From NCBI RefSeq assembly GCF_002224245.2, contig NZ_NKHK02000002.1, positions 1 through 64,000 of the forward strand: a stretch of 64,000 bases of DNA. Direction: 5' to 3'. Position numbers and translations under genes: made by a program. Source of the DNA: Moraxella sp. VT-16-12 (GTDB lineage Bacteria > Pseudomonadota > Gammaproteobacteria > Pseudomonadales > Moraxellaceae). Below the pieces are notes generated by a model, which worked only from the letters and a program-made list of their open reading frames with translations, was not told the origin of the DNA and searched no databases. This document shows, one piece after another, positions 1 to 64,000 of the stretch. How positions within the stretch are numbered: position 1 is the stretch's first letter; each line of letters begins with the position of its first letter.

Positions 1-129
<129 letters not shown>

Positions 130-168
130 CTATTGCCAACAAGTTGTCAGCCTTTACCAATCTGAATA

Positions 169-174
169 ATTATA
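169..174 (-). promoter_or_regulatory. Candidate extended -10 of the tuf promoter
   Basis: The minus strand reads TGATATAAT here, an extended -10 (TGnTATAAT). It would leave a leader of roughly 85 nt before tuf. The -35 region is poor, as is common for extended -10 promoters. The transcription start is inferred only. Confidence 0.45.
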
Positions 175-290
175 TCATAAATTTTAATTTTGAAACACCA
201 TTCATCACATAAAAAGCGTTAATTTTGTATAAAAATCCATCATTTTTACGATTTTCTGGTACTTTTTATCAACACATCATGCAAAATTGT

Positions 291-296
291 TATAAT
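291..296 (+). promoter_or_regulatory. Candidate extended -10 upstream of sotB-truD
   Basis: TTGTTATAAT ends at 296, a perfect extended -10 about 28 nt before the sotB ATG. No clear -35 is present. The same decamer precedes metF and the DUF2062 gene in this window. Confidence 0.45.
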
Positions 297-324
297 AACC
301 CCCCATTCATCATCTGATTTTATC

Positions 325-1491
325 ATGCCCCCATCTATCCATCCTGCTCATATTAGAACCATGCGTGTGTTAATTTTGGCATTATCTGCCTTCGTCTTTA
401 ACACCAGCGAATTTATCCCTGTGGCTCTTTTGTCTGATATTGGGGCAAGCTTTGGCAAGTCAGCATCCGAAACGGGTATTATCATAACCATTTATGCGTG
501 GGTGGTCGCCTTATTATCACTACCTGCCATGCTCATCACCGCCAAAATAGAGCGAAAACGTTTATTATTTTGGTTGTTTTTTATTTTTGTGATGAGTCAT
601 GTTCTTAGCGTATTTGCCAAAAGTTTTGAGCTACTGCTCATATCGCGGATTGGCGTAGCACTTGCTCATGCTGTATTTTGGTCAATCACCGCAAGTCTTG
701 TGGTTAAACTTGCCCCAAAAGGTCAGCAAGCATGGGCATTAGGCATACTTGCCACAGGCTCAGCTCTTGCTACTGTGCTAGGTTTACCGCTTGGGCGGAT
801 ACTTGGGCAATATCTTAATTGGCGAGCGACATTTGGTGCAATCGGTGGGCTTGGTTTGATATGTATGATGGGCATATCGTGGATATTACCCACACTAGCC
901 AGCAAAAACACAGGGTCGCTATCTAGCCTACCAAAACTTGCCAAACAAACCCCACTAATGGTAGTCTATATCAGTATTATGTTGCTGGTCATGGCACATT
1001 TTACAGCATACAGTTATATTGAGCCGTTGTTGTTACACATTGGCATGACACCCATCACCACTACCATGATGTTAGTGTGGTTTGGGGTAGCAAGTATGAT
1101 TGGCAGCCATTTATTTGGGCGATATTATGAACGCTTTTGTCATCATTTTTTACTTGTCTCAGTAGCAATAGTACTGATTTGTTTAACATTTTTATCCGCC
1201 ACATTTCATCTTTTAAACACACTTAGCCTAACCGTATTGCTTCTTGTTTGGGGCGTGGGGATGATTGGTGTTATTTTATCTTTACAATTTCAAACTCTCA
1301 AACTTACCCCAAAGGACACCGATGTTGCCATGAGTTTGTTTTCAGGCATTTTTAATGTAGGTATTGGGGGCGGTGCTTTGCTTGGCTCAGCAGTCATCTC
1401 ATCTATGGGGCTATTTAGCATTGGTTATGTTGGTGCTGGCGTGGGTCTGGTGGCGTTTTTAATTTTACTGTTATTTAGGAAAACTTCATGA
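325..1491 (+). CDS. sotB: MFS sugar/drug efflux transporter, SotB family
   Basis: A 388-residue, strongly hydrophobic protein with about 12 predicted membrane helices. Stretches such as FVFNTSEFIPVALLSDI, ITIYAWVVALLSLP, RIGVALAHAVFWSITASL and DVAMSLFSGIFNVGIG match E. coli SotB (YdeA), an inner-membrane proton-driven exporter of arabinose/IPTG-like sugars. The true substrate here is unknown. An in-frame ATG at 361 is an alternative start, since no Shine-Dalgarno site precedes either ATG. The stop overlaps the truD start by 4 nt (ATGA), so the two genes are translationally coupled. Confidence 0.88.
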   Translation: MPPSIHPAHIRTMRVLILALSAFVFNTSEFIPVALLSDIGASFGKSASETGIIITIYAWVVALLSLPAMLITAKIERKRLLFWLFFIFVMSHVLSVFAKSFELLLISRIGVALAHAVFWSITASLVVKLAPKGQQAWALGILATGSALATVLGLPLGRILGQYLNWRATFGAIGGLGLICMMGISWILPTLASKNTGSLSSLPKLAKQTPLMVVYISIMLLVMAHFTAYSYIEPLLLHIGMTPITTTMMLVWFGVASMIGSHLFGRYYERFCHHFLLVSVAIVLICLTFLSATFHLLNTLSLTVLLLVWGVGMIGVILSLQFQTLKLTPKDTDVAMSLFSGIFNVGIGGGALLGSAVISSMGLFSIGYVGAGVGLVAFLILLLFRKTS

Positions 1492-2573
1492 TACTGGCAA
1501 ACCCCCATACACCCACCATCACACAAGCGATTTTTAAGGCATGTGCTGATGATTTTGTTGTACAAGAAATCATGGACATCAGTTTTGATGGTCAAGGCGA
1601 ACATTGTTGGTTGTTTATCCAAAAAACCAATCTAAACACCGCCTTTGTTGCCAAGCTACTGGCAACATGGGCAAACATAGCCCCCAAAGACGTTGGGTTT
1701 AGTGGCTTAAAGGACAGGCGAGCCATTACCGACCAATGGTTCAGCCTACGTTTGCCAAACAAGCGTTTGCCTTCATTGGATTTTATCAGTTTCGCCAAAG
1801 ATTTCTTAAAAGATGATGAAAAACTAACCTTATTAGCACAGCATTGGCACGGCAAAAAACTAAATCGTGGCACGCATAAAGCCAATCGCTTTACCATCAC
1901 TCTAAAAGATGTGCAAGGCGACAAAACCGCCATTGACGCACAGCTTGCACTTATTAAAACTTGTGGCGTACCAAATTATTTTGGTGAACAGCGTTTTGGT
2001 AAAGATGGTAATAATCTGCCCCAAGCTGTTGCCTTTTTTCAAAAAATTCTTAGCACTGATAAGCCCTATCGCCCCCACAAACAAGACCGCAACAAACACG
2101 CTTTGTACATATCCGCCGCCAAAAGTGCGATTTTTAACGCCTTGCTTAGTCAGCGAGTTTTAATGGGGTGTTGGGACACACCAATAGACGGCGATGTTTT
2201 TAATCTCAATGGCACAGGGTCGGTGTTTTGTGCAAAGATTGATGATGTCATCATGGCACGTTTAGCCACAGGCGACATTCACCCTGCCGGCATACTTTAT
2301 GGCACAAGCAACAGACTGTCAAGCAATCAGGCATTGATGATGGAAAATGAGATTTTGGCACAATTTAGCACCTTTAAAGATGGGCTGACAAAAATAGGTG
2401 CAAAATGTAGCTACCGCCCATTTCGTCTGATGGCTCATGAATTTCAATGGTCGTGGCAAGATGACAATTTGCGTTTGACATTTACATTGCCAACAGGAGC
2501 ATTTGCCACCAGTATCATCAGCAATCTGATGATGGACGAAAACGCTCCCACACGCCCACCTGCTCAGGCTTGA
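1488..2573 (+). CDS. truD: tRNA pseudouridine(13) synthase TruD
   Basis: TruD converts U13 of tRNA-Glu to pseudouridine. The protein is 361 residues, close to the E. coli length. GLKDRRAITDQW at residues 73-84 carries the catalytic Asp76, and NYFGEQRFGKDGNN is the family signature. The C-terminus (GAFATSII followed by about 15 residues) is normal for the family, so the end is not an artefact. The gene starts inside the sotB stop and its last 56 nt overlap the convergent rnm gene. Confidence 0.96.
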   Translation: MILANPHTPTITQAIFKACADDFVVQEIMDISFDGQGEHCWLFIQKTNLNTAFVAKLLATWANIAPKDVGFSGLKDRRAITDQWFSLRLPNKRLPSLDFISFAKDFLKDDEKLTLLAQHWHGKKLNRGTHKANRFTITLKDVQGDKTAIDAQLALIKTCGVPNYFGEQRFGKDGNNLPQAVAFFQKILSTDKPYRPHKQDRNKHALYISAAKSAIFNALLSQRVLMGCWDTPIDGDVFNLNGTGSVFCAKIDDVIMARLATGDIHPAGILYGTSNRLSSNQALMMENEILAQFSTFKDGLTKIGAKCSYRPFRLMAHEFQWSWQDDNLRLTFTLPTGAFATSIISNLMMDENAPTRPPAQA

Positions 2574-3399
2574 TGGTGGCGACTTTACCAAGTTTTCGCC
2601 AAGGCATATTTGCCCCATGAAAATCAGACCCTACTGATACTAGCAAATCATGCTCCTTGACACATCTATCTATCATCGCTCGTGTGCTGACAGGCTCACT
2701 ATTTGGTAGCTCTACTGCATCTCCACCCATATCAGCAAACTCGGCAATCAGCCGTCTGGTACGGGTGGCAGACAGCCCATAACGTGTCGGATGAGCCAGC
2801 ACCGCCAAACCACCACAATCATGAATCAGTTGCACAGTTTGTGTCATGCTCATAGCATCTATGGCGACATAGGCAGGTTTATTATCCGCCAGATATTTAT
2901 CAAAAGCATCTTGGATACTTTTGGTCAAACCAAGCTCAAACAACACCTGAGCAATATGAGCTCGTCCGATGGCTTTGGGGTTGTGATTGACCTTATTTAA
3001 TACCTGTTGCACCAATATTGTCTCATCATAATCTAAAAGCGTTGCCAGTTTAGCAATGATTGACCTGCCCCGATATTCACGACTGTGCTGCAATGCTGTT
3101 AATTTATCACCCAAATACCGTTTGTCCAAAAAATCTAACGCCACCACATGAATAACCTTGTCAATGGCTTGGTTTTTGCCGTAACCGCCAAACAGTGTAT
3201 GATGACAGCTTATCTCCACACCATTAATCAGACGCACACCAAGCTGTCTTGCTTTTTGGTGAGCATCATCTAAGCCCAAAATGGTATCATGGTCAGTCAA
3301 AGCAAAGGTGCTAATGCCAGCATTTTTAGCAAGTAGCACAAGCTCTTGTGGTGAATATGTGCCATCAGAACAAGTGCTGTGGCTGTGTAAATCTATCAT
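2518..3399 (-). CDS. rnm: PHP-domain 5'-3' exoribonuclease / 3',5'-nucleoside bisphosphate phosphatase (RNase AM, YciV family)
   Basis: A 293-residue PHP phosphoesterase. The metal-binding HSHSTCSDGTYSP near the start, DHDT around residue 38, an AHPTRYG segment and the late GSDFHG motif are the PHP metal ligands in order. The E. coli homologue trims short RNAs and 5S/23S rRNA 5' ends and hydrolyses pAp-type nucleotides. Its final 56 nt overlap truD tail-to-tail. A hairpin between it and the upstream ftsZ suggests separate transcription. The PHP identity is firm; the RNase AM assignment rests on length and motif order. Confidence 0.88.
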   Translation of the reverse strand: MIDLHSHSTCSDGTYSPQELVLLAKNAGISTFALTDHDTILGLDDAHQKARQLGVRLINGVEISCHHTLFGGYGKNQAIDKVIHVVALDFLDKRYLGDKLTALQHSREYRGRSIIAKLATLLDYDETILVQQVLNKVNHNPKAIGRAHIAQVLFELGLTKSIQDAFDKYLADNKPAYVAIDAMSMTQTVQLIHDCGGLAVLAHPTRYGLSATRTRRLIAEFADMGGDAVELPNSEPVSTRAMIDRCVKEHDLLVSVGSDFHGANMPWRKLGKVATIKPEQVGVWERFRPSSDC

Positions 3400-3409
3400 T
3401 TTGATTCCA

Positions 3410-3439
3410 AATAAAACCCCGCCAAGCAGGGTCTTATTG
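3410..3439 (-). terminator. Hairpin terminator after ftsZ
   Basis: On the minus strand AATAAGACCC pairs with GGGTTTTATT around an 8-9 nt loop, with U-rich sequence on the distal arm. It lies just past the ftsZ stop and before the rnm start. Confidence 0.6.
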
Positions 3440-3445
3440 CCATGA

Positions 3446-4591
3446 TTAGTGTTGTTGCTTTTTGCTTAAAAAATCCATGACCAATGTTTTTTCTTTAAGT
3501 GAATCGCTTGGTGATTGAGCGGTCGTCTTAAAAGCTGGTTGAGTAGATGCATAACTATTGATGTTTTTTGGTGGTGCAGTCTCTTGCAGTGGCACCACAG
3601 GCGAAGAGATGGGCTTTTCTTCTATCGTCAATCCTGTGGCAATGATGGTAACATGAATCTCATCACCCATACTCTCATCATCAACAAAACCATAAAAGAT
3701 GTTGGCATTTTCCAAATCCACAATCGGAGCAACCGCCTCAGCGATTTCATTAGGTTCGGTCATCATCAGATTAGATGAAACAACATTCACCAAAAGACCT
3801 TGGGCATTTTCAAGACGCAAATCTTCCAATAATGGTGAACGAATGGCAAGCTCTGTCGCCTTAGTTGCACGCCCTTCACCACTAGCACGTCCCACTCCCA
3901 TCATAGCATGACCCTTGGCAGTCATGGCAGTGCAAATATCCTTAAAGTCAGTATTAATATAACCTGCCGTAACAATGGTTTGCACCAAGCCATTCACCGC
4001 ATGAAGTAGCACATCGTCTGCTTTTTTTAGCCCTTCTTTAAAAGGCAACTCACCATAAATCTCTGGCAATTTATGATTTGGAATGACAATGATGGAATCC
4101 ACATATTCAGACAACACTTCAACGCCCGCCTTGGCAACCTCGGCACGTTTGCGTGCTTCATGAGCAAAAGGCGTGGTAACCACTGCTACCGTTAAAATCC
4201 CCATTTCCTTAGCAACACGAGCCACCACAGGAGCAGCTCCTGTACCTGTACCACCACCCATGCCAGCAGTGATAAAAGCCATATTATGACCTTCTAAAAT
4301 CGCTCTAATTTGCTCCTCATCACTTTCAGCAGCTTGTTTGCCAACTTTTGGGTCACTACCTGCTCCCAAGCCATTAGTGATTTGTGCACCAAGCAAAAGG
4401 GTTTTTGGGACATTTAAGCGATTGAGTGCTTGACTGTCAGTATTGGCACAAACAAAGGTAACATTAGATACCCCCTGCTCCACCATATGCTGAACAGCAT
4501 TACCACCACCACCACCCAGACCAAAGACAATAAAACGTGCCCCATTATTAACAACAATTGGCTCATCTTCTGAAAAGGTATATTTTGACAT
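3446..4591 (-). CDS. ftsZ: Cell division protein FtsZ
   Basis: FtsZ is the tubulin-like GTPase that forms the division ring at midcell. GLGGGGGNAVQHM is the nucleotide-binding N-terminus, and GGGTGTGAAPVVA is the tubulin signature loop. I chose the ATG at 4591 (MSKYTFSEDE, 381 residues) because GAGGG lies about 7 nt upstream. An ATG at 4618 would add nine residues but has no ribosome-binding site. A low-complexity linker leads to the C-terminal tail VMDFLSKKQQH, a rather diverged version of the conserved peptide that binds FtsA and ZipA. It is last in the murG-murC-ddl-ftsQ-ftsA-ftsZ cluster, with no lpxC following. Confidence 0.97.
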   Translation of the reverse strand: MSKYTFSEDEPIVVNNGARFIVFGLGGGGGNAVQHMVEQGVSNVTFVCANTDSQALNRLNVPKTLLLGAQITNGLGAGSDPKVGKQAAESDEEQIRAILEGHNMAFITAGMGGGTGTGAAPVVARVAKEMGILTVAVVTTPFAHEARKRAEVAKAGVEVLSEYVDSIIVIPNHKLPEIYGELPFKEGLKKADDVLLHAVNGLVQTIVTAGYINTDFKDICTAMTAKGHAMMGVGRASGEGRATKATELAIRSPLLEDLRLENAQGLLVNVVSSNLMMTEPNEIAEAVAPIVDLENANIFYGFVDDESMGDEIHVTIIATGLTIEEKPISSPVVPLQETAPPKNINSYASTQPAFKTTAQSPSDSLKEKTLVMDFLSKKQQH

Positions 4592-4645
4592 ATCACGCCC
4601 TCTATTTAAAATTGTCATCTACGCACATTAAGACAATATCTACAT

Positions 4646-5977
4646 CTACATCCATTTTTTAAGAAAATTGGTAGCCTGCTCATACGCTTCCCCCAATCGC
4701 CCAAAAAAACCTTGGTTTGATTGTGTTTGTGGATATAAAAATTGCTCGTCCTGCTCGTACTGTTTACTTTGTTGGTACAACAATACCCCAATGGCATTAT
4801 ATAAGGTATTATCCGCCAAATGCTTGTTTATCATTCTAATATTATCATCATTTAAATCATTTACACAAACGCTGACACAATTATTTACACTTATTTGTCT
4901 TACAGCGACATTAAAACGTTTTTGTACCATACGATTCAAATCGTTCATTTTTGAGCCACCGCCCGCCAATACGATGCCATCTTTGAAAAACTCTGTCATG
5001 CCCTCTTGGTCAAGCGTATCAAAAATTCTTGAAAATAAAGCAAAATATCTATCTTCTATGATGCTCGCCAATTCATAGCGATTTAGGACGATTTCACCTT
5101 GTTTATTATTTCTTTGCAGGGTAATAAAACGGTCTTTGGGTACGGCTGATGAATAGGCAAAGCCCTCCTCTTTTTTGATGGATTCTGCCTCTGCCATGGA
5201 GATATTAAGCCAATTGGCAATATCTTTATCAACCGCACTTCCTGCCATGCCAAAACATCGACTAAATATCAACATGTTATTTGAATAAACACAAACATTA
5301 GTTACGCCTGCCCCAATATCCACAAAACAAATACCTCGCTCCTTTTCTGCGTGAGTTAGGGCGTATTCCGCCCCCGCCACACCAGCAAAGACAGGCGGAT
5401 AAATCGCCAAGTTACTTTGAGCAAACACGCCATCCATCTGCTGATAATAAGTTCTTGGCATGGCAATCAAATGATAATTAAGATGTAGATGATGGGCGTA
5501 TAAACCCACAGGGTTTTTTGTGGCACGTTCGGTAGGTCTGCCAATATCCAAGGTGGCAAATTGTGTGATGATTTGTATGGGACTGGCTCTGTTTAATAGC
5601 AAGTCATTTTTTAATTTTTCAAGCATACCTGCAATATCATCAAGACGAACAGGCTTACCTACGGCATTTGGCACATCACCAACCAAATTGATTCGGCTGT
5701 GTGCATTGTCTGTTTGCATATTAGGGGTGGCAAAGGACAAACCGACATGGGTAAACTCCACACCTGCCATGTCCATCGCTTGATTGGTAGAGATTTTGAT
5801 GGCATTTAATAAGTCATGGTGATTGACGATTTGACCGCCAAAAAACCCTTGTGTCTTAGCAATACCCACTGCCATGATTTTTAGGTGCTTACCATAATTA
5901 TCGGGGTAGCCCACAACCGTATAAACCGCTGTGGAACTTAAATGTATTACTGCACGAATTTGTAAATTTTGTTTCAT
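4646..5977 (-). CDS. ftsA: Cell division protein FtsA (diverged nucleotide pocket)
   Basis: FtsA is the actin-like protein that tethers FtsZ to the membrane. Identity is supported by position between ftsQ and ftsZ, length (443 residues), the phosphate-2 motif DIGAGVTNVCVY, the adenosine motif GIVLAGGGSKM, and a C-terminal amphipathic helix (FGRLGEAYEQATNFLKKWM) that would be the membrane anchor. The phosphate-1 motif near the N-terminus, normally IDIGTxK, reads VIHLSSTAV (His12, Ser14, Ala17), so the usual Asp, Gly and Lys are all changed. The start is uncertain: ATG at 5977 or an in-frame GTG at 5989, neither with a strong ribosome-binding site. Confidence 0.92.
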   Translation of the reverse strand: MKQNLQIRAVIHLSSTAVYTVVGYPDNYGKHLKIMAVGIAKTQGFFGGQIVNHHDLLNAIKISTNQAMDMAGVEFTHVGLSFATPNMQTDNAHSRINLVGDVPNAVGKPVRLDDIAGMLEKLKNDLLLNRASPIQIITQFATLDIGRPTERATKNPVGLYAHHLHLNYHLIAMPRTYYQQMDGVFAQSNLAIYPPVFAGVAGAEYALTHAEKERGICFVDIGAGVTNVCVYSNNMLIFSRCFGMAGSAVDKDIANWLNISMAEAESIKKEEGFAYSSAVPKDRFITLQRNNKQGEIVLNRYELASIIEDRYFALFSRIFDTLDQEGMTEFFKDGIVLAGGGSKMNDLNRMVQKRFNVAVRQISVNNCVSVCVNDLNDDNIRMINKHLADNTLYNAIGVLLYQQSKQYEQDEQFLYPQTQSNQGFFGRLGEAYEQATNFLKKWM

Positions 5978-6101
5978 TTGCTTATTCACAAAAACAAGGT
6001 AAAATACGCCCCTTAATCTTCATTTAAAGACGACTTGCCCATGCAGGAAAATCATCTAAAAACACCTTTACCCAGTTTGGGTTTATTGGTTTGTACCGCC
6101 A

Positions 6102-6851
6102 TCAGCTCCCATCAGGTGCTTGTGATTTCCATGCAATAACAAAGCCATTTTTATAACGCAAATCCACAGATTGTATTTGATTTAGCTTGTCTTTGTAGTG
6201 CCAAAATAAAGTTTTTGGCAGACCATAGAGCTTTTGTTCGGTGTTTTCCCCGTCCACAATCACTCTTAAACCGCTATTAAAACCAATAATCCAAGTCTGT
6301 CGGGGAGTTAAACTAAGCTCCTTTACTGAAATTCCCAAAGGCTCAAACCATGTGTTGATATGATTCATTTGCGTCATGATGTCCGCAGCCTCTGTCTCAT
6401 CACCATAAAGTGTTACTAGGTGAGTGTTCATTAGCTGCGTTCTATCAACAGGAACAAATACCTGACCACTGGCGTCTATCATCTGCCGACTGCCAAAATT
6501 GGCAATTGCTTTTCTGGGAGTAACAGACACCATAACACCCCGATACCAATCACGACTGACATCAGCACTTTCCACCCATGACAGTTTAGTAACCTCATCA
6601 TGGATTTGTTCCAAATCAGCACTAAAAAATTGCACTTTTCCCACTGACGACAGAGTACTTGCTAAGACCTGCACCTCAGCAGGACTTAGGTTGCTGTCAT
6701 CAATCACAATATCTTCGGCAGGCTTGTTTTGGGTTCTGTTGATGCCAATGGTCAAAAAACCGACCAAAAACACCACCAACAAGGTCATGATTGCCGACCG
6801 CCACGGAGTAGAGAAGTATTTATCAAATTTTATTGACATCGCCACAACCAT
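6102..6851 (-). CDS. ftsQ: Cell division protein FtsQ
   Basis: A bitopic inner-membrane protein of about 249 residues. It has a short cytoplasmic N-terminus, one membrane helix (AIMTLLVVFLVGFLTIGI), a POTRA-like segment, then a periplasmic beta domain with WVESADVSRDWYRGVMVSV, typical of FtsQ. FtsQ links FtsB/FtsL to the early divisome. Position between ddl and ftsA supports the call. Possible starts are ATG 6851, ATG 6839 (MSIKF) or TTG 6854. None has a convincing ribosome-binding site. Confidence 0.9.
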   Translation of the reverse strand: MVVAMSIKFDKYFSTPWRSAIMTLLVVFLVGFLTIGINRTQNKPAEDIVIDDSNLSPAEVQVLASTLSSVGKVQFFSADLEQIHDEVTKLSWVESADVSRDWYRGVMVSVTPRKAIANFGSRQMIDASGQVFVPVDRTQLMNTHLVTLYGDETEAADIMTQMNHINTWFEPLGISVKELSLTPRQTWIIGFNSGLRVIVDGENTEQKLYGLPKTLFWHYKDKLNQIQSVDLRYKNGFVIAWKSQAPDGS

Positions 6852-7047
6852 CAACCCATGTCATCAAAGAAACAACGCCCATCACATTTACTTATTTTGC
6901 ATTAAGTCAAGTCTTATTGTACCTTATTTTTTACAATAAGACTATGTTTTTTAACACTTATCAAACGTTGTTGGTTGTGGTTATTGCAAGTTTTGTTGTA
7001 ATTTTTTATCACTACTTAATCAAACATGACCATCTTTGTCATGTTTA

Positions 7048-7986
7048 TTATGCTCTATACACAGAATCTTCGCTCAATGTTTGTGTCAAAATCGTCAAAC
7101 ATAATGATGCAAAATTCATGCCATTTACAGCAGCTGCCATCGGCACAAGACTGTGGTCGGTCATACCAGGAACGGTATTTAACTCCAACAAATATAGCTT
7201 GCCTGCGTCATCTTTTAAAAAGTCCACTCGCCCCCAACCTTTACCACCAATGGCAGCAAATGCAGACAGGGCGATTTGACCCATCATGGCTTCTTGTTCA
7301 TCGGTCAAATCAGAAGGACATTGATACTGCGTATCGTTTTTTAAATATTTGGCTTCATAGTCATAAAATTTGCCCTTAGGAATGATACGAATGCTTGGTA
7401 GCGTCTCATTACCCAAAATTGAACAAGCATACTCGCCCCCTGTAACGGCTTTTTCTGCCAAAATCTCACCATGATACTGTTTGAGCTGTGGATAGGCTTT
7501 TGCCAAATCGCCTGCATTTTCAATCATCATCACGCCCACGCTAGACCCTTCGGCAGCAGGCTTGACAAATAAAGGTAAGCCAAACTCACGCTCCACCTGC
7601 TCAAAGTCGCTGTCGTCGTTTAGTACCACATAAGGCACATTGGGTAGTCCCAAAGATTGCCAAAGCAGACGGCAGCGAAATTTATCCATTGCAATGGCAG
7701 ATGCCAATACGCCACAGCCTGTATAAGGAATCTCAAAGCCATCTAACACGCCTTGTAGGCCCCCATCTTCGCCAAAAGTGCCATGTAGGACATTAAACAC
7801 TCGGTCATAATCACGCAGCTTTGAAATGTCAGTGTCTTTTGGGTCAAAGTGATGAGCATCCACACCTTTTGATAATAAGGCATTTAGCACCGCTTTTCCG
7901 CTGTTTAAAGAAACTTCTCGCTCGCTACTTGTGCCACCGCAAACAACAGCAACTTTACCAAATACGGCTGGGTCTATATTGGTCAT
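7048..7986 (-). CDS. ddl: D-alanine--D-alanine ligase
   Basis: This ATP-grasp enzyme joins two D-Ala for the peptidoglycan stem peptide. VAVVCGGTSSEREVSLNSG is the N-terminal signature; GCGVLASAIAMDK, EGSSVGV and the late LELNTVPGMTDHSLVP carry substrate and Mg-ATP ligands. The ATG at 7986 (MTNIDPAVFG, 312 residues) follows a GGA ribosome-binding site, whereas the open frame to 8040 adds 18 residues unlike the family. It sits between murC and ftsQ as in the classical dcw cluster (DdlB position). Confidence 0.96.
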   Translation of the reverse strand: MTNIDPAVFGKVAVVCGGTSSEREVSLNSGKAVLNALLSKGVDAHHFDPKDTDISKLRDYDRVFNVLHGTFGEDGGLQGVLDGFEIPYTGCGVLASAIAMDKFRCRLLWQSLGLPNVPYVVLNDDSDFEQVEREFGLPLFVKPAAEGSSVGVMMIENAGDLAKAYPQLKQYHGEILAEKAVTGGEYACSILGNETLPSIRIIPKGKFYDYEAKYLKNDTQYQCPSDLTDEQEAMMGQIALSAFAAIGGKGWGRVDFLKDDAGKLYLLELNTVPGMTDHSLVPMAAAVNGMNFASLCLTILTQTLSEDSVYRA

Positions 7987-8067
7987 GATTTTTTCCAAAT
8001 GGGTTAAAATTAATAAATAAAACTGATGGATTACATACAATAATCACGATGACTTTAATAAGGGCAA

Positions 8068-9513
8068 CTAAGATAAATACAATCCATTATCCTTTAAATC
8101 CAAACAAATTTGCCCCACATTGCCCGCTCCTTGGGTAACCAGCACATCGCCTGCTTTTAAGATACGTTTCATGGTGATGGCAAGCTCATCTTTGTCAATG
8201 AGTGTCGGCTCAACTTCTCCACGCAAACGGATACTTCTTGCCAATGCCTTACTGTCTGCACCAACGATTGGCTCTTCACCTGCCCCATACACATCTAACA
8301 ATATCAGCTCATCAACACCCGATAAAACTGCCACAAATTCATCAAAACAGTCTCTGGTGCGACTATAACGGTGTGGCTGAAACATCATCACAAGACGACG
8401 CTCAGGATAACTTTGACGAGCAGCCTTGATGGTGGCTGACACTTCGGTGGGGTGATGTCCATAATCATCAATCAGCAAAACATTACCGCCATCCACACTC
8501 ACATCTGCTTGCTGTTCAAAACGTCGTCCCACACCTGCAAATTTACTCACCGCACGCACAATCGCTTCATCGTCCACACCTTCATCAGTGGCAAGCGTGA
8601 TGGCAGCTAAGGCATTTAGCACATTATGCTCACCGGGGATATTTAAGGTCAATCTGAGTGGCTCACGCTCTTTGCGTAGCACCGTAAAATGCGTGCGAGT
8701 ACCGTCCACCGACAAATCTACCGCTTGTACGTCATTATGCTCTTGAAAACCAAAAGTCAGTACAGGGCGTGCAATTTTATCAATCATGCCGTACAGCTCT
8801 TTATCGTCACCACACACCACCGCCAAGCCATAAAATGGCATGTTGTGCAAAAACTGAATGTAGGCTTGTTTTAATTTATCAAAACTGCCACCATAAGTAT
8901 CCATGTGGTCTTCATCAATGTTAGTTACAATACTTGCCATTGGACGTAGTGATAAAAATGACGCATCTGATTCATCCGCTTCTGCCACCAAATAACGAGA
9001 GCTGCCCAAAGAAGCATTTTTACCAGAAGCATTGAGTTTGCCGCCAATCACATAAGTGGGGTCAAGACCTGCTTCGGTCAAAATCATCGTCAAAAGACTG
9101 GTTGTGGTGGTTTTGCCATGAGCACCTGCCACCGCAATAGAATGGCGATAGCGCATCAGCTCACCAAGCATATCAGCACGGCGAACCACTGGCAAACGAG
9201 CTTGTAAGGCGGTTTGAATTTCAGGGTTGGTTTTATCAATGGCAGATGAAACCACCAACACATCAGCATTTTGGACATTTTTGCTGTCATGACCGATAAA
9301 TACCGTAACACCAAGGCTTTGTAAACGGCGAGTAACCGCACTTTCTTTAATATCCGAACCTGTTACTGTATAGCCTTGGTTGGCAAGCACTTCGGCAATG
9401 CCACACATACCTGCCCCACCGATACCCACAAAATGAATGTTACCAATTCGTCTCATCTCTGGGATTTCAATGAGCTGTTTGGGCAACTTATGTGAACTGT
9501 TTAAATTTGACAT
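8068..9513 (-). CDS. murC: UDP-N-acetylmuramate--L-alanine ligase
   Basis: MurC adds L-Ala to UDP-MurNAc, the first cytoplasmic peptide step of peptidoglycan synthesis. The 481-residue protein shows the N-terminal Rossmann motif [17 protein letters not shown], the Mur-ligase ATP loop [13 protein letters not shown], the central NIDEDHMD motif, and [10 protein letters not shown] near the C-terminal domain. Length is normal. It lies between murG and ddl, 63 nt from murG. Confidence 0.97.
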
Positions 9514-9576
9514 AATGCTCTCTTATCTTGATTGAATTTGAATAAAAATTCCGTTTTTGATATTAAGCTCATCTGA

Positions 9577-10659
9577 TTAGCACAAAACCACGTCTTGCAC
9601 AATGTCCGCCACCATGTTTGTGGTGTCCGTTTTGGCAAATTGCCGAGCTTTTGTTGCCATGTCTTTGCAATCTTGACGGCTAAGATGGCTTAAAATCTCA
9701 TTTAATTTTTCCCCAGATAGCTGACTTTGGGGCAACAAAATCCCCGCTCCATGATTGGTCAGACTTTTGGCATTGGCGGTCTGATGGTCGTCCACCGCAT
9801 GTGGCAAAGGAATAAAAATAGGTGCCACACCCACCGTGGCAATCTCTGTTACCGTCAATGCTCCAGCACGGCACACCACCACGTCCGCCCAAGCATAGGC
9901 TTTTGCCATATCATCAATAAAAGGCATCAGCTCAAACACATGACGACTTGTGTCAATCCCTGCTTGCGAATAAGCAACAAGCATGTCATTATGATTGTCT
10001 TTACCGCATTGATGTCGCACAGTTAAAGGCTTTTGGGAGAGTTTTAACAACGCCACCACCGCTTCATTAATGGCTTTTGCCCCAAGACTGCCCCCCACAA
10101 CCAATACCTTTAATGGTGAATTGTCAGATAAATCATACCTTTCATCAGGCGGTGCTATATTTATGATGGCTTGACGCACAGGGTTACCCACGGTCATCAA
10201 TCGTTCGCCAAGCCCACCAAATGCCCCATCAAAAGCCTGCAACACTTTGGCTGAATATGGTGCTAAGGTCTTATTACTCATGCCTGCGATGGCGTTTTGT
10301 TCATGAATAATAAGTGGTTTGCGTGCCAATCTGCTTGCCAGCCCCCCCGGCACAGTTACATAACCACCAAAGCCAATAACCACATCTATATTATTGTTTT
10401 GTATGACTTTTTTGCTTGCCATGACCGCACGAAATAACATAAATGGCAATTTAATCGCTCGTGCCAAACCCTTACCACGCAATCCTTGCATGTCAATGTG
10501 ATGCATCAGATAGCCATGCTTGCCCACCAGCTCATTTTCCATGCCATTAGGCGTACCAAGCCAATGTACGTTTGCTCCACGCTCTTTTAATTCGTCCGCC
10601 ACTGCAAGTGCTGGAAAGACGTGTCCGCCTGTACCTGCTGCCATGATTAGTACATTCAT
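9577..10659 (-). CDS. murG: UDP-GlcNAc:undecaprenyl-PP-MurNAc-pentapeptide transferase
   Basis: MurG makes lipid II from lipid I at the inner face of the inner membrane. The 360-residue GT28-type protein has the glycine-rich N-terminus MAAGTGGHVFPALAVA, the second glycine loop GGSLGAKAINEAV, and the UDP-GlcNAc motif VVCRAGALTVTEIA. It is the first gene of this division/cell-wall run in the window, with 234 nt of non-coding DNA upstream that probably holds its promoter. Confidence 0.97.
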   Translation of the reverse strand: MNVLIMAAGTGGHVFPALAVADELKERGANVHWLGTPNGMENELVGKHGYLMHHIDMQGLRGKGLARAIKLPFMLFRAVMASKKVIQNNNIDVVIGFGGYVTVPGGLASRLARKPLIIHEQNAIAGMSNKTLAPYSAKVLQAFDGAFGGLGERLMTVGNPVRQAIINIAPPDERYDLSDNSPLKVLVVGGSLGAKAINEAVVALLKLSQKPLTVRHQCGKDNHNDMLVAYSQAGIDTSRHVFELMPFIDDMAKAYAWADVVVCRAGALTVTEIATVGVAPIFIPLPHAVDDHQTANAKSLTNHGAGILLPQSQLSGEKLNEILSHLSRQDCKDMATKARQFAKTDTTNMVADIVQDVVLC

Positions 10660-10847
10660 AAACTGCTCTTATTTTAGACTTTAACTCTTTATTGTGTAAC
10701 AAAATGCCGGAAATTACAAGCAAAAAACGGCATAAATTTTAAATTCTTTCATAAATCAGACAATGTGATTGTATTGTATCTACAATGTCATCAATATGAT
10801 TCATGATTTTCCAACCAACAACATTAAAAGTTTAATTTTATGGTAAA

Positions 10848-10883
10848 TAAAAAAGAGCGAAAAATAACTTTCGCCCTTTTTTG
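10848..10883 (-). terminator. Rho-independent terminator after pyrE-gshB
   Basis: On the minus strand AAAAGGGCGAAA pairs with TTTCGCTCTTTT (one G-U) around a 6-nt loop, followed by T residues. It begins just past the gshB stop. Confidence 0.85.
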
Positions 10884-10893
10884 TTGGTTAAAA

Positions 10894-11850
10894 CTACCCA
10901 TCTAGCAAGCTTTCTAAAAACGCAATAAAATCCACCGCAATTTGTGTGCCACATTGCTCATCTATCTCACGCACGCAAGTTGGGCTTGTTACATTAATCT
11001 CAGTGATTTTTGCCCCAATCAAGTCCAGCCCCACAAAATACAAACCTTTTTCTACCAAAGTTTGGGCGACTTTTTCAGCGACTGCTCGCTCATCATCACT
11101 TAGTGGCATGGCAACACCCCGACCGCCTGCCGCTAGGTTGCCGCGTGTCTCACCATCAGCAGGAATGCGAGCCAAGCAATATGGCACAACTTGTCCACCC
11201 ACAATCAGCACTCGCTTATCACCCTCTTTGATGGCAGGCAAATATTTTTGAGCCATGATGGGTAGCGTTCCCATCTGGGTGAGCATTTCAAGCGTTGAGC
11301 CAATATTTGGGCTATCCGCCGTCAAACGAAAAATCCCCATACCCCCCATGCCATCAAGCGGTTTGACAATCACATCAGCATGCTCAGCGATAAACTGACG
11401 AATGTGGGTTTGTTTGGTGGTTACAATCGTCGGGCTCATATGCTCACTAAACTGCGTGGCAAATAGCTTTTCGTTGCAAGCACGCACCGAACTTGGGTCA
11501 TTGGCAACCAATACGCCCGCTCTTTTGGCATATTCTAGCAAATGCAACGCATATAAAAAATTCATGTCAAAAGGCGGGTCTTTACGCATGAGTATGACAT
11601 CAAAATCAGTTGCCTTGACAGTTGTCTTATCGCCAAACTCATAAAATTTATTGGGATTTTTAAAGACTTGTATGTCTTGTTTGTCCGCATACAGCTCGCC
11701 TTGGTTTAGCCAAAGGTCATCAATGCCACAGTAGGACAAATGATGACCTTTATCACTTGCTGCCCACATCATCGCAAGTGTGGAATCTTTTTTGTAATTG
11801 ATGGTTGTAATGTCATCCATCACGATTAAAAAGTTAAGTGGCTTCATCAT
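10894..11850 (-). CDS. gshB: Glutathione synthetase
   Basis: This ATP-grasp enzyme joins gamma-Glu-Cys and glycine. The 318-residue protein shows FLIVMDDITTINYKKDSTLAM at the start, then MRKDPPFDMNFLYA, KPLDGMGGMGIFR in the ATP-grasp region, and ending motifs GLDLIGAKITEINVTSPTC, all characteristic of prokaryotic GshB. The start overlaps the pyrE stop by 4 nt (ATGA), so it is translated in a pyrE-gshB pair. No gshA is visible in the window. Confidence 0.96.
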   Translation of the reverse strand: MMKPLNFLIVMDDITTINYKKDSTLAMMWAASDKGHHLSYCGIDDLWLNQGELYADKQDIQVFKNPNKFYEFGDKTTVKATDFDVILMRKDPPFDMNFLYALHLLEYAKRAGVLVANDPSSVRACNEKLFATQFSEHMSPTIVTTKQTHIRQFIAEHADVIVKPLDGMGGMGIFRLTADSPNIGSTLEMLTQMGTLPIMAQKYLPAIKEGDKRVLIVGGQVVPYCLARIPADGETRGNLAAGGRGVAMPLSDDERAVAEKVAQTLVEKGLYFVGLDLIGAKITEINVTSPTCVREIDEQCGTQIAVDFIAFLESLLDG

Positions 11851-12494
11851 TGCACCCCATACTTTTGACGATACGCCATCATATTTGCCAAATGCTCGCT
11901 CTCGTCTTTGGCTTGCAAAAAGGTAATAATATCATCAATGTCCACCAATGAATACACAGGCACGCCAAAATCATCATTGATTTGCTGTACTGCTGAGCGT
12001 TCATCTTGTCCTTTTTCTTTGCGGTCAAGAGCAATCACAATACCTGCCAGTGTTGCCCCTGCTCCCTGCAAAATCGCTACCACTTCTCGCACCGCCGTGC
12101 CTGCGGTCATCACATCATCAATCACCCACACCGATTTACCAGTCAAATCCGCTCCCACCAAATTACCCCCTTCACCGTGGGTTTTGGCTTCTTTGCGATT
12201 ATAGCCCCACGCCACATCAATGCCATAAGCCTGCCATAAAGTCTGTGCGGTGGTCGCCACAAAAGGAATACCCTTATATGCCGCCCCAAAAATGGTGGGA
12301 TGGTCTTTTTCATTTAACTGCTCTGCCAAAACACTGGCATAACCTTGTGATAACATGTCCAATGCCTTGCCACTTGATAGTAGCCCCGCATTAAAAAAGT
12401 AGGGACTCACACGCCCTGATTTTAGTGTAAATTCACCAAACTTTAATACCTGATAATCAAGCAACAACTGTATAAAATCACTTTTATTAAACAT
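11847..12494 (-). CDS. pyrE: Orotate phosphoribosyltransferase
   Basis: PyrE converts orotate and PRPP to OMP in pyrimidine synthesis. The 215-residue protein has FTLKSGRVSPYFFNAG, the FGAAYKGIPF segment, and the PRPP-binding loop VWVIDDVMTAGTAVREV. The ATG at 12494 (MFNKSDFIQ) is preceded by GGAG. The eight-codon upstream extension lacks such a site. The 4-nt overlap with gshB suggests a single transcript ending at the hairpin near 10865. Confidence 0.96.
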   Translation of the reverse strand: MFNKSDFIQLLLDYQVLKFGEFTLKSGRVSPYFFNAGLLSSGKALDMLSQGYASVLAEQLNEKDHPTIFGAAYKGIPFVATTAQTLWQAYGIDVAWGYNRKEAKTHGEGGNLVGADLTGKSVWVIDDVMTAGTAVREVVAILQGAGATLAGIVIALDRKEKGQDERSAVQQINDDFGVPVYSLVDIDDIITFLQAKDESEHLANMMAYRQKYGVQ

Positions 12495-12580
12495 CTTAAT
12501 CACTCCAATCACTTGCAAAAATGGTTTATTTTACCTTGTTTTTATAAATTTTACTCAATATTTATGAAACTTTTACAATA

Positions 12581-12612
12581 AAAAAACGCACCAAAAACCA
12601 GTGCGTTTTTTC
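12581..12612 (-). terminator. Rho-independent terminator after tsf
   Basis: AAAAAACGCAC and GTGCGTTTTTT form a perfect stem around a 9-10 nt loop. T-runs on both strands make it potentially bidirectional. It lies 23 nt past the tsf stop. Confidence 0.88.
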
Positions 12613-12634
12613 AAGTCAAAACTTGATGTCATCA

Positions 12635-13513
12635 TTAGGCTTTGGCAGCAGCTTGGGCAGCAGCGACTTCGGCAGCAAAGTCTTCTTGTTTTTTCTCAAT
12701 GCCTTCGCCCACTTCTAGACGCTTAAAGCTGATGACCGTTGCATTTTCGGCTTTTAGCACATCACCTACTTTTTTGTCATTATCCATGACGTAGGCTTGA
12801 TTTACCAGCGTTACTTCATTTAGGTATTTTTGCAAACCGCCAGTAATCATTTTTTCAACCACCGCTTCTGGCTTGCCTGATTCTTTGGCTTTGGCTTCAA
12901 TGATGTCTTTTTCACGAGCCAAAATGTCAGCAGGCACGCCTTCGGCATTCACAGCGATTGGGTTAAAGGCAGCTACTTGCATGGCGATTGCTTTACCAAG
13001 CTCATCAGAACCGCCTTCATAAGACACCACCACACCAATACGCAAGCCATGACGATATGATGCAAGGTTTGCCCCTTCAATCACTTCACCACGGCGAATT
13101 TGAATGTTTTCACCGATTTTTTGTACCAAAGCAACACGGGCTTCTTCTACATTCACGCCATTTTCATATTCAAGAGCAGAAATGGCAGCCACATCGGTGG
13201 TGTTGTTTGCTAGGGCAAGGTTAGCGACTTTATTAGCAAAAGCAGTAAAGTTTTCATCTTTTGCCACAAAGTCAGTTTGGCAGTTTACTTCTAGTAGTAA
13301 TGCTTTGCCTTCACCTTGGGCAATGACAATCGCACCATCAGCAGCAATGTTGCCTGCTTTTTTGGCAGCTTTGGCTTGACCTGATTTACGCAAGTTGTCA
13401 ATCGCAAGCTCAATGTCGCCACCTGCTTCTTCTAGTGCCTTTTTGCACTCCATCATGCCAAGACCAGTACGCTCACGCAACTCTTTAACCAATGATGCAG
13501 AAATTTGAGTCAT
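12635..13513 (-). CDS. tsf: Elongation factor Ts
   Basis: EF-Ts is the guanine-nucleotide exchange factor for EF-Tu. The 292-residue protein shows the UBA-like N-terminus [19 protein letters not shown] and the core motif [15 protein letters not shown] that contacts EF-Tu. It ends with an Ala/Gln-rich tail. It follows rpsB in the standard rpsB-tsf order, separated by a hairpin that could reduce read-through. Confidence 0.98.
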
Positions 13514-13575
13514 GGTAATCCACCTTTTAAATAAAAAATATCGTGTTAAATCATCATAATGACAAGATTTTTATC

Positions 13576-13616
13576 AAAAAAGGCATGAACGTTTGTACAG
13601 ACATTCACGCCTTTTT
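13576..13616 (-). terminator. Hairpin between rpsB and tsf
   Basis: AAAAAGGCATGAA pairs with TTCACGCCTTTTT (one wobble) around a loop containing the palindrome TGTACA, with a T-run. It could be a partial terminator or attenuator setting the rpsB:tsf ratio. Confidence 0.6.
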
Positions 13617-13632
13617 ATATGCTGATTAAAAA

Positions 13633-14382
13633 TTATTCAGCTTGTTCGGCGTTATCAGCGACTTGTTCGCCACCTTTGCCTTGGGTTTTAGCATATTCTT
13701 TGCCAGCAATGATGGCATCCGCCATTGCAGCTGCATACAAGCTGACCGCACGAATGGCGTCATCGTTAGCAGCAATCACATAATCCACGTCATCAGGATT
13801 TGAGTTGGTATCCACAACACCGATGACAGGAATGCCAAGGTTTTTGGCTTCTTTGATGGCAATGGCTTCATGACCAACATCAATCACAAACAGTGCATCA
13901 GGCAGACCATTCATGTCTTTAATGCCGCCCAAAGCACGCTCCAACTTCTCCATATCACGAGTACGTTCAAGAGCTTCACGCTTGGTCAGTTTGGCAAATG
14001 TGCCATCTTCGGCTTGTTTTTCTAGCTCTTTTAGGCGAGTGATGGATTGACGAATGGTCTTCCAGTTGGTCAAAGTACCGCCAAGCCAGCGATGGTCAAT
14101 ATAAGGCATGCCAGCACGTTGTGCCTGCTCACGGATAACCGCACTTGCCGCACGCTTTGTGCCAACAAACAAAATTTTGTTGCGGTTAGCAGCTTCTTTG
14201 TTTGCAAAGTTAAGTGCGTCATTAAATTGAGCAACTGTGTGTTCCAAGTTAATGATATGAATGCCATTTCTTGCACCAAAAATGTATTGGTTCATTTTTG
14301 GGTTCCAAAAACGGGTTTGGTGTCCAAAGTGAGCACCAGCTTCTAGCAAATCACGCATGGAGATTTGGGTAGGATTTGACAT
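13633..14382 (-). CDS. rpsB: 30S ribosomal protein S2
   Basis: S2 is needed for S1 binding to the small subunit. The 249-residue protein begins [20 protein letters not shown] and contains [36 protein letters not shown] and [17 protein letters not shown], all diagnostic of S2. It is followed by tsf. The 274-nt upstream region contains its promoter and may contain an S2 autoregulatory leader, but I could not confirm a specific fold. Confidence 0.98.
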
Positions 14383-14613
14383 AAAAAGTCCTTAAAATGG
14401 TTTGGGTTAAAACTTCCACACCATCAAGATTTTAAATTCACAGCTTGCATTTATTCACAGAATAAATTATCCCGCCAATGAACACCCTAAAATCCTATAA
14501 TGATGTGTGTGTCGTTTAAAGTGATAAGAAATCTGTCAAAATCTAAATGACAGAATGATAATTATACCACATTTTTTTAAAATAGCCAAGTACTATATCG
14601 CATAACAATCCGT

Positions 14614-14647
14614 CAATAAAAAAATCCGCCCCAAAGGACGGATTTTA
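14614..14647 (-). terminator. Rho-independent terminator after gdhA
   Basis: On the minus strand AAAATCCG pairs with CGGATTTT, extended inward by a wobble and two G-C pairs, then a T-run. It lies 10 nt past the gdhA stop. Confidence 0.82.
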
Positions 14648-14656
14648 AATGATGAC

Positions 14657-15997
14657 TTATAGATAGCCGTATGCCACAAGTGCATTAGCAACTTGCACAA
14701 AGCCTGCGACGTTTGCCCCTGTCATATAATCCACCACACCTTTGGTTGTGCCGTATTTTTCGCCAGCAACTTTTGAGTTGTCATGGATATTTTTCATGAT
14801 GGTTTGTAGCTGACCGTCTAGCTCTTCAAAGCTCTTATAGCGGCGAACTGAGTTTTGGCTCATCTCCAAGCCTGACACCGCCACACCGCCTGCATTGGCA
14901 GCTTTACCCGGAGCATAAGCGATGCCATGCTCACGCACCACATCAATCGCTTCGGCAGTCAATGGCATATTTGCCCCTTCAGCAACATATTTAACACCAT
15001 GTTTTACTAGGGCTTTTGCGTCTTCTTCGCTCACTTCGTTTTGGGTGGCACAAGGCAATGCCACATCAGCATCAAACTGCCAAGGGCGTTGTCCTGCCAA
15101 CCACTCGCCACCAAACTGTGCCACATAATCAGCCAAAGATTGATTATTGGCTTTATGGTTTTTAATCCAGTTGATTTTTTCTTGGGTAAAGCCATCTTTG
15201 TCTACAAGTGTGCCTTTTGAGTCAGAAAAGGTGATGACTTTGCCACCTAGGTGCAAGGCTTTTTCAGCAGCGTACTGTGCCACGTTACCTGCACCAGATA
15301 CCAAGACAGTTTTACCCACCAAAGTTTCATTATTAACTTTAAGCATATTATCCAAGAAATACACCAAGCCATAACCTGTCGCTTCGGTGCGAATGAGCGA
15401 ACCACCATGACCCACGCCTTTACCTGTCAATACGCCTTCAAATTCACGGGTTAGGTTTTTGTACATCGCAAACATATAGTTCACTTCACGACCACCCACA
15501 CCAATGTCGCCTGCTGGCACGTCCATGTCTTTGCCGATGTTTTTGTGCAACTCACGCATAAAGGCATAGCAAAAACGGCGAATCTCTGCTTCGGATTTAC
15601 CTTTGGGGTCAAAATCACTACCCCCTTTACCGCCACCCATGGGCAGACCTGTCAAAGCGTTTTTAAAAATCTGCTCAAAGCCCAAAAACTTGAGCACGCC
15701 TTCATTAACGGTTGGGTGAAAACGCAAACCACCTTTGTATGGACCAATGGCATTGCTAAACTGGACACGCCAACCACGATTTACCTGAATCTCGCCCTTA
15801 TCGTCTTCCCAGTTTACACGAAAATTAATCACACGGTCAGGCTCGCAAAGGCGTTCAAACACTTTGTACTCTGCAAATTTTGGATTATCAGCATACACCT
15901 TTTCAATGGTGCTGGCGACTTCTTTGACAGCTTGGATAAATTCTGGCTGATGGGCGTAATTTTGCTCAACTTTGGCGATGGCGGATTGAATGGTCAT
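14657..15997 (-). CDS. gdhA: NADP-specific glutamate dehydrogenase
   Basis: GdhA aminates 2-oxoglutarate to glutamate with NADPH. The 446-residue hexameric-type enzyme shows GPYKGGLRFHPTVN, LPMGGGKGGSDFDPKGKS with the catalytic lysine region, PAGDIGVGGREVNYM, and the Rossmann segment LVSGAGNVAQYAAEKA. The ATG at 15997 follows an AGGA site; the open frame begins six codons earlier without one. It is a single-gene unit, divergent from trpF. Confidence 0.97.
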   Translation of the reverse strand: MTIQSAIAKVEQNYAHQPEFIQAVKEVASTIEKVYADNPKFAEYKVFERLCEPDRVINFRVNWEDDKGEIQVNRGWRVQFSNAIGPYKGGLRFHPTVNEGVLKFLGFEQIFKNALTGLPMGGGKGGSDFDPKGKSEAEIRRFCYAFMRELHKNIGKDMDVPAGDIGVGGREVNYMFAMYKNLTREFEGVLTGKGVGHGGSLIRTEATGYGLVYFLDNMLKVNNETLVGKTVLVSGAGNVAQYAAEKALHLGGKVITFSDSKGTLVDKDGFTQEKINWIKNHKANNQSLADYVAQFGGEWLAGQRPWQFDADVALPCATQNEVSEEDAKALVKHGVKYVAEGANMPLTAEAIDVVREHGIAYAPGKAANAGGVAVSGLEMSQNSVRRYKSFEELDGQLQTIMKNIHDNSKVAGEKYGTTKGVVDYMTGANVAGFVQVANALVAYGYL

Positions 15998-16271
15998 GGC
16001 AGATTTCCTATACATAAAACCAACAAAATAAGGAGATTGTTACTTATCAGTCTTTTTATCAAAAAAACTCATCAACTCATAAGCAATGACAATAATATCA
16101 GGTTTTACTAAAAAAACAAGTCTTTTTCCACACTAGATTTATGGATAATTATAATTTAAATTTAATATTTAATCAGTAAAAATGATAAATAGACAAAACC
16201 CTTTAAAAATATAGACAATTTTGGTAAATAATGCTAAGTTAAGGTCATTTTCTCTGAGCAAACATATTTTT

Positions 16272-16931
16272 ATGACAACACTTGCCATCAAATTCTGTGG
16301 ACTTACCAATGCTGACGATTTACGCTGTGCGGTGCAGCTTGGCGTGGATGCGGTGGGTTTGGTATTTTATCCGCCAAGTCCTAGATATGTGGATTTTGAC
16401 ACCGCCAACGCTTTGGTGGCAGGTTTACCCCCTTTTATTAGTGTGGTGGCTTTGGTGGTCAATATGAGCGATGATGAGTTTATGGCACTTGTAGGCAGCG
16501 TGCCATTTGATGTGGTGCAGTTTCATGGTGATGAAAGCCCTGCCGATTGTCAGCGTCTAGCGAGCCTTGCTAAAAAACGTTGGTACAAGGCAATCCGAGT
16601 GCAACCTAGCGACACAACAGACAGCTTGCTTAATCAAATCAATGAGTTAAAGACACATGGGGCAAGTGGCGTACTTTTGGATGCTTATCATCCTGATAAA
16701 TTTGGTGGCACAGGACAAAGTTTTGATTGGTCAAAAATTCCTGACAATTCACCTTTACCCATTATCCTAGCAGGGGGACTGACACCCGATAATGTCTCAA
16801 GCATTGCTCAAAATACACTTGCCAGTCGCCTATATGGACTTGATGTCAGTGGCGGAATTGAAAGCAGTAAAGGCAAAAAAGACCCTACAAAAATGCAAAC
16901 ATTCATTCAAAACATAAAGGTAACATCATGA
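16272..16931 (+). CDS. trpF: Phosphoribosylanthranilate isomerase
   Basis: TrpF converts N-(5-phosphoribosyl)anthranilate to CdRP in tryptophan synthesis. The 219-residue TIM-barrel protein starts with IKFCGLTNADDLRCAV, including the catalytic Cys, and has VQFHGDESPADC, LLDAYHPDKFGGTGQSFDW and LAGGLTPDNV with phosphate-binding loops. I use the ATG at 16272; an in-frame TTG at 16221 would add 17 residues unlike the family. It heads the plus-strand block and overlaps ydfG by 4 nt. Its promoter should lie in the roughly 270-nt gap with gdhA. Confidence 0.95.
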   Translation: MTTLAIKFCGLTNADDLRCAVQLGVDAVGLVFYPPSPRYVDFDTANALVAGLPPFISVVALVVNMSDDEFMALVGSVPFDVVQFHGDESPADCQRLASLAKKRWYKAIRVQPSDTTDSLLNQINELKTHGASGVLLDAYHPDKFGGTGQSFDWSKIPDNSPLPIILAGGLTPDNVSSIAQNTLASRLYGLDVSGGIESSKGKKDPTKMQTFIQNIKVTS

Positions 16932-17677
16932 ACATCTTAATCACAGGCGTTAGTGCAGGTTTTGGCAAAGCGATTGCTACTGATTTGGTAGAGCAAGGGC
17001 ATACCATCATTGGCACAGGTCGCCGTCAGCACAAACTAGATGAATTAAAAACAAAGCTGGGTGATAATTTTATCCCCTTATGTTTTGACATTTCTGATAT
17101 CTCCGCCACCAAGACTGCTCTACAAAGCCTGCCTGCTGATTTATTAAACAATCTTGATGTGCTTATCAATAATGCAGGGCTGGCTTTGGGGCTAGATAGT
17201 GCTGACAAGGCAGACATCACAGATTGGCAAACCATGATAAATACCAATACTTTGGGGCTGGTTAATATCACCCGTGAAATACTGCCTGTGATGGTTGCCA
17301 AAAATGATGGTTTTGTTATCAACATTTCATCAATCGCTGGTAATTATCCTTATTTTGGGGGCAATGTCTATGGAGCGACCAAGGCATTTGTAACGCAATT
17401 TAGCTTAAATCTACGAGCAGATTTGGTTGGCAAAAATGTGCGAGTAACCAACATAGAGCCGGGGCTGTGTGGCGGTACTGAGTTTAGCAATGTGCGTTTT
17501 CATGGCGATGATGAGCGAGCCAAAAAAGTCTATGAAAATGTGGACTACATCACCCCACAAGACATTGCCAATATGGTATCATGGCTTATCAGTCAGCCAA
17601 AACACATCAACATCAACCGCCTAGAAGTCATGCCAACCGCCCAAACTTTTGCAGGGCTGACAGTACATAAGGGCTAA
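16928..17677 (+). CDS. ydfG: NADP-dependent 3-hydroxy acid dehydrogenase, YdfG-type SDR
   Basis: A short-chain dehydrogenase of 249 residues that aligns end to end with E. coli YdfG, which oxidises L-allo-threonine/serine and reduces malonic semialdehyde. It has the cofactor loop TGVSAGFGKAIA, NADP-preferring TGRRQHKLDEL, NNAGLALG, catalytic Ser (ISSIAG) and Tyr/Lys (YGATKAF), and EPGLCGGTEFSNVRF. It overlaps the trpF stop by 4 nt (ATGA). No role in tryptophan synthesis is implied. Confidence 0.93.
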   Translation: MNILITGVSAGFGKAIATDLVEQGHTIIGTGRRQHKLDELKTKLGDNFIPLCFDISDISATKTALQSLPADLLNNLDVLINNAGLALGLDSADKADITDWQTMINTNTLGLVNITREILPVMVAKNDGFVINISSIAGNYPYFGGNVYGATKAFVTQFSLNLRADLVGKNVRVTNIEPGLCGGTEFSNVRFHGDDERAKKVYENVDYITPQDIANMVSWLISQPKHININRLEVMPTAQTFAGLTVHKG

Positions 17678-17693
17678 GAAAAAAGAGGGTGTT

Positions 17694-17957
17694 ATGCACG
17701 TTACTCAGATAACTTTACAAGTCAATTCAAACATTACTCAAAGTTTATTGGATTATTTAAATAATTTTTCTAAAAATGATTTAAAAATTATCACCAAGCA
17801 AGAGATATCCGTTGATGAACTATGTGATAAAAGTCAGAAAGTGGATATTTCACAAATGGGTGGTTTTTTGGCTAAATATATAGATAAGCCAATAAGCGAC
17901 AGAGATATTGAAGAAGCGATCACTCAGGGAATTGTTGATAGAGCTTATAAAAAATGA
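17694..17957 (+). CDS. Putative antitoxin of a PIN-type toxin-antitoxin pair
   Basis: An 87-residue protein directly upstream of, and overlapping by 4 nt (ATGA), a PIN-domain toxin gene, which is the standard antitoxin position. An AGAGGG ribosome-binding site precedes the ATG. The N-terminal half looks like a short beta strand and helix; the C-terminal part (GFLAKYIDKPISDRDIEEAITQGIVDRAYKK, split here only by its hydrophobic/charged pattern) is typical of toxin-wrapping antitoxin tails. The fold of the DNA-binding part is not recognised. Codons are more AT-rich than the flanking ydfG and trpB. Confidence 0.75.
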   Translation: MHVTQITLQVNSNITQSLLDYLNNFSKNDLKIITKQEISVDELCDKSQKVDISQMGGFLAKYIDKPISDRDIEEAITQGIVDRAYKK

Positions 17958-18355
17958 TAACTTATGTTGTTGATACCAATGTTTTATTACGCTATTTATT
18001 AAAAGATGATGAGTGTCAATATACCATTGTTGAACCATATTTTACATCCAAAAGTCATCGGCTTTATTTATCTATTCATACTTTATGCGAAGTGGTTTGG
18101 TTTATGAAACATAGGTTGAAAACACCAAGAGCCATCATTATTGATACATTGCTTGGCTTAACATCATCAAATCATGTCATCACAGAGCAACAGAGCTTTG
18201 ATAGGGGTATGTCATTTTTAAAAAATGGTGGTGATTTTGCTGATGGTGTCATTGCTGATTTTGCTTGCCATCTTGATAATGCTTTGTTATTGACCTTTGA
18301 TAAAAATTCTAGCAAAATTTCCAATAAATTAAATATCCCCAATCAATTATTATAG
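17954..18355 (+). CDS. vapC: PIN-domain ribonuclease toxin (VapC-like)
   Basis: A 133-residue PIN protein. VVDTNVLLRYLL at the start carries the first catalytic Asp, the SIHTLCEVVWFM segment the conserved Glu, and DFADGVIADFA plus LLTFDKN the later acidic residues. VapC-type toxins cleave tRNA or rRNA and are silenced by the partner encoded just upstream. The module sits inside the trpF-ydfG-trpB run, and its stop codon is part of the trpB ribosome-binding site (TAGGAA), so trpB is tightly coupled to it. Confidence 0.87.
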   Translation: MITYVVDTNVLLRYLLKDDECQYTIVEPYFTSKSHRLYLSIHTLCEVVWFMKHRLKTPRAIIIDTLLGLTSSNHVITEQQSFDRGMSFLKNGGDFADGVIADFACHLDNALLLTFDKNSSKISNKLNIPNQLL

Positions 18356-18361
18356 GAATAA

Positions 18362-19591
18362 ATGATGAATGTTTGTAATCTAGCCAAACCAATAAGCTAC
18401 ACCCAATTCCCCAACCAAACAGGACATTTTGGCATACATGGTGGACGCTTTGTCTCTGAAACTTTGATGGCAGCCCTTGAAGAGTTAGAACGCATTTATA
18501 CATTGGTCAAATCCAATCCTGACTTTTGGGCAGAATACCATCAAGATTTGGTCAATTATGTTGGTCGCCCCACCCCTTTATATTTTGCCAAACGCCTAAG
18601 TGAAGAGACAGGCGGAGCTAAAATCTATCTTAAACGAGAAGATTTAAACCACACAGGGGCTCACAAAGTCAATAACACCATCGGTCAGGCACTACTTGCC
18701 AAAATGGTCGGTAAAAAGCGCATCATTGCCGAGACCGGAGCAGGTCAGCACGGTGTGGCAACAGCAACCATCGCCGCACGTTTAGGGCTTGAATGCGTGG
18801 TCTATATGGGGGCAGACGATGTGGAACGCCAAAAAATGAATGTCTATCGTATGAAACTTTTGGGGGCAACCGTTGTGCCTGTTACATCAGGTTCACGCAC
18901 CCTAAAAGACGCCATGAACGAAGCCATGAGAGACTGGGTAACTCATGTGGACAGTACCTATTATGTGATTGGTACGGCGGCAGGACCCCATCCTTATCCA
19001 CAGCTAGTGCGAGATTTTCAGGCCATTATTGGACGTGAAGCCAAAATGCAGCACTTAGAAAACGAAGGGCGATTGCCTGACGCACTGGTGGCTTGTGTGG
19101 GTGGTGGCTCAAATGCCATTGGGCTGTTTTATGAGTTTTTAAATGATACGGATGTTGCCATGTATGGCGTGGAAGCTGGCGGATATGGCATGGGCACAGG
19201 CAAACACTCTGCACCCCTAAATGCAGGTCGTGTGGGCGTACTGCATGGCAATCGCACCTATCTGATGGCAGATGATAACGGTCAAATCCTAGAAACACAC
19301 AGCATATCAGCAGGGCTTGATTATCCTGGCGTAGGTCCTGAGCACAGCTTTTTAAAGGATATGGGGCGTGTGGATTATGTGGTCATCAATGATGATGAAG
19401 CCTTGGACGCTTTTCGCACGCTCACTCGCGTAGAAGGCATCATTCCCGCCTTAGAAAGCTCGCACGCTGTCGCCTACGGTCTTAAACTTGCCAAAACACT
19501 CGGTAAAGACAAATCCATCATCATCAATCTGTCAGGGCGTGGCGATAAAGATTTGCATACGGTAATGAAAGTTGATGGGATTGAGATTTAA
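18362..19591 (+). CDS. trpB: Tryptophan synthase beta chain
   Basis: TrpB condenses indole and serine using PLP. The 409-residue protein has [12 protein letters not shown], the PLP lysine in [27 protein letters not shown], and the phosphate-binding [12 protein letters not shown]. Length is normal. A second in-frame ATG follows immediately. Only 6 nt separate it from vapC, and 13 nt from the ATPase gene that follows, so both foreign modules are transcriptionally continuous with it. Confidence 0.97.
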
Positions 19592-19604
19592 GAGAGGGTT
19601 GCGT

Positions 19605-20984
19605 ATGAAATTTTCATTTAAGAACATTGGCTATGTTGATAGTGGCTGTATTGAATTAGGAAATTTAACCATCTTATTTGGCGAAAATAATGTGGGCAAA
19701 ACTTACCTAAATTACGCAATTTATGGACTTTTAAAAAGCATAAAAGAAAATATTTCTTTTGATTTTAATAATAAAATTATTGATAATCTACAAGAAAATG
19801 GCTTTATAAATATCTCTTTGCATGAAATTAACATAACTCAATCTTTGGAAAATTCTGGGTATGATTTTTCTAAAAATTTGTATAGATATTTTAATACTAA
19901 TGAAGAGTTCTTTGAGAATTCTTCGGTTGGTGTTTCTATAGAAAATATAGATTTAGAAAAAATTATGCCCAAAAAAATTGAGGTAAAAGCTGTGATAGGA
20001 AGCAAATCTCAAAGTGAGTTTATTTTTTATAAAGAAGAAGATAGTGATACTATCAATATTACATTAAAGCATAATGGTGAATTTAAGCAGAAATTTCCCA
20101 ATAATATTATAAAGAATATTTTGAATGATTTCTTAACAAAATTGATAGTATCAAATGATGATTTTCCCACACCCTTTGTCATTACATCTGAAAGAACAGG
20201 GATATCTCTATTTTATAAAGAACTGGATGTAAGCAAGAATTTGATACTTGAAACTTTAACGGAGGGTAAAGAATTTGACCCTTTTGATTTCTTAACAAAA
20301 TATCGCTCTCGATATGCTCAGCCAATACACGATAATATTCAGGTCATTAGAGATTATGAGAATGTTCAAAAAAACAAAAGCTTTATTAGAGAAGATAAAG
20401 AAAGATATGACTCAATTTTGAATACCCTACAAGATATTATTGGAGGTAGTTTTAAACATTCCAACAAAGAAGTTTTTTACTACCCAAAAAAGAAAAAAAA
20501 TAGAAACAAAATGGCTATACCATTTTATGTTGCTTCATCTTCCATAAAATCTATGTTTCTCATTGATTTATATATAAATTGTATTGCCAAAAAGAGTGGT
20601 CTTTTAATTATTGATGAGCCAGAGTTAAATTTACACCCAAACAACCAAAGAAAGATAGCTATTTTATTAGCAAAACTAATAAATTCTGGCGTTAAAATTT
20701 TAATTACTACTCATAGCGATTACTTAGTGAGAGAGCTTAATAACCGAATTATGCTAAAAAACTTATCACCAGAAACAAGAAGAGATATTATGTGTGAATA
20801 CAAAATATCCGAAGATGAGCTTTTGGATATCTCGGATGTAAAAGCTTATGGTGTTGGTGTGGAAAATCATGAAATAACCGAGTTTGCCATTAATGAGTAT
20901 GGTATAGATACAAAAATTTTCGATACAGTCATTAATGATGCAAATATCTTAAATGATAAGATTTACTACTCTTTAGGTGATTAA
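19605..20984 (+). CDS. ABC/OLD-type AAA ATPase, candidate defence protein
   Basis: A 459-residue ATPase of the AAA_15/AAA_21 kind. Walker A is GENNVGKT (residues 26-33), a signature-like ASSSIKS is near 310, Walker B LLIIDEPELNLHP has Asp337-Glu338, and the switch His370 lies in ITTHSDYLV. A long central insert would form the coiled-coil or dimer arm. There is no TOPRIM domain, unlike OLD proteins, so any effector is probably the next gene. The ATG at 19605 has a GAGAGGG site. The gene is markedly more AT-rich than trpB and trpA around it. Such ATPases act as sensors in several phage-defence systems, but no named system is recognised. Confidence 0.85.
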   Translation: MKFSFKNIGYVDSGCIELGNLTILFGENNVGKTYLNYAIYGLLKSIKENISFDFNNKIIDNLQENGFINISLHEINITQSLENSGYDFSKNLYRYFNTNEEFFENSSVGVSIENIDLEKIMPKKIEVKAVIGSKSQSEFIFYKEEDSDTINITLKHNGEFKQKFPNNIIKNILNDFLTKLIVSNDDFPTPFVITSERTGISLFYKELDVSKNLILETLTEGKEFDPFDFLTKYRSRYAQPIHDNIQVIRDYENVQKNKSFIREDKERYDSILNTLQDIIGGSFKHSNKEVFYYPKKKKNRNKMAIPFYVASSSIKSMFLIDLYINCIAKKSGLLIIDEPELNLHPNNQRKIAILLAKLINSGVKILITTHSDYLVRELNNRIMLKNLSPETRRDIMCEYKISEDELLDISDVKAYGVGVENHEITEFAINEYGIDTKIFDTVINDANILNDKIYYSLGD

Positions 20985-20987
20985 AAT

Positions 20988-21599
20988 ATGGTGCAAATCT
21001 GTTCATTTCTAAATAGCTTTCAAAGCTTACTAAATCCAGAAATTATATTAAATTGTGTTACCGAAAATAATAAATATAATAAATTGATTTTTAGAGAGAA
21101 TTCAGATGGGAGTTCAATTAAAAAACTTAATATAGACCACATTCCAAAAAATTCAATCGTTTTTACATTAGATTTGTGTGTGGGGAAAAACAGATTTCCT
21201 CAACTATCACAGTATTTAAATTCTCAGCGTAAAGATGGTTTAAATAAGAGCTGTGATATTGTAATAATGGTTTGTAACAATGAGGATATTGATGTTTATT
21301 TTTTTGATTTAAAATCTGAAAAAATTAAATCCAAAGACTGTTCAAAACAGTTAAAAAACTCTGAACTATTTGTCTTGGGTTATCTTCTTAAATCTTTAAT
21401 GAAAAATTACCATACTAGCGATTATGATAATGTCAAGTTGGGAAAAGTACGAAGAATTATTGGTTCACCAAATACTCAATTAAGAAAGAATACTGGGAGA
21501 CCTAATGACAATCGTAATGACTTTAAAGACTTTTTACCATTAACAATTAATACATTGAATAATGGAGAGGGTTATATATCCTTTAATAAATTTAAATAA
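20988..21599 (+). CDS. Unknown protein, possible PD-(D/E)xK-like nuclease paired with the upstream ATPase
   Basis: A 203-residue AT-rich gene starting 3 nt after the ATPase stop, with its AGGTGA site inside the end of that gene. I do not recognise the family. The central part reads KSCDIVIMV (Asp90), then VYFFDLKSE (Asp107-x-Lys109) and a helix with Gln121, which resembles the D...(D/E)xK...Q layout of restriction-endonuclease-like folds. This is a pattern reading only. The N-terminal third is unremarkable and the C-terminus is polar. The close coupling suggests the two proteins work as one sensor/effector unit. Confidence 0.6.
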   Translation: MVQICSFLNSFQSLLNPEIILNCVTENNKYNKLIFRENSDGSSIKKLNIDHIPKNSIVFTLDLCVGKNRFPQLSQYLNSQRKDGLNKSCDIVIMVCNNEDIDVYFFDLKSEKIKSKDCSKQLKNSELFVLGYLLKSLMKNYHTSDYDNVKLGKVRRIIGSPNTQLRKNTGRPNDNRNDFKDFLPLTINTLNNGEGYISFNKFK

Positions 21600-21609
21600 T
21601 CCATTATTT

Positions 21610-22461
21610 ATGGAGATAGACTTGAAATATTCTACACAAACCCAAATTTCCCAAACCTTTGCCACCCTAAAAGCCCAACACAAAAAAGCCCTAATCCCCT
21701 ACATCATGGCAGGCGACCCAAATCCGTCTGTTACCGTGGATTTGATGCACCGTCTTGTGGCTCATGGGGCGGACGTGATTGAGATTGGTTTGCCATTTAG
21801 CGACCCAATGGCAGACGGTCAAACCATCGCCCTAGCTGGTGAGCGAGCCTTGGCAGGTGGCACCAGCACCACCCAAGCCATTGACATGGTGGCAGAGTTT
21901 CGCCAAACCAACACCACCACCCCCGTACTACTGATGGGCTATCTCAACCCTGTGGAGATTATTGGCTATGATGCCTTTATTGATAAGTGCCACAACGCAG
22001 GCGTAGATGGCTTGCTACTCGTGGATTTGCCCCCACACGAGACCGATGACGCCTTACGCCAAAAACTGCATGACCACGCCATCAACCAAATCTTTTTGCT
22101 TGCACCCACCACCCAAGCCAGTCGCCGAAAAGCGGTGCTAGAACATGGCTCTGGCTTTATTTATTATGTGTCTGTCAAAGGCGTAACAGGCTCAAACGCC
22201 CTAGATACTGATGATGTGGGCAAGCAAGTTGGGGCGATTAAAGCCGATACCGACCTGCCTGTGTGCGTGGGTTTTGGCATTCGTGATGGAATAAGTGCCA
22301 AAGCGGTGGCAGCTTTTGCTGATGGGGTGATTGTGGGTAGTGAGCTGGTCAAACATTTTGCCGATGTGGGTGATGATACCACCAAGATTGACCACGCCAT
22401 CACCCAAATTTTGGCAAAAATGGACGAGTTAAGACAAGCGATTGACAGCATTAACATCTGA
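21610..22461 (+). CDS. trpA: Tryptophan synthase alpha chain
   Basis: TrpA cleaves indole-3-glycerol phosphate to indole. The protein has LIPYIMAGDPNPSVT, the catalytic Glu and Asp in IEIGLPFSDPMADG, LLVDLPPHE, and phosphate-binding GFGIRDG. The start is ambiguous. The ATG at 21610 (283 residues) has no ribosome-binding site, while an in-frame TTG at 21622 has GGAG 6 nt upstream and would give a more usual N-terminus. The site lies where the accessory pair joins the operon, so the original start context may survive as the TTG. Confidence 0.95.
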   Translation: MEIDLKYSTQTQISQTFATLKAQHKKALIPYIMAGDPNPSVTVDLMHRLVAHGADVIEIGLPFSDPMADGQTIALAGERALAGGTSTTQAIDMVAEFRQTNTTTPVLLMGYLNPVEIIGYDAFIDKCHNAGVDGLLLVDLPPHETDDALRQKLHDHAINQIFLLAPTTQASRRKAVLEHGSGFIYYVSVKGVTGSNALDTDDVGKQVGAIKADTDLPVCVGFGIRDGISAKAVAAFADGVIVGSELVKHFADVGDDTTKIDHAITQILAKMDELRQAIDSINI

Positions 22462-22489
22462 CAATATTTAATATGTCTAAGGAGTGGTC

Positions 22490-23236
22490 ATGAAATACAC
22501 ACACCTTGTTTGTGGTTTGTTGTTAAGCACCGCATTTGCCAGCACCGCTTATGCCACAAGTTTTTGTCAAAAGGCTGAGCACGACATCAATACCGCTTAT
22601 CAAAATTTTCGCAATTTTGATGATGTGGGTGTCTTTGATAAATTTGATGACAACGCCGAAAATTTATTAACGCTGGTTTTAAACACATTTAACAACAAAC
22701 AAAGCCTGTATTGCCACTGGTCAAATTTAAAAGAATTTGACATCCATAAATCCCCTGATGGTCGCTTGCTGAGTATCAGCTGGGCAACCGATGGCGGTGG
22801 CACGATGAAAACTTTTGATACGGTGCTACAATACCATGACGGCAAACACCTGCACGCCACCAACATAGATGTCGGAGCAGTACTGAACATTGAACAAATG
22901 CGATTAAACAAACAACCTGTGTATTTTATTACTGATTGGGGGGCAGGTTATACGTCTTTGCACGGTCAAAGCATCAGCCTGTTTGGTATAAAAAACCATC
23001 AAATCACACCAGCCAAACTCATCAAAACCAAACAAGGTCTCACCCACCAAATCAGCTTTGCTTATAACCCCTTTTCCATACCTGATGACATGGATGAGCT
23101 GATTCACATCCACCCCAAACGCCAAGAATTTAGCATTCCTGTGGTCATAGAAAATGATGCGTATCCAAATGGCGAAGTTACCAAACGCACGTTACGTTAT
23201 CGTTTTGATGGCAAGCATTTTGTGTATGCCAAATAA
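22490..23236 (+). CDS. Secreted protein of unknown function
   Basis: A 248-residue protein with a clear signal peptide: KYTHLVCGLLLSTAFASTAYA, with likely cleavage after AYA. The mature part is mixed alpha/beta with two early cysteines (FCQK, LYCHW) that could form a disulfide, and repeated aromatic-rich strands. I do not recognise the family. The ATG at 22490 is preceded by AAGGAG. It lies between trpA and accD and is probably periplasmic. It could be cotranscribed with trpA (28-nt gap). Confidence 0.75.
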   Translation: MKYTHLVCGLLLSTAFASTAYATSFCQKAEHDINTAYQNFRNFDDVGVFDKFDDNAENLLTLVLNTFNNKQSLYCHWSNLKEFDIHKSPDGRLLSISWATDGGGTMKTFDTVLQYHDGKHLHATNIDVGAVLNIEQMRLNKQPVYFITDWGAGYTSLHGQSISLFGIKNHQITPAKLIKTKQGLTHQISFAYNPFSIPDDMDELIHIHPKRQEFSIPVVIENDAYPNGEVTKRTLRYRFDGKHFVYAK

Positions 23237-23240
23237 GCAG

Positions 23241-23270
23241 GGCAAATGGTAAAGCCAAAAAGCATTTGCC
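23241..23270. other. Stem-loop of unclear role upstream of accD
   Basis: GGCAAATG and CATTTGCC form a perfect 8-bp stem around a 14-nt loop. No T-run follows on the plus strand, so it is not a standard terminator. It lies between the secreted-protein gene and accD. Confidence 0.35.
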
Positions 23271-23343
23271 AAATAAACTTTACAAGTGTAAACTATATAG
23301 ATTTATCCATCATTTGATTGAGCAATAATTTTAGGACAACTCC

Positions 23344-24234
23344 ATGACCGAGCCAAGCCAAGTAGTAACCACAAACACATGGTTAAACCGCCCTGTGCCT
23401 TCCATCAAACAAAACCGCCCACACGCACCGTCAGCGGTGGAGACCGAGCCGTCCACTGAATGCCCCGAGTGTCATTCTATGACCACCAACACCAGTTTGA
23501 TTTTTAATCAATACGTCTGCCCTGACTGCGACCATCATTTGACCATGTCAGCACGCAAACGCTTGGAGTGGTTTTTTGACAACATCCATGCTGAGCTAGG
23601 GCAAGAATACCAAACAGGCGACCCATTGCATTTTACCGACTCCAAGCCTTATCCTGAGCGTATGCTCCAAGCCCAAAAAGCCACTGGCGAATCAGAAGCC
23701 TTGGTGGTGATGGAAGGACACATCAAAAACCTTGAACTGATTGCTTGTGCCTTTGATTTTAAATTTATGGGCGGCTCCATGGGCTCGGTGGTGGGCGACC
23801 GTTTTGTGTTGGCGGCTGAAAAAGCCTTGGCAGCACGCAAACCCTTGGTATGCTTTGCCGCATCAGGTGGAGCCAGAATGCAAGAAGGTCTGTTATCACT
23901 CATGCAAATGGCTCGTACAGGAGCAGCGATTGAGCGGCTTAGACTGGCGGGCGTGCCTTATGTGGTGGTGCTAACCAACCCTGTCTATGGGGGCGTAACA
24001 GCAAGTCTTGCCATGCTTGGCGACATTCATATTAGCGAGCCAAAAGCGATGATTGGCTTTGCAGGCAAACGTGTGATTGAACAAACGGTGCGTGAAGTCT
24101 TGGACGAGCCGTTTCAGCGGGCAGAATTTTTGCTTGAAAAAGGGGCGGTAGATATGGTGGTACATCGCCACGAGCTTGTAGATACGGTGTATCGTGTGCT
24201 TGCCAAACTGAGTAAATTGCCTAATGTGTCTTAA
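23344..24234 (+). CDS. accD: Acetyl-CoA carboxylase carboxyltransferase, beta subunit
   Basis: AccD with AccA transfers the carboxyl group from carboxybiotin to acetyl-CoA. The 296-residue protein has the N-terminal zinc ribbon (CPECHSM and CPDCDHH), then the crotonase-like core with GGSMGSVVGDRF, FAASGGARMQEGLLSLMQM, NPVYGGVTAS and GFAGKRVIEQT. The N-terminal extension before the zinc ribbon is about 38 residues. The trp-accD-folC order is common in gammaproteobacteria. Confidence 0.97.
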   Translation: MTEPSQVVTTNTWLNRPVPSIKQNRPHAPSAVETEPSTECPECHSMTTNTSLIFNQYVCPDCDHHLTMSARKRLEWFFDNIHAELGQEYQTGDPLHFTDSKPYPERMLQAQKATGESEALVVMEGHIKNLELIACAFDFKFMGGSMGSVVGDRFVLAAEKALAARKPLVCFAASGGARMQEGLLSLMQMARTGAAIERLRLAGVPYVVVLTNPVYGGVTASLAMLGDIHISEPKAMIGFAGKRVIEQTVREVLDEPFQRAEFLLEKGAVDMVVHRHELVDTVYRVLAKLSKLPNVS

Positions 24235-24252
24235 ATTTTAACCAAACAAGGA

Positions 24253-24819
24253 ATGATGATGAACATCACCAAAACCATCAAAATGCTGGCTGTGGCTAGT
24301 GTGATTAGCTTGGGCAGTTTGACTACTTACGCCACGCCTAGCGACAGTTCGGTTGAAGAATATATTCGCCTGATGAAGTTTGATAAAAATTTTATCAATG
24401 ATACCAAAGAAGGCTTTATTGGCGGATATATGTCCAGCGCTACCACCAAATTGGAACAGAACCTACCTGATTTAAATGATGATAAAAAAGCCCAAGTGTT
24501 GACACTCTTGGAGCAAGAAGCCAAGGTGTTGGCTGATGAATTTGTCTCGGATGAAACATTTAAAACCCAAAGCCTTGCCATCATCAAACAAGCCGTCAAA
24601 AAACATCTAAACCAAGAACAAATCGACGCACTTAATAACTTTTATCGCACACCCATCGGTCAACAAGTTGTGGATGTTCAAAGTGTTATGGCAAAAGATA
24701 TAATTTTGTTAATCACGAAAGATTACACACAAAAATACCAAGAAATGAAGCAACAACCACAATTCATCAAACGCCAAGCCACGCTTGAAGCCAAAATCGC
24801 AGAGATTGTTTTTGATTAA
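24253..24819 (+). CDS. Secreted DUF2059 protein
   Basis: A 188-residue protein with a signal peptide (MLAVASVISLGSLTTYA, cleavage near TYA-TP). The FYRTPIGQQVVD segment in the C-terminal half is the conserved DUF2059 motif, and the rest is predicted helical. Function of the family is unknown, and a periplasmic location is inferred. An AAGGA site precedes the ATG triplet. It lies between accD and folC. Confidence 0.8.
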   Translation: MMMNITKTIKMLAVASVISLGSLTTYATPSDSSVEEYIRLMKFDKNFINDTKEGFIGGYMSSATTKLEQNLPDLNDDKKAQVLTLLEQEAKVLADEFVSDETFKTQSLAIIKQAVKKHLNQEQIDALNNFYRTPIGQQVVDVQSVMAKDIILLITKDYTQKYQEMKQQPQFIKRQATLEAKIAEIVFD

Positions 24820-24891
24820 GACATCAATGTCCGTTAGCCCAGCCCATAAATCTCATTCTAGCTTTGTGGGTGTTTTTCATTTGGAGAATGT

Positions 24892-26208
24892 ATGACCACC
24901 CCCCAAACCGTCTCTGACTGGCTTGTTTATATGCAAAATATCCATGTCTCTGCCATTGATATGGGCTTGGAGCGGGTATTGCCTGTGGCTTATGAGCTTG
25001 GCATTTTAAAGCAAGATTTGCCAAACACGCCTTATGTATTTACGGTCGCTGGCACGAACGGCAAAGGCTCCACCACCGCACTTATCAGCCAAATCTGCAC
25101 GACAGCAGGCTACAAAACCGCCCTATACCAATCCCCCCATTTGATAAGTTTTAATGAACGCATCAAAATCAACGGCACAGATGTTGATGACCAAACGCTC
25201 ATCAAAGCATTTAATGCTTGCGAACAGGCACGCCTAAACTGCGGTTTGAGTTTGTCATTTTTTGAGATGACGACCTTGGCGGCGTTTTGGATTTTTAAAC
25301 ACGCAAACTGCGATGTTTGGGTGCTAGAAGTGGGCTTGGGCGGTCGGCTTGATGTGGTCAATATCATTGACCCTGATATGTGTGTGATTACCAACATTGG
25401 CATTGACCACACCGATTGGCTGGGGGACACTCGTGAGCAAATTGGCTTTGAAAAGGCGGGAATTTTACGCCAAAACAGCACGCTGATTTTTGGTGAAACC
25501 GATATGCCACACAGCGTTAAAGCGGTGATTGATGACAAACAAGCAATATGCTATCAATACGGCGTGGACTTTGAGTATGTGGACAACCCAGACAACTGGC
25601 TATACTCAAATGTCGCCCTAACCCTAGCACTGCCAAAACCTGCCATTGCCACCCATAACGCCAGCATTGCCATCTCAGCACTGTTAGCCAGCAAACTCAC
25701 CATCGGCACCGATGACATTTGTCAAGGTTTGTCAGATGTTCACTTATCAGGCAGATTTGACAAAAGAGTAGTAGCAGGCAAACGGTGGGTGTTTGATGTG
25801 GGTCATAATGAGCATGGCATTAAGTTTTTGATGGCGTCATTCATGCCTTATTGGCAGGCATTAGCCCAAACAAATCCCCATGCCAAACTGCATTTTTTGT
25901 TTAGTATGCTTGCTGACAAAGACATTGACAAAGTGCTGTCTTTGATACGCTCTTATGGGCTACCCATTCACGCTTGGCATATTGGCAAGATTGACAATGT
26001 ACGAGCAATGAATGTGGCACAGCTACACAAAAAAATCACCACCAACCTGCCAAACAGCACGGTATTTGGCTATGATACTTTGGCTTTGGCGACAGATGGT
26101 GTATTAAATGCGACAGATGAAAATGACGTGATATTGTGCTTTGGTTCGTTTTATACCATCAGTGAAAGCATGATGGCACTTGGGCTGGCAAAGGACCCAC
26201 GAACCTAA
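24892..26208 (+). CDS. folC: Bifunctional dihydrofolate synthase/folylpolyglutamate synthase
   Basis: FolC adds glutamate to dihydropteroate and to folates. The 438-residue Mur-ligase-like protein has FTVAGTNGKGSTTALI (ATP loop), YQSPHLISFNERIKING (folate loop), EVGLGGRLDVVN, NIGIDHTDWLG and DVGHNEHG in the C-terminal domain. A GGAG site precedes the ATG. accD-folC-SPOR-gene order matches that of other gammaproteobacteria. Confidence 0.96.
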   Translation: MTTPQTVSDWLVYMQNIHVSAIDMGLERVLPVAYELGILKQDLPNTPYVFTVAGTNGKGSTTALISQICTTAGYKTALYQSPHLISFNERIKINGTDVDDQTLIKAFNACEQARLNCGLSLSFFEMTTLAAFWIFKHANCDVWVLEVGLGGRLDVVNIIDPDMCVITNIGIDHTDWLGDTREQIGFEKAGILRQNSTLIFGETDMPHSVKAVIDDKQAICYQYGVDFEYVDNPDNWLYSNVALTLALPKPAIATHNASIAISALLASKLTIGTDDICQGLSDVHLSGRFDKRVVAGKRWVFDVGHNEHGIKFLMASFMPYWQALAQTNPHAKLHFLFSMLADKDIDKVLSLIRSYGLPIHAWHIGKIDNVRAMNVAQLHKKITTNLPNSTVFGYDTLALATDGVLNATDENDVILCFGSFYTISESMMALGLAKDPRT

Positions 26209-26366
26209 TTACAAAAACTAATAAAACTTACCAAATATACCATTAAAACACACATTTTATTACAAACTTACACCATAAACTCTCAAAATATGCTAAGATA
26301 TACCTAGACTTGTTGCCGTTTGATTTTATTGAACGGCACTTTTATCCATTTTTGAGAATTATTATC

Positions 26367-27443
26367 ATGATTTCAAAACAATTAGTACTTGGTGGCACGC
26401 TATTTCTTGGCGGGAGTGTGGCGTTGTTTGCTCTCACACAAAAAAATAATGACACCACCCAAGCCATCACCAGTCATGAAAAACCTGTTGTTGCCAAGCA
26501 AGAAGATGTGGTGCGTCCTACTGTTCAACCCTTGACCACCGACATTGAAACTGAAAGACGTTTGTTGGAACAAAAACGCCAAGAGCGTGAAGCTCGCACC
26601 TTAGAACAAGAACGTCAAACCCAAGCTCTGCTTGCTGAACAAGAAAGAGCCAAAGCCAACGCCCTACAAAAAGCCCAAGCAGAGCAAGACGCCAAAAAAC
26701 AGCCCCAAGCAACCACAGATGACAGCTCGCCTGCCAAGCTGACTGTACAAACTCGCCCTGAAATCATCAAAGCACAAGAAGAAGCCAAAAAAGCCGAAGC
26801 TCAAAAAGAAGCCGATAGAAAAGCTGAGCAAGCCAAAAAAGCTGAACAAGCCAACAACCAAACCAAAGAAATGGCTAAAAAAGATGTCAAAACTGACAAA
26901 AAAGAGCCTGTAAAAGCCGAAACCAAAGCCCCCAAAGGACAACACACTGTTCAACAAGGCGACACGCTCATTAAACTATCACATCAATATGGCATACCCG
27001 TATCAGTCATCGCCAGTGCCAACAACATTGGACGTAATGACACATTGACCGTGGGCAAAAACGTCAAAATCCCTTCAAAAAGTGAAGCTCAAAAAATAGC
27101 CAAAGCCAATGAAGCCAAAAAGAGCGACAACAAAGAGAAAACTGACACCAAAGTCCAAGCCAAAGAAAAGAGCAACACCAAAAAGTCCAACAAAGTCCCC
27201 ACGCATTATAGTGTACAGGTGGGCTTAGTTCCCAAAGATAAAGCAACTGAACTTGCCAAGCAGTATCGCCAAGCTGGCTACAAGGTGCAAACTAGCCAAA
27301 CATCTCGTGGCGTGCGTGTTTTGGTCGGTTCTGCCAAAACCGAAGCAGAAGCTCACACCCTAAAAAACAAAATCATCAAAGATGGTCGCGTTAAGACTGA
27401 GGGTGCGTGGGTCAAGCAAGTTGATGAAATTAATGCTCCTTAA
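26367..27443 (+). CDS. Membrane-anchored LysM-SPOR cell-wall protein (DedD-like position)
   Basis: A 358-residue protein with an N-terminal membrane helix (LVLGGTLFLGGSVALFAL), a long Glu/Gln/Lys/Ala coiled-coil region (about 45-190), a LysM domain (HTVQQGDTLIKLSHQYGIP, about 191-240), a Lys-rich linker, and a C-terminal SPOR domain (HYSVQVGLVPKD to the end). Both domains bind peptidoglycan; SPOR recognises denuded septal glycans. It occupies the folC-adjacent place of dedD but carries an extra LysM. The ATG at 26367 is used because upstream codons lack a start context. A role at the division site is inferred. Confidence 0.85.
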   Translation: MISKQLVLGGTLFLGGSVALFALTQKNNDTTQAITSHEKPVVAKQEDVVRPTVQPLTTDIETERRLLEQKRQEREARTLEQERQTQALLAEQERAKANALQKAQAEQDAKKQPQATTDDSSPAKLTVQTRPEIIKAQEEAKKAEAQKEADRKAEQAKKAEQANNQTKEMAKKDVKTDKKEPVKAETKAPKGQHTVQQGDTLIKLSHQYGIPVSVIASANNIGRNDTLTVGKNVKIPSKSEAQKIAKANEAKKSDNKEKTDTKVQAKEKSNTKKSNKVPTHYSVQVGLVPKDKATELAKQYRQAGYKVQTSQTSRGVRVLVGSAKTEAEAHTLKNKIIKDGRVKTEGAWVKQVDEINAP

Positions 27444-27460
27444 TGTTTGTTATCGCCATT

Positions 27461-27486
27461 AACCTACTTAATTAAGTAGGTTTTTT
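27461..27486 (+). terminator. Rho-independent terminator after the LysM-SPOR gene
   Basis: AACCTACTTAATTAAGTAGGTT is a perfect 22-nt inverted repeat followed by TTTT. It ends the plus-strand block before the convergent SMR gene. Confidence 0.85.
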
Positions 27487-27494
27487 GATACTAT

Positions 27495-27827
27495 TTAGCG
27501 GTCAATACTAGAAAACTGACTAATCACCACAATCCCCATCACAATCAGTCCAATACCAATCCAGCCTGCCACATCAATCACCTGCCCCAAATACACACGG
27601 CTCAACGCAGCAGTTGCAAGCACCCCAAGACCTGACCACAACACATACAAAATCCCTGTTTGCATATATTTTAAGGCAACGGCACAACAAGCAAAAGACA
27701 GCACATATAAAATCAAAGCAACACCTTGTTCCAACTTATTTTCCAACCCATTGGCTTTGGCGGATAAAAACGTGGAAAACACATCAAAAACAATCGCCAA
27801 AACCAGCCAAAAATACCCTGCATTCAT
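27495..27827 (-). CDS. Small multidrug resistance (SMR) family transporter with Asp at the proton-coupling site
   Basis: A 110-residue protein with four membrane helices, aligning with EmrE along its whole length. YVLWSGLGV keeps the conserved Trp of helix 3, and the helix-4 GWIGIGLIVMGIVVI is typical. The membrane-embedded Glu14 that binds proton and substrate in EmrE is Asp15 here (AIVFDVFSTFLSAKANG). SMR proteins work as antiparallel dimers exporting cations or guanidinium. The substrate is unknown and the subgroup is unclear. It is a single-gene unit convergent with the LysM-SPOR gene. Confidence 0.88.
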   Translation of the reverse strand: MNAGYFWLVLAIVFDVFSTFLSAKANGLENKLEQGVALILYVLSFACCAVALKYMQTGILYVLWSGLGVLATAALSRVYLGQVIDVAGWIGIGLIVMGIVVISQFSSIDR

Positions 27828-28059
27828 CTTTTACTCCTTGTTGCCTTGAAATAAACACCAGTTAAGCAATGCGTTACGCAGACGAGCAAACCATCACATT
27901 GCCGTCAATCACACAATAACATCTGATGATAAATCAGCAAAATTTTTATGCTACCAAGATTTGCAATCACTGACAAGCGATTTATGATGAATTAAAAAAT
28001 CTAAATCTACGGTGAAAATCTTTCATGATGATTTTAAAGATTTTTTGCGTGTTTGTCAG

Positions 28060-28065
28060 TATAAT
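28060..28065 (+). promoter_or_regulatory. Candidate -10 box before the TonB-dependent receptor
   Basis: A TATAAT lies 30 nt before the receptor ATG. A good -35 is not visible at the usual spacing, and I found no convincing riboswitch or metal-regulator site in the 268-nt gap. Confidence 0.35.
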
Positions 28066-28095
28066 TTAAATTTTTGTAAAATTTTGGAGAAATTT

Positions 28096-29952
28096 ATGCC
28101 AAAACGCACCTTATCTGCATCCATCGCCCTACTGCTTAGCCCCCTTGCTGTGGCTGAAACCCCCCATGTGGAGCTTGACCCCATCAATATTACCGTCAGT
28201 CGCAGCCCGCAAGCCATCAGTCAGACTCCTGCTCGTGTGAGCGTAATTGGTGAGCGTGAAATCACACAAAACCCCACAGCAAATCTCTCTGACGTCTTAA
28301 AAAAAGAAGCCAGTATTTATATTAAACAAACAGGTGGCATTGGACAAGGCACCGAATTGTATTTGCGTGGCGGTTTGCCAACACATACCTTATTATTAAA
28401 AGATGGGGCAAGATTAAATACCCAAAACGGATTTAGCCCAAATTACACCGAACAAATCAGCCTAAATGGCGTCAATCGCATTGAGATTGTCAAGGGTGCT
28501 TCATCTGTACAATATGGCACAGACGCCATCAACGGCACCATTCAACTGATCAGTCAAACACCCACCCAAACCCATGCCTTTGCCACAGCGGTTTTTGGTG
28601 AAAATGACACCAACCATTATAGTGCTGGTGCTGATATTGTACACAATGGTTTTTTTGCTCAGATTAATGGACAACGCCTAGATAGCGATGGTACTCGCAT
28701 TTTAAACACGCAACACAAAGCCCAAAAAGCAGGATTTGACCAAAAAGGATTTGGTGCAAAACTTGGCTATGACAGCACCCTCCACAAAGCCCATGTTTTC
28801 TATCATCAAAATGAAGGTAATAATATCTACATGGACTATAACACACAGCAAAACAACAAAGTGCGTCAATTTAAAAATAACAGCACAGGGGTGAATTTAG
28901 AAGTAACTCCCCAAAATAATCTGACAGTAAACGCCCAATACGCTCTCTCCAAAGACACGCAAACTTGGGTAGATGGTACTGACACCCCTTATCAACCAAA
29001 CAACAAAAACACCGATGCCAATCTAATTGCTCGTTGGCATTTTACTCCCAACCAAAATCTCTTGGCAGGTGTCGCTTACTCAAAGAACCAGTACAAGACA
29101 AATATCCTTGCCGCTCATACCAAAATTGACAGTTTGGGTTATTACCTACAACACCAATATCAATCAGACAAGGTTAATACACAGCTTGGAGTGCGCCTAG
29201 AAGATAATGACCGTTTTGGCAATCACACCGTTGGTCAAGGCTCTATCCGTTACCATATCACGCCAAAGGCCAGTGTTTATACCAATATTGGTTCATCATT
29301 TAAAGCACCATATTTAGACCAGTTGTATTCTAAATGGGGTGGCAACACAGAGCTAAAACCTGAAAAAGGGCTGTCTTATGAAATCGGTGCCGATTACTTT
29401 ATTGATGATGACACCAAAGTATATGTCTCCGCTTTTCAAAACAAGCTCACCAACTTAATTTCAAGTGTCTGTATTGATAAATGCGATAGTGCCAATTCTT
29501 GGGAGCGTATCAATCAAAATCAAAACATTGACAAGACTCAACTGACAGGTGGCGAAGTGGGTGTAACATGGTCAAAAGATGATTTTTATGCTTCTGCCGA
29601 ATATGCTTATGTAGCAACCAAAAACAAATCAGGTGCCAATCAAGACAAAGAGCTGCCCTACCGCCCAAAACACACAGGCACGCTATCGGTGGGCTACGAC
29701 AATGGTGTTTATGGCGTTGGTACAAGCATGACCGCCCATAGTAAAAGCTTTGCAGATAGAGCCAATACCAGCTATGTGCGTGGTTATTATACCGCTGACC
29801 TAAACGCTCATTGGTACGTCAATTCAAACGTAAAACTATTTACCAACATCAAAAACTACTGGGGAACAGATCATAAATTGGTAGATAATTTTGGTTCTTG
29901 GTATATGAGTGGTGGTCGCCAAGCCAATATAGGTATAACCGTTAGCTACTAA
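28096..29952 (+). CDS. TonB-dependent outer-membrane receptor (BtuB-like size and layout)
   Basis: A 618-residue protein with a signal peptide (LSASIALLLSPLAVA), a TonB-box region (DPINITVSRSP), a plug domain with LSDVLKKEASIYIKQTGGIGQGTELYLR-type sequence (residues roughly 50-160) ending in VQYGTDAINGTIQLIS, and a 22-strand-type barrel ending in the aromatic terminus IGITVSY. Length and plug resemble BtuB, but no ligand-specific feature is visible and no cobalamin riboswitch precedes it. Substrate could be cobalamin, haem or a metal chelate. The ATG at 28096 has a GGAG site; the earlier open codons are not part of the protein. Confidence 0.88.
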   Translation: MPKRTLSASIALLLSPLAVAETPHVELDPINITVSRSPQAISQTPARVSVIGEREITQNPTANLSDVLKKEASIYIKQTGGIGQGTELYLRGGLPTHTLLLKDGARLNTQNGFSPNYTEQISLNGVNRIEIVKGASSVQYGTDAINGTIQLISQTPTQTHAFATAVFGENDTNHYSAGADIVHNGFFAQINGQRLDSDGTRILNTQHKAQKAGFDQKGFGAKLGYDSTLHKAHVFYHQNEGNNIYMDYNTQQNNKVRQFKNNSTGVNLEVTPQNNLTVNAQYALSKDTQTWVDGTDTPYQPNNKNTDANLIARWHFTPNQNLLAGVAYSKNQYKTNILAAHTKIDSLGYYLQHQYQSDKVNTQLGVRLEDNDRFGNHTVGQGSIRYHITPKASVYTNIGSSFKAPYLDQLYSKWGGNTELKPEKGLSYEIGADYFIDDDTKVYVSAFQNKLTNLISSVCIDKCDSANSWERINQNQNIDKTQLTGGEVGVTWSKDDFYASAEYAYVATKNKSGANQDKELPYRPKHTGTLSVGYDNGVYGVGTSMTAHSKSFADRANTSYVRGYYTADLNAHWYVNSNVKLFTNIKNYWGTDHKLVDNFGSWYMSGGRQANIGITVSY

Positions 29953-30035
29953 AAACGTAATTGTCAAATACTTAGTCCAGACAATAGGTTTGGACTGTTT
30001 TTGTTTTATGGCTGTTTGTGCTAAAATAACAAACC

Positions 30036-30112
30036 ACCAAGAGATGTTGCGTCCGCTTATCGGTCAGGCTTGGCGTTCTTGATATGTTAAAAGAGCAAAA
30101 CAACGACATCTG
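30036..30112 (+). ncRNA. Candidate S-adenosylhomocysteine (SAH) riboswitch in the ahcY leader
   Basis: The leader folds like the known SAH riboswitch. P1 is CCAAG (30037-30041) with CTTGG (30069-30073). P2 is CCG (30053-30055) with CGG (30061-30063), flanked by the conserved TGC and CAGG. The pseudoknot is AGATGT (30042-30047) with ACATCT (30106-30111). P4 is CGTT (30074-30077) with AACG (30102-30105), with an extended loop. The order matches the Ralstonia RNA, where GAGCGC pairs with GCGCTC. It ends about 50 nt before the ahcY ATG. SAH binding would be expected to raise AhcY, which removes SAH. Confidence 0.8.
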
Positions 30113-30162
30113 CGTTTTTGTATTTATTTTTAAATTTTAATGGTTAATTTTAAGGAAACTGT

Positions 30163-31536
30163 ATGAACGCAGTGTCAAATTTTACCGATTATAAAGTCGC
30201 TGATATTAGCCTAGCTGACTTTGGTCGCAAAGAGATTAAACTTGCCGAAACCGAAATGCCTGCCTTGATGGGCATTCGTAAACGCTATGCCAGCGAGCAA
30301 CCTTTAAAGGGAGCAAAGATTGTTGGCTGTATCCACATGACCATTCAAACGGCTGTACTCATTGAGACTTTGGTGGCACTTGGGGCAGAAGTTCGCTGGA
30401 CATCGTGCAATATTTTCTCCACCCAAGACCATGCAGCAGCGGCGATTGCACAGGCAGGCATTCCTGTCTTTGCTTGGAAGGGCGAGACCGAAGAAGAATA
30501 TGAGTGGTGCTTAGAGCAGCAAATCCACAAAGACGGCAAACTTTGGGATGCCAACCTTATCTTAGATGACGGTGGCGATTTGACCGCACTCATTCATAAT
30601 AAATACCCACAAATGCTAGATAACATTCATGGCATCAGTGAAGAAACCACCACAGGCGTTCACCGTTTGCTTGATATGCTAGGCAAAGGCACACTCAAAG
30701 TCCCCGCCATCAATGTCAATGACGCCGTTACCAAATCCAAAAACGACAACAAATACGGCTGTCGCCACAGTCTTAATGACGCCATCAAGCGTGGTACGGA
30801 TATGCTCTTGTCGGGTCGGCGTGCCTTGGTCATCGGTTATGGCGATGTTGGCAAAGGCTCAGCTCAAAGCCTACGCCAAGAAGGCATGATTGTGCGTGTC
30901 AGCGAGATTGACCCCATTTGTGCCATGCAAGCGTGTATGGACGGCTATGAGCTGGTCTCCCCCTTTGTAAACGGCGAGCAAAGCCAAGGGGTAAACACCG
31001 CCTTACTCCAAGATACCGATTTGATTGTTACCACCACAGGCAACTATCATGTGTGCAATGCCGAAATGTTAAAAGCCTTAAAATCCACCGCCGTGGTGTG
31101 CAATATCGGACATTTTGACACTGAGATTGACACTCAGTTTATGCGTCAAACTTGGCGTTGGGTAGAAGTCAAACCCCAAGTCCACCAAGTGTATCGCTCT
31201 GATGACGAGACAGATTATCTGATTGTTTTGTCCGAAGGTCGCCTTGTGAACTTAGGTAACGCCACAGGACACCCATCACGCATTATGGATGGCTCATTTG
31301 CCAACCAAGTGCTGGCTCAAATCCATCTTTACAAAGAAGCCTTTGCCAATCTGCCAAGTGCTGAAAAGCCAAGCAAAGTCTATGTCAAAGTGCTGCCCAA
31401 AAAGCTAGACGAAGAAGTTGCTGCTGCCATGGTCGCAGGCTTTAATGGTGTCATCACCAAACTCACCCAAGAACAAGCCGACTATATTGGCGTGGCGGTT
31501 GATGGTCCATTTAAGGCAGATGAATACAAATACTAA
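30163..31536 (+). CDS. ahcY: Adenosylhomocysteinase (S-adenosylhomocysteine hydrolase)
   Basis: AhcY splits S-adenosylhomocysteine to adenosine and homocysteine, relieving product inhibition of methyltransferases. The 457-residue protein has [43 protein letters not shown], the NAD-binding [16 protein letters not shown], and the C-terminal [10 protein letters not shown] typical of the family. An AAGGAA-type site precedes the ATG. Upstream lies the SAH-riboswitch-like leader; downstream is a strong terminator, so it is a single-gene unit. Confidence 0.98.
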
Positions 31537-31545
31537 TCAGCCCCA

Positions 31546-31576
31546 TAAAAGCGGTAAGTTTCTTACCGCTTTTTTA
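31546..31576 (+). terminator. Rho-independent terminator after ahcY
   Basis: AAAAGCGGTAAG and CTTACCGCTTTT form a perfect 12-bp stem around TTT, followed by more T residues. It lies 10 nt past the ahcY stop. Confidence 0.92.
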
Positions 31577-31598
31577 GTCATTTATTTAAGGACATTTT

Positions 31599-32229
31599 AT
31601 GCAAACACTCATCAACGCCCTAGACAGCCAAGACTGGCTTACCTATGATACCCACAAAAAAGCACTCATCAAGCAGTTTATCAGCAATCACGACAGCAAA
31701 GGCTTGGTTGATTTTTGGCAAACACTACTAAAACAGGTTGCCAGCTTTGAACAATATCAACGCACCCTATCATCGGTTTGATACCAGTGCTTTTGTAAGC
31801 GACATCAAAAGACTGCTCACCCAAGGCACTAACCTTGCCAAGACAGATGACAGCATCAAAGCCTTTTATTATGAATATTATTATGATGGCTCTGATGCTA
31901 GCACAGGCAATTTATTCTTATGCACACGATTTGACCAAGACCCAGACAGCGATTGGGCAAGTGAGTTTGATGTTGTGCTTGAAGGTATGTGCATTGCCCC
32001 TTATTTTGATTTTGACCCAGATTGGCAAATGCCCAACCAAACACGCACCGTTGCCTGCGACTATGTACACAGCGTACTACTTAGCACCACGCTGACGCAA
32101 CAGCCCCCACCCTTGCCATTTGCTTTTGCCAGTCATGACAACCCCGATAATACGGTCATTATACTAGCCGATGGCGTTTGGTGGCATGAGACCAATCATG
32201 CTAAAATGCCACTTATTTTATTTGACTGA
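31599..32229 (+). pseudogene. Frameshifted gene of unknown family, possibly an immunity-type protein
   Basis: A start with a good AAGGA site at 31599 gives 60 residues (ending at TGA 31779-31781). The +1 frame then continues without a proper start through a 150-residue acidic, aromatic-rich sequence (AFYYEYYYDGSDASTGNLFLC, SDWASEFDVVLEG) to a stop at 32229. The two parts join near 31740-31780 and together would make about 210 residues, so one frameshift in a single gene is the simplest reading. Only 19 nt separate it from the Imm51-type gene. The family is not recognised; the composition is like small cytosolic immunity proteins. Confidence 0.55.
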
Positions 32230-32248
32230 TGACATATTTAGGAGCTTT

Positions 32249-32596
32249 ATGACCACATTTAAACAAGCAATCACACCTTTTTTGTGGGTGGAACACACAA
32301 CAGGCGTTTCGGTGATTATGAATGACGTAGGAGATTATCAGCAGTTTATTTTTGATAGTCGTGCGGACGAAGGCTTTACAGGTAATGGTTATGACTGGCA
32401 ATCGCTGGCGGTGATATTTTTAAAAGAAACTTTACCAGAGTTGGTTGATGTGATAAATTTTGATTCAGAAAGCGGTATGTTTTGTGCGTATTCAGACAAT
32501 CAAACAGCCCTAAACACCTTTGTGGTAGCCTTTAAAAAGGCTTGTGAAAACAAAGCGTTGATTTTGGCGTTATTTCAAAAAGCGGAGCTTGACTAA
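32249..32596 (+). CDS. Imm51-type immunity protein (orphan)
   Basis: A 115-residue acidic protein whose pattern (FDSRADEGFTGNGYDW, FDSESGMFCAYSDN, then AFKKACENK) matches the Immunity protein 51 family that neutralises polymorphic toxins. The ATG at 32249 has a TAGGAG site; the open frame begins 26 codons earlier inside the preceding gene. No toxin gene is nearby, so it is an orphan immunity gene, perhaps protecting against toxins from neighbouring strains. The target toxin is unknown. Confidence 0.72.
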   Translation: MTTFKQAITPFLWVEHTTGVSVIMNDVGDYQQFIFDSRADEGFTGNGYDWQSLAVIFLKETLPELVDVINFDSESGMFCAYSDNQTALNTFVVAFKKACENKALILALFQKAELD

Positions 32597-32692
32597 ACTA
32601 GTAGGCTGTTTGCTTGGTTGCACCCTAATTGACACGCATAAAAAATTGTAAGAATTTGACCAAACGGCACGTCTTATCAATAAATGAATTAT

Positions 32693-32711
32693 CATGATGA
32701 TAATCATTTGG
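32693..32711. promoter_or_regulatory. Possible Fur box upstream of msrAB
   Basis: CATGATGATAATCATTTGG matches the 19-bp Fur consensus GATAATGATAATCATTATC at 14 of 19 positions by hand alignment. It ends 41 nt before the msrAB ATG, where a repressor could block the promoter. Confidence 0.4.
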
Positions 32712-32752
32712 CATTATCCGCCAAACAAATTTGTCAATCCCAAGGAGCGACT

Positions 32753-34450
32753 ATGTCCAGACTGCCGTCAAAACGTGTGCTAAAAAAACTTTGCACCATC
32801 AGCCTCAGCATTATCGCCAGTACCAGTGCTTTACTTGCTTGTGGCAACATACACGACAACAAACCCAGTCATTCCACCCACACCACCAAGAGTAAAGATA
32901 TGTTACCGACCAACACTTTAACACAGTTATCCACCCTACCCCAACTCACCCAAGGCTTGGGCGACACAGGCAAAAGTGTCATTGACCCAAATAAACCCAC
33001 CTTGGTGAAGTTTTGGGCAAGCTGGTGTCCTTTATGCTTATCCACCTTGCAAGAAACCCATGGCTGGCGTAACGACCCTAATTTGGCAGGCTTTAATATC
33101 ATCACTGTTGCCAGCCCCACCCACCTAAACGAAAAAAACACCCAAGACTTTACCAACTGGTATCAAGTGCTACAAGCCGATTATCCCAACTTGCCTGTAC
33201 TCATTGACAGTAGCGGTCAGCTCATTAAAGAGCTTGGCATACAAGTGTATCCCAGCTGGGCGATACTTGACAAAAACGGACAGCTTGTGTATTTAAATAA
33301 GGGCAATCTTAGCGTTGAGCAAGTGTCTTATTTGGCAAAAAACCCACAAGCATTAAGCGAGCTAAAAGCCCAAAGCCACCAAACCGCCATGCCCACCAAA
33401 GATAAAGACGATGTGTATTATAGCAATCAAGGCACACCCTTAAACACCAAAACCATCTATTTGGCGGGCGGCTGTTTTTGGGGTGTGGAAGCCTATTTTG
33501 AGCGGATTGATGGTGTGGTAGATGCCATCAGTGGTTATGCCAATGGCGATGAAACACTCCAAAATCCAAGCTATGAACAGGTCATTGCAGGCTCAGGACA
33601 CGCCGAAACCGTCAAAGTGGTTTATGATGCTGACAAGGTGGATTTGGACACCTTGCTACGTTATTATTTTAGAATCATTGACCCAACCAGTGTCAATAAA
33701 CAAGGCAATGACCGTGGCATACAGTATCGCACAGGCGTTTATTATACCGACCCAAGCGACAAAGCGGTCATTGATAACGCCTTAAATCAGCTACAACAAA
33801 AACACAAAGCCCCCATTGTGGTAGAAAATCTGCCCCTAAGCCATTTTGCCCTTGCCGAAGAGTATCACCAAGATTATCTGACCAAAAACCCGAATGGCTA
33901 CTGTCATGTGGATTTAAGCCTTGCCAATGACAAAATTGTCAGCAAAACCCAAACGCTACCTAAGGCAAGCACCGTTCAAGAAGCCCTTGACCCCAGACGT
34001 TATCAAGATTTTGATAAAGACAATTTAAAAAATACCCTAACCAAAGCTCAATACGACATCACCCAAAACGCAGGCACAGAGCGAGCATTTAGCCATGCCT
34101 ATGACCATTTGTTTGATGAAGGGCTGTATGTGGATATTGTCAGCGGTGAGCCACTGTTTTTATCCACCAACAAATACAACTCAGGCTGTGGCTGGCCAAG
34201 TTTTACCAAGCCGATTGCCCCAGAGGTCATCAATGAGCATACCGACACCAGCTACAACATGGTACGCACCGAAGTACGCTCACGCATTGCCGATTCGCAT
34301 TTGGGGCATGTGTTCCCTGACGGTCCAAAGGCACGGGGTGGACTGCGATACTGCATCAATGGCGATGCCTTAAAATTCATTCCCAAAGCGGACATGGAAA
34401 AACAAGGCTATGGGGCGTTATTGCCACTGATTAAACCTGCCAAACCTTAA
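32753..34450 (+). CDS. msrAB: Three-domain thioredoxin/MsrA/MsrB methionine sulfoxide reductase lipoprotein (PilB type)
   Basis: A 565-residue repair enzyme for oxidised methionine in envelope proteins. It starts with a lipoprotein signal whose lipobox LLAC puts the lipidated Cys at residue 30. A thioredoxin-like domain has WCPLC (Cys92/Cys95), an MsrA domain has [10 protein letters not shown] near residue 240 for S-sulfoxides, and an MsrB domain has CGWPSF and RYCIN for R-sulfoxides. The same fusion is known as PilB in Neisseria. The ATG at 32753 has an excellent AAGGAG site. The thioredoxin domain would take electrons from a DsbD-like protein. A Fur-like box lies just upstream. Confidence 0.95.
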
Positions 34451-34457
34451 TGCAAGA

Positions 34458-34490
34458 TAAAAATGGCACAGCTTAGGTTGTGCTATTTTT
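34458..34490 (+). terminator. Rho-independent terminator after msrAB
   Basis: AAAAATGGCACA pairs with TGTGCTATTTTT (one G-U) around a 9-nt loop, with a T-run on the distal arm. It lies 8 nt past the stop. Confidence 0.82.
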
Positions 34491-34568
34491 ACCAAATCAC
34501 ACAAGACTTAATTTTAAATCTTTCAACACAACCACCATAATTTTCATTAAACCTTTGTCAAAACTTGT

Positions 34569-34574
34569 TATAAT
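34569..34574 (+). promoter_or_regulatory. Candidate extended -10 of the metF promoter
   Basis: TTGTTATAAT ends at 34574, 32 nt before the metF ATG. It is identical to the decamers before sotB and the DUF2062 gene. No clear -35 is visible. Confidence 0.5.
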
Positions 34575-34606
34575 AATAAAATTTTTATCAATTTTGAGAA
34601 CATTTT

Positions 34607-35554
34607 ATGACAAATGCCCTACACCGCATAACTGCTATTGAGAGCCTACTTGGCGAGCTAAAAAACGACTTACAAGCCACACCCAGCCACACGTCCAGCC
34701 AAGCAAAAACCACCAAAGTGCCATTTTCTTTTGAGTTTTTTCCTGTCAAAAGCGATGACGCCCAAAACAAACTGCTTGACATCTTTGACACGCTAAACGC
34801 CTTAAACCCCAGCTATTTTAGCGTAACCTATGGTGCAGGTGGCTCAACCCGTGAACGCACGCTTGGCATTGTCAAGGCATTAAGCGAAAAATCCGCTACA
34901 CCGATTGCTCCGCACATGTCCTGTATCGGTGATGGCAAACGTGAAATTGGTGAATTGTTGGATTATTATAAGGATTTGGGGGTCAATCGCGTGGTGGCGT
35001 TGCGTGGTGATTTGCCATCTGGCATGGTGGGCTATGGTGAGCTGCCTTTTGCGTTGGATTTGGTCAAATACATCCGTGAGCATAGTGGCGAGCATTTTGC
35101 CATCAAGGTGGCTGCCTATCCAGAAATGCACCCACAGGCACGCTCTTTTAAGGCGGACATTGATGTGTTGGCGGACAAATATCACGCAGGGGCAAATGAA
35201 GCCATCACGCAGTTTTTTTATAATGTGGACAGCTATCTGTTTTTGCGTGATGAGCTTGCCAAGCGTGGCATTCACCAAGACAAATTCCCCATCATCGCAG
35301 GGATTATGCCCATCACCAAAGCAAGCAATCTGATTCGTTTTGCTGACAGTGCTGGGGCGGACATTCCTCGCTACATCAGAAAACAGCTTGCCGACTTTGG
35401 TGATGACAGCAAAGCCATTCGTCAGTTTGGTTTTGAAGTGGTGTACAACTTATGTCAAAAACTGATTGCAGAAGGCGTGCCAAGTTTGCATTTTTATAGT
35501 ATGAATACCGTCAAGCCCAACAAAGAGCTGGTAGAAGCGTTGGGATTGGTCTGA
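34607..35554 (+). CDS. metF: Methylenetetrahydrofolate reductase
   Basis: MetF reduces 5,10-methylene-THF to 5-methyl-THF, the methyl donor for methionine synthesis. The 315-residue TIM-barrel flavoprotein shows FSFEFFPVKSDDAQ with the catalytic Glu, SVTYGAGGSTRERT, VALRGDLPSG, FAIKVAAYPEMHPQA and ITQFFYNVDSYL. The first 35 residues are a family-variable extension. It stands between two terminators as its own transcription unit and lies 3 kb from ahcY; here it has no SAH-type leader. Confidence 0.96.
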   Translation: MTNALHRITAIESLLGELKNDLQATPSHTSSQAKTTKVPFSFEFFPVKSDDAQNKLLDIFDTLNALNPSYFSVTYGAGGSTRERTLGIVKALSEKSATPIAPHMSCIGDGKREIGELLDYYKDLGVNRVVALRGDLPSGMVGYGELPFALDLVKYIREHSGEHFAIKVAAYPEMHPQARSFKADIDVLADKYHAGANEAITQFFYNVDSYLFLRDELAKRGIHQDKFPIIAGIMPITKASNLIRFADSAGADIPRYIRKQLADFGDDSKAIRQFGFEVVYNLCQKLIAEGVPSLHFYSMNTVKPNKELVEALGLV

Positions 35555-35576
35555 CTTTATGACTTGTATCTTTATC

Positions 35577-35607
35577 ATAAAAGTGGTAGATTATTTACCA
35601 CTTTTAT
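35577..35607 (+). terminator. Rho-independent terminator after metF
   Basis: AAAAGTGGTA and TACCACTTTT form a perfect stem around a short AT loop, with T residues following. Confidence 0.82.
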
Positions 35608-35639
35608 ACGTTTAGCACTTCGCCAAGATAGGGATTATT

Positions 35640-36257
35640 ATGGATAAAGAGCAAGGCAAAATCGTACATTTTCACGCTGATAAAAAATTTGGATTTATTC
35701 AATATCGGGGCAATAGGGAGATATTTTTTCATCAACGTCAGTTTCGGGCAGGACGCACCCCCATCATTGGCGAAATGGTGGTATTTGAAATCACCAAGGA
35801 TAAGGCAGGCAGGGATTGTGCCGATAACGTCCAAGAACTTGCTTTTGTGCAAAAACAACAAGCCAGACGCCAGCAATACGAAATTTATCAAGAACGCCAA
35901 GAACAAAAAAACGGCTTGTTAAATGCCATTTGTGGTTTCGCCACCATGTATTTTGTCATCATGACCGCCTTATCATTGATGACTGATGTGCCAAACTATC
36001 TGCCTGTGTACTATGTGGCACTTGGACTGGTGAGTTTTTTGATGTATCACAAGGACAAACAATCCGCTCAAACTGGGCAATGGCGAACCCCTGAGCTTTC
36101 CTTGCATATGATTGATGGACTGGGTGGCTGGATTGGGGCAAGTTTTGCTCATCGCCTGCTAGACCACAAAGCCACCAAAGCAAACTTTCGCACGATGTTT
36201 TATGCCACCATTGCCCTACATATCATGGTGGTCATTGGGGTATTTGCCCTGATTTAG
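35640..36257 (+). CDS. Cold-shock-domain protein with DUF1294 membrane domain
   Basis: A 205-residue protein. Residues 1-70 form a cold-shock-like OB fold (GKIVHFHADKKFGFIQ, then EIFFHQRQF, replacing the usual RNP motifs). A charged linker leads to the DUF1294 region with three or four hydrophobic helices and DGLGGWIGASFAHRLLDHKATK, its signature. It would tether a nucleic-acid-binding domain to the inner membrane; function is unknown. Its last 26 nt overlap the convergent VWA gene. Confidence 0.85.
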   Translation: MDKEQGKIVHFHADKKFGFIQYRGNREIFFHQRQFRAGRTPIIGEMVVFEITKDKAGRDCADNVQELAFVQKQQARRQQYEIYQERQEQKNGLLNAICGFATMYFVIMTALSLMTDVPNYLPVYYVALGLVSFLMYHKDKQSAQTGQWRTPELSLHMIDGLGGWIGASFAHRLLDHKATKANFRTMFYATIALHIMVVIGVFALI

Positions 36258-37437
36258 CTTGGTCGCCACGCACCGCCTTAATGCCCTTATCGCTTGCCCA
36301 CGCAAGCACGTCTTCACGTTTTAAGGCGGTTGCCATCATGTCAGGAAATTCATCAGGCGTACAAGCAAACACAGGACAATCCAAAGACGCCATCACTTTG
36401 GCCAACTGCTCATCATAAGCAGGTCGCCCATCATCTGATAAAGCAAGCAGGACAATGACGTTCACGCCTTGGCGTTTTAAATTGGCAACACGAGCAATCA
36501 GCTCTTTTTCGTTGCCCCCTTCGTACAAATCAGTAATCAGCACCAAATGCGTTTTGGCAGGGTGCTCCACCTTATTAGCACAATACGCCACCGCTTGATT
36601 AATGTCTGTACCGCCACCAAGTTGCACCCCAAATAGCACTTGTACAGGGTCAGCAAGCTCATCGGTCAAATCCAGCACCACCGTATCAAAACACACAAGA
36701 CGAGTTTTAAGGGCAGGAATGCTTGCCAGTACCGCCGCAAAAATCGCACTATACACCACCGATGTTGCCATACTGCCAGATTGGTCCACACACAAAATCA
36801 CTTCATCAAGCTCAGTTTGACGATTTTGTCGCATAAATCCAATGAGTGTCTCAGGAATGACTGTTTGATAATCAGCCTGATAATGACGTAAATTTGCCTG
36901 TATTGTTCGCCCCCAATCTATGTCAGCATGGCGTGGACGATGAGTGCGTTTGGCTTTATTAACCGCGCCTTTTACCGCTTCTGTGGTTTTGTTTTGTAGT
37001 TTGGCAAGCATTTCATCTACCACTTTTTTAACCACAACACGAGCGGTATCCAAGGTTTTATCAGGCATTGCCGAACGTAAACTCACCAAATCTGCCACCA
37101 AATGCACATCGGCTTGCATGGCGGACAAGAATTCAGGCTCTAACAACATTTGTTTTAGCCCAAGTCGCTCAAAAGCGTCTTTTTGTACCACCTGCACAAC
37201 AGAGCTTGGAAAAAACTCTCGTATGTCGCCCAGCCATTTGGCAACTTTGGGGGCAGAACGTCCAAGACCGCTCTTTTTGCCGTCATCACCATCACCATAC
37301 AAAGCAGTTAAAGCTTGCGATAATCGCTTATCCCTATCGGATAAAGTATGTGCAAATTCAGGCTCATCTCCCCCCAAAATCATCTGCCAACGGCGAGATT
37401 TTTCTTGTGCGTTAGTTGTATCATAAACATCATTCAT
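36232..37437 (-). CDS. VWA-domain protein of a MoxR-DUF5682-VWA operon
   Basis: A 401-residue CoxE/ViaA-like protein. The N-terminal half is helical. The C-terminal von Willebrand A domain has a complete MIDAS: DQSGS (residues 218-222), GGGTDIN and ITDLYEGG. VWA proteins of this kind partner with MoxR AAA+ ATPases (as in RavA-ViaA or CbbQ-CbbO), which remodel a third protein. The MoxR gene is two genes upstream on the same strand, with a DUF5682 gene between. An AGGG site precedes the ATG. Confidence 0.88.
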   Translation of the reverse strand: MNDVYDTTNAQEKSRRWQMILGGDEPEFAHTLSDRDKRLSQALTALYGDGDDGKKSGLGRSAPKVAKWLGDIREFFPSSVVQVVQKDAFERLGLKQMLLEPEFLSAMQADVHLVADLVSLRSAMPDKTLDTARVVVKKVVDEMLAKLQNKTTEAVKGAVNKAKRTHRPRHADIDWGRTIQANLRHYQADYQTVIPETLIGFMRQNRQTELDEVILCVDQSGSMATSVVYSAIFAAVLASIPALKTRLVCFDTVVLDLTDELADPVQVLFGVQLGGGTDINQAVAYCANKVEHPAKTHLVLITDLYEGGNEKELIARVANLKRQGVNVIVLLALSDDGRPAYDEQLAKVMASLDCPVFACTPDEFPDMMATALKREDVLAWASDKGIKAVRGDQAKSGQIPQ

Positions 37438-37448
37438 TTTTAATCGCC

Positions 37449-39788
37449 CTATCCGACAACCTTAGGTGTTTGTATCAACGCCACCAAATTATCCAAGTGA
37501 TTTGTCCAAATATCATGCAGTTTATCATGAATCACAAACACATCATCGTGATGGTTTGCCCCAAAAATCACGTCCATCAAACGCTTACGTTCATGGCTGT
37601 CTAAACTGCTAAACACACGGCGAAATAAGGGCAGATATTCGGTAAATTCACCATCATCAAGCGACAAAATCCACCCTTCAAGGGTATCTAGCAGTGGTTT
37701 GTCATACAAAAGCTGGTCTGTGGCATTATCAAAAAAACCTTCAAAAAAGCGTGCCGATTGCACCGCCCCTATGGCAGGGGATAAGGTTTTGGACAATACT
37801 GTGGTGAGTGTCTCTTGACTGATTTTATCGGCTTGATACAACAAACGAGCCGACAGTCCCACCACGCACAAATGCCCCGTTTGGGTTTGGGTGGTTTCTG
37901 CCACAATCTCATACAAAGCTTGCCACCACAGCCCCATCAGCTCATCATCTTGGATAAGGCGTAACGCCCCAAAAGTATCTGTCATGTGTTTGTGGTATTC
38001 ATGAGCTTCTTCATCATTGATATTTTTGATGGCATAAGGCAAACCCACGCATACTTTGACTGTCAGTTCATAAACCAGCTCACTTACCTTATCCAAAGCC
38101 ACCTTGCGAGCTGTGCCATACCTTAAAAGCTGTATGAGTGGAGCAAGGCTGATAAGTAATGTCATCACATCATCGGTGTGCGTCGCTTGGTCAGAAAGCC
38201 TTTTAATGCCCATCATGGCAGCAGTATCTAAACCTGCCTGCAACGCATGATGAATGTGGGTGGCAAGCTTGGAAATTTTGGCTTCTTGGTGAATTTGCTC
38301 AATTAGGCGGTTTTGGCTGGCTTCAAAAATGGTGTTGCCATAAACCAAATTTTCCACTAAAGACACCGCAAATTCAGGCTCCCAACACAGCTCCCACCGC
38401 TCACGAAACGTGCCACGACTGCCTGTTTGTCTTTGTTTGCCCCATGCCACGCCCAATATTGCCAAACGGTGCAACAGGTGCGATTTGGCAAGCCCTATCT
38501 GACTTCGCAAATCAACATCGGTCTCTTTGGGGATTGCTTCAGCTTTGAGTTTGGTTTGTTTTTTTAGGCGTTCTAAATCTTCAAGCAAAGGAGCAAGCGG
38601 TAAATCATCAGGGATTTGCCCCACATCTTTGCCAAGCAATATCTCATCAGCAACCTGCTCCCACAACAGCGACTCACCAAAACACAAACACGCCACCACA
38701 GCATCGGTCAGTTCATCAAAACCCACCACACGCCGATTTCGCACGCAAGATAAACTTTGTGCAAGGCGAGTCGCTTCTATCACAGACGCTGTGGAGATGA
38801 CTTGCCCACGCTCACGCAGTGCGGTAGCGACTTTGGTCAGCCATATTTGACTGATATTATCGTCATTATCCCACAAATGCTGATACCACATGGGTGCGTC
38901 CACACCTGCCCCATAGCCTTGTTTGGCAAGCCGTGGTGATGTCCAAGGAATCCATGTGGTTTTTATTTTTGATGGGGCTAATTTTTTGGGCAATTGCTTT
39001 AAAATGGCAGTATCCGATTTGATGGTATGCGTGATGACTTTGTCTTTATCATCACACCTGTCATACAAAGTAAATCTCTCATCTAAGGCAGGAATGTGCC
39101 AAGCCCCACATACCACAACCACACACTCATCATCACGCATATTTTTGGTGTGCTTGCGGATTTCTTGACGCATATAAGCTTCACGCAGCTGTTCAGTAAG
39201 GTCCAAATCGGCTGTACTGTCATCAAGCTCTGATTGGCGTAGAGCAGTCATCATCTGATGGACAACATCAAAAATCTTATCATCATCGCCTGACTGCTCT
39301 ATGACATCATTCCAAAAGCTCTCACCATCATGAAAGCCCATCAATCGCCCCATCGTACCAATGGGGTCGTTTGCCATCAAATTATTGGGCAGCTCATCTG
39401 TATCATCAGCCACATGAGTGGCAGGCAAATCATCGGTTGGTGTTTGGGCGTTGTTAAATTGCTCCATCTGCAAGGCAAGCGACACCGCCACAGGCAAATC
39501 AATAAACGCCAAATCTGCCCCATGATTTATCGCCCACAAACACGCTTGGTATTCTGGTGAAAAGGTTGCAAATGGATAATAAAGATGACATTCAGGCAGC
39601 TCGGTTGCATAAGCGAGCAATGCCACAGGGGGACGCATTTGGGCATGGGCAAGCAAAGGCAAAAGCTCGGTACAATCGCTTGCCCCTTCTATCAAAACCT
39701 TGGTTGGACGCAAGCGGTCAAGAGCGGACAGCAGTCTTTTGGTACTGCCCACACCATGATGGCGAATACCAAAATAATGAATGTTCAT
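37449..39788 (-). CDS. DUF5682 family protein of the MoxR-VWA operon
   Basis: A 779-residue cytoplasmic protein. The N-terminus (YFGIRHHGVGSTKRLLSAL, then KVLIEGASDC) and a later VVVCGAWHIPALDE are the DUF5682 hallmarks. They resemble the histidine and glutamate motifs of TraB/EreA/ChaN-like (TIKI-type) domains, so a metal-dependent hydrolase-like site is possible (inference). The remaining 500 residues are mostly helical and could bind the MoxR/VWA partners. An AAGGA site precedes the ATG. It ends 11 nt before the VWA gene. Confidence 0.85.
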   Translation of the reverse strand: MNIHYFGIRHHGVGSTKRLLSALDRLRPTKVLIEGASDCTELLPLLAHAQMRPPVALLAYATELPECHLYYPFATFSPEYQACLWAINHGADLAFIDLPVAVSLALQMEQFNNAQTPTDDLPATHVADDTDELPNNLMANDPIGTMGRLMGFHDGESFWNDVIEQSGDDDKIFDVVHQMMTALRQSELDDSTADLDLTEQLREAYMRQEIRKHTKNMRDDECVVVVCGAWHIPALDERFTLYDRCDDKDKVITHTIKSDTAILKQLPKKLAPSKIKTTWIPWTSPRLAKQGYGAGVDAPMWYQHLWDNDDNISQIWLTKVATALRERGQVISTASVIEATRLAQSLSCVRNRRVVGFDELTDAVVACLCFGESLLWEQVADEILLGKDVGQIPDDLPLAPLLEDLERLKKQTKLKAEAIPKETDVDLRSQIGLAKSHLLHRLAILGVAWGKQRQTGSRGTFRERWELCWEPEFAVSLVENLVYGNTIFEASQNRLIEQIHQEAKISKLATHIHHALQAGLDTAAMMGIKRLSDQATHTDDVMTLLISLAPLIQLLRYGTARKVALDKVSELVYELTVKVCVGLPYAIKNINDEEAHEYHKHMTDTFGALRLIQDDELMGLWWQALYEIVAETTQTQTGHLCVVGLSARLLYQADKISQETLTTVLSKTLSPAIGAVQSARFFEGFFDNATDQLLYDKPLLDTLEGWILSLDDGEFTEYLPLFRRVFSSLDSHERKRLMDVIFGANHHDDVFVIHDKLHDIWTNHLDNLVALIQTPKVVG

Positions 39789-39839
39789 GGGTTGTCCTTG
39801 TAAAAATTTAATTCAACTGAGTGATTGACCACAAAGCAC

Positions 39840-40919
39840 CTATAACAGCTCATTCATTACTTGATAAAACTGGGCATAATCTTTACGCTTTTTTAATACC
39901 GTTTCTAAATATTCTTCTAGCACCGCCTTGTCTTGCACAGGGTCTTTGATAATCGCCCCAAGCACGTTTTGGCTAATGATGTCGGCAGATAATTGACCAT
40001 TTTCAAACCAATGCGACTGCGACAAACTGCTGACCATTACCGAGATGGCTTCGGCAGTAGATAGATTACCTGTAGGGGTTTTTAGGGCAATTTTACCATC
40101 TAAGGTCTCACCCCCACGCAACTCACGAAACATCGTAATCACCTTGTGAATCTCTTGGGCGGTATTATCTGGCACTGGTAAATCAAGACTTGACCCCATC
40201 TCTGCCACACGCTTGGTAACGATGGCAATCTCTTCATTCATATCGTCAGGCAAAGGCAACACCACCACATTAAATCGGCGTTTTAAGGCAGATGACAGCT
40301 CATTGACCCCTTTATCACGGTTATTGGCGGTGGCGATGACATTAAAGCCACGTTTGGCATACAGTGCATCATCAAGCTCGCTGATGGGGAGCATTTTTTC
40401 AGAAAGTACAGTAATCAGTGTGTCTTGAACGTCAGAACCCATGCGAGTAAGCTCTTCTAGGCGACACAAAGTTCCATCTTGCATGGCACGAAATAATGGC
40501 GTGGGCACTAAGGCATCTCGGCTAGGTCCTTTGGCAAGTAGCTGAGCATAATTCCAACCATAACGAATCTGGTTTTCATCTGTGCCTGCGGTACATTGAA
40601 TGACTCGTGTGCTATCGCCACAAATCCCTGCCGCCAAATGCTCAGACACCCATGATTTTGCCGTACCGGGCACACCAAGGAGCAATAACGCCCTATCTGT
40701 CGCCAAAGTTGCCACTGCTGTTTGTATCAGCTTGGGGTTGCCAACATATTTTTCGCTAATCACCGTGCCATCTGATGTCGTGCCACCCATCAAATACTTA
40801 ACGACTGCTTGGGGGGACAGTTGCCAGCCTATTGGCTTTTGAGCAGTGTCATCAGCCTTTAACGCCGATAATTCGTGGGCATAGATGGCTTCGGCAGGTT
40901 GTCTTAAAATGTCGGTCAT
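39840..40919 (-). CDS. MoxR-family AAA+ ATPase
   Basis: A 359-residue ATPase. Walker A is GVPGTAKS (residues 82-89), the Walker B position reads RLEELTRM (Glu155-Glu156 instead of Asp-Glu), sensor 1 is IATANNRDKG, and ALKRRFN carries the arginine finger. MoxR ATPases act with VWA proteins as metal-dependent chaperones. It heads a three-gene operon, with AAGGAA before the ATG and 51 nt to the DUF5682 gene. The SWIM-type gene often present in related clusters is absent here. Confidence 0.9.
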   Translation of the reverse strand: MTDILRQPAEAIYAHELSALKADDTAQKPIGWQLSPQAVVKYLMGGTTSDGTVISEKYVGNPKLIQTAVATLATDRALLLLGVPGTAKSWVSEHLAAGICGDSTRVIQCTAGTDENQIRYGWNYAQLLAKGPSRDALVPTPLFRAMQDGTLCRLEELTRMGSDVQDTLITVLSEKMLPISELDDALYAKRGFNVIATANNRDKGVNELSSALKRRFNVVVLPLPDDMNEEIAIVTKRVAEMGSSLDLPVPDNTAQEIHKVITMFRELRGGETLDGKIALKTPTGNLSTAEAISVMVSSLSQSHWFENGQLSADIISQNVLGAIIKDPVQDKAVLEEYLETVLKKRKDYAQFYQVMNELL

Positions 40920-41079
40920 GGGTTTTCCTTATGCTGATAAAGACATGAATTATCAGCGATTTTAAACATATTTTTATAAAAACACAAGCCATCCTATCAA
41001 ATCCACCAAAAAGCTAGGGCAATTAATGCCATCATTATGGATAATTTTTTAAATATTTTGGCAGTAAAATTTTGTTAAT

Positions 41080-41114
41080 AAAAAACACCCCAAACCTACG
41101 CTCGGGGTGTTTTA
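41080..41114 (-). terminator. Rho-independent terminator after the autotransporter
   Basis: AAAACACCCC and GGGGTGTTTT form a perfect stem around a 12-nt loop, with a T-run on the minus strand. It lies 11 nt past the autotransporter stop. Confidence 0.9.
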
Positions 41115-41124
41115 TCAGTTTTTA

Positions 41125-44100
41125 TCAAAACTGCATGGTCAGTGCCAATGTACCGCTTTGACTGTCATAGTTTTTACGCCATTGACCTTGATAACCCAAG
41201 GACAACTTGGCTTTTGGTGTCAGCTGATAGCCAACGCCCACACCAGCAACACCAAAGTGTTTGCCCACTTCATGTCCTGTGGTGCTAAAGCCAACGTTAC
41301 TGCTGACAAAGCTAGCTTGTGCCCGACTGCGTTTGTCGCCATTTTCAAAACCGCCAGCAAGGGTGGCATTAAGATTGAGCTTACCAATGGTGTAATTGGC
41401 TTTGACACCAAGCGTGCTTGTTAGGCTTTCGTAGGTATTTTTATTGACTGCCAAATTATATACCCCTGCTCCTTTTTCTTGGTAAGCATCTGAGCTGACT
41501 TTGGTATAGTCAATACCCACAAACGGCGTAAGATTGCGTTGTGATGAACCAATTTGATGGCTTATGCCCAAACCTGCCTGAGCAATTTTGGCTTGATATT
41601 GAGCGGTCGCTGTGGTTTTTGCCAATAGGCTGATATGACGCTTACCATCCACATCACTACGCCCCACGCCAACATGCCCATAAAGCTCTGTTCCTTGGGC
41701 AGCTTGGTGTTTGGCATACAACAAGGCTTGGGTAGTTTTGGTTTCTACCTGATGGTTGGTAGCACCTTTACTATCAATATCGCCCTGCAAATGTGATACC
41801 GCCACACCAACACTGGTCTCACCCACAGCACCTTGCACGCCAACCACAGCACCCACATGGGTATCATTATAAGCTGACAAACCTGTTGTGCTGGCTTTGT
41901 GTTTACCATCATTGCCAATGGCACTTGCCCAAACTTGATGGGTGCTGGTCAATGGTTGAGCGTTAATGGCTTGCACTGCATAAGCACTGCTGTCTGCTAT
42001 CACACGGTTGGTAGCACCTTCTAGCAAGGGTTGTAGCTGACTTGCTGCCTGCGAGATTTGTGCTTGCGATAAGCCGTCTAGTCCCAAGCTAAGTGCCAAA
42101 GCAAGCTTTTTGTTTTGCTCGTTGGGGCTTTCAATGGTCTTATCTAAAGCCTGTGCCAAAGACAATGCAGAGATGTTGTTATGTTTTTGCACAGCTTTTG
42201 TAAATACGCTGGTTGGCTGTTTTTGTTCAGGCTGTTTTTGTTCAGGCTGTTTTTGTTCAGGCTGTTTTTGTTCAGGCTGTTTTTGTTCAGGCTGTTTTGG
42301 AGCTCCAACTTTCAAATCAATCGCATTACCATGATAATCCAAATGCAACAAATCAGTACCGTTTCTGATAGGCTTGTCCTCTTTACCCACCACAGAAAAC
42401 TCTTTAAATTGACCCACCAACCCTTCGGCTTTAACAATATCTTTCCAGACAGTATTGGCATTTTGATTGGCATCTTTGGCATCTGATGCTAGCTGCTGTA
42501 CAACACTAGAAGCCTTGATTTTTATTGTACCCTTTGTAACATTTAGCTTGCCTGTACTTTCTAATTTACCATATTTATCTTTATTTTCTACGGCAATCGC
42601 CAATATCTCATCTTTGGCAAACTCATAATCGCCAAGCAGTTTAAGCGTACCTTCATTGATGTGTGTTTGTCCTGTGTAGCCCTTACTTGCTACATTTAAG
42701 GTCAAAGTGCCTGCACCCTGCTTAATCAAGCTACCAGTACCAATCAATCTAGCACCATTAACGATAGTGGCATTATGGTTTTGGGTGTCAAAAATTGCAT
42801 TACCTCCAAGCTCAATTTGGCTTTTACTTTTATCTGTAAAGCCATCAAACAGCTCACCTTGGTTTTCGGTAAGTTGTACCGTACCATCAACAATAGAGAC
42901 TGATGATGCTTGGGCGGCGGTATCGCGTTTAATATTCGCCACTTTGACTGTGGCAGTATTTACCACCAATTTACCCGAGCCTTTGTTGCCCACCACCAAA
43001 TCGCCGGTAGTATAGACGCCTTTTTTATTGATGTTTAGCTCACCAGTGCTATCTTTTTCTTTACCCAAAATGGTATTCTTCTCGGTCTCAGCGGTTGCCT
43101 GCGTTATTTGTGCCTTACCCACACCAATATTGCCAATAACAATGTCTTTTTTTGCTAAAACACTTGCACCATCTTTGACTTCAAGTGTGCCATTACCAGA
43201 GCTTTGAGATATTCCACTATCATCAACATTATCAGGTAGCCAGCCCCCAATTTGTATCTCACCACCAACATTGATGGCAGAACGCTCACCTGACACTGCC
43301 ACTTTGGCACCACCAGTGTTACCAATGCCAAGAACATTGTTAATGCTTACATTACTGCCTTTATTGACAATCAGCTCATCGCTAACAGAATCTCGCTTTT
43401 GAATGGGGCTAACACCAGAAAACAGATATAAATTTTCTCCAACAATGGTTGAAGCGTTGGTGGCTGTTAATTTTGCTTTGCCATAATGCCCAAGAATGAT
43501 TGTTCCTGTTGCGTTAATCGTGCTATTATCAATCAGTGCATCTGCTATGGCTTCTTGACCAACCCCCAAACGAAAGGACTTGGCATTTATTTGGCTGTTA
43601 TTAGTGTTAAGCTTGCCTGTACCAGCTTGACTAACGACTAAATCGTCAGTCTCATAAACACCATTTTTGATGTTTAATGTTCCCATGCTAGCCTGAGTCT
43701 CAGCAATGATGGTGTTTCTTTTTACTTTAACTTTTGCCCCATCTACTGTCACTTGACCTTTGTTAAGATTACCAATAACAACGTCCTTTTCTACCAAAAC
43801 GTTTGCCTTGCTCTTAACTTCAAGTGTGCCATCACCATACTGCTGCGGCTTATCCGTAACATCAATATTAGCAGGTAACCAACCACCAATTTGTATGTCG
43901 TTTGTCTTGATGGTAGTATTTTCGCCTGCAATCTCTAATCTACCTTTACCAGTACTACCAACAGCAAGCGTATTTTTGACAGTTACGTTACTGCCATTTT
44001 GAATAATCAGCTCACCACTCACAGATTCTTGTTCTTGTTTGATGCCAAGACTGGATGATACAAATAAATTACCATCAACATTCAGTTTGGATTGGTTATC

Positions 44101-44799
44101 TGCGGTGAATTTAGTCTTGCCAGCAGCTCCCAAGGTCAACAATCCAGTATTGACAGTAGCCTTATCAAGTGTAATATCTACCTTAGAGTCTTTACCAAAT
44201 CCTGAAATAACCGCCTCAGTATCCAACTGACTGTTTGTTACTTTTAATGTGGCTTCTCCAAAAGTACCCACCTTTAAATCTTTGGTGGTAAACTTGGCAT
44301 TATTGGCTAGTGTCAGCTCGCCTTTACTGCCTTTTTCTTTGGCAATATTTGTATTGCCAGTTGTTTTAACAGTACCATTATCTACGGTCAGCTCACCTGC
44401 ACCCACACTACCAATATTTATAGACTCAGTTTCAAGCACGCCATTAGTATGAATGTTGATTTTACCACCATTTTGCACTTTGACATCTTTGGTGTTGGTA
44501 ACTTTACCATGATTATAAATGGTTAATGGTTGGTTATCCACAGTTAAAGTGTTGGTTGGCAAAACTGTACCTTGGGTCAAAACCTCTGTTGGTGCAGTTA
44601 CTTGATAATCCCCCCTATTTTTATACTGAATACCGCCACCAAACACCTCGTTAGCCAATGCCTGCCCAGAAACAGCGACCGCCGCCGCCAACACCACAGT
44701 TTTTAGGGTTTTACTTTTACCTTTGGCTTTGGCAATCTCTGAAACACACTGCCACACCCCCAAACTATGATTAAAAATCACACGATACGCTCGATTCAT
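41125..44799 (-). CDS. Classical (type Va) autotransporter adhesin-like protein
   Basis: A 1224-residue secreted protein. It begins with an extended signal peptide (NRAYRVIFNHSLGVWQCVSE, then a Lys-rich stretch and the hydrophobic core VVLAAAVAVSGQALA). The passenger is a beta-helix built of Gly/Asn/Thr-rich rungs, with two related modules each ending near QIGGWLPxN and GTLEVK. A PEPQK-type linker with five PEQKQ repeats follows, then an autotransporter linker and a C-terminal beta barrel of about 260 residues ending in LALTMQF. The barrel would place the passenger on the cell surface. No protease triad or other catalytic motif is evident, so adhesion or aggregation is the likelier role. Confidence 0.93.
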   Translation of the reverse strand: MNRAYRVIFNHSLGVWQCVSEIAKAKGKSKTLKTVVLAAAVAVSGQALANEVFGGGIQYKNRGDYQVTAPTEVLTQGTVLPTNTLTVDNQPLTIYNHGKVTNTKDVKVQNGGKINIHTNGVLETESINIGSVGAGELTVDNGTVKTTGNTNIAKEKGSKGELTLANNAKFTTKDLKVGTFGEATLKVTNSQLDTEAVISGFGKDSKVDITLDKATVNTGLLTLGAAGKTKFTADNQSKLNVDGNLFVSSSLGIKQEQESVSGELIIQNGSNVTVKNTLAVGSTGKGRLEIAGENTTIKTNDIQIGGWLPANIDVTDKPQQYGDGTLEVKSKANVLVEKDVVIGNLNKGQVTVDGAKVKVKRNTIIAETQASMGTLNIKNGVYETDDLVVSQAGTGKLNTNNSQINAKSFRLGVGQEAIADALIDNSTINATGTIILGHYGKAKLTATNASTIVGENLYLFSGVSPIQKRDSVSDELIVNKGSNVSINNVLGIGNTGGAKVAVSGERSAINVGGEIQIGGWLPDNVDDSGISQSSGNGTLEVKDGASVLAKKDIVIGNIGVGKAQITQATAETEKNTILGKEKDSTGELNINKKGVYTTGDLVVGNKGSGKLVVNTATVKVANIKRDTAAQASSVSIVDGTVQLTENQGELFDGFTDKSKSQIELGGNAIFDTQNHNATIVNGARLIGTGSLIKQGAGTLTLNVASKGYTGQTHINEGTLKLLGDYEFAKDEILAIAVENKDKYGKLESTGKLNVTKGTIKIKASSVVQQLASDAKDANQNANTVWKDIVKAEGLVGQFKEFSVVGKEDKPIRNGTDLLHLDYHGNAIDLKVGAPKQPEQKQPEQKQPEQKQPEQKQPEQKQPTSVFTKAVQKHNNISALSLAQALDKTIESPNEQNKKLALALSLGLDGLSQAQISQAASQLQPLLEGATNRVIADSSAYAVQAINAQPLTSTHQVWASAIGNDGKHKASTTGLSAYNDTHVGAVVGVQGAVGETSVGVAVSHLQGDIDSKGATNHQVETKTTQALLYAKHQAAQGTELYGHVGVGRSDVDGKRHISLLAKTTATAQYQAKIAQAGLGISHQIGSSQRNLTPFVGIDYTKVSSDAYQEKGAGVYNLAVNKNTYESLTSTLGVKANYTIGKLNLNATLAGGFENGDKRSRAQASFVSSNVGFSTTGHEVGKHFGVAGVGVGYQLTPKAKLSLGYQGQWRKNYDSQSGTLALTMQF
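42215..42298 (-). repeat. Tandem 15-bp repeat (five full copies) in the autotransporter gene
   Basis: GGCTGTTTTTGTTCA repeats exactly five times (42215-42289), with a sixth partial copy to 42298. It encodes PEQKQ on the minus strand. The unit is a multiple of three, so copy-number change keeps the frame and only alters linker length. Confidence 0.95.
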
Positions 44800-45143
44800 A
44801 AGAAATACCCATAACCTAAATGAAAAAAATTTATCAAAACACCTTTTTGGTGTTATTACTTAGACTGGGCAACTTAAAAAATCTTTCACCAATTTTCTAA
44901 TAAAATCACGATTTTTTTACAAAAAAACACTTGTACTTTTTTATAAATAAATAAAATATTGATTTATATAGTATTTTTTATATCATCTAAGAAAAAAAGA
45001 TGATGAAATAACTTATTTTTATAAAAATAAATCAATCATAAAACTATGTTATCAATAAATCCTAATATCAGACACATCAAAACAACCCATCAAAAAGATG
45101 GTGGTGCGTTTTAGATGATGGGATAATTTTGATATGACATATA
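44800..45143. other. AT-rich intergenic region upstream of the autotransporter
   Basis: This stretch has no coding potential I can support. It holds the autotransporter promoter (minus strand), several 7-nt A or T runs, and a long very AT-rich segment that could bind H-NS-like proteins. I see no clear operator or second promoter. Confidence 0.4.
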
Positions 45144-45180
45144 AAAAAATGACACACCCATGATGAGTATGTCATTTTTT
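45144..45180 (-). terminator. Rho-independent terminator after tkt
   Basis: AAAAAATGACA and TGTCATTTTTT form a perfect 11-bp stem around a 15-nt loop; both strands carry T-runs. It lies 29 nt past the tkt stop. Confidence 0.85.
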
Positions 45181-45208
45181 ATCTTAAACCATTGCTTGGC
45201 TGTGGCGA

Positions 45209-47209
45209 TTAAATCAGCGATTGCACCGCTTCTACCACCGCTTCACTGGTAATCCCAAAATGTTTAAACAGCTCTTTGGCAGGGGCAGACTCACCAAAGC
45301 TGGTCATACCAATCACTTTGCCGTCAAGCCCCACAAACTTATACCAATAATCGGTGATGCCCGCCTCTACCGCCACTCTGGCACGCACGGCATTTGGCAA
45401 AACACTCTCTACATAATCTTTGTCCTGATTGACAAAAATTTCAGCACAAGGCATAGACACCACACGCACGCCCACACCTTGCTCACTCAAACTGTGATAA
45501 GCATTCATGGCAAGTTCCACCTCTGAACCTGTGGCGATGATGATGGCTTGTAGCTCGCCCTGTTCTTTTGCCAAAATATAGCCGCCTTTTTCAATCAAGG
45601 CGATTTGTTCATCACTGCGAGCCTGATGGGGCAAGTTTTGACGAGATAAAATGAGTGAAGTTGGGGCATGGGCAGTCAAAAGTGCGGATTTGTACGCCAC
45701 GGCTGTCTCTACCGTATCGCAAGGTCGCCATGTGAAGTGATTGGGCGTTTGTCTTAGACTGGCGATTTGCTCCACAGGCTGATGGGTGGGACCATCTTCG
45801 CCTAGACCAATGCTGTCATGGGTATAGATATTAATCACTCGCTGCTTCATCAGTGCCGACATACGCACGGCGTTACGAGCATATTCCATAAACATCAAAA
45901 AGGTGGCAGTAAAGGGAATAAATCCACCATGCAACGCCACCCCATTGGCAATGGCGGTCATGGCAAACTCACGCACGCCATAATGCACATAGTTACCATC
46001 GGCGTGGGATTGTACACCCTTGGCATCTTTCCAAAGGGTCAAATTTGAGCCTGCCAAATCGGCACTACCACCCAAAATCTCGGGCAAAGCAGGGGCAAGG
46101 GCATTTAGGGCGTTTTGGCTTGCCTTACGGGTGGCAATGCTCTCACCTTTGGTGTGGCACAAAGCGATAAATTCGTCCGCTTTGGTGATAAAATCACTTG
46201 GCAACTCGCCACTTAGACGGCGTTGTAGCTCAGCAGCTTCGTCAGGATATTTTGCCTGATAATCAGCAAATTGGGCATTCCATTTATCTTCTTTGGCTTG
46301 TCCTGCTACTTTGGCATTCCACGCCTGATAAATCTCATCGCTGATGGCAAATGGCTCGCTATTTTCCCAGCCAAGCATATCTCGTGCCAAGGCAATCTCA
46401 TCCACGCCCAAAGGCGCACCGTGGCAGTCTTCTTTGCCTTGCTTATTAGGACTACCTAGTCCAATCACTGTTTTACAGATAATCAAAGTAGGCTTAGTGG
46501 TCTCAGCTTTGGCGGATAGGGTAGCAGTGCGGATTTGCTCGCTGTCATGTCCATCTACGTTTAATACTTGCCAACCATAAGCCTCAAAGCGTTTGGCGGT
46601 GTCATCGCTAAACCACCCTTCCACTTCCCCATCAATAGAAATGCCATTGTCATCATAATAAACAATGAGCTTGCCCAATCCAAGCGTGCCAGCAAGCGAA
46701 CAGGCTTCGTGGCTGATGCCCTCCATCAAACAGCCATCGCCCAAAAAGCAGTAGGTATGATGGTCAATGATGGCATTGTTGGCTTTGTTAAACTGAGCAG
46801 CAAGGGTTTTTTCGGCTAGGGCAAAGCCGACTGCATTGGCAATCCCTTGTCCCAAAGGCCCTGTGGTGGTCTCAATGCCATCAGCATAGCCATACTCGGG
46901 GTGTCCTGCGGTTTTTGAGTGCAACTGACGAAAATTTTTGATGTCATTAAGGGTCAAATCATAACCACTTAAATGCAACAAGGCATAAAGTAGCATAGAA
47001 CCATGACCGTTAGATAATACAAAACGGTCGCGGTTTGCCCAGTTGGCATTATTTGGATTATGGTTTAAAAACTCTCGCCACAGCACATCGGCAATGTCCG
47101 CCATACCCATTGGAGCACCGGGGTGTCCTGAGTTGGCTTTTTGGACAGCGTCCATGGCAAGAATACGAATGGCGTTGGCAGTGTGGCGTTGGTTTAGGGG
47201 GGTTGGCAT
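45209..47209 (-). CDS. tkt: Transketolase
   Basis: Transketolase moves two-carbon units in the pentose phosphate pathway using thiamine diphosphate. The 666-residue protein shows [19 protein letters not shown], the ThDP motif [20 protein letters not shown], the pyrimidine-domain [15 protein letters not shown], and the C-terminal [14 protein letters not shown]. The ATG at 47209 ([13 protein letters not shown]) follows AGGA. A TTG start at 47236 is less likely. Length is normal. Confidence 0.97.
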
Positions 47210-47326
47210 TGGGCTAATCCTAACAGGCTTAAACAAATGAAGAATTATAACATAAATGGTGTTTTTTATCTAAAAATACCAATGACTAATTTATATTCTC
47301 TTTTTGTCATTAAGCTAAAAAATCCC

Positions 47327-47355
47327 TTGATTTTACATTTTTTGTAAAATATAAT
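47327..47355 (+). promoter_or_regulatory. Promoter of the HTH-OLD operon
   Basis: TTGATT (47327-47332) and a perfect TATAAT (47350-47355) are separated by 17 bp, a standard sigma-70 arrangement. Predicted start of transcription is near 47362, about 38 nt before the first ATG. A 17-bp dyad lies in the spacer and its mirror copy lies at the start site. Confidence 0.8.
47330..47350. promoter_or_regulatory. Operator-like dyad O1 between -35 and -10
   Basis: ATTTTACA and TGTAAAAT form perfect 8-bp arms around a 5-nt T spacer. The core is TTTACA-N5-TGTAAA. A bound repressor here would block RNA polymerase. Confidence 0.75.
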
Positions 47356-47362
47356 ACCCAAG

Positions 47363-47379
47363 TTTACAAAAAATGTAAA
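47363..47379. promoter_or_regulatory. Operator-like dyad O2 at the transcription start
   Basis: TTTACA-AAAAA-TGTAAA is a perfect dyad and the exact reverse complement of the O1 core. The centres are 31 bp apart, about three helical turns, so proteins on the two sites would face the same side of the DNA. Confidence 0.75.
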
Positions 47380-47399
47380 TAAATTTAAAAAGGTATTAC

Positions 47400-47849
47400 A
47401 TGATTAAAGACCGACTAAAAGAGATAGAGCTTAAAATTACTGAGCTGTCCGATTATTTTCAAGTTTCCCGCCCCACAATGTATAAATTTATTGATGCTTA
47501 TGATAATGGAGAATATCTCATCATTCATCAGCCTATTTTAGATCTATTTAGATACATTGATAGCGATTCTCTTATTGGTAAAAAATCAGCCATTGCTTTT
47601 ATTATTCAAAACACCGTAGAAAATAAAAGTTTAGACACTCAATCAATGTTAAAAAATAATGATAACTCTATTAAAAATCAATTTATTGAACTGATTTTAA
47701 CAAAATCAGACTTTGATGATATGGTTGAATACGCATTAAAAATATATCCTTTAATCAACAAAAGACAATTATCTGATGTAGAAATTAATCTTTTAAAACC
47801 TTATGATAACATACAATTACTGATGAAACTTAATACGGGAGACAAATAG
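47400..47849 (+). CDS. Small HTH protein, candidate autoregulator of the OLD operon
   Basis: A 149-residue protein. Residues 13-33 (ITELSDYFQVSRPTMYKFID) look like a helix-turn-helix, with VSRPTMYKF as recognition helix. The rest is helical and polar, with no known domain that I recognise. An AAGG site precedes the ATG. Its stop overlaps the GTG start of the OLD gene by 1 nt. Two identical dyads in the promoter just upstream are the likely binding sites. It could also be a structural subunit of the nuclease complex. Confidence 0.78.
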   Translation: MIKDRLKEIELKITELSDYFQVSRPTMYKFIDAYDNGEYLIIHQPILDLFRYIDSDSLIGKKSAIAFIIQNTVENKSLDTQSMLKNNDNSIKNQFIELILTKSDFDDMVEYALKIYPLINKRQLSDVEINLLKPYDNIQLLMKLNTGDK

Positions 47850-49501
47850 TGGAACGTTCACTTAGAATTGAGCATTTTAGAAACATTGGTTTTAAAAATC
47901 AGCCAAACAAACCCACTTATGAGAGATTGGTGCTAAATCATTCTTTACACAAAGGCGAGCTAGGTGATTTGGTAATCTTAATTGGTGCAAATAACTCAGG
48001 AAAATCTAATATATTAGATGCACTCAATATCATCGCTAATGGCAACATTGCTGAACATGATATCACTGATTTATATATGGAAGATGAATACAGAAACCCA
48101 AAAATATCCTTATTTTGTCGCAGAGATGAAGATAAAAAAGATTATCTATCTTGTAAAAAATCATTAAAAAATAAGATAGAATTTTTGCTACCCAGTGATA
48201 ATAGTGAAACCATAAAAACATTAAAACAATACAACCTAAATCACGAAATTAGTATTACGCCATCATTTAAAGGTTTAAATCATATATTGCAGAAAAATTT
48301 TGGTACTAATTTTATGTCTAGAATTATTACTTATAAACAAAAAAGTATCTGCAATAAAGACCTAATTTCAAATCATCAAGACATTCAAAAAAATAGTTTT
48401 CTTTTATCCATTTTAAAATCTATTAATGTTAATATATCAACCATCCATAAGTCTTATGAAGTGTTTAATAAGAGAAACCTTATCGGTATATTAGAACAAG
48501 AAAGCGACAGAATTAATGAAAAATTAGTGACCATTTCAAATAAGTTTAATCAGCTTTATTATACAAAAGATGCAAATTATTCTTTTAAAATATCCTTGCA
48601 TGCAGATAAAATATATTTTTCCTTATTTAAAGGGAAAAATTCTCTCTTATTAGACTCTCAGTCAGTTGGTTTTAAATGGTTTTTTGACCTGTTTTTTAAC
48701 CTTTTATGCTCAAATGATATTCAGGCTGGCGACATCATTATTATGGACGAACCTGCCACTAATCTACACATTAAAGGGCAAAGAGAGCTAAGAAAATTTT
48801 TAAAAGAATTCGCTGTGCATAATGATGTTACCATTGTCATGGCAACACACTCACCATTTTTGATTGACTTAGATTTTCTTGATGAGTTAAGGGTGATTAA
48901 GAACGATGACAATATCACCTACATTGAAAATAACTTTTCGGCAGTTAACAGTACAGACTCAGATTCATTACTTGCTGTTAAAGAAGCTCTTACCATTGAA
49001 AATCACATCATCATTAACCCCAATCAAAAACTTGTTTTTGTAGAAGGCATTACAGACTATAACTACTTGACAGCGTTTAAACATTTATTAGGCAAATCAG
49101 AGTTTACTTTTTTACCCATCAATGGTGTTGGGGATAGTAACGAAGAATCCAAAAGAGCTGTCAGCAAAAAACTGCTCAGCATTCGCAAAGATGCTATATT
49201 GTTGGTTGATGGCGATACCGCAGGTAAAGTGATGAAAAAAATCAATGAAAATTCTGATTTAACTGTTATTACTTTATCCGATATGGGTAAAGAATTTGTT
49301 GGAAAAGAGATTGAACATGTATTTAGTGATGATGACTTAACTGCATTTAGATTGGTTGATAAAGATGGTAACTTTAACAAATACGCATCCACATCTGCTG
49401 TATTTAAAAATAAAATCATCTACGGCAAACAAAAGGTTTCTGATGAAACATTAAATAATTTTAAAAGATTATTTGATACACTAGAAAGGGCATTAAATTA
49501 A
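47849..49501 (+). CDS. OLD-family ATPase/TOPRIM endonuclease
   Basis: A 550-residue protein in one polypeptide. The ATPase has Walker A GANNSGKS (residues 46-53), Walker B IIIMDEPATNLH (Asp300-Glu301) and switch His334 in ATHSPFL. The C-terminal TOPRIM domain has VFVEGITDYNYL (Glu399) and LLVDGDTAG (Asp454, Asp456). This is the layout of OLD nucleases, the family of P2 Old and GajA. No UvrD-like helicase gene follows, so it is not a Gabija system; it looks like a class 1 OLD with an HTH partner. It starts with GTG, overlapping the upstream stop. The cassette is AT-rich between tkt and serS. Confidence 0.9.
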   Translation: MERSLRIEHFRNIGFKNQPNKPTYERLVLNHSLHKGELGDLVILIGANNSGKSNILDALNIIANGNIAEHDITDLYMEDEYRNPKISLFCRRDEDKKDYLSCKKSLKNKIEFLLPSDNSETIKTLKQYNLNHEISITPSFKGLNHILQKNFGTNFMSRIITYKQKSICNKDLISNHQDIQKNSFLLSILKSINVNISTIHKSYEVFNKRNLIGILEQESDRINEKLVTISNKFNQLYYTKDANYSFKISLHADKIYFSLFKGKNSLLLDSQSVGFKWFFDLFFNLLCSNDIQAGDIIIMDEPATNLHIKGQRELRKFLKEFAVHNDVTIVMATHSPFLIDLDFLDELRVIKNDDNITYIENNFSAVNSTDSDSLLAVKEALTIENHIIINPNQKLVFVEGITDYNYLTAFKHLLGKSEFTFLPINGVGDSNEESKRAVSKKLLSIRKDAILLVDGDTAGKVMKKINENSDLTVITLSDMGKEFVGKEIEHVFSDDDLTAFRLVDKDGNFNKYASTSAVFKNKIIYGKQKVSDETLNNFKRLFDTLERALN

Positions 49502-49509
49502 ACATCAAT

Positions 49510-49540
49510 CAAAATGCCGTCTTTGAAAACGGCATTTTTT
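49510..49540. terminator. Bidirectional terminator between the OLD gene and serS
   Basis: AAAATGCCGT and ACGGCATTTT form a perfect stem around a short A/T loop, with T-runs on both strands. It serves the convergent OLD and serS transcripts. Confidence 0.88.
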
Positions 49541-49552
49541 AATCAATAGAAT

Positions 49553-50824
<1,272 letters not shown>

Positions 50825-50949
50825 TTACCTAACCATCTAAAATTCTAAAATTGGCTAATAATAGCAAATTTGACGTAAAATTTCAGCTTTTTGGGTTTAT
50901 TTTTTGCAAAGTTTTGGGTAAGATAGGCATTTTTACCTAAGACATCATC

Positions 50950-51615
50950 ATGAGCCAAAAACCAAAACAAGCCCTATATCCCTACACGCTACAACCTGTC
51001 GCCTTAGACATGAGTGATGCTGAGTTTCGCAACGCTCAGCTTGCTCTGTTTGAAAAATCAGTACAAGCAGTCAGTCTTAAATCAGTCCGAACCAAAGAAT
51101 GGATAATTCTTGGCATCACGGTTGCTCTTGCGGTGTTGGGGCTGATTTTTGTCAATGGGTACTCCACCATTATTTTTTGGATAATGCTGGTGGGTGTGGT
51201 AATTTATCTGTTATTACGCACTTTGGGCATGCAATGGTACATGAGACGAGAGTTTGACAAACAAGTCAGCGAGATTAACATTCCTGATGAAATGTATGCC
51301 CTAAAACTGGGTGTGCAAAAACACGGTCTTATCATGACCATACCGGCCAAAAGCGACATTTTGCAAAACCCACAAATGCGTGGCATGACCATGCGTTCTG
51401 CCCCCACACAGCAAGGGGTGCTAAATTGGTCGGCAGTAACACAATGGGATGAGACGGATGATTTTGTGTTTATCATGTTTGAAATGCAAGGTCAAAAAGG
51501 CAGTCAAATCATTCCAAAACGCCTAAATAACAAAGGTCTACCCATCAACACCATCATCAAACATTTACAAGAAATCACCCCCAAAGGACTCAAAACCGAC
51601 GGCATGATGACATGA
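50950..51615 (+). CDS. Two-helix membrane protein of unknown function (YcxB-like)
   Basis: A 221-residue protein with two adjacent membrane helices (WIILGITVALAVLGLIFVNG and IIFWIMLVGVVIYLLLRTLG, roughly residues 46-95). They follow a cytoplasmic N-terminus, and a beta-rich soluble domain comes after (GLIMTIPAKSD, LNWSAVTQWDETDDFVFI). The layout recalls YcxB-type proteins, but the match is weak. Divergent from serS, with no partner gene. Confidence 0.7.
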   Translation: MSQKPKQALYPYTLQPVALDMSDAEFRNAQLALFEKSVQAVSLKSVRTKEWIILGITVALAVLGLIFVNGYSTIIFWIMLVGVVIYLLLRTLGMQWYMRREFDKQVSEINIPDEMYALKLGVQKHGLIMTIPAKSDILQNPQMRGMTMRSAPTQQGVLNWSAVTQWDETDDFVFIMFEMQGQKGSQIIPKRLNNKGLPINTIIKHLQEITPKGLKTDGMMT

Positions 51616-51731
51616 TACGATAAATTTATGACAGCTATCAAAATATTAAATTTTACTTAGTAGCAATCTGTGCTATCATGATACAGATTAATTTTAGAGC
51701 ATAAAACTTTTTAAAACCATAGGAGTACACC

Positions 51732-52202
51732 ATGAGTACCAACCAAATCGGTCTTGAAAATGCAGAATTGACCCCTGTCATCAAAGCCTTAAACGCCCTA
51801 CTGTCTAGCTATCACATCTTTTATATCAATGTGCGTGGCTATCATTGGAACGTCAAAGGCGAGCACTTTTTTACCCTACATCCAAAATTTGAAGAGCTTT
51901 ATACTGAGCTACAACTACAAATTGATGAGATTGCTGAACGTATCTTGACCCTAGGTGGCACACCACTTCATGCTTATACCGACTTTGCTGAGCGTGCTAC
52001 CATTCAAGAAGACAAAGGCGTATTCGATGGACGTGGCTGTGTTGAAGGTGTGGTAAAAGGCTTACAATCGCTCATTGAAGAACAGCGTAAAGTTGCCGAG
52101 CTTGCCGAAGAAGCCAGCGACCAAGGCACAGCAGACATCGTTACTGGCTATGTCCAAGAGCAAGAAAAGCAAGTGTGGATGTATAACGCTTTCTTGGGTT
52201 AA
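51732..52202 (+). CDS. dps: Dps family ferritin-like DNA-binding protein
   Basis: A 156-residue protein forming a dodecamer that stores iron and protects DNA from peroxide. The intersubunit ferroxidase residues are visible: His38 (RGYHWN), His50 (FTLHPKFEELY), Glu54 replacing the usual Asp, Asp65 and Glu69 (QIDEIAER). It lacks a long Lys-rich N-terminal tail, so DNA binding may be weak. An AGGAG site precedes the ATG. I see no obvious OxyR or Fur site. Confidence 0.93.
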   Translation: MSTNQIGLENAELTPVIKALNALLSSYHIFYINVRGYHWNVKGEHFFTLHPKFEELYTELQLQIDEIAERILTLGGTPLHAYTDFAERATIQEDKGVFDGRGCVEGVVKGLQSLIEEQRKVAELAEEASDQGTADIVTGYVQEQEKQVWMYNAFLG

Positions 52203-52221
52203 TTTCTGACCAAAAAATAAC

Positions 52222-52251
52222 ACTTAGCTCCTTAGGGGGCTAAGTTTTTTT
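52222..52251 (+). terminator. Rho-independent terminator after dps
   Basis: ACTTAGCTCC and GGGGCTAAGT pair (one G-U) around TTAG, followed by a run of seven T residues. Confidence 0.9.
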
Positions 52252-52302
52252 GATATTTATCATTCACTTACAAAAATCACTACTAAAAAAATGCAGTTTT
52301 GT

Positions 52303-52308
52303 TATAAT
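52303..52308 (+). promoter_or_regulatory. Candidate extended -10 of the DUF2062 gene
   Basis: TTGTTATAAT ends at 52308, 30 nt before the ATG. It is the third exact copy of this decamer in the window. Confidence 0.5.
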
Positions 52309-52338
52309 CTGAAATTCCATCATTACTTTTGACGATTT

Positions 52339-52965
52339 ATGCCCAAAAAACGCTTAAAGGCTTGGTTGCCCACTCCCGAAAAACTCCAAGAAAGTCGCAT
52401 TATCCGTTGGTTTGCCCCTTTTTTGGCTGACCCACGTCTGTGGCACATGAACCGTGCATCTTTGGGGCGTGGGGTGTATATTGGCGTGCTTTGTGCGTTT
52501 TTCCCCCTACCTGGTCAAATGCCGCTTGCTCTTATTGGAGCCTTGCTGTTTCGTGCCAACGTTCCTATGGCAATCGCTCTCACTTGGATTACCAACCCCT
52601 TAACCACCATTCCAGTATTTTGGTTGGCGTATTCGGTGGGGGCAATCATTCTAGGAGAGCCAATCATCGGACTGCGTGGGATAGGTGTATTACTTGCAGA
52701 TTTAACCTTGTGGATTTTTGGTACAGGTAACCCCCCAAATTCTAATACATTTTCTTTTGAAGTTTTTGGGCTGGGTTTGGTGATTTGTGGTGTGATATCT
52801 AGCATCATTGCAGGATTATTATTTCGCTTTATTTGGCAGTGGCACGTGGTGGCAGATTGGCGAAAACGCCACGGCTACAACGAAAACGCCCCACGTTTTA
52901 GTACCCAAAAAGGACATAAAGTCCGTGATAGTCAAAAAAATGGTACAGATGATTTTTCGATTTGA
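52339..52965 (+). CDS. DUF2062 inner-membrane protein
   Basis: A 208-residue protein with three to four membrane helices. The motif RGVYIGVLCAFFPLPGQMPLALI followed by WITNPLTTIPVFW is the DUF2062 signature. The function of the family is unknown; members often sit near lolCDE or comEC-type genes. The C-terminus is polar. Convergent with lolD, with a 14-nt gap and no clear terminator. Confidence 0.85.
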   Translation: MPKKRLKAWLPTPEKLQESRIIRWFAPFLADPRLWHMNRASLGRGVYIGVLCAFFPLPGQMPLALIGALLFRANVPMAIALTWITNPLTTIPVFWLAYSVGAIILGEPIIGLRGIGVLLADLTLWIFGTGNPPNSNTFSFEVFGLGLVICGVISSIIAGLLFRFIWQWHVVADWRKRHGYNENAPRFSTQKGHKVRDSQKNGTDDFSI

Positions 52966-52979
52966 CAAATCACCACAAA

Positions 52980-53654
52980 TCAGACCCAATGCCCGCTTTT
53001 CATTTCAAGCACCCTATCGGCACGACTGGCAAGCTCTCTATCGTGTGTTACCATAATCAGTGCCATACCAAGCGTATTTTGTAAATCAGACAACAAATCA
53101 AACACCGCTTTGGCATTATCGTCATCTAAGTTACCTGTGGGCTCGTCCGCCAACACCAAAGCAGGCTGTGTAACCAAAGCCCGAGCAATGGCAACACGCT
53201 GACGCTCCCCCCCTGACAGCTCACTTGGGCGGTGATGTGTGCGGTGAGACAAACCCACCTTATCCAACAAATCATTTGCCCTATCATAAGCTTCTTTGAT
53301 GGAAAAGTGTGAACGCATTAATAACGGCATGGCGACATTTTCGGTGGCATCAAATTCTGCCAATAAATGATGAAATTGATAAATAAAACCCAACTGTTCA
53401 TTTCTAAGTTTGCCACGCTCCGTTTCATTTAAGCGATTAACACACACGCCATTTATCCACACTTCGCCTGTGGTGGGTGTGTCTAGTCCGCCCAACAGAT
53501 GTAACAGCGTGCTTTTGCCAGAGCCACTACTGCCAACAATGGCAAGCCTTTCACCTTGGTGTATGGTCAAATCTAGCCCTGATAAAACGGTGGTTTTGAT
53601 TTTGCCTTCGTCATAAATCTTACTGATGTTTTTGGCTTCTAAAATCACAGTCAT
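52980..53654 (-). CDS. lolD: Lipoprotein-releasing ABC ATPase LolD
   Basis: LolD powers extraction of lipoproteins from the inner membrane by the LolCDE complex. The 224-residue ATPase has Walker A GSSGSGKST, ABC signature LSGGERQRVAIARAL, Walker B LVLADEPTGNLD, and the Lol-specific HHLLAEFDATENVAMP. Its TAGGAA site overlaps the stop of lolC, 9 nt upstream, so the two are coupled. Confidence 0.96.
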   Translation of the reverse strand: MTVILEAKNISKIYDEGKIKTTVLSGLDLTIHQGERLAIVGSSGSGKSTLLHLLGGLDTPTTGEVWINGVCVNRLNETERGKLRNEQLGFIYQFHHLLAEFDATENVAMPLLMRSHFSIKEAYDRANDLLDKVGLSHRTHHRPSELSGGERQRVAIARALVTQPALVLADEPTGNLDDDNAKAVFDLLSDLQNTLGMALIMVTHDRELASRADRVLEMKSGHWV

Positions 53655-53663
53655 ATTATATTC

Positions 53664-54908
53664 CTATTCGTAACGCAAAGTTTGGGCAGGTTGGATTTTT
53701 GATGCTTTTAAGGCAGGATATACCGTCATCAAAAATGACAATAAAAAAGATGCCACCACAATTAACGCCACATCCGCCACCTGTATCTGCGAAGGCAAAT
53801 AATCCACAGGATACACGCTGGTATTAAACAAACTCACCCCAAACAATTTGCTGACAAACACCAAAATATCATTAACAGACAAAGCCAATATCACACCGAG
53901 CACCGTACCAACAACCGTGCCAATCACACCGATAATCATGCCTTGCACCACAAATACCTGCATGATAAGTTTTGGACTTGCCCCAAAAGTTTTTAAAATG
54001 GCGATGTCAGATTTTTTGTCAGTAACCAGCATGATAAGGCTAGATACGATATTAAACGCTGCCACAATGACGATTAAAAACAGCAATAAACCAATCATTG
54101 CCTTCTCCATTTGCACCGCCGAAAAAAGATTGCCGTGCGTGTGCGTCCAATCACTTGCCATCAAACGTTGCGAGTCTATGTTTTGGGCGTTTAGAGCAGA
54201 TTGGGGAGCTTTAAAAATGTCATTTAATTTTAGACGAATGCCCTGAGCCCCATCAGGCAAACGCAGCATGGCTCCTGCATCTTTCATTGCCACAAAACCC
54301 ATCAAGCCATCAATCTCATTATTAATACGAAACGTCCCCACCAAGGTAAATCGTTTAAATCTAGGAATTACCCCCGCAGGCGATGGCGATGCTTCTGGCA
54401 AAACAATGGTAACTTTTTCACCAAGTCTGACACCCATCTCAGCCGCTTTGCTATCACCCAATACAATGCCAAATTCACCTGCTTGCAAATCATCAAAACT
54501 GCCTGACACCATATAATCATTAACCACCGAGACCTTTTTTTCGTATTCAGGCTCTACCCCTGACAGCACAATGCCTGACACTTGCCCATGAGCAGTAAGC
54601 ATTCCTTGAAGCTGAATAAATGGTGCAGTTGCCACGACGTTTTTGTCTTGTTGCTCAATTTGTTTGGACAGCTCACGCCAATCAGGTAAAATATCATAAG
54701 AGATGACATTTGCCTGAGAAACCATGCCCAAAATACGGCTTTTCATCTCCCTATCAAAGCCGTTCATGACCGAAAGCACGGTGATTAATACCGCCACGCC
54801 CAAAGTCAATCCAATCATAGAAATAAAAGAAATAAAAGAGATAAAACCATTTTTGCGTTCAGCTTTGGTATAACGTAAACCAATAAATAAAGCCAAGGGA
54901 CGAAACAT
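53664..54908 (-). CDS. lolC: Lipoprotein-releasing permease LolC/LolE
   Basis: A 414-residue inner-membrane FtsX-type permease. It has one N-terminal membrane helix (FISMIGLTLGVAVLITVLSVMNGFDREMK, shown only in part), a large periplasmic domain, three C-terminal helices, and the C-terminal EPAQTLR-type ending IQPAQTLRYE. Only one permease gene is next to lolD, so it may act as a homodimer (LolF-type), as in Acinetobacter-like bacteria. The ATG at 54908 (MFRPLALFIGLRY) follows GAGAA; the open frame to 54953 adds nothing family-like. Confidence 0.93.
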   Translation of the reverse strand: MFRPLALFIGLRYTKAERKNGFISFISFISMIGLTLGVAVLITVLSVMNGFDREMKSRILGMVSQANVISYDILPDWRELSKQIEQQDKNVVATAPFIQLQGMLTAHGQVSGIVLSGVEPEYEKKVSVVNDYMVSGSFDDLQAGEFGIVLGDSKAAEMGVRLGEKVTIVLPEASPSPAGVIPRFKRFTLVGTFRINNEIDGLMGFVAMKDAGAMLRLPDGAQGIRLKLNDIFKAPQSALNAQNIDSQRLMASDWTHTHGNLFSAVQMEKAMIGLLLFLIVIVAAFNIVSSLIMLVTDKKSDIAILKTFGASPKLIMQVFVVQGMIIGVIGTVVGTVLGVILALSVNDILVFVSKLFGVSLFNTSVYPVDYLPSQIQVADVALIVVASFLLSFLMTVYPALKASKIQPAQTLRYE

Positions 54909-55020
54909 ATTTTTTCTCAGATAAAATTTGCCATAGTTTACACCATTTATCATATTTTGGCTTGATTTTTTAAATTTTTACCTTATTAATATTGCCAATA
55001 ACAACATCTGGAAAGCCATC

Positions 55021-55965
55021 ATGAGCCAATCACAGACTTTGCATTACAAATATCAACATCAAATTACGCCGACCAAGATTGACCTACCTGATGACAAAAA
55101 CGCAAGTCATGGCGACCATTGGGCAATTTTAAGCACAGACATCACCCAAGAAGTACCCATTTGGCTCAAACAAATGCTAGACACCGCCAAACTTCCTGTG
55201 GGGCTGAGCCCCAACACCACAGACAACAAACGCCTACTGATTAGTGGTGATGAGCCTTGCCATATCAAACAAGTGCTTGCGATGGAACAAGGCAAACCTA
55301 TCGCTTTGGTCAATACCTTTCCCTGTGTGGAAAGCCCCTATGCAACCACTTGTAATGTTGAAAGAATTATTCGCTGTGAACGCACATCAGATGCGATTTT
55401 ACGCCTAAACACCAAAGATGGCTCTACGATATATGCGTTTGACCAGCTTTATAGCATTAATCACAACCACTATCAAGCCAACCAAGATTATCAGGCTTAT
55501 TTGAGTGCGTGGGCATATCATATTGAGCCATCTGACCAAAGTCAGCACATTTTGATAGACGACCCAACAGCCATTCGCTATCATCGTGCTTTTAATGACA
55601 TTGTTTCAGCCAATGATGGGCGAGTGCCTGATGACATCACTGAGCAAATCCGTGCGTGGCAACCTGTTGATGACACACCCTTAGCTCCCGTAGAGATTAA
55701 CTTAGGGCACAGTTGTATTTATTTGTATGGCGAAACTTTTGGACAAGAAGACGAATCGTGGTGTCAAGGTCAAGTGTTAGGCATTAGCCACACGTCCTTT
55801 TTTAATAAAGCAATTACTTTGTTTGATGTGGTGATTTTGCGTGAGCCTGACAGCACGCCATTAGTGGTGCGTATTGCCACCCCAAGCACTGACAGCAATC
55901 AACGCATTAAAGTACAAGATTATATTCAAGCAAACATCTGGCTACAAGTCGCCATCAGCAAATAA
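55021..55965 (+). CDS. Conserved-looking protein of unknown function
   Basis: A 314-residue soluble protein without signal peptide or membrane helix. It is acidic, with several cysteines (SGDEPCHIK, FPCVESPYATTCN, GHSCIYLYG) and a C-terminal beta-rich part. I do not recognise a domain. It is divergent from lolC with a 112-nt gap and is followed by a strong terminator, so it is a single-gene unit. Confidence 0.65.
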   Translation: MSQSQTLHYKYQHQITPTKIDLPDDKNASHGDHWAILSTDITQEVPIWLKQMLDTAKLPVGLSPNTTDNKRLLISGDEPCHIKQVLAMEQGKPIALVNTFPCVESPYATTCNVERIIRCERTSDAILRLNTKDGSTIYAFDQLYSINHNHYQANQDYQAYLSAWAYHIEPSDQSQHILIDDPTAIRYHRAFNDIVSANDGRVPDDITEQIRAWQPVDDTPLAPVEINLGHSCIYLYGETFGQEDESWCQGQVLGISHTSFFNKAITLFDVVILREPDSTPLVVRIATPSTDSNQRIKVQDYIQANIWLQVAISK

Positions 55966-55976
55966 TTCGCTCAAAC

Positions 55977-56007
55977 AAAAAAGACCCTGATTTAGGGTCT
56001 TTTTTTT
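55977..56007. terminator. Bidirectional terminator between the unknown gene and ccoP
   Basis: AAAAAAGACCCT and AGGGTCTTTTTT form a perfect stem around GATT, with T-runs on both strands. Confidence 0.92.
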
Positions 56008-56016
56008 AAGCTGTTA

Positions 56017-57081
56017 TTATTCAGCATTTTGAGACAGTGAGCGTACATAAGCAGCTAACAACATGATACGTTCGTTACCTAGCTTAGTCTGCCACTCTGG
56101 CATCACACCTGCTCTACCATGACGAATGGTGGTTTGAATGGTACTGCGGTCGCCACCAAACAGCCAAATATCATCAGTCAAGTTTGGTGCACCAAATGAC
56201 GTTAGACCCTTGGCGTCAGCACCATGACACAGCACACAGTTAGCTTCAAAAATTGCTTTACCCTGTGTTACCTGAGCTTGGTTTAACTCATAGCCATTTT
56301 GGTTGCCAGAGATGCTAAGCACATACTCAGCAGCAGCACGCACACCAGACTCGCCCAGTTGTTTTTGCCATGCTGCCATCGCACCAACACGACCGTTATG
56401 AATGGTCAGCAAGATTTCATCAGCTTTACCGCCATACAACCAGTCATTATCAGTGAGGTTGGGGTAGCCTGTGGCACCAGTAGCATTAGAGCCATGACAC
56501 AATGCACAGTTTTGCAAAAATAGGTTATTACCAATTTTGATGGCTTCTGGGTTACTGACAAGCTTGTCCACATAAGGAGCAAGTAGTTTGACCTGCTCAT
56601 CAATTTGAGCTTGCAACTCTTCATTTGGCTCAGCATTTTTGCGTTGAGTGGCTTGCAATTCATTGAGTTTTGCTAAGATTGGCAACGCATCAGACGCACC
56701 ATCTTCACTCAAAATGCCTTCAAAACTTGTTAAAAATACTTTGTTGTTGCTTTGTAGGTTGCTATTTAGCTCATTTTCTGATGTCCAAGGCAACTCTTGA
56801 CCATCAACGGTTACGGTTAATACACCTTTCCAACCGCCAGGTTGGATTGCTGGATAAAAGATAAAATATCCCAAACCCCAAATCAATGTTCCAAAAAACA
56901 CCCACAGCCACCATTTTGGCAATGGTTTATCGTACTCTTTGATGCCATCATAAGAGTGTCCTGTGGTTTCATCTTCTTCTAAAACAGGTTTTGTTCTTAA
57001 AGTCCATACCAACACGCCAAATACAAACAGCCAACAGCCTAGCGAAAAAATGGTAACCCAAGAACTCCAAAAAAAGCTCAT
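56017..57081 (-). CDS. ccoP: Cytochrome cbb3 oxidase subunit III (dihaem cytochrome c)
   Basis: CcoP passes electrons to CcoO in the high-affinity cbb3 oxidase. The 354-residue protein has two N-terminal membrane helices and two cytochrome c domains, with CALCH near residue 192 and CVLCH near residue 285, each followed by its Met ligand segment. Its ATG overlaps the ccoQ stop by 4 nt, so it is the last gene of ccoNOQP. Confidence 0.96.
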   Translation of the reverse strand: MSFFWSSWVTIFSLGCWLFVFGVLVWTLRTKPVLEEDETTGHSYDGIKEYDKPLPKWWLWVFFGTLIWGLGYFIFYPAIQPGGWKGVLTVTVDGQELPWTSENELNSNLQSNNKVFLTSFEGILSEDGASDALPILAKLNELQATQRKNAEPNEELQAQIDEQVKLLAPYVDKLVSNPEAIKIGNNLFLQNCALCHGSNATGATGYPNLTDNDWLYGGKADEILLTIHNGRVGAMAAWQKQLGESGVRAAAEYVLSISGNQNGYELNQAQVTQGKAIFEANCVLCHGADAKGLTSFGAPNLTDDIWLFGGDRSTIQTTIRHGRAGVMPEWQTKLGNERIMLLAAYVRSLSQNAE

Positions 57082-57257
57082 TGTATATCCTTAGTGCGTT
57101 GTGATGACAATTTTTTTAATTGATTGTCATCTAACGCAAGTTGTGCATCTTCTTCAAAGCGTTTTTTATTTTTGGGGGAATATGCCCACCAAGCAATCGC
57201 AATAAAAGCAATAAACGCCCCTACTGTCGCTATACTATGTAAAACGCCCCAATTCAT
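57078..57257 (-). CDS. ccoQ: Cytochrome cbb3 oxidase small subunit CcoQ
   Basis: A 59-residue protein read from the ATG at 57257: [10 protein letters not shown], then one membrane helix (TVGAFIAFIAIAWWAYSP) and a charged tail (KNKKRFEEDAQLALDD). This is the CcoQ/FixQ layout. It stabilises the oxidase core. Its start shares one base with the ccoO stop (TAATG), and its TGA overlaps the ccoP ATG. Confidence 0.93.
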   Translation of the reverse strand: MNWGVLHSIATVGAFIAFIAIAWWAYSPKNKKRFEEDAQLALDDNQLKKLSSQRTKDIQ

Positions 57258-57895
57258 TAGCGTTGCCCTTGCATGGCGATACCTAACTGTTGTAGATATG
57301 CTACCAATGCATCAAGCTCGGTTGCTCCTTGAACTTGGTCAGGTGCTGCCGCAATGTCTTCTTCGCTATAAGGTACGCCAAAACGGTCTTTGAAAATTCG
57401 CATTTTTGCTTGTGTCTTAGAGCCGTCCACTTCGTTCTTAGCAAGCCAAGGATAAGAAGGCATGACCGAATCAGGCACAACAGAGCGTGGATTAATCAAA
57501 TGATCAATATGCCACTGGTCAGAATAACGACCGCCCACACGAGCAAGGTCAGGACCTGTACGCTTAGAACCCCACAAAAATGGGTGATCCCAAGCAGATT
57601 CAGCAGCACGACTATAAGGTCCATAACGCTCCACTTCGGCACGCAAAGGACGAATCATCTGCGTGTGGCACACATGACAGCCTTCACGGATATAAATATC
57701 ACGACCTTCCAGCTCTAATGCTGTCCAAGGACGCATATTTGGCAAAGGCTTATTTACCCCACCTTTGTCTGGGTCGTTTTGGTCAAAAATCAAAGGAACA
57801 ATCTCAACCAAAGTCGCAAAGCTGATGGCAATCACAATAAAGACAACGAGCAGACCTGTGTTTTTCTCTACAATTTCATGAGTGATATTAGACAT
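57257..57895 (-). CDS. ccoO: Cytochrome cbb3 oxidase subunit II (monohaem cytochrome c)
   Basis: CcoO is a membrane-anchored cytochrome c that feeds the CcoN active site. The 212-residue protein has an N-terminal membrane helix, the haem motif CHVCH in [13 protein letters not shown], then [20 protein letters not shown] and the Met-ligand region [13 protein letters not shown]. It lies 9 nt after ccoN and overlaps ccoQ by 1 nt. Confidence 0.96.
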
Positions 57896-57904
57896 ACATT
57901 CCCC

Positions 57905-59398
57905 CTATGCCTTAACTGCATCGTTGTCAAAAACTTCATCACGACCTGTGTTAATTTCGTTAGGCTCGGCGATGTTTTCAGGAATGCTTGGCATTTTGAT
58001 GGTTTTGTAACAGTTATAAGCCATCACAAGCATACCACCAACATACAAGAAACCACCTAAGGCACGCACCACAAACGGAATGTGGGAGATGACCACAGAA
58101 TGAATAAAGTCATATTTTAATGTGCCATCTAAGTTGGTCTCACGCCATACGATACCTTGGGTAATGCCCGAAATCCACAACGCCACAATATAAAGCACCG
58201 TACCTGTGGTCGCAAGCCAAAAATGCACCGTAATTAGGTTGGTTGAATACATTTTGGCTTTGTTCCAAATACGTGGCAAGAGCACATAGATAGAGCCAAT
58301 GGTAATCATACCTACCCAACCCAACGCACCAGAGTGAACGTGTCCTACCGTCCAGTCAGTATTATGGCTGATGGCGTTTACTTCCTTAATAGAAAGCATT
58401 GGGCCTTCAAAGGTACTCATGGCATAAAACGACAAAGCAACAATCAAGAAACGAATGATTGGGTCAGTACGCAATTTATCCCAGCTACCTGCCAATGTCA
58501 TGACACCATTAATCATGCCACCCCAAGATGGTGCAAACAAAATCAATGAAAACACCATGCCCAAAGACTGAGTCCAGTCAGGCAATGCTGAGTAATGCAA
58601 ATGGTGTCCACCTGCCCACATATAAGACGCAATCAACGCCCAAAAGTGCACAATAGACAAACGGTAAGAATAAACTGGGCGACCAATCTGAACAGGAATG
58701 AAATAATACATCATGCCCAAGAAAGCGGCGGTCAAATAAAAACCTACTGCGTTATGACCATACCACCATTGTACCATCGCATCAGTTGCACCGCCGTACA
58801 ACGAATAAGACTTCCACATACTCACAGGAATTGCCATGTTATTGACAAGGTGCAGCAACGCAATGGTAATGATAAAGGCAGCAAAGAACCAGTTCGCCAC
58901 ATAAATATGTGAAGTTTGACGCTTAATGAGCGTACCAAAAAACACTATGGCATAAGACACCCACACCAAAGCAATCATGATGTCAAGTGGCAACTCCAAT
59001 TCAGCGTATTCTTTTGCAGAAGTAATACCCAAAGGCAACGTGATGACCGCCCCGACAATGACCGCCTGCCAACCCCAAAACGTAAACCACGCCAGATATG
59101 GGGCAAAAAGCCGAGTCTTACAGGTACGCTGTACAATGTAATAAGAAGTGGCAAAAAGTGCTGACCCCCCAAACGCAAAAATCACCGCATTGGTGTGTAG
59201 CGGTCTTAAACGTCCAAAAGATAGCCAAGAAGTGTCAAAGTTAAGTGCTGGCCATGCAAGCTGTGATGCGATAAATACACCCACGCTCATGCCAACGATG
59301 CCCCAAAATACCGCCATGATGGTAAAGAAACGCACAATCGTGATTTCGTATTCATGGTCAATCGATAATGGGGCTACTGCTGTTTTAGATAGACTCAT
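57905..59398 (-). CDS. ccoN: Cytochrome cbb3 oxidase catalytic subunit I
   Basis: CcoN is the haem-copper subunit that reduces O2 and pumps protons. The 497-residue protein has 12 membrane helices. [32 protein letters not shown] and [17 protein letters not shown] carry haem and copper histidines, and [20 protein letters not shown] lies in the later helices. The ATG at 59398 ([10 protein letters not shown]) follows AGGA. The long upstream gap must hold an oxygen-responsive promoter, but I found no clear FNR/Anr site. Confidence 0.96.
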
Positions 59399-59911
59399 TG
59401 GATAGTTTCCTGTGCAGCCCAATTTGTGTTACGTTTTTTGGAAATTCATTTCAATACAAATGAACATCTCTAAAAATTTACGCTTTCATTTAGATAGTTA
59501 TTTATCTTATTGTAACGCAAACTTTGCCAAATATCATCACATTAAGCAAACAAAACAGAAAAAACCTGAGTGCTGATAAAACATCAAACCTTAGATTGGC
59601 TTGCTCGCTTGGCAATCATGATGAATTGCTGGCTTGCGTTACTTTTAAATAAATCCACACTAAAAATAAGGTATTTTTAATGGGTTTTCTCCTTTATTAT
59701 ACAACACTATTGTAAATTTTGAGCCACCTTTTGTAAAAATAATGCAATTTTTTAGCAATTTTTTAACTTTTTTGGGAAATTATTCAAGATATGATTTGAT
59801 TTTTAAATTTAAAATTTATCTTTATTTTATTTTTTAAAATATTATAGGCGTTTGAAAATTTTTTGCGTATAATAACAAATTTATTATTGATGTTTTTTTT
59901 GGGAGCAAAAC
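59399..59911. other. Long non-coding region between ccoN and the SCP2 gene
   Basis: 513 nt holding divergent promoters. The half next to the SCP2 gene is extremely AT-rich. I searched for TTGAT-N4-ATCAA (FNR/Anr) by eye and saw no good match. No ORF or RNA fold stands out. Confidence 0.4.
59868..59873 (+). promoter_or_regulatory. Candidate -10 of the SCP2-protein gene
   Basis: A perfect TATAAT lies 38 nt before the SCP2-protein ATG. No good -35 at 17 nt spacing. Confidence 0.4.
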
Positions 59912-60301
59912 ATGACACAATTTTTAAGCCCTGCGTGGTTTGATGCCGTTGCCACCTTAAACGAGCAAGCAGGCGACCTAAATCTTCCACCAAATCTTGC
60001 CAATCTTATCATCAATCTTAGTATTACAGGCGATGCCGACACACACTTACATTTATCATCAGGTAAAATTTTTAAAGGACATCACGAACAAGCCACCAGC
60101 ACCATCAATATTGATGACAAAACCTTAGGCAACATCATCAAAGGTGGCACAGAGACTGCCGAGATTGCCATAGAAGCCTTTATGACAGGCAAAATTCGCA
60201 TTGATGGCGACATGAGTCAAGTACTCAACCTACAAACCGCCAAACCCAGTCCTGAACAAAAAGCTTTGTACAAAGCCATCAAGGACATGACCGAATTTTA
60301 A
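59912..60301 (+). CDS. SCP2 sterol-binding-domain protein
   Basis: A 129-residue single-domain protein of the SCP2/UbiJ-like fold, with the beta strands THLHLSSGKIFKGH, ATSTINIDDKTLGNII, the helix TAEIAIEAFMTGKIRIDGDMSQVL, and a C-terminal helix. Such proteins bind acyl or isoprenoid lipids, some in ubiquinone or quinone metabolism. A GGGAGC site precedes the ATG. It lies between ccoNOQP and ccoG and may relate to lipid or quinone handling (inference). Confidence 0.8.
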   Translation: MTQFLSPAWFDAVATLNEQAGDLNLPPNLANLIINLSITGDADTHLHLSSGKIFKGHHEQATSTINIDDKTLGNIIKGGTETAEIAIEAFMTGKIRIDGDMSQVLNLQTAKPSPEQKALYKAIKDMTEF

Positions 60302-60525
60302 GCGTTAAATACCACACAGTAAATTTTCCATCATCAACCACAAATAATGCTAGACTTTTTTACCAAAAGGCGTAGAATAAAATTATTCCAAAAATTCACA
60401 ACGTTATTTGTGGGATTTGTTTGGTTTTAATTTATCATAAAAACAACCTTAAATTATCCTAAATCAAGCCAAACCAAAACGACCCAGCCAAAGCGTATTA
60501 CGCTGATTTTAGCTAAGGTGAAACC

Positions 60526-62061
60526 ATGTCAGAACAAGAAAAAAACTCTGCCATACCCCCAGACGCACCTGCCAACGTGTCGCCTGATAACACCAACCCC
60601 ACCGATGTCAATACACCCGACACAACGGTAACCCCCCCAAAGGCAAACAAGCCAAAAAAACAAAAACCACCACCGCAAAAAATCATTCCCACCGCCCCTG
60701 TGGTGGACGCCACAAAAAAACGCATTCACCCCCGTTTCGTCAAAGGTAAATATCAAAATATCCGTGTTGTTACCATGTACGCCATTTTGGTAGGCTTTTT
60801 AGTCATGCCGTGGCTACGCTGGAATGGCCGGCAAGCATTGATGTTTGATGTGGCAAACGCCAAATTCTTTGTCTTTGGGGCAACATTTATGCCACAAGAC
60901 TTCTACTTTTTTGCCTTCATCTTTATGATAGCTGCCATGACGCTCTTTATGGTAACTGTCTATGCAGGGCGGGTGTGGTGTGGCTATGCTTGCCCGCAAA
61001 CCATTTATGTGCATTTATATCAGCACGTTGAAAAATGGATTTTGGGCGAACGCAACAAACGCATGAAGTTTGAAGATGAGCCATGGAGCGCTTCAAAAAT
61101 CGCAAAAAAAGTACTCATCCATGCCATTTGGGGTGTGTTTAGTGTCATCACCGCCTTAACGTTCATCGCCTTAGTGGTTGGTACGGATTATCTGTTTTTT
61201 AATGGAGCAACGCCATTTTTTATGGGCTGGGGCAAGATGACATGGGTGTTTTTCTTTATCATCACCTTTGCCACTCAATCTAACGCCGGCTATATGCGTG
61301 AACATATGTGTGTTCATTTTTGTCCTTATGGTCGCTTTCAGTCGGTGATGTTTGATAAAGACACTTTGCTTGTTTCTTATGATTATGAACGTGGCGAAGC
61401 TCGTGGTCCTCGCAAAAAAGGCACACATCCAGAAGGCATGGGCGACTGTATAGACTGTAATATGTGTGTACAAGTCTGTCCCACAGGCATTGACATCAGA
61501 AACGGCTTGCAAGTTGAATGTATTCAATGTGCTGCTTGTGTTGATGCCTGTAATGAGATTATGGATAAAGTTGGTTATCCACGTGGGCTGATACGCTACA
61601 CCACCGAGCGTCAGCTTGTCCATAAAGAAAAAACCAAAATCATCAGTTTTCGTATCTTTGCCTATATCTTTGTATTAAGCGCTTTGATATCAACTGCCAC
61701 TTGGGTCGCCGTAGGTCGTGCTCCATTAGAGATGGACATTCGCCATGACCGCAAACAAGTCTCTACCAAAGGACGAGACGGTAAAGTTCAAAACAGCTAT
61801 GTTGTCAAAATCGTCAATAAAACCGACCAAAAACACACTTATATGGTCAAACTTGAACCGATTGATGGCATGGTATTAAAATCTCGTTTCAAAGAAATTA
61901 CTCTAAGTGCCAACGAAACATACAGCATACCAGTCAGTATCATCGCTGATGCTGATAAAATCGCTGTGGGTCATACGCCTATTACATTGACTGTATATAG
62001 TACTGATGGCGTGTACAGTGTCAGCACCCAAGATAATTTCATTTATGAAGCCAAAAAATAA
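60526..62061 (+). CDS. ccoG: Cbb3 oxidase copper-assembly protein CcoG (FixG/RdxA)
   Basis: CcoG is a membrane polyferredoxin cupric reductase for cbb3 assembly. The 511-residue protein has a Pro/Lys-rich N-terminal 70 residues, five membrane helices, WCGYACPQTIYVHLYQ and MCVHFCPYGRFQ in the NapH-like part, two 4Fe-4S sites (CIDCNMCVQVCP and CIQCAACVDAC), and a C-terminal FixG Ig-like domain of about 120 residues. A weak AAGG site precedes the ATG. It is close to ccoNOQP but on the other strand. Confidence 0.96.
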   Translation: MSEQEKNSAIPPDAPANVSPDNTNPTDVNTPDTTVTPPKANKPKKQKPPPQKIIPTAPVVDATKKRIHPRFVKGKYQNIRVVTMYAILVGFLVMPWLRWNGRQALMFDVANAKFFVFGATFMPQDFYFFAFIFMIAAMTLFMVTVYAGRVWCGYACPQTIYVHLYQHVEKWILGERNKRMKFEDEPWSASKIAKKVLIHAIWGVFSVITALTFIALVVGTDYLFFNGATPFFMGWGKMTWVFFFIITFATQSNAGYMREHMCVHFCPYGRFQSVMFDKDTLLVSYDYERGEARGPRKKGTHPEGMGDCIDCNMCVQVCPTGIDIRNGLQVECIQCAACVDACNEIMDKVGYPRGLIRYTTERQLVHKEKTKIISFRIFAYIFVLSALISTATWVAVGRAPLEMDIRHDRKQVSTKGRDGKVQNSYVVKIVNKTDQKHTYMVKLEPIDGMVLKSRFKEITLSANETYSIPVSIIADADKIAVGHTPITLTVYSTDGVYSVSTQDNFIYEAKK

Positions 62062-62072
62062 AACCAACAATC

Positions 62073-62102
62073 CCCCAGTCAAATAATGGCTGGGGTTTTT
62101 GT
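62073..62102 (+). terminator. Rho-independent terminator after ccoG
   Basis: CCCCAG and CTGGGG pair around an 11-nt loop (with a further inner pair), followed by TTTTT. It lies 11 nt past the ccoG stop. Confidence 0.82.
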
Positions 62103-62150
62103 TTGTAGGCATTCATGATATGATAAGACAGTTTTTTATGAGAATGATTT

Positions 62151-63110
62151 ATGAAAGCAGGCTTATTGGTTGTATCATTTGTGCTTTTTTGTGGTGTATC
62201 TTTTGCCCAAGATACTCCCACCCAAGATGATTGGCTTGACCAAAAACATCATGACACTCGCCGTTGGCTTGGGAAAACCGCTCATTACATAGATGACTGG
62301 TTTGGCAAACCCAATCCTGATGAGCCTGCTCGTGCTACGGTGCGTGTCATGCTAGATGTTCATGATGATAAATATAATAACACAGCCATCAAACCACGTA
62401 TTCGTGCCAAAATCAAACTGCCCACCTTAGAAGACCGTCTAAACGTCCTTATCGGTGATGATAGGCTAGACAATGAACAAGGGGGTGGTATCCATAACGA
62501 TGGGCGACTGCACCCTGAACAAGAACACACTTTTGACCGCCAACAAAGTCGCCGTGATAACACGTCTTTGGCACTAAGATGGTCTCGCTTTAAAGACGAT
62601 GTTGGCATACAAACCGACATAGATTTGGGGCTGCGTTCTAGTGATGTCTATCTAAGATGGCGTGGCGAAAAACGCTGGACAATGAAAAACACAGGCGGAC
62701 GCTTTGAACAAGTATATCGCTATGGCACAAAAAGTGAGCATTATGCTCTAAGCACGCTTGAATTTGACCAACCCAAATCCACTCACCGCACCCTGATGAA
62801 TCGCACGCACGTCATCTACACCAATAAAGACCACCAAGAAGACATTGGTTGGAGCAACAGTTTGTACCAACAGCACCATTGGCAAATCCCACTTGGTACT
62901 CGTTCATTTAGCTATGGGCTATATGCAGGGGGCGATATTGCAGATGAACACAAATCTAACTTCAACACCTACGGTCCTTATGTCAGCTACCGACAACCAA
63001 TTTGGCGAAAATGGCTATTTATCCAAGGTGATGTTGGTTATTATAATAACAAAGACGACAACAAAGACCATCACATCTCCACCTTTGGGCGTTTAGAGAT
63101 GGTGTTTTAA
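62151..63110 (+). CDS. Putative outer-membrane beta-barrel protein of unknown function
   Basis: A 319-residue protein with a signal peptide (GLLVVSFVLFCGVSFA, cleavage near FAQ-DT). The mature part has alternating polar/aromatic strands (YALSTLEFDQ, GTRSFSYGLYAGG, WLFIQGDVGYY) and ends in MVF, the Phe-terminal signature of barrel proteins. The early DDWFGKPN motif resembles the start of several uncharacterised outer-membrane proteins. No known family assigned. Confidence 0.7.
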   Translation: MKAGLLVVSFVLFCGVSFAQDTPTQDDWLDQKHHDTRRWLGKTAHYIDDWFGKPNPDEPARATVRVMLDVHDDKYNNTAIKPRIRAKIKLPTLEDRLNVLIGDDRLDNEQGGGIHNDGRLHPEQEHTFDRQQSRRDNTSLALRWSRFKDDVGIQTDIDLGLRSSDVYLRWRGEKRWTMKNTGGRFEQVYRYGTKSEHYALSTLEFDQPKSTHRTLMNRTHVIYTNKDHQEDIGWSNSLYQQHHWQIPLGTRSFSYGLYAGGDIADEHKSNFNTYGPYVSYRQPIWRKWLFIQGDVGYYNNKDDNKDHHISTFGRLEMVF

Positions 63111-63145
63111 TGCACCTAGCAATACTTCTTGCTTGCTTTTTAACA

Positions 63146-64000
63146 TCACAGTCCTAAGACCTTTAAAATCACACTATGATGGTCTTCAAACATCATTTTG
63201 CCATCAAGTTTACCCAGTGGCAACCAAAAAGCACGACTGGCATCATCGCCCGCCTTTAACGCAGGCAACTCATCACCTGACAACTCAAAATAAAACACCG
63301 TGGTGATGGTTCGTCCACGAGCTGAGCGGTCAGGTGCATCAAAAGTATGTTCAGATTTTAGGGCATTTGGGTCAATCACAAGACCTGTTTCTTCATAAAG
63401 CTCACGCACCACACATTCAAACAGTGTCTCATGTGTATCCAAAAACCCCCCTGCCAATGCATACAAACCATGTCCATAATCACCCCCACGCTCAATCAAT
63501 AAAATATGCCCTGCCTGCACCACCAAAGCATCTGCTGTAACAAATACAGGCGGATAAGGTGCGTGTTGCCATGCTAACTGATACTCAGCAATGTGATTGT
63601 ATTCACGTTGTAGCCTTAAATAATCTTCACTATTTTTAAATTTATCCAAAAATCTTGCAACATTATCAGGTAAATTTTCATCAATCTCCCCACAGTCAAA
63701 ATACCGCTTTCTTATTGGTGTGGCGGATAGATTTTCATAATTTGGTAGGTTCACACAGCCCAAGCTTGGAAATAATGACAAATAATAAGAACTTTTATCT
63801 TTATGATAGCCCACCACACCCACTTTATCATCATCGCCCACCACATGATAAATCAATGCCTGCACTTCTGACAGCCATTTTTGGTCATTGTATAAATTAT
63901 CATCAACAGGCAAACACATGATGCGACATTCATCATCAAACGCCCCCAAAATCATACTTTCACGCTCATCAAAACTAAACGGATTTTTGGTGGTGCGGGG
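63146..64000 (-). CDS. Bifunctional NMN adenylyltransferase/Nudix hydrolase (NadM-Nudix), 5' end outside the window
   Basis: The frame stays open past the first internal ATG (63955) to the right edge, giving KNPFSFDERESMILGAF, the conserved helix of the NadM nucleotidyltransferase domain, so the gene continues beyond 64000. The C-terminal Nudix domain has a perfect box (GGFLDTHETLFECVVREL then YEETGL). The enzyme makes NAD from NMN and ATP and hydrolyses ADP-ribose. The 284 codons seen lack roughly the first 50-60, including the (H/T)xGH motif. Confidence 0.92.
   Translation of the reverse strand, partial: PRTTKNPFSFDERESMILGAFDDECRIMCLPVDDNLYNDQKWLSEVQALIYHVVGDDDKVGVVGYHKDKSSYYLSLFPSLGCVNLPNYENLSATPIRKRYFDCGEIDENLPDNVARFLDKFKNSEDYLRLQREYNHIAEYQLAWQHAPYPPVFVTADALVVQAGHILLIERGGDYGHGLYALAGGFLDTHETLFECVVRELYEETGLVIDPNALKSEHTFDAPDRSARGRTITTVFYFELSGDELPALKAGDDASRAFWLPLGKLDGKMMFEDHHSVILKVLGL

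Follow-up and report, generated by a model that had tools for sequence, protein, structure and literature searches.

An HTH gene and an OLD gene behind a promoter with two dyads

The locus lies between transketolase and serS in the window, by which we mean the whole stretch of 64,000 nucleotides that was analysed. It holds the following features, in order along the sequence:

47327..47355, plus strand: sigma-70-type promoter TTGATT-17-TATAAT, called from its consensus match alone
47332..47348, no strand assigned: candidate operator dyad 1, TTTACA-N5-TGTAAA, TTTACATTTTTTGTAAA, in the spacer between -35 and -10
47363..47379, no strand assigned: candidate operator dyad 2, TTTACAAAAAATGTAAA, covering about +2 to +18 for a predicted transcription start near 47362
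47400..47849, plus strand: HTH gene, 149 aa, ATG start, predicted autorepressor (open reading frame, profile and model)
47849..49501, plus strand: OLD-family ATPase/TOPRIM gene, 550 aa, GTG start, overlapping the HTH stop codon by 1 bp
49511..49538, no strand assigned (called on the minus strand): terminator-like stem between OLD and serS (2 such stems versus 0.8 in shuffles)

The initial annotation had described a 149-residue HTH gene overlapping a 550-residue OLD gene, and the frames indeed lie this way. The promoter that it had proposed is also present, with TTGATT at 47327-47332 and TATAAT at 47350-47355 separated by 17 bp, giving 10 of 12 consensus matches. Taken alone the promoter is weak evidence, because the window contains 21 promoter-like sites and shuffled sequences already give 13.9. 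The transcription start near 47362 was inferred from the position of the -10 element.

The paired dyads were confirmed as exact reverse complements of each other, 31 bp apart from start to start. TTTACA-N5-TGTAAA with zero mismatches occurs twice in the window versus 0.01 expected, a count that none of 100 shuffles reached, and the exact pattern is present in just two copies in the whole genome (2,154,924 bases), both in the cassette promoter. When two mismatches were allowed, the number of dyads in the window was at chance level (9 versus 8.1). A divergent minus-strand promoter over dyad 2 (TTTACA-17-TATTAT) was weighed and left as chance. Together the two dyads span about -30 to +18, at positions of about -22 and +10, which would suit occlusion of the promoter and not its activation.

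The HTH protein consists of an N-terminal HTH (residues ~1-60) followed by a helical C-terminal part. Its predicted structure (pLDDT 84.2) is confident in the N-terminal HTH and poor in a linking stretch at residues 74-88, and its matches in the PDB are weak and cover residues ~1-59. No hydrophobic segment was found in it, the largest Kyte-Doolittle mean over 19 residues being 0.56.

The OLD protein matches the Pfam families AAA_15 (57.8 bits) and AAA_21 (57.0 bits), both above the cut-off. Comparison supports intact catalytic motifs: the Walker A motif and the DE of Walker B are kept in 20 of 20 aligned OLD members, as are the TOPRIM residues E399, D454 and D456 (Glu plus Asp-x-Asp). For the predicted structure (pLDDT 85.3), the first Foldseek match by E-value was TsOLD 6p74 (E 8.9e-14, with a low TM-score of 0.33-0.35), and 6p74 was likewise first in a profile search against the PDB (E 1.2e-13). 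The best PADLOC models for the protein were AriA, Old and AbiLi, with modest scores. The window OLD is a probable DNA-cutting protein.

The cassette within its genus and among distant relatives

The cassette stretch has a G+C content of 28.7%, versus 42.3% for the window. The genes around the cassette in the window are of the housekeeping kind: searching 10 neighbouring window proteins revealed no specific defence gene, and one LolD-type ABC protein matched an ABC-ATPase model. A SerS match was found in 20 of 22 same-genus genomes, the window's own included, and an OLD match was absent from the fetched flank at all 19 other serS loci. Transketolase matches followed serS at 13 of these loci, with no match within reach at six. 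The gap between the matches was 82-347 bp at nine of the 13 and 440-1134 bp, with other open frames, at four, including L058, where the transketolase match is a 37-residue piece only. Since the serS-transketolase spot varies and 19 loci lack the cassette, the cassette is an addition there. A search of 96 related genomes, other same-genus genomes included, with the HTH protein alone returned only the window itself, and an OLD search in the 21 other same-genus genomes gave weak partial matches in three (E 4e-9 to 1e-4).

The wider family was opened by aligning the window OLD to an H. pylori-type piece: one scan of the genome contig collection with this alignment yielded 25 loci. An HTH gene lies directly upstream of the OLD gene at 18 of them, so that comparison supports the gene pairing. 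Related cassettes were found in Treponema, Clostridia, Bacilli, Helicobacter, Brachyspira and Methanomethylophilaceae archaea; by group these are Spirochaetota, Bacillota, Campylobacterota, Mycoplasmatota and one archaeal family, in addition to the window's own. Their HTH proteins share 28-56% identity with that of the window, and the motif S-R-P-T-x-Y-K is nearly invariant. The closest kin of the window cassette is from Treponema (56% identity), a pairing supported at 98/96 in the OLD tree; in the HTH tree the window and the same Treponema stand near each other with weak support.

Seven OLD loci have no upstream HTH gene: the archaeal L028, L032, L033 and L034, as well as L036, L021 and L040. 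L033 is cut by the contig end, the OLD gene of L021 is cut short, and L036 is from Brachyspira hampsonii and has a long OLD frame. L040 lies at a contig end, and another contig of its genome (L076) carries an HTH gene and the start of an OLD gene. Running the HTH profile on the OLD-only loci L015, L016, L021, L028, L032, L033, L034 and L036 gave nothing convincing, and the B. hampsonii genome contains no HTH match. OLD genes without an HTH gene therefore exist, in L036, in archaea and in the H. pylori type.

An HTH-OLD cassette with a dyad is also present on L042, a contig classed as viral. A search with the HTH protein alone found no match in 72,556 plasmid records, 50,697 phage records or the viral contigs, and a class-level HTH search gave three partial and weak matches (E 0.005-0.01). 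Single-sequence OLD scans of the viral and genome contig collections returned no match, and the alignment that had opened the family likewise gave none in viral contigs. OLD relatives on Enterobacter and E. albertii plasmids were set aside, as they have a different partner of 160-161 aa without an HTH-profile match. The other 12 of 13 viral HTH matches (L043-L054) are phage proteins of 63-69 aa without an adjacent OLD gene and were treated as distant; 10 of these 12 loci show no dyad, and at the remaining two, L049 and L051, a single dyad lies at a long distance upstream.

The comparison supports the view of the cassette as a two-gene unit that probably moves horizontally. Movement is suggested by the Treponema pairing in the OLD tree and by the viral-contig copy, and spread by the HTH being found in one of 398 genomes of the window's phylum (the window itself) and by the 19 same-genus serS loci without a cassette. 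Around other loci we hand-picked 10 neighbouring proteins from seven loci. These included ZorB2 and a type II restriction endonuclease beside L025, Fic and a UvrD-type helicase beside L029 and a PDC-S31 match beside L042, with no defence match for the proteins from L017, L027, L104 and L105.

Dyads are retained across phyla and overlap the promoter

A set of 19 HTH cassettes, window included, had been found via OLD and not via the operator. Within 250 bp upstream they carry 35 dyads with at most one mismatch, versus 0.15 expected, and the remainder of the same loci (248,947 bp) contains one. At least one such dyad is present in 18 of the 19, L026 having a two-mismatch site only. The proposal that homologues would keep TTTACA-N5-TGTAAA was thus borne out across phyla.

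We then compared dyad and promoter positions at 20 non-window loci. The promoter-proximal dyad opens with TTTACA or TTGACA at 19 (TTGACA at 13), L030 being the exception, and a -10 match of at least 4/6 lies 16-18 bp beyond the last dyad at all 20 (mean 4.85 versus 3.07 at 140 control spacings). Among the relatives, the dyad nearest the promoter falls on the -35 element itself; the two window sites are instead placed around the -10 element and the start. TTTACA is part of the dyad pattern, so some of the overlap with -35 is built in, but this does not apply to the change to TTGACA or to the -10 match. Comparison thus supports the operator/promoter geometry, and the free movement of the sites between window and relatives fits steric repression.

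The full site set comprised 87 sites (45 distinct) at 56 of 66 loci, one locus being counted twice (L041/L084). The centre positions 8-10, left free in the pattern, are A or T in 261 of 261 cells. Successive sites are spaced by 22-24 bp in 25 of 31 cases and by 31 bp once, in the window. At the 27 loci with at least two sites, the A-tracts of the last two are oriented TA in 10, AA in eight, TT in eight and AT in one. The twin mirror-image layout, which the initial annotation had presented as a feature, is therefore not conserved; the 'mirror image' arises from a near-palindrome with opposite A-tract orientation.

Searching by operator first in viral contigs identified five loci, with an HTH gene at none; the sites of L130 and L132 are repeats inside an open frame, and L129 and L133 seem to be the same sequence. 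The same approach in 119 Helicobacteraceae genomes gave three matches, all in HTH-bearing genomes, versus none for a backward control pattern, although most of the 20 genomes that carry the HTH are not found by this exact two-site pattern.

The autorepression claimed from the window is strongly supported by these comparisons, namely by the dyads across phyla and their overlap with -35, and it is very probable that the HTH protein uses the dyads to repress the operon that encodes it. Alternatively, the HTH protein could be an activator or dual regulator acting at the dyads, as the predicted centre of the upstream dyad of many relatives is near -50, a position that is compatible with activation. 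However, the promoter-proximal site covers the -35 element itself, and the shift of the window sites to about -22 and +10 would hardly be tolerable for activation. We consider an activating or dual role very improbable and infer repression.

HTH-first searches reveal other partner genes

To avoid the bias towards OLD, we searched with HTH alignments. HTH matches were present in 20 of 119 genomes of the family of a Helicobacter locus, in 3 of 297 genomes of the order of a clostridial locus and in 24 of 102 Methanomethylophilaceae genomes. We examined 20 Helicobacteraceae, three clostridial and 25 Methanomethylophilaceae loci; a few further places yielded none. Two of the 20, L075 and L084, are L025 and L041 of the OLD scan. 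A dyad lies within 400 bp upstream at 18 of 20, 3 of 3 and 17 of 25 of these loci, respectively, amounting to 28, 4 and 20 sites versus 0.20, 0.03 and 0.03 expected, with 2, 0 and 0 elsewhere in the loci. L100 (Helicobacter) has a dyad pair farther upstream that was found operator-first.

Full-length HTH genes adjoin OLD sequence at 25 of 26 loci, at two of which (L094 and L095) the OLD sequence is a remnant of ~38 residues; the locus without any is L099. Stretches that contain the HTH domain only adjoin OLD-like sequence at 2 of 22, namely L101, where the HTH is a remnant with stops, and L118, where the neighbour is a weak ABC-ATPase match. No row was dropped from this contrast (Fisher p 2.7e-10, indicative as related genomes are not independent), and with a stricter cut-off OLD adjoins 24 of 26 full-length and 1 of 22 domain-only HTH sequences. 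Of the suggestion that homologues always lie next to OLD genes in defence islands, the part on OLD came out in favour for the full-length form. A general place in defence islands did not emerge from the 10 window neighbours and the hand-picked neighbours of a few relatives.

The C-terminal part goes together with OLD, which suggests that it contacts either OLD or a shared signal. This bears on a toxin-antitoxin-like arrangement, in which the HTH protein would repress the operon while its C-terminal part also holds OLD inactive, so that loss of the HTH protein frees the nuclease. As in type II toxin-antitoxin loci, the first gene of the cassette is small, the two frames overlap and palindromes of probable autoregulatory function precede them. 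TOPRIM_OLD toxins with antitoxins are moreover known from AbiL-type pairs, according to the available text of PMC10440598. OLD genes without an HTH gene in L036 and archaea nevertheless weaken the reading of the HTH protein as an obligatory antitoxin, as do the HTH genes without a working OLD (L094, L095 and L099). We regard this arrangement as unlikely on balance, though a serious competitor to repression alone.

The HTH-domain-only proteins are mostly found beside other genes, many with the same dyad. By motif, an SbcD-type gene is adjacent at 8 of 18 archaeal (Methanomethylophilaceae) loci, and Pfam confirmed SbcD_C for one such gene, the neighbour at L118. In two clostridia the neighbour is a protein of 306-363 aa with a hydrophobic stretch, for which no Pfam or PADLOC family was found at the cut-offs used. 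A broader regulatory family, with HTH domain and dyad beside other effectors, may stand behind the HTH-OLD cassette.

The SbcD-type neighbours, many of whose related HTH-domain proteins have the dyad, also fit a role in genome maintenance, whereby the HTH protein would control an ATPase-nuclease of the repair type when DNA is damaged or at some stage of the cell cycle. A precedent is Cran1, a class 5 OLD in an archaeon, which is reported not to act in defence (PMC12796447, available text). However, the patchy spread across phyla and the viral-contig copy L042 fit mobile defence better, and we rate genome maintenance as improbable, slightly more so than the toxin-antitoxin-like arrangement.

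More broadly, one HTH domain and a near-fixed 17-bp TTTACA-(A/T core)-TGTAAA site may form a transferable repressor-operator unit of Bacteria and Archaea, re-used before OLD nucleases, SbcD-type nucleases and a predicted membrane protein. The C-terminal part would be swapped for each effector, in the OLD form also coupling physically to the nuclease, and the cassette would be an unrecognised OLD class. We put forward this generalization tentatively, its chances being somewhat below even.

Comparison with described OLD systems and defence regulators

The division of OLD nucleases into classes 1-5 follows largely from their partner genes, and the contexts described are OLD alone, with a UvrD helicase, with a reverse transcriptase, split in two or with a membrane protein (PMC10568477 and PMC12796447, in their available text). 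Like the cassette, the members of these classes (P2 Old, TsOLD, Gabija GajA, retron OLD, PARIS AriAB and Cran1) have an ABC ATPase followed by a TOPRIM domain with conserved catalytic residues. As far as the available descriptions of the classes extend, the cassette alone has a dedicated upstream HTH gene with its own operator. Other OLD systems are reported to respond when phages inhibit RecBCD (PMC12904381).

Class 1 OLD is a single gene without a partner, whereas the cassette OLD is overlapped by the HTH gene. In class 2 (Gabija) a UvrD-like helicase is adjacent, while none of the 10 cassette neighbours matches GajB at E 1e-10. Class 3 (retron) requires a reverse transcriptase and an ncRNA; no reverse transcriptase is among the 10 neighbours, and an Rfam search of 45000-51000 gave no match, although an undescribed ncRNA is still possible. 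ATPase and TOPRIM are encoded by separate genes in class 4 (PARIS) but by one 550-aa frame in the cassette, even though the best PADLOC model is AriA. Finally, class 5 (Cran1), a Sulfolobales clade, forms an operon with a predicted membrane protein gene, unlike the cassette, whose partner is an HTH protein without a hydrophobic segment. By its sequence the cassette has OLD-family features and fits none of the class 1-5 contexts, which are set apart by partner genes. PMC12796447 reports, in its available text, at least 11 uncharacterised OLD clades (U1-U11), and the cassette clade may be one of them.

The closest regulatory parallel is RptR, which according to the available text of PMC12255303 is an autorepressor of a type I restriction/DarTG2 defence island and acts from its own conserved palindromes. 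Like the cassette HTH it is a small, first-in-operon regulator, and regulator and palindromic site are conserved across species. RptR represses its own promoter, as predicted here for the cassette HTH. RptR has a single domain and a 6-bp TAGCTA site and is associated with restriction systems in Gammaproteobacteria, whereas the cassette, known here from sequence alone, combines a two-part protein and a 17-bp site with OLD genes in Bacteria and Archaea. The same text lists C proteins of type II restriction systems and CapH of CBASS as likewise regulators of defence systems. AbiL and other AAA/TOPRIM_OLD toxin-antitoxin pairs resemble the cassette in being two-gene units with a TOPRIM_OLD nuclease, but their AAA ATPase is a separate antitoxin, while the cassette has a fused ATPase-TOPRIM protein and an HTH partner (PMC10440598, available text).

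The available text of the open-access literature, including PMC10440598, PMC12839542, PMC12904381, PMC13261556 and PMC8987985, describes, as far as it was retrieved, no OLD gene with this HTH partner or this dyad operator. Together with the defence-model libraries, this is consistent with the earlier remark that no named system has this gene pair.

A model of a self-regulated OLD module

We propose that the HTH protein binds the TTTACA-N5-TGTAAA sites and thereby occludes its own promoter, two or three sites possibly giving sensitive control. Repression would hold down both the HTH protein itself and the OLD-type ABC-ATPase/TOPRIM nuclease, the translation of which may be coupled through the 1-bp overlap. 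Some trigger would remove or titrate the repressor, whereupon OLD would be made and could attack nucleic acid of the invader or the infected cell. The initial annotation had likewise envisaged a dangerous nuclease kept low until a trigger relieves it, and our model retains this as a conjecture. A defence role is plausible, and we favour the model as a whole, from the mobile HTH-OLD unit to a trigger that frees OLD against an invader or infected cell, as fairly likely.

How defence nucleases are silenced and then switched on is largely open, and the authors of the RptR study state, in the available text, that how phage infection lifts RptR repression is still open (PMC12255303). Because regulator, likely DNA target and effector travel together across phyla in the cassette, the target could be tested with one protein and one oligonucleotide. 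The target can also guide the search for other such systems, as suggested by the pairs with SbcD and the membrane protein. Altogether, the comparisons point to a widespread and probably self-regulated module, outside the OLD classes checked, with a possible anti-virus role. If this is true, the OLD family, whose present classification relies largely on partner genes, would gain a regulated class.

OLD genes in other contexts

Searches for relatives of the OLD gene and of the HTH gene directly upstream of it, whose product is a predicted autorepressor, returned numbered loci (L), among them the following.

L042, 1996-4291: HTH-OLD cassette with a perfect dyad (TTTACA-N5-TGTAAA, the putative HTH operator), on a 47.6-kb contig classed as viral
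L005, 2096-4595, and L006, 2099-4595: OLD relatives on plasmids of Enterobacter and E. albertii
L034, 4873-4889: one perfect TTTACAAAAAATGTAAA, just upstream of an archaeal OLD gene without an HTH gene

The viral-classed cassette is adjoined by a gene matching PDC-S31, a candidate defence family. On the plasmids, OLD is preceded by an unrelated protein of 160-161 aa with, as judged by eye, a hydrophobic C-terminal end; this arrangement is another two-gene OLD context. OLD genes without HTH were also present in two Helicobacter phage records (L015, PQ159905.1; L016, PQ159898.1), where the surrounding genes look chromosomal and lie in broken frames (MinD/mrp, KASIII and PlsX annotations), though the records are filed as phage genomes. 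No HTH match was found in the archaeal genome of L034. Loci L094 and L095 kept the dyads and the HTH gene, followed by OLD reduced to a short remnant, beyond which lies a large repeat-protein gene on the opposite strand.

HTH proteins with other partners

Two clostridial loci pair an HTH protein (108-113 aa) with a second protein of 306-363 aa that contains a hydrophobic stretch and has no family match in Pfam or PADLOC. A perfect TTTACAGAAAGTGTAAA dyad lies upstream of each pair.

L104, 1474-2884, counted on the reverse-complemented locus: HTH and second-protein pair
L105, 1483-2744: HTH and second-protein pair

In 12 archaeal loci (L078, L079, L114, L115, L117, L118, L120-L122, L124, L126 and L128), SbcD/Mre11-type genes, called by motif or by eye with a Pfam check for one, adjoin proteins that share just the N-terminal HTH domain of the cassette regulator and differ from it in their C-terminal part. 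The TTTACA-N5-TGTAAA dyad was found upstream in ten.

Neighbourhood of the cassette

The cassette lies between transketolase and serS, and transketolase is adjoined by a further gene.

Window 41125-44799: autotransporter-like protein of 1224 aa that carries T5SS/PEP-CTERM repeats
L058, 3981-4232: partial second copy of the serS 3' end

In this last locus, from a same-genus genome, the copy lies past an insert that follows serS, as if the duplicated end were a trace of integration there.
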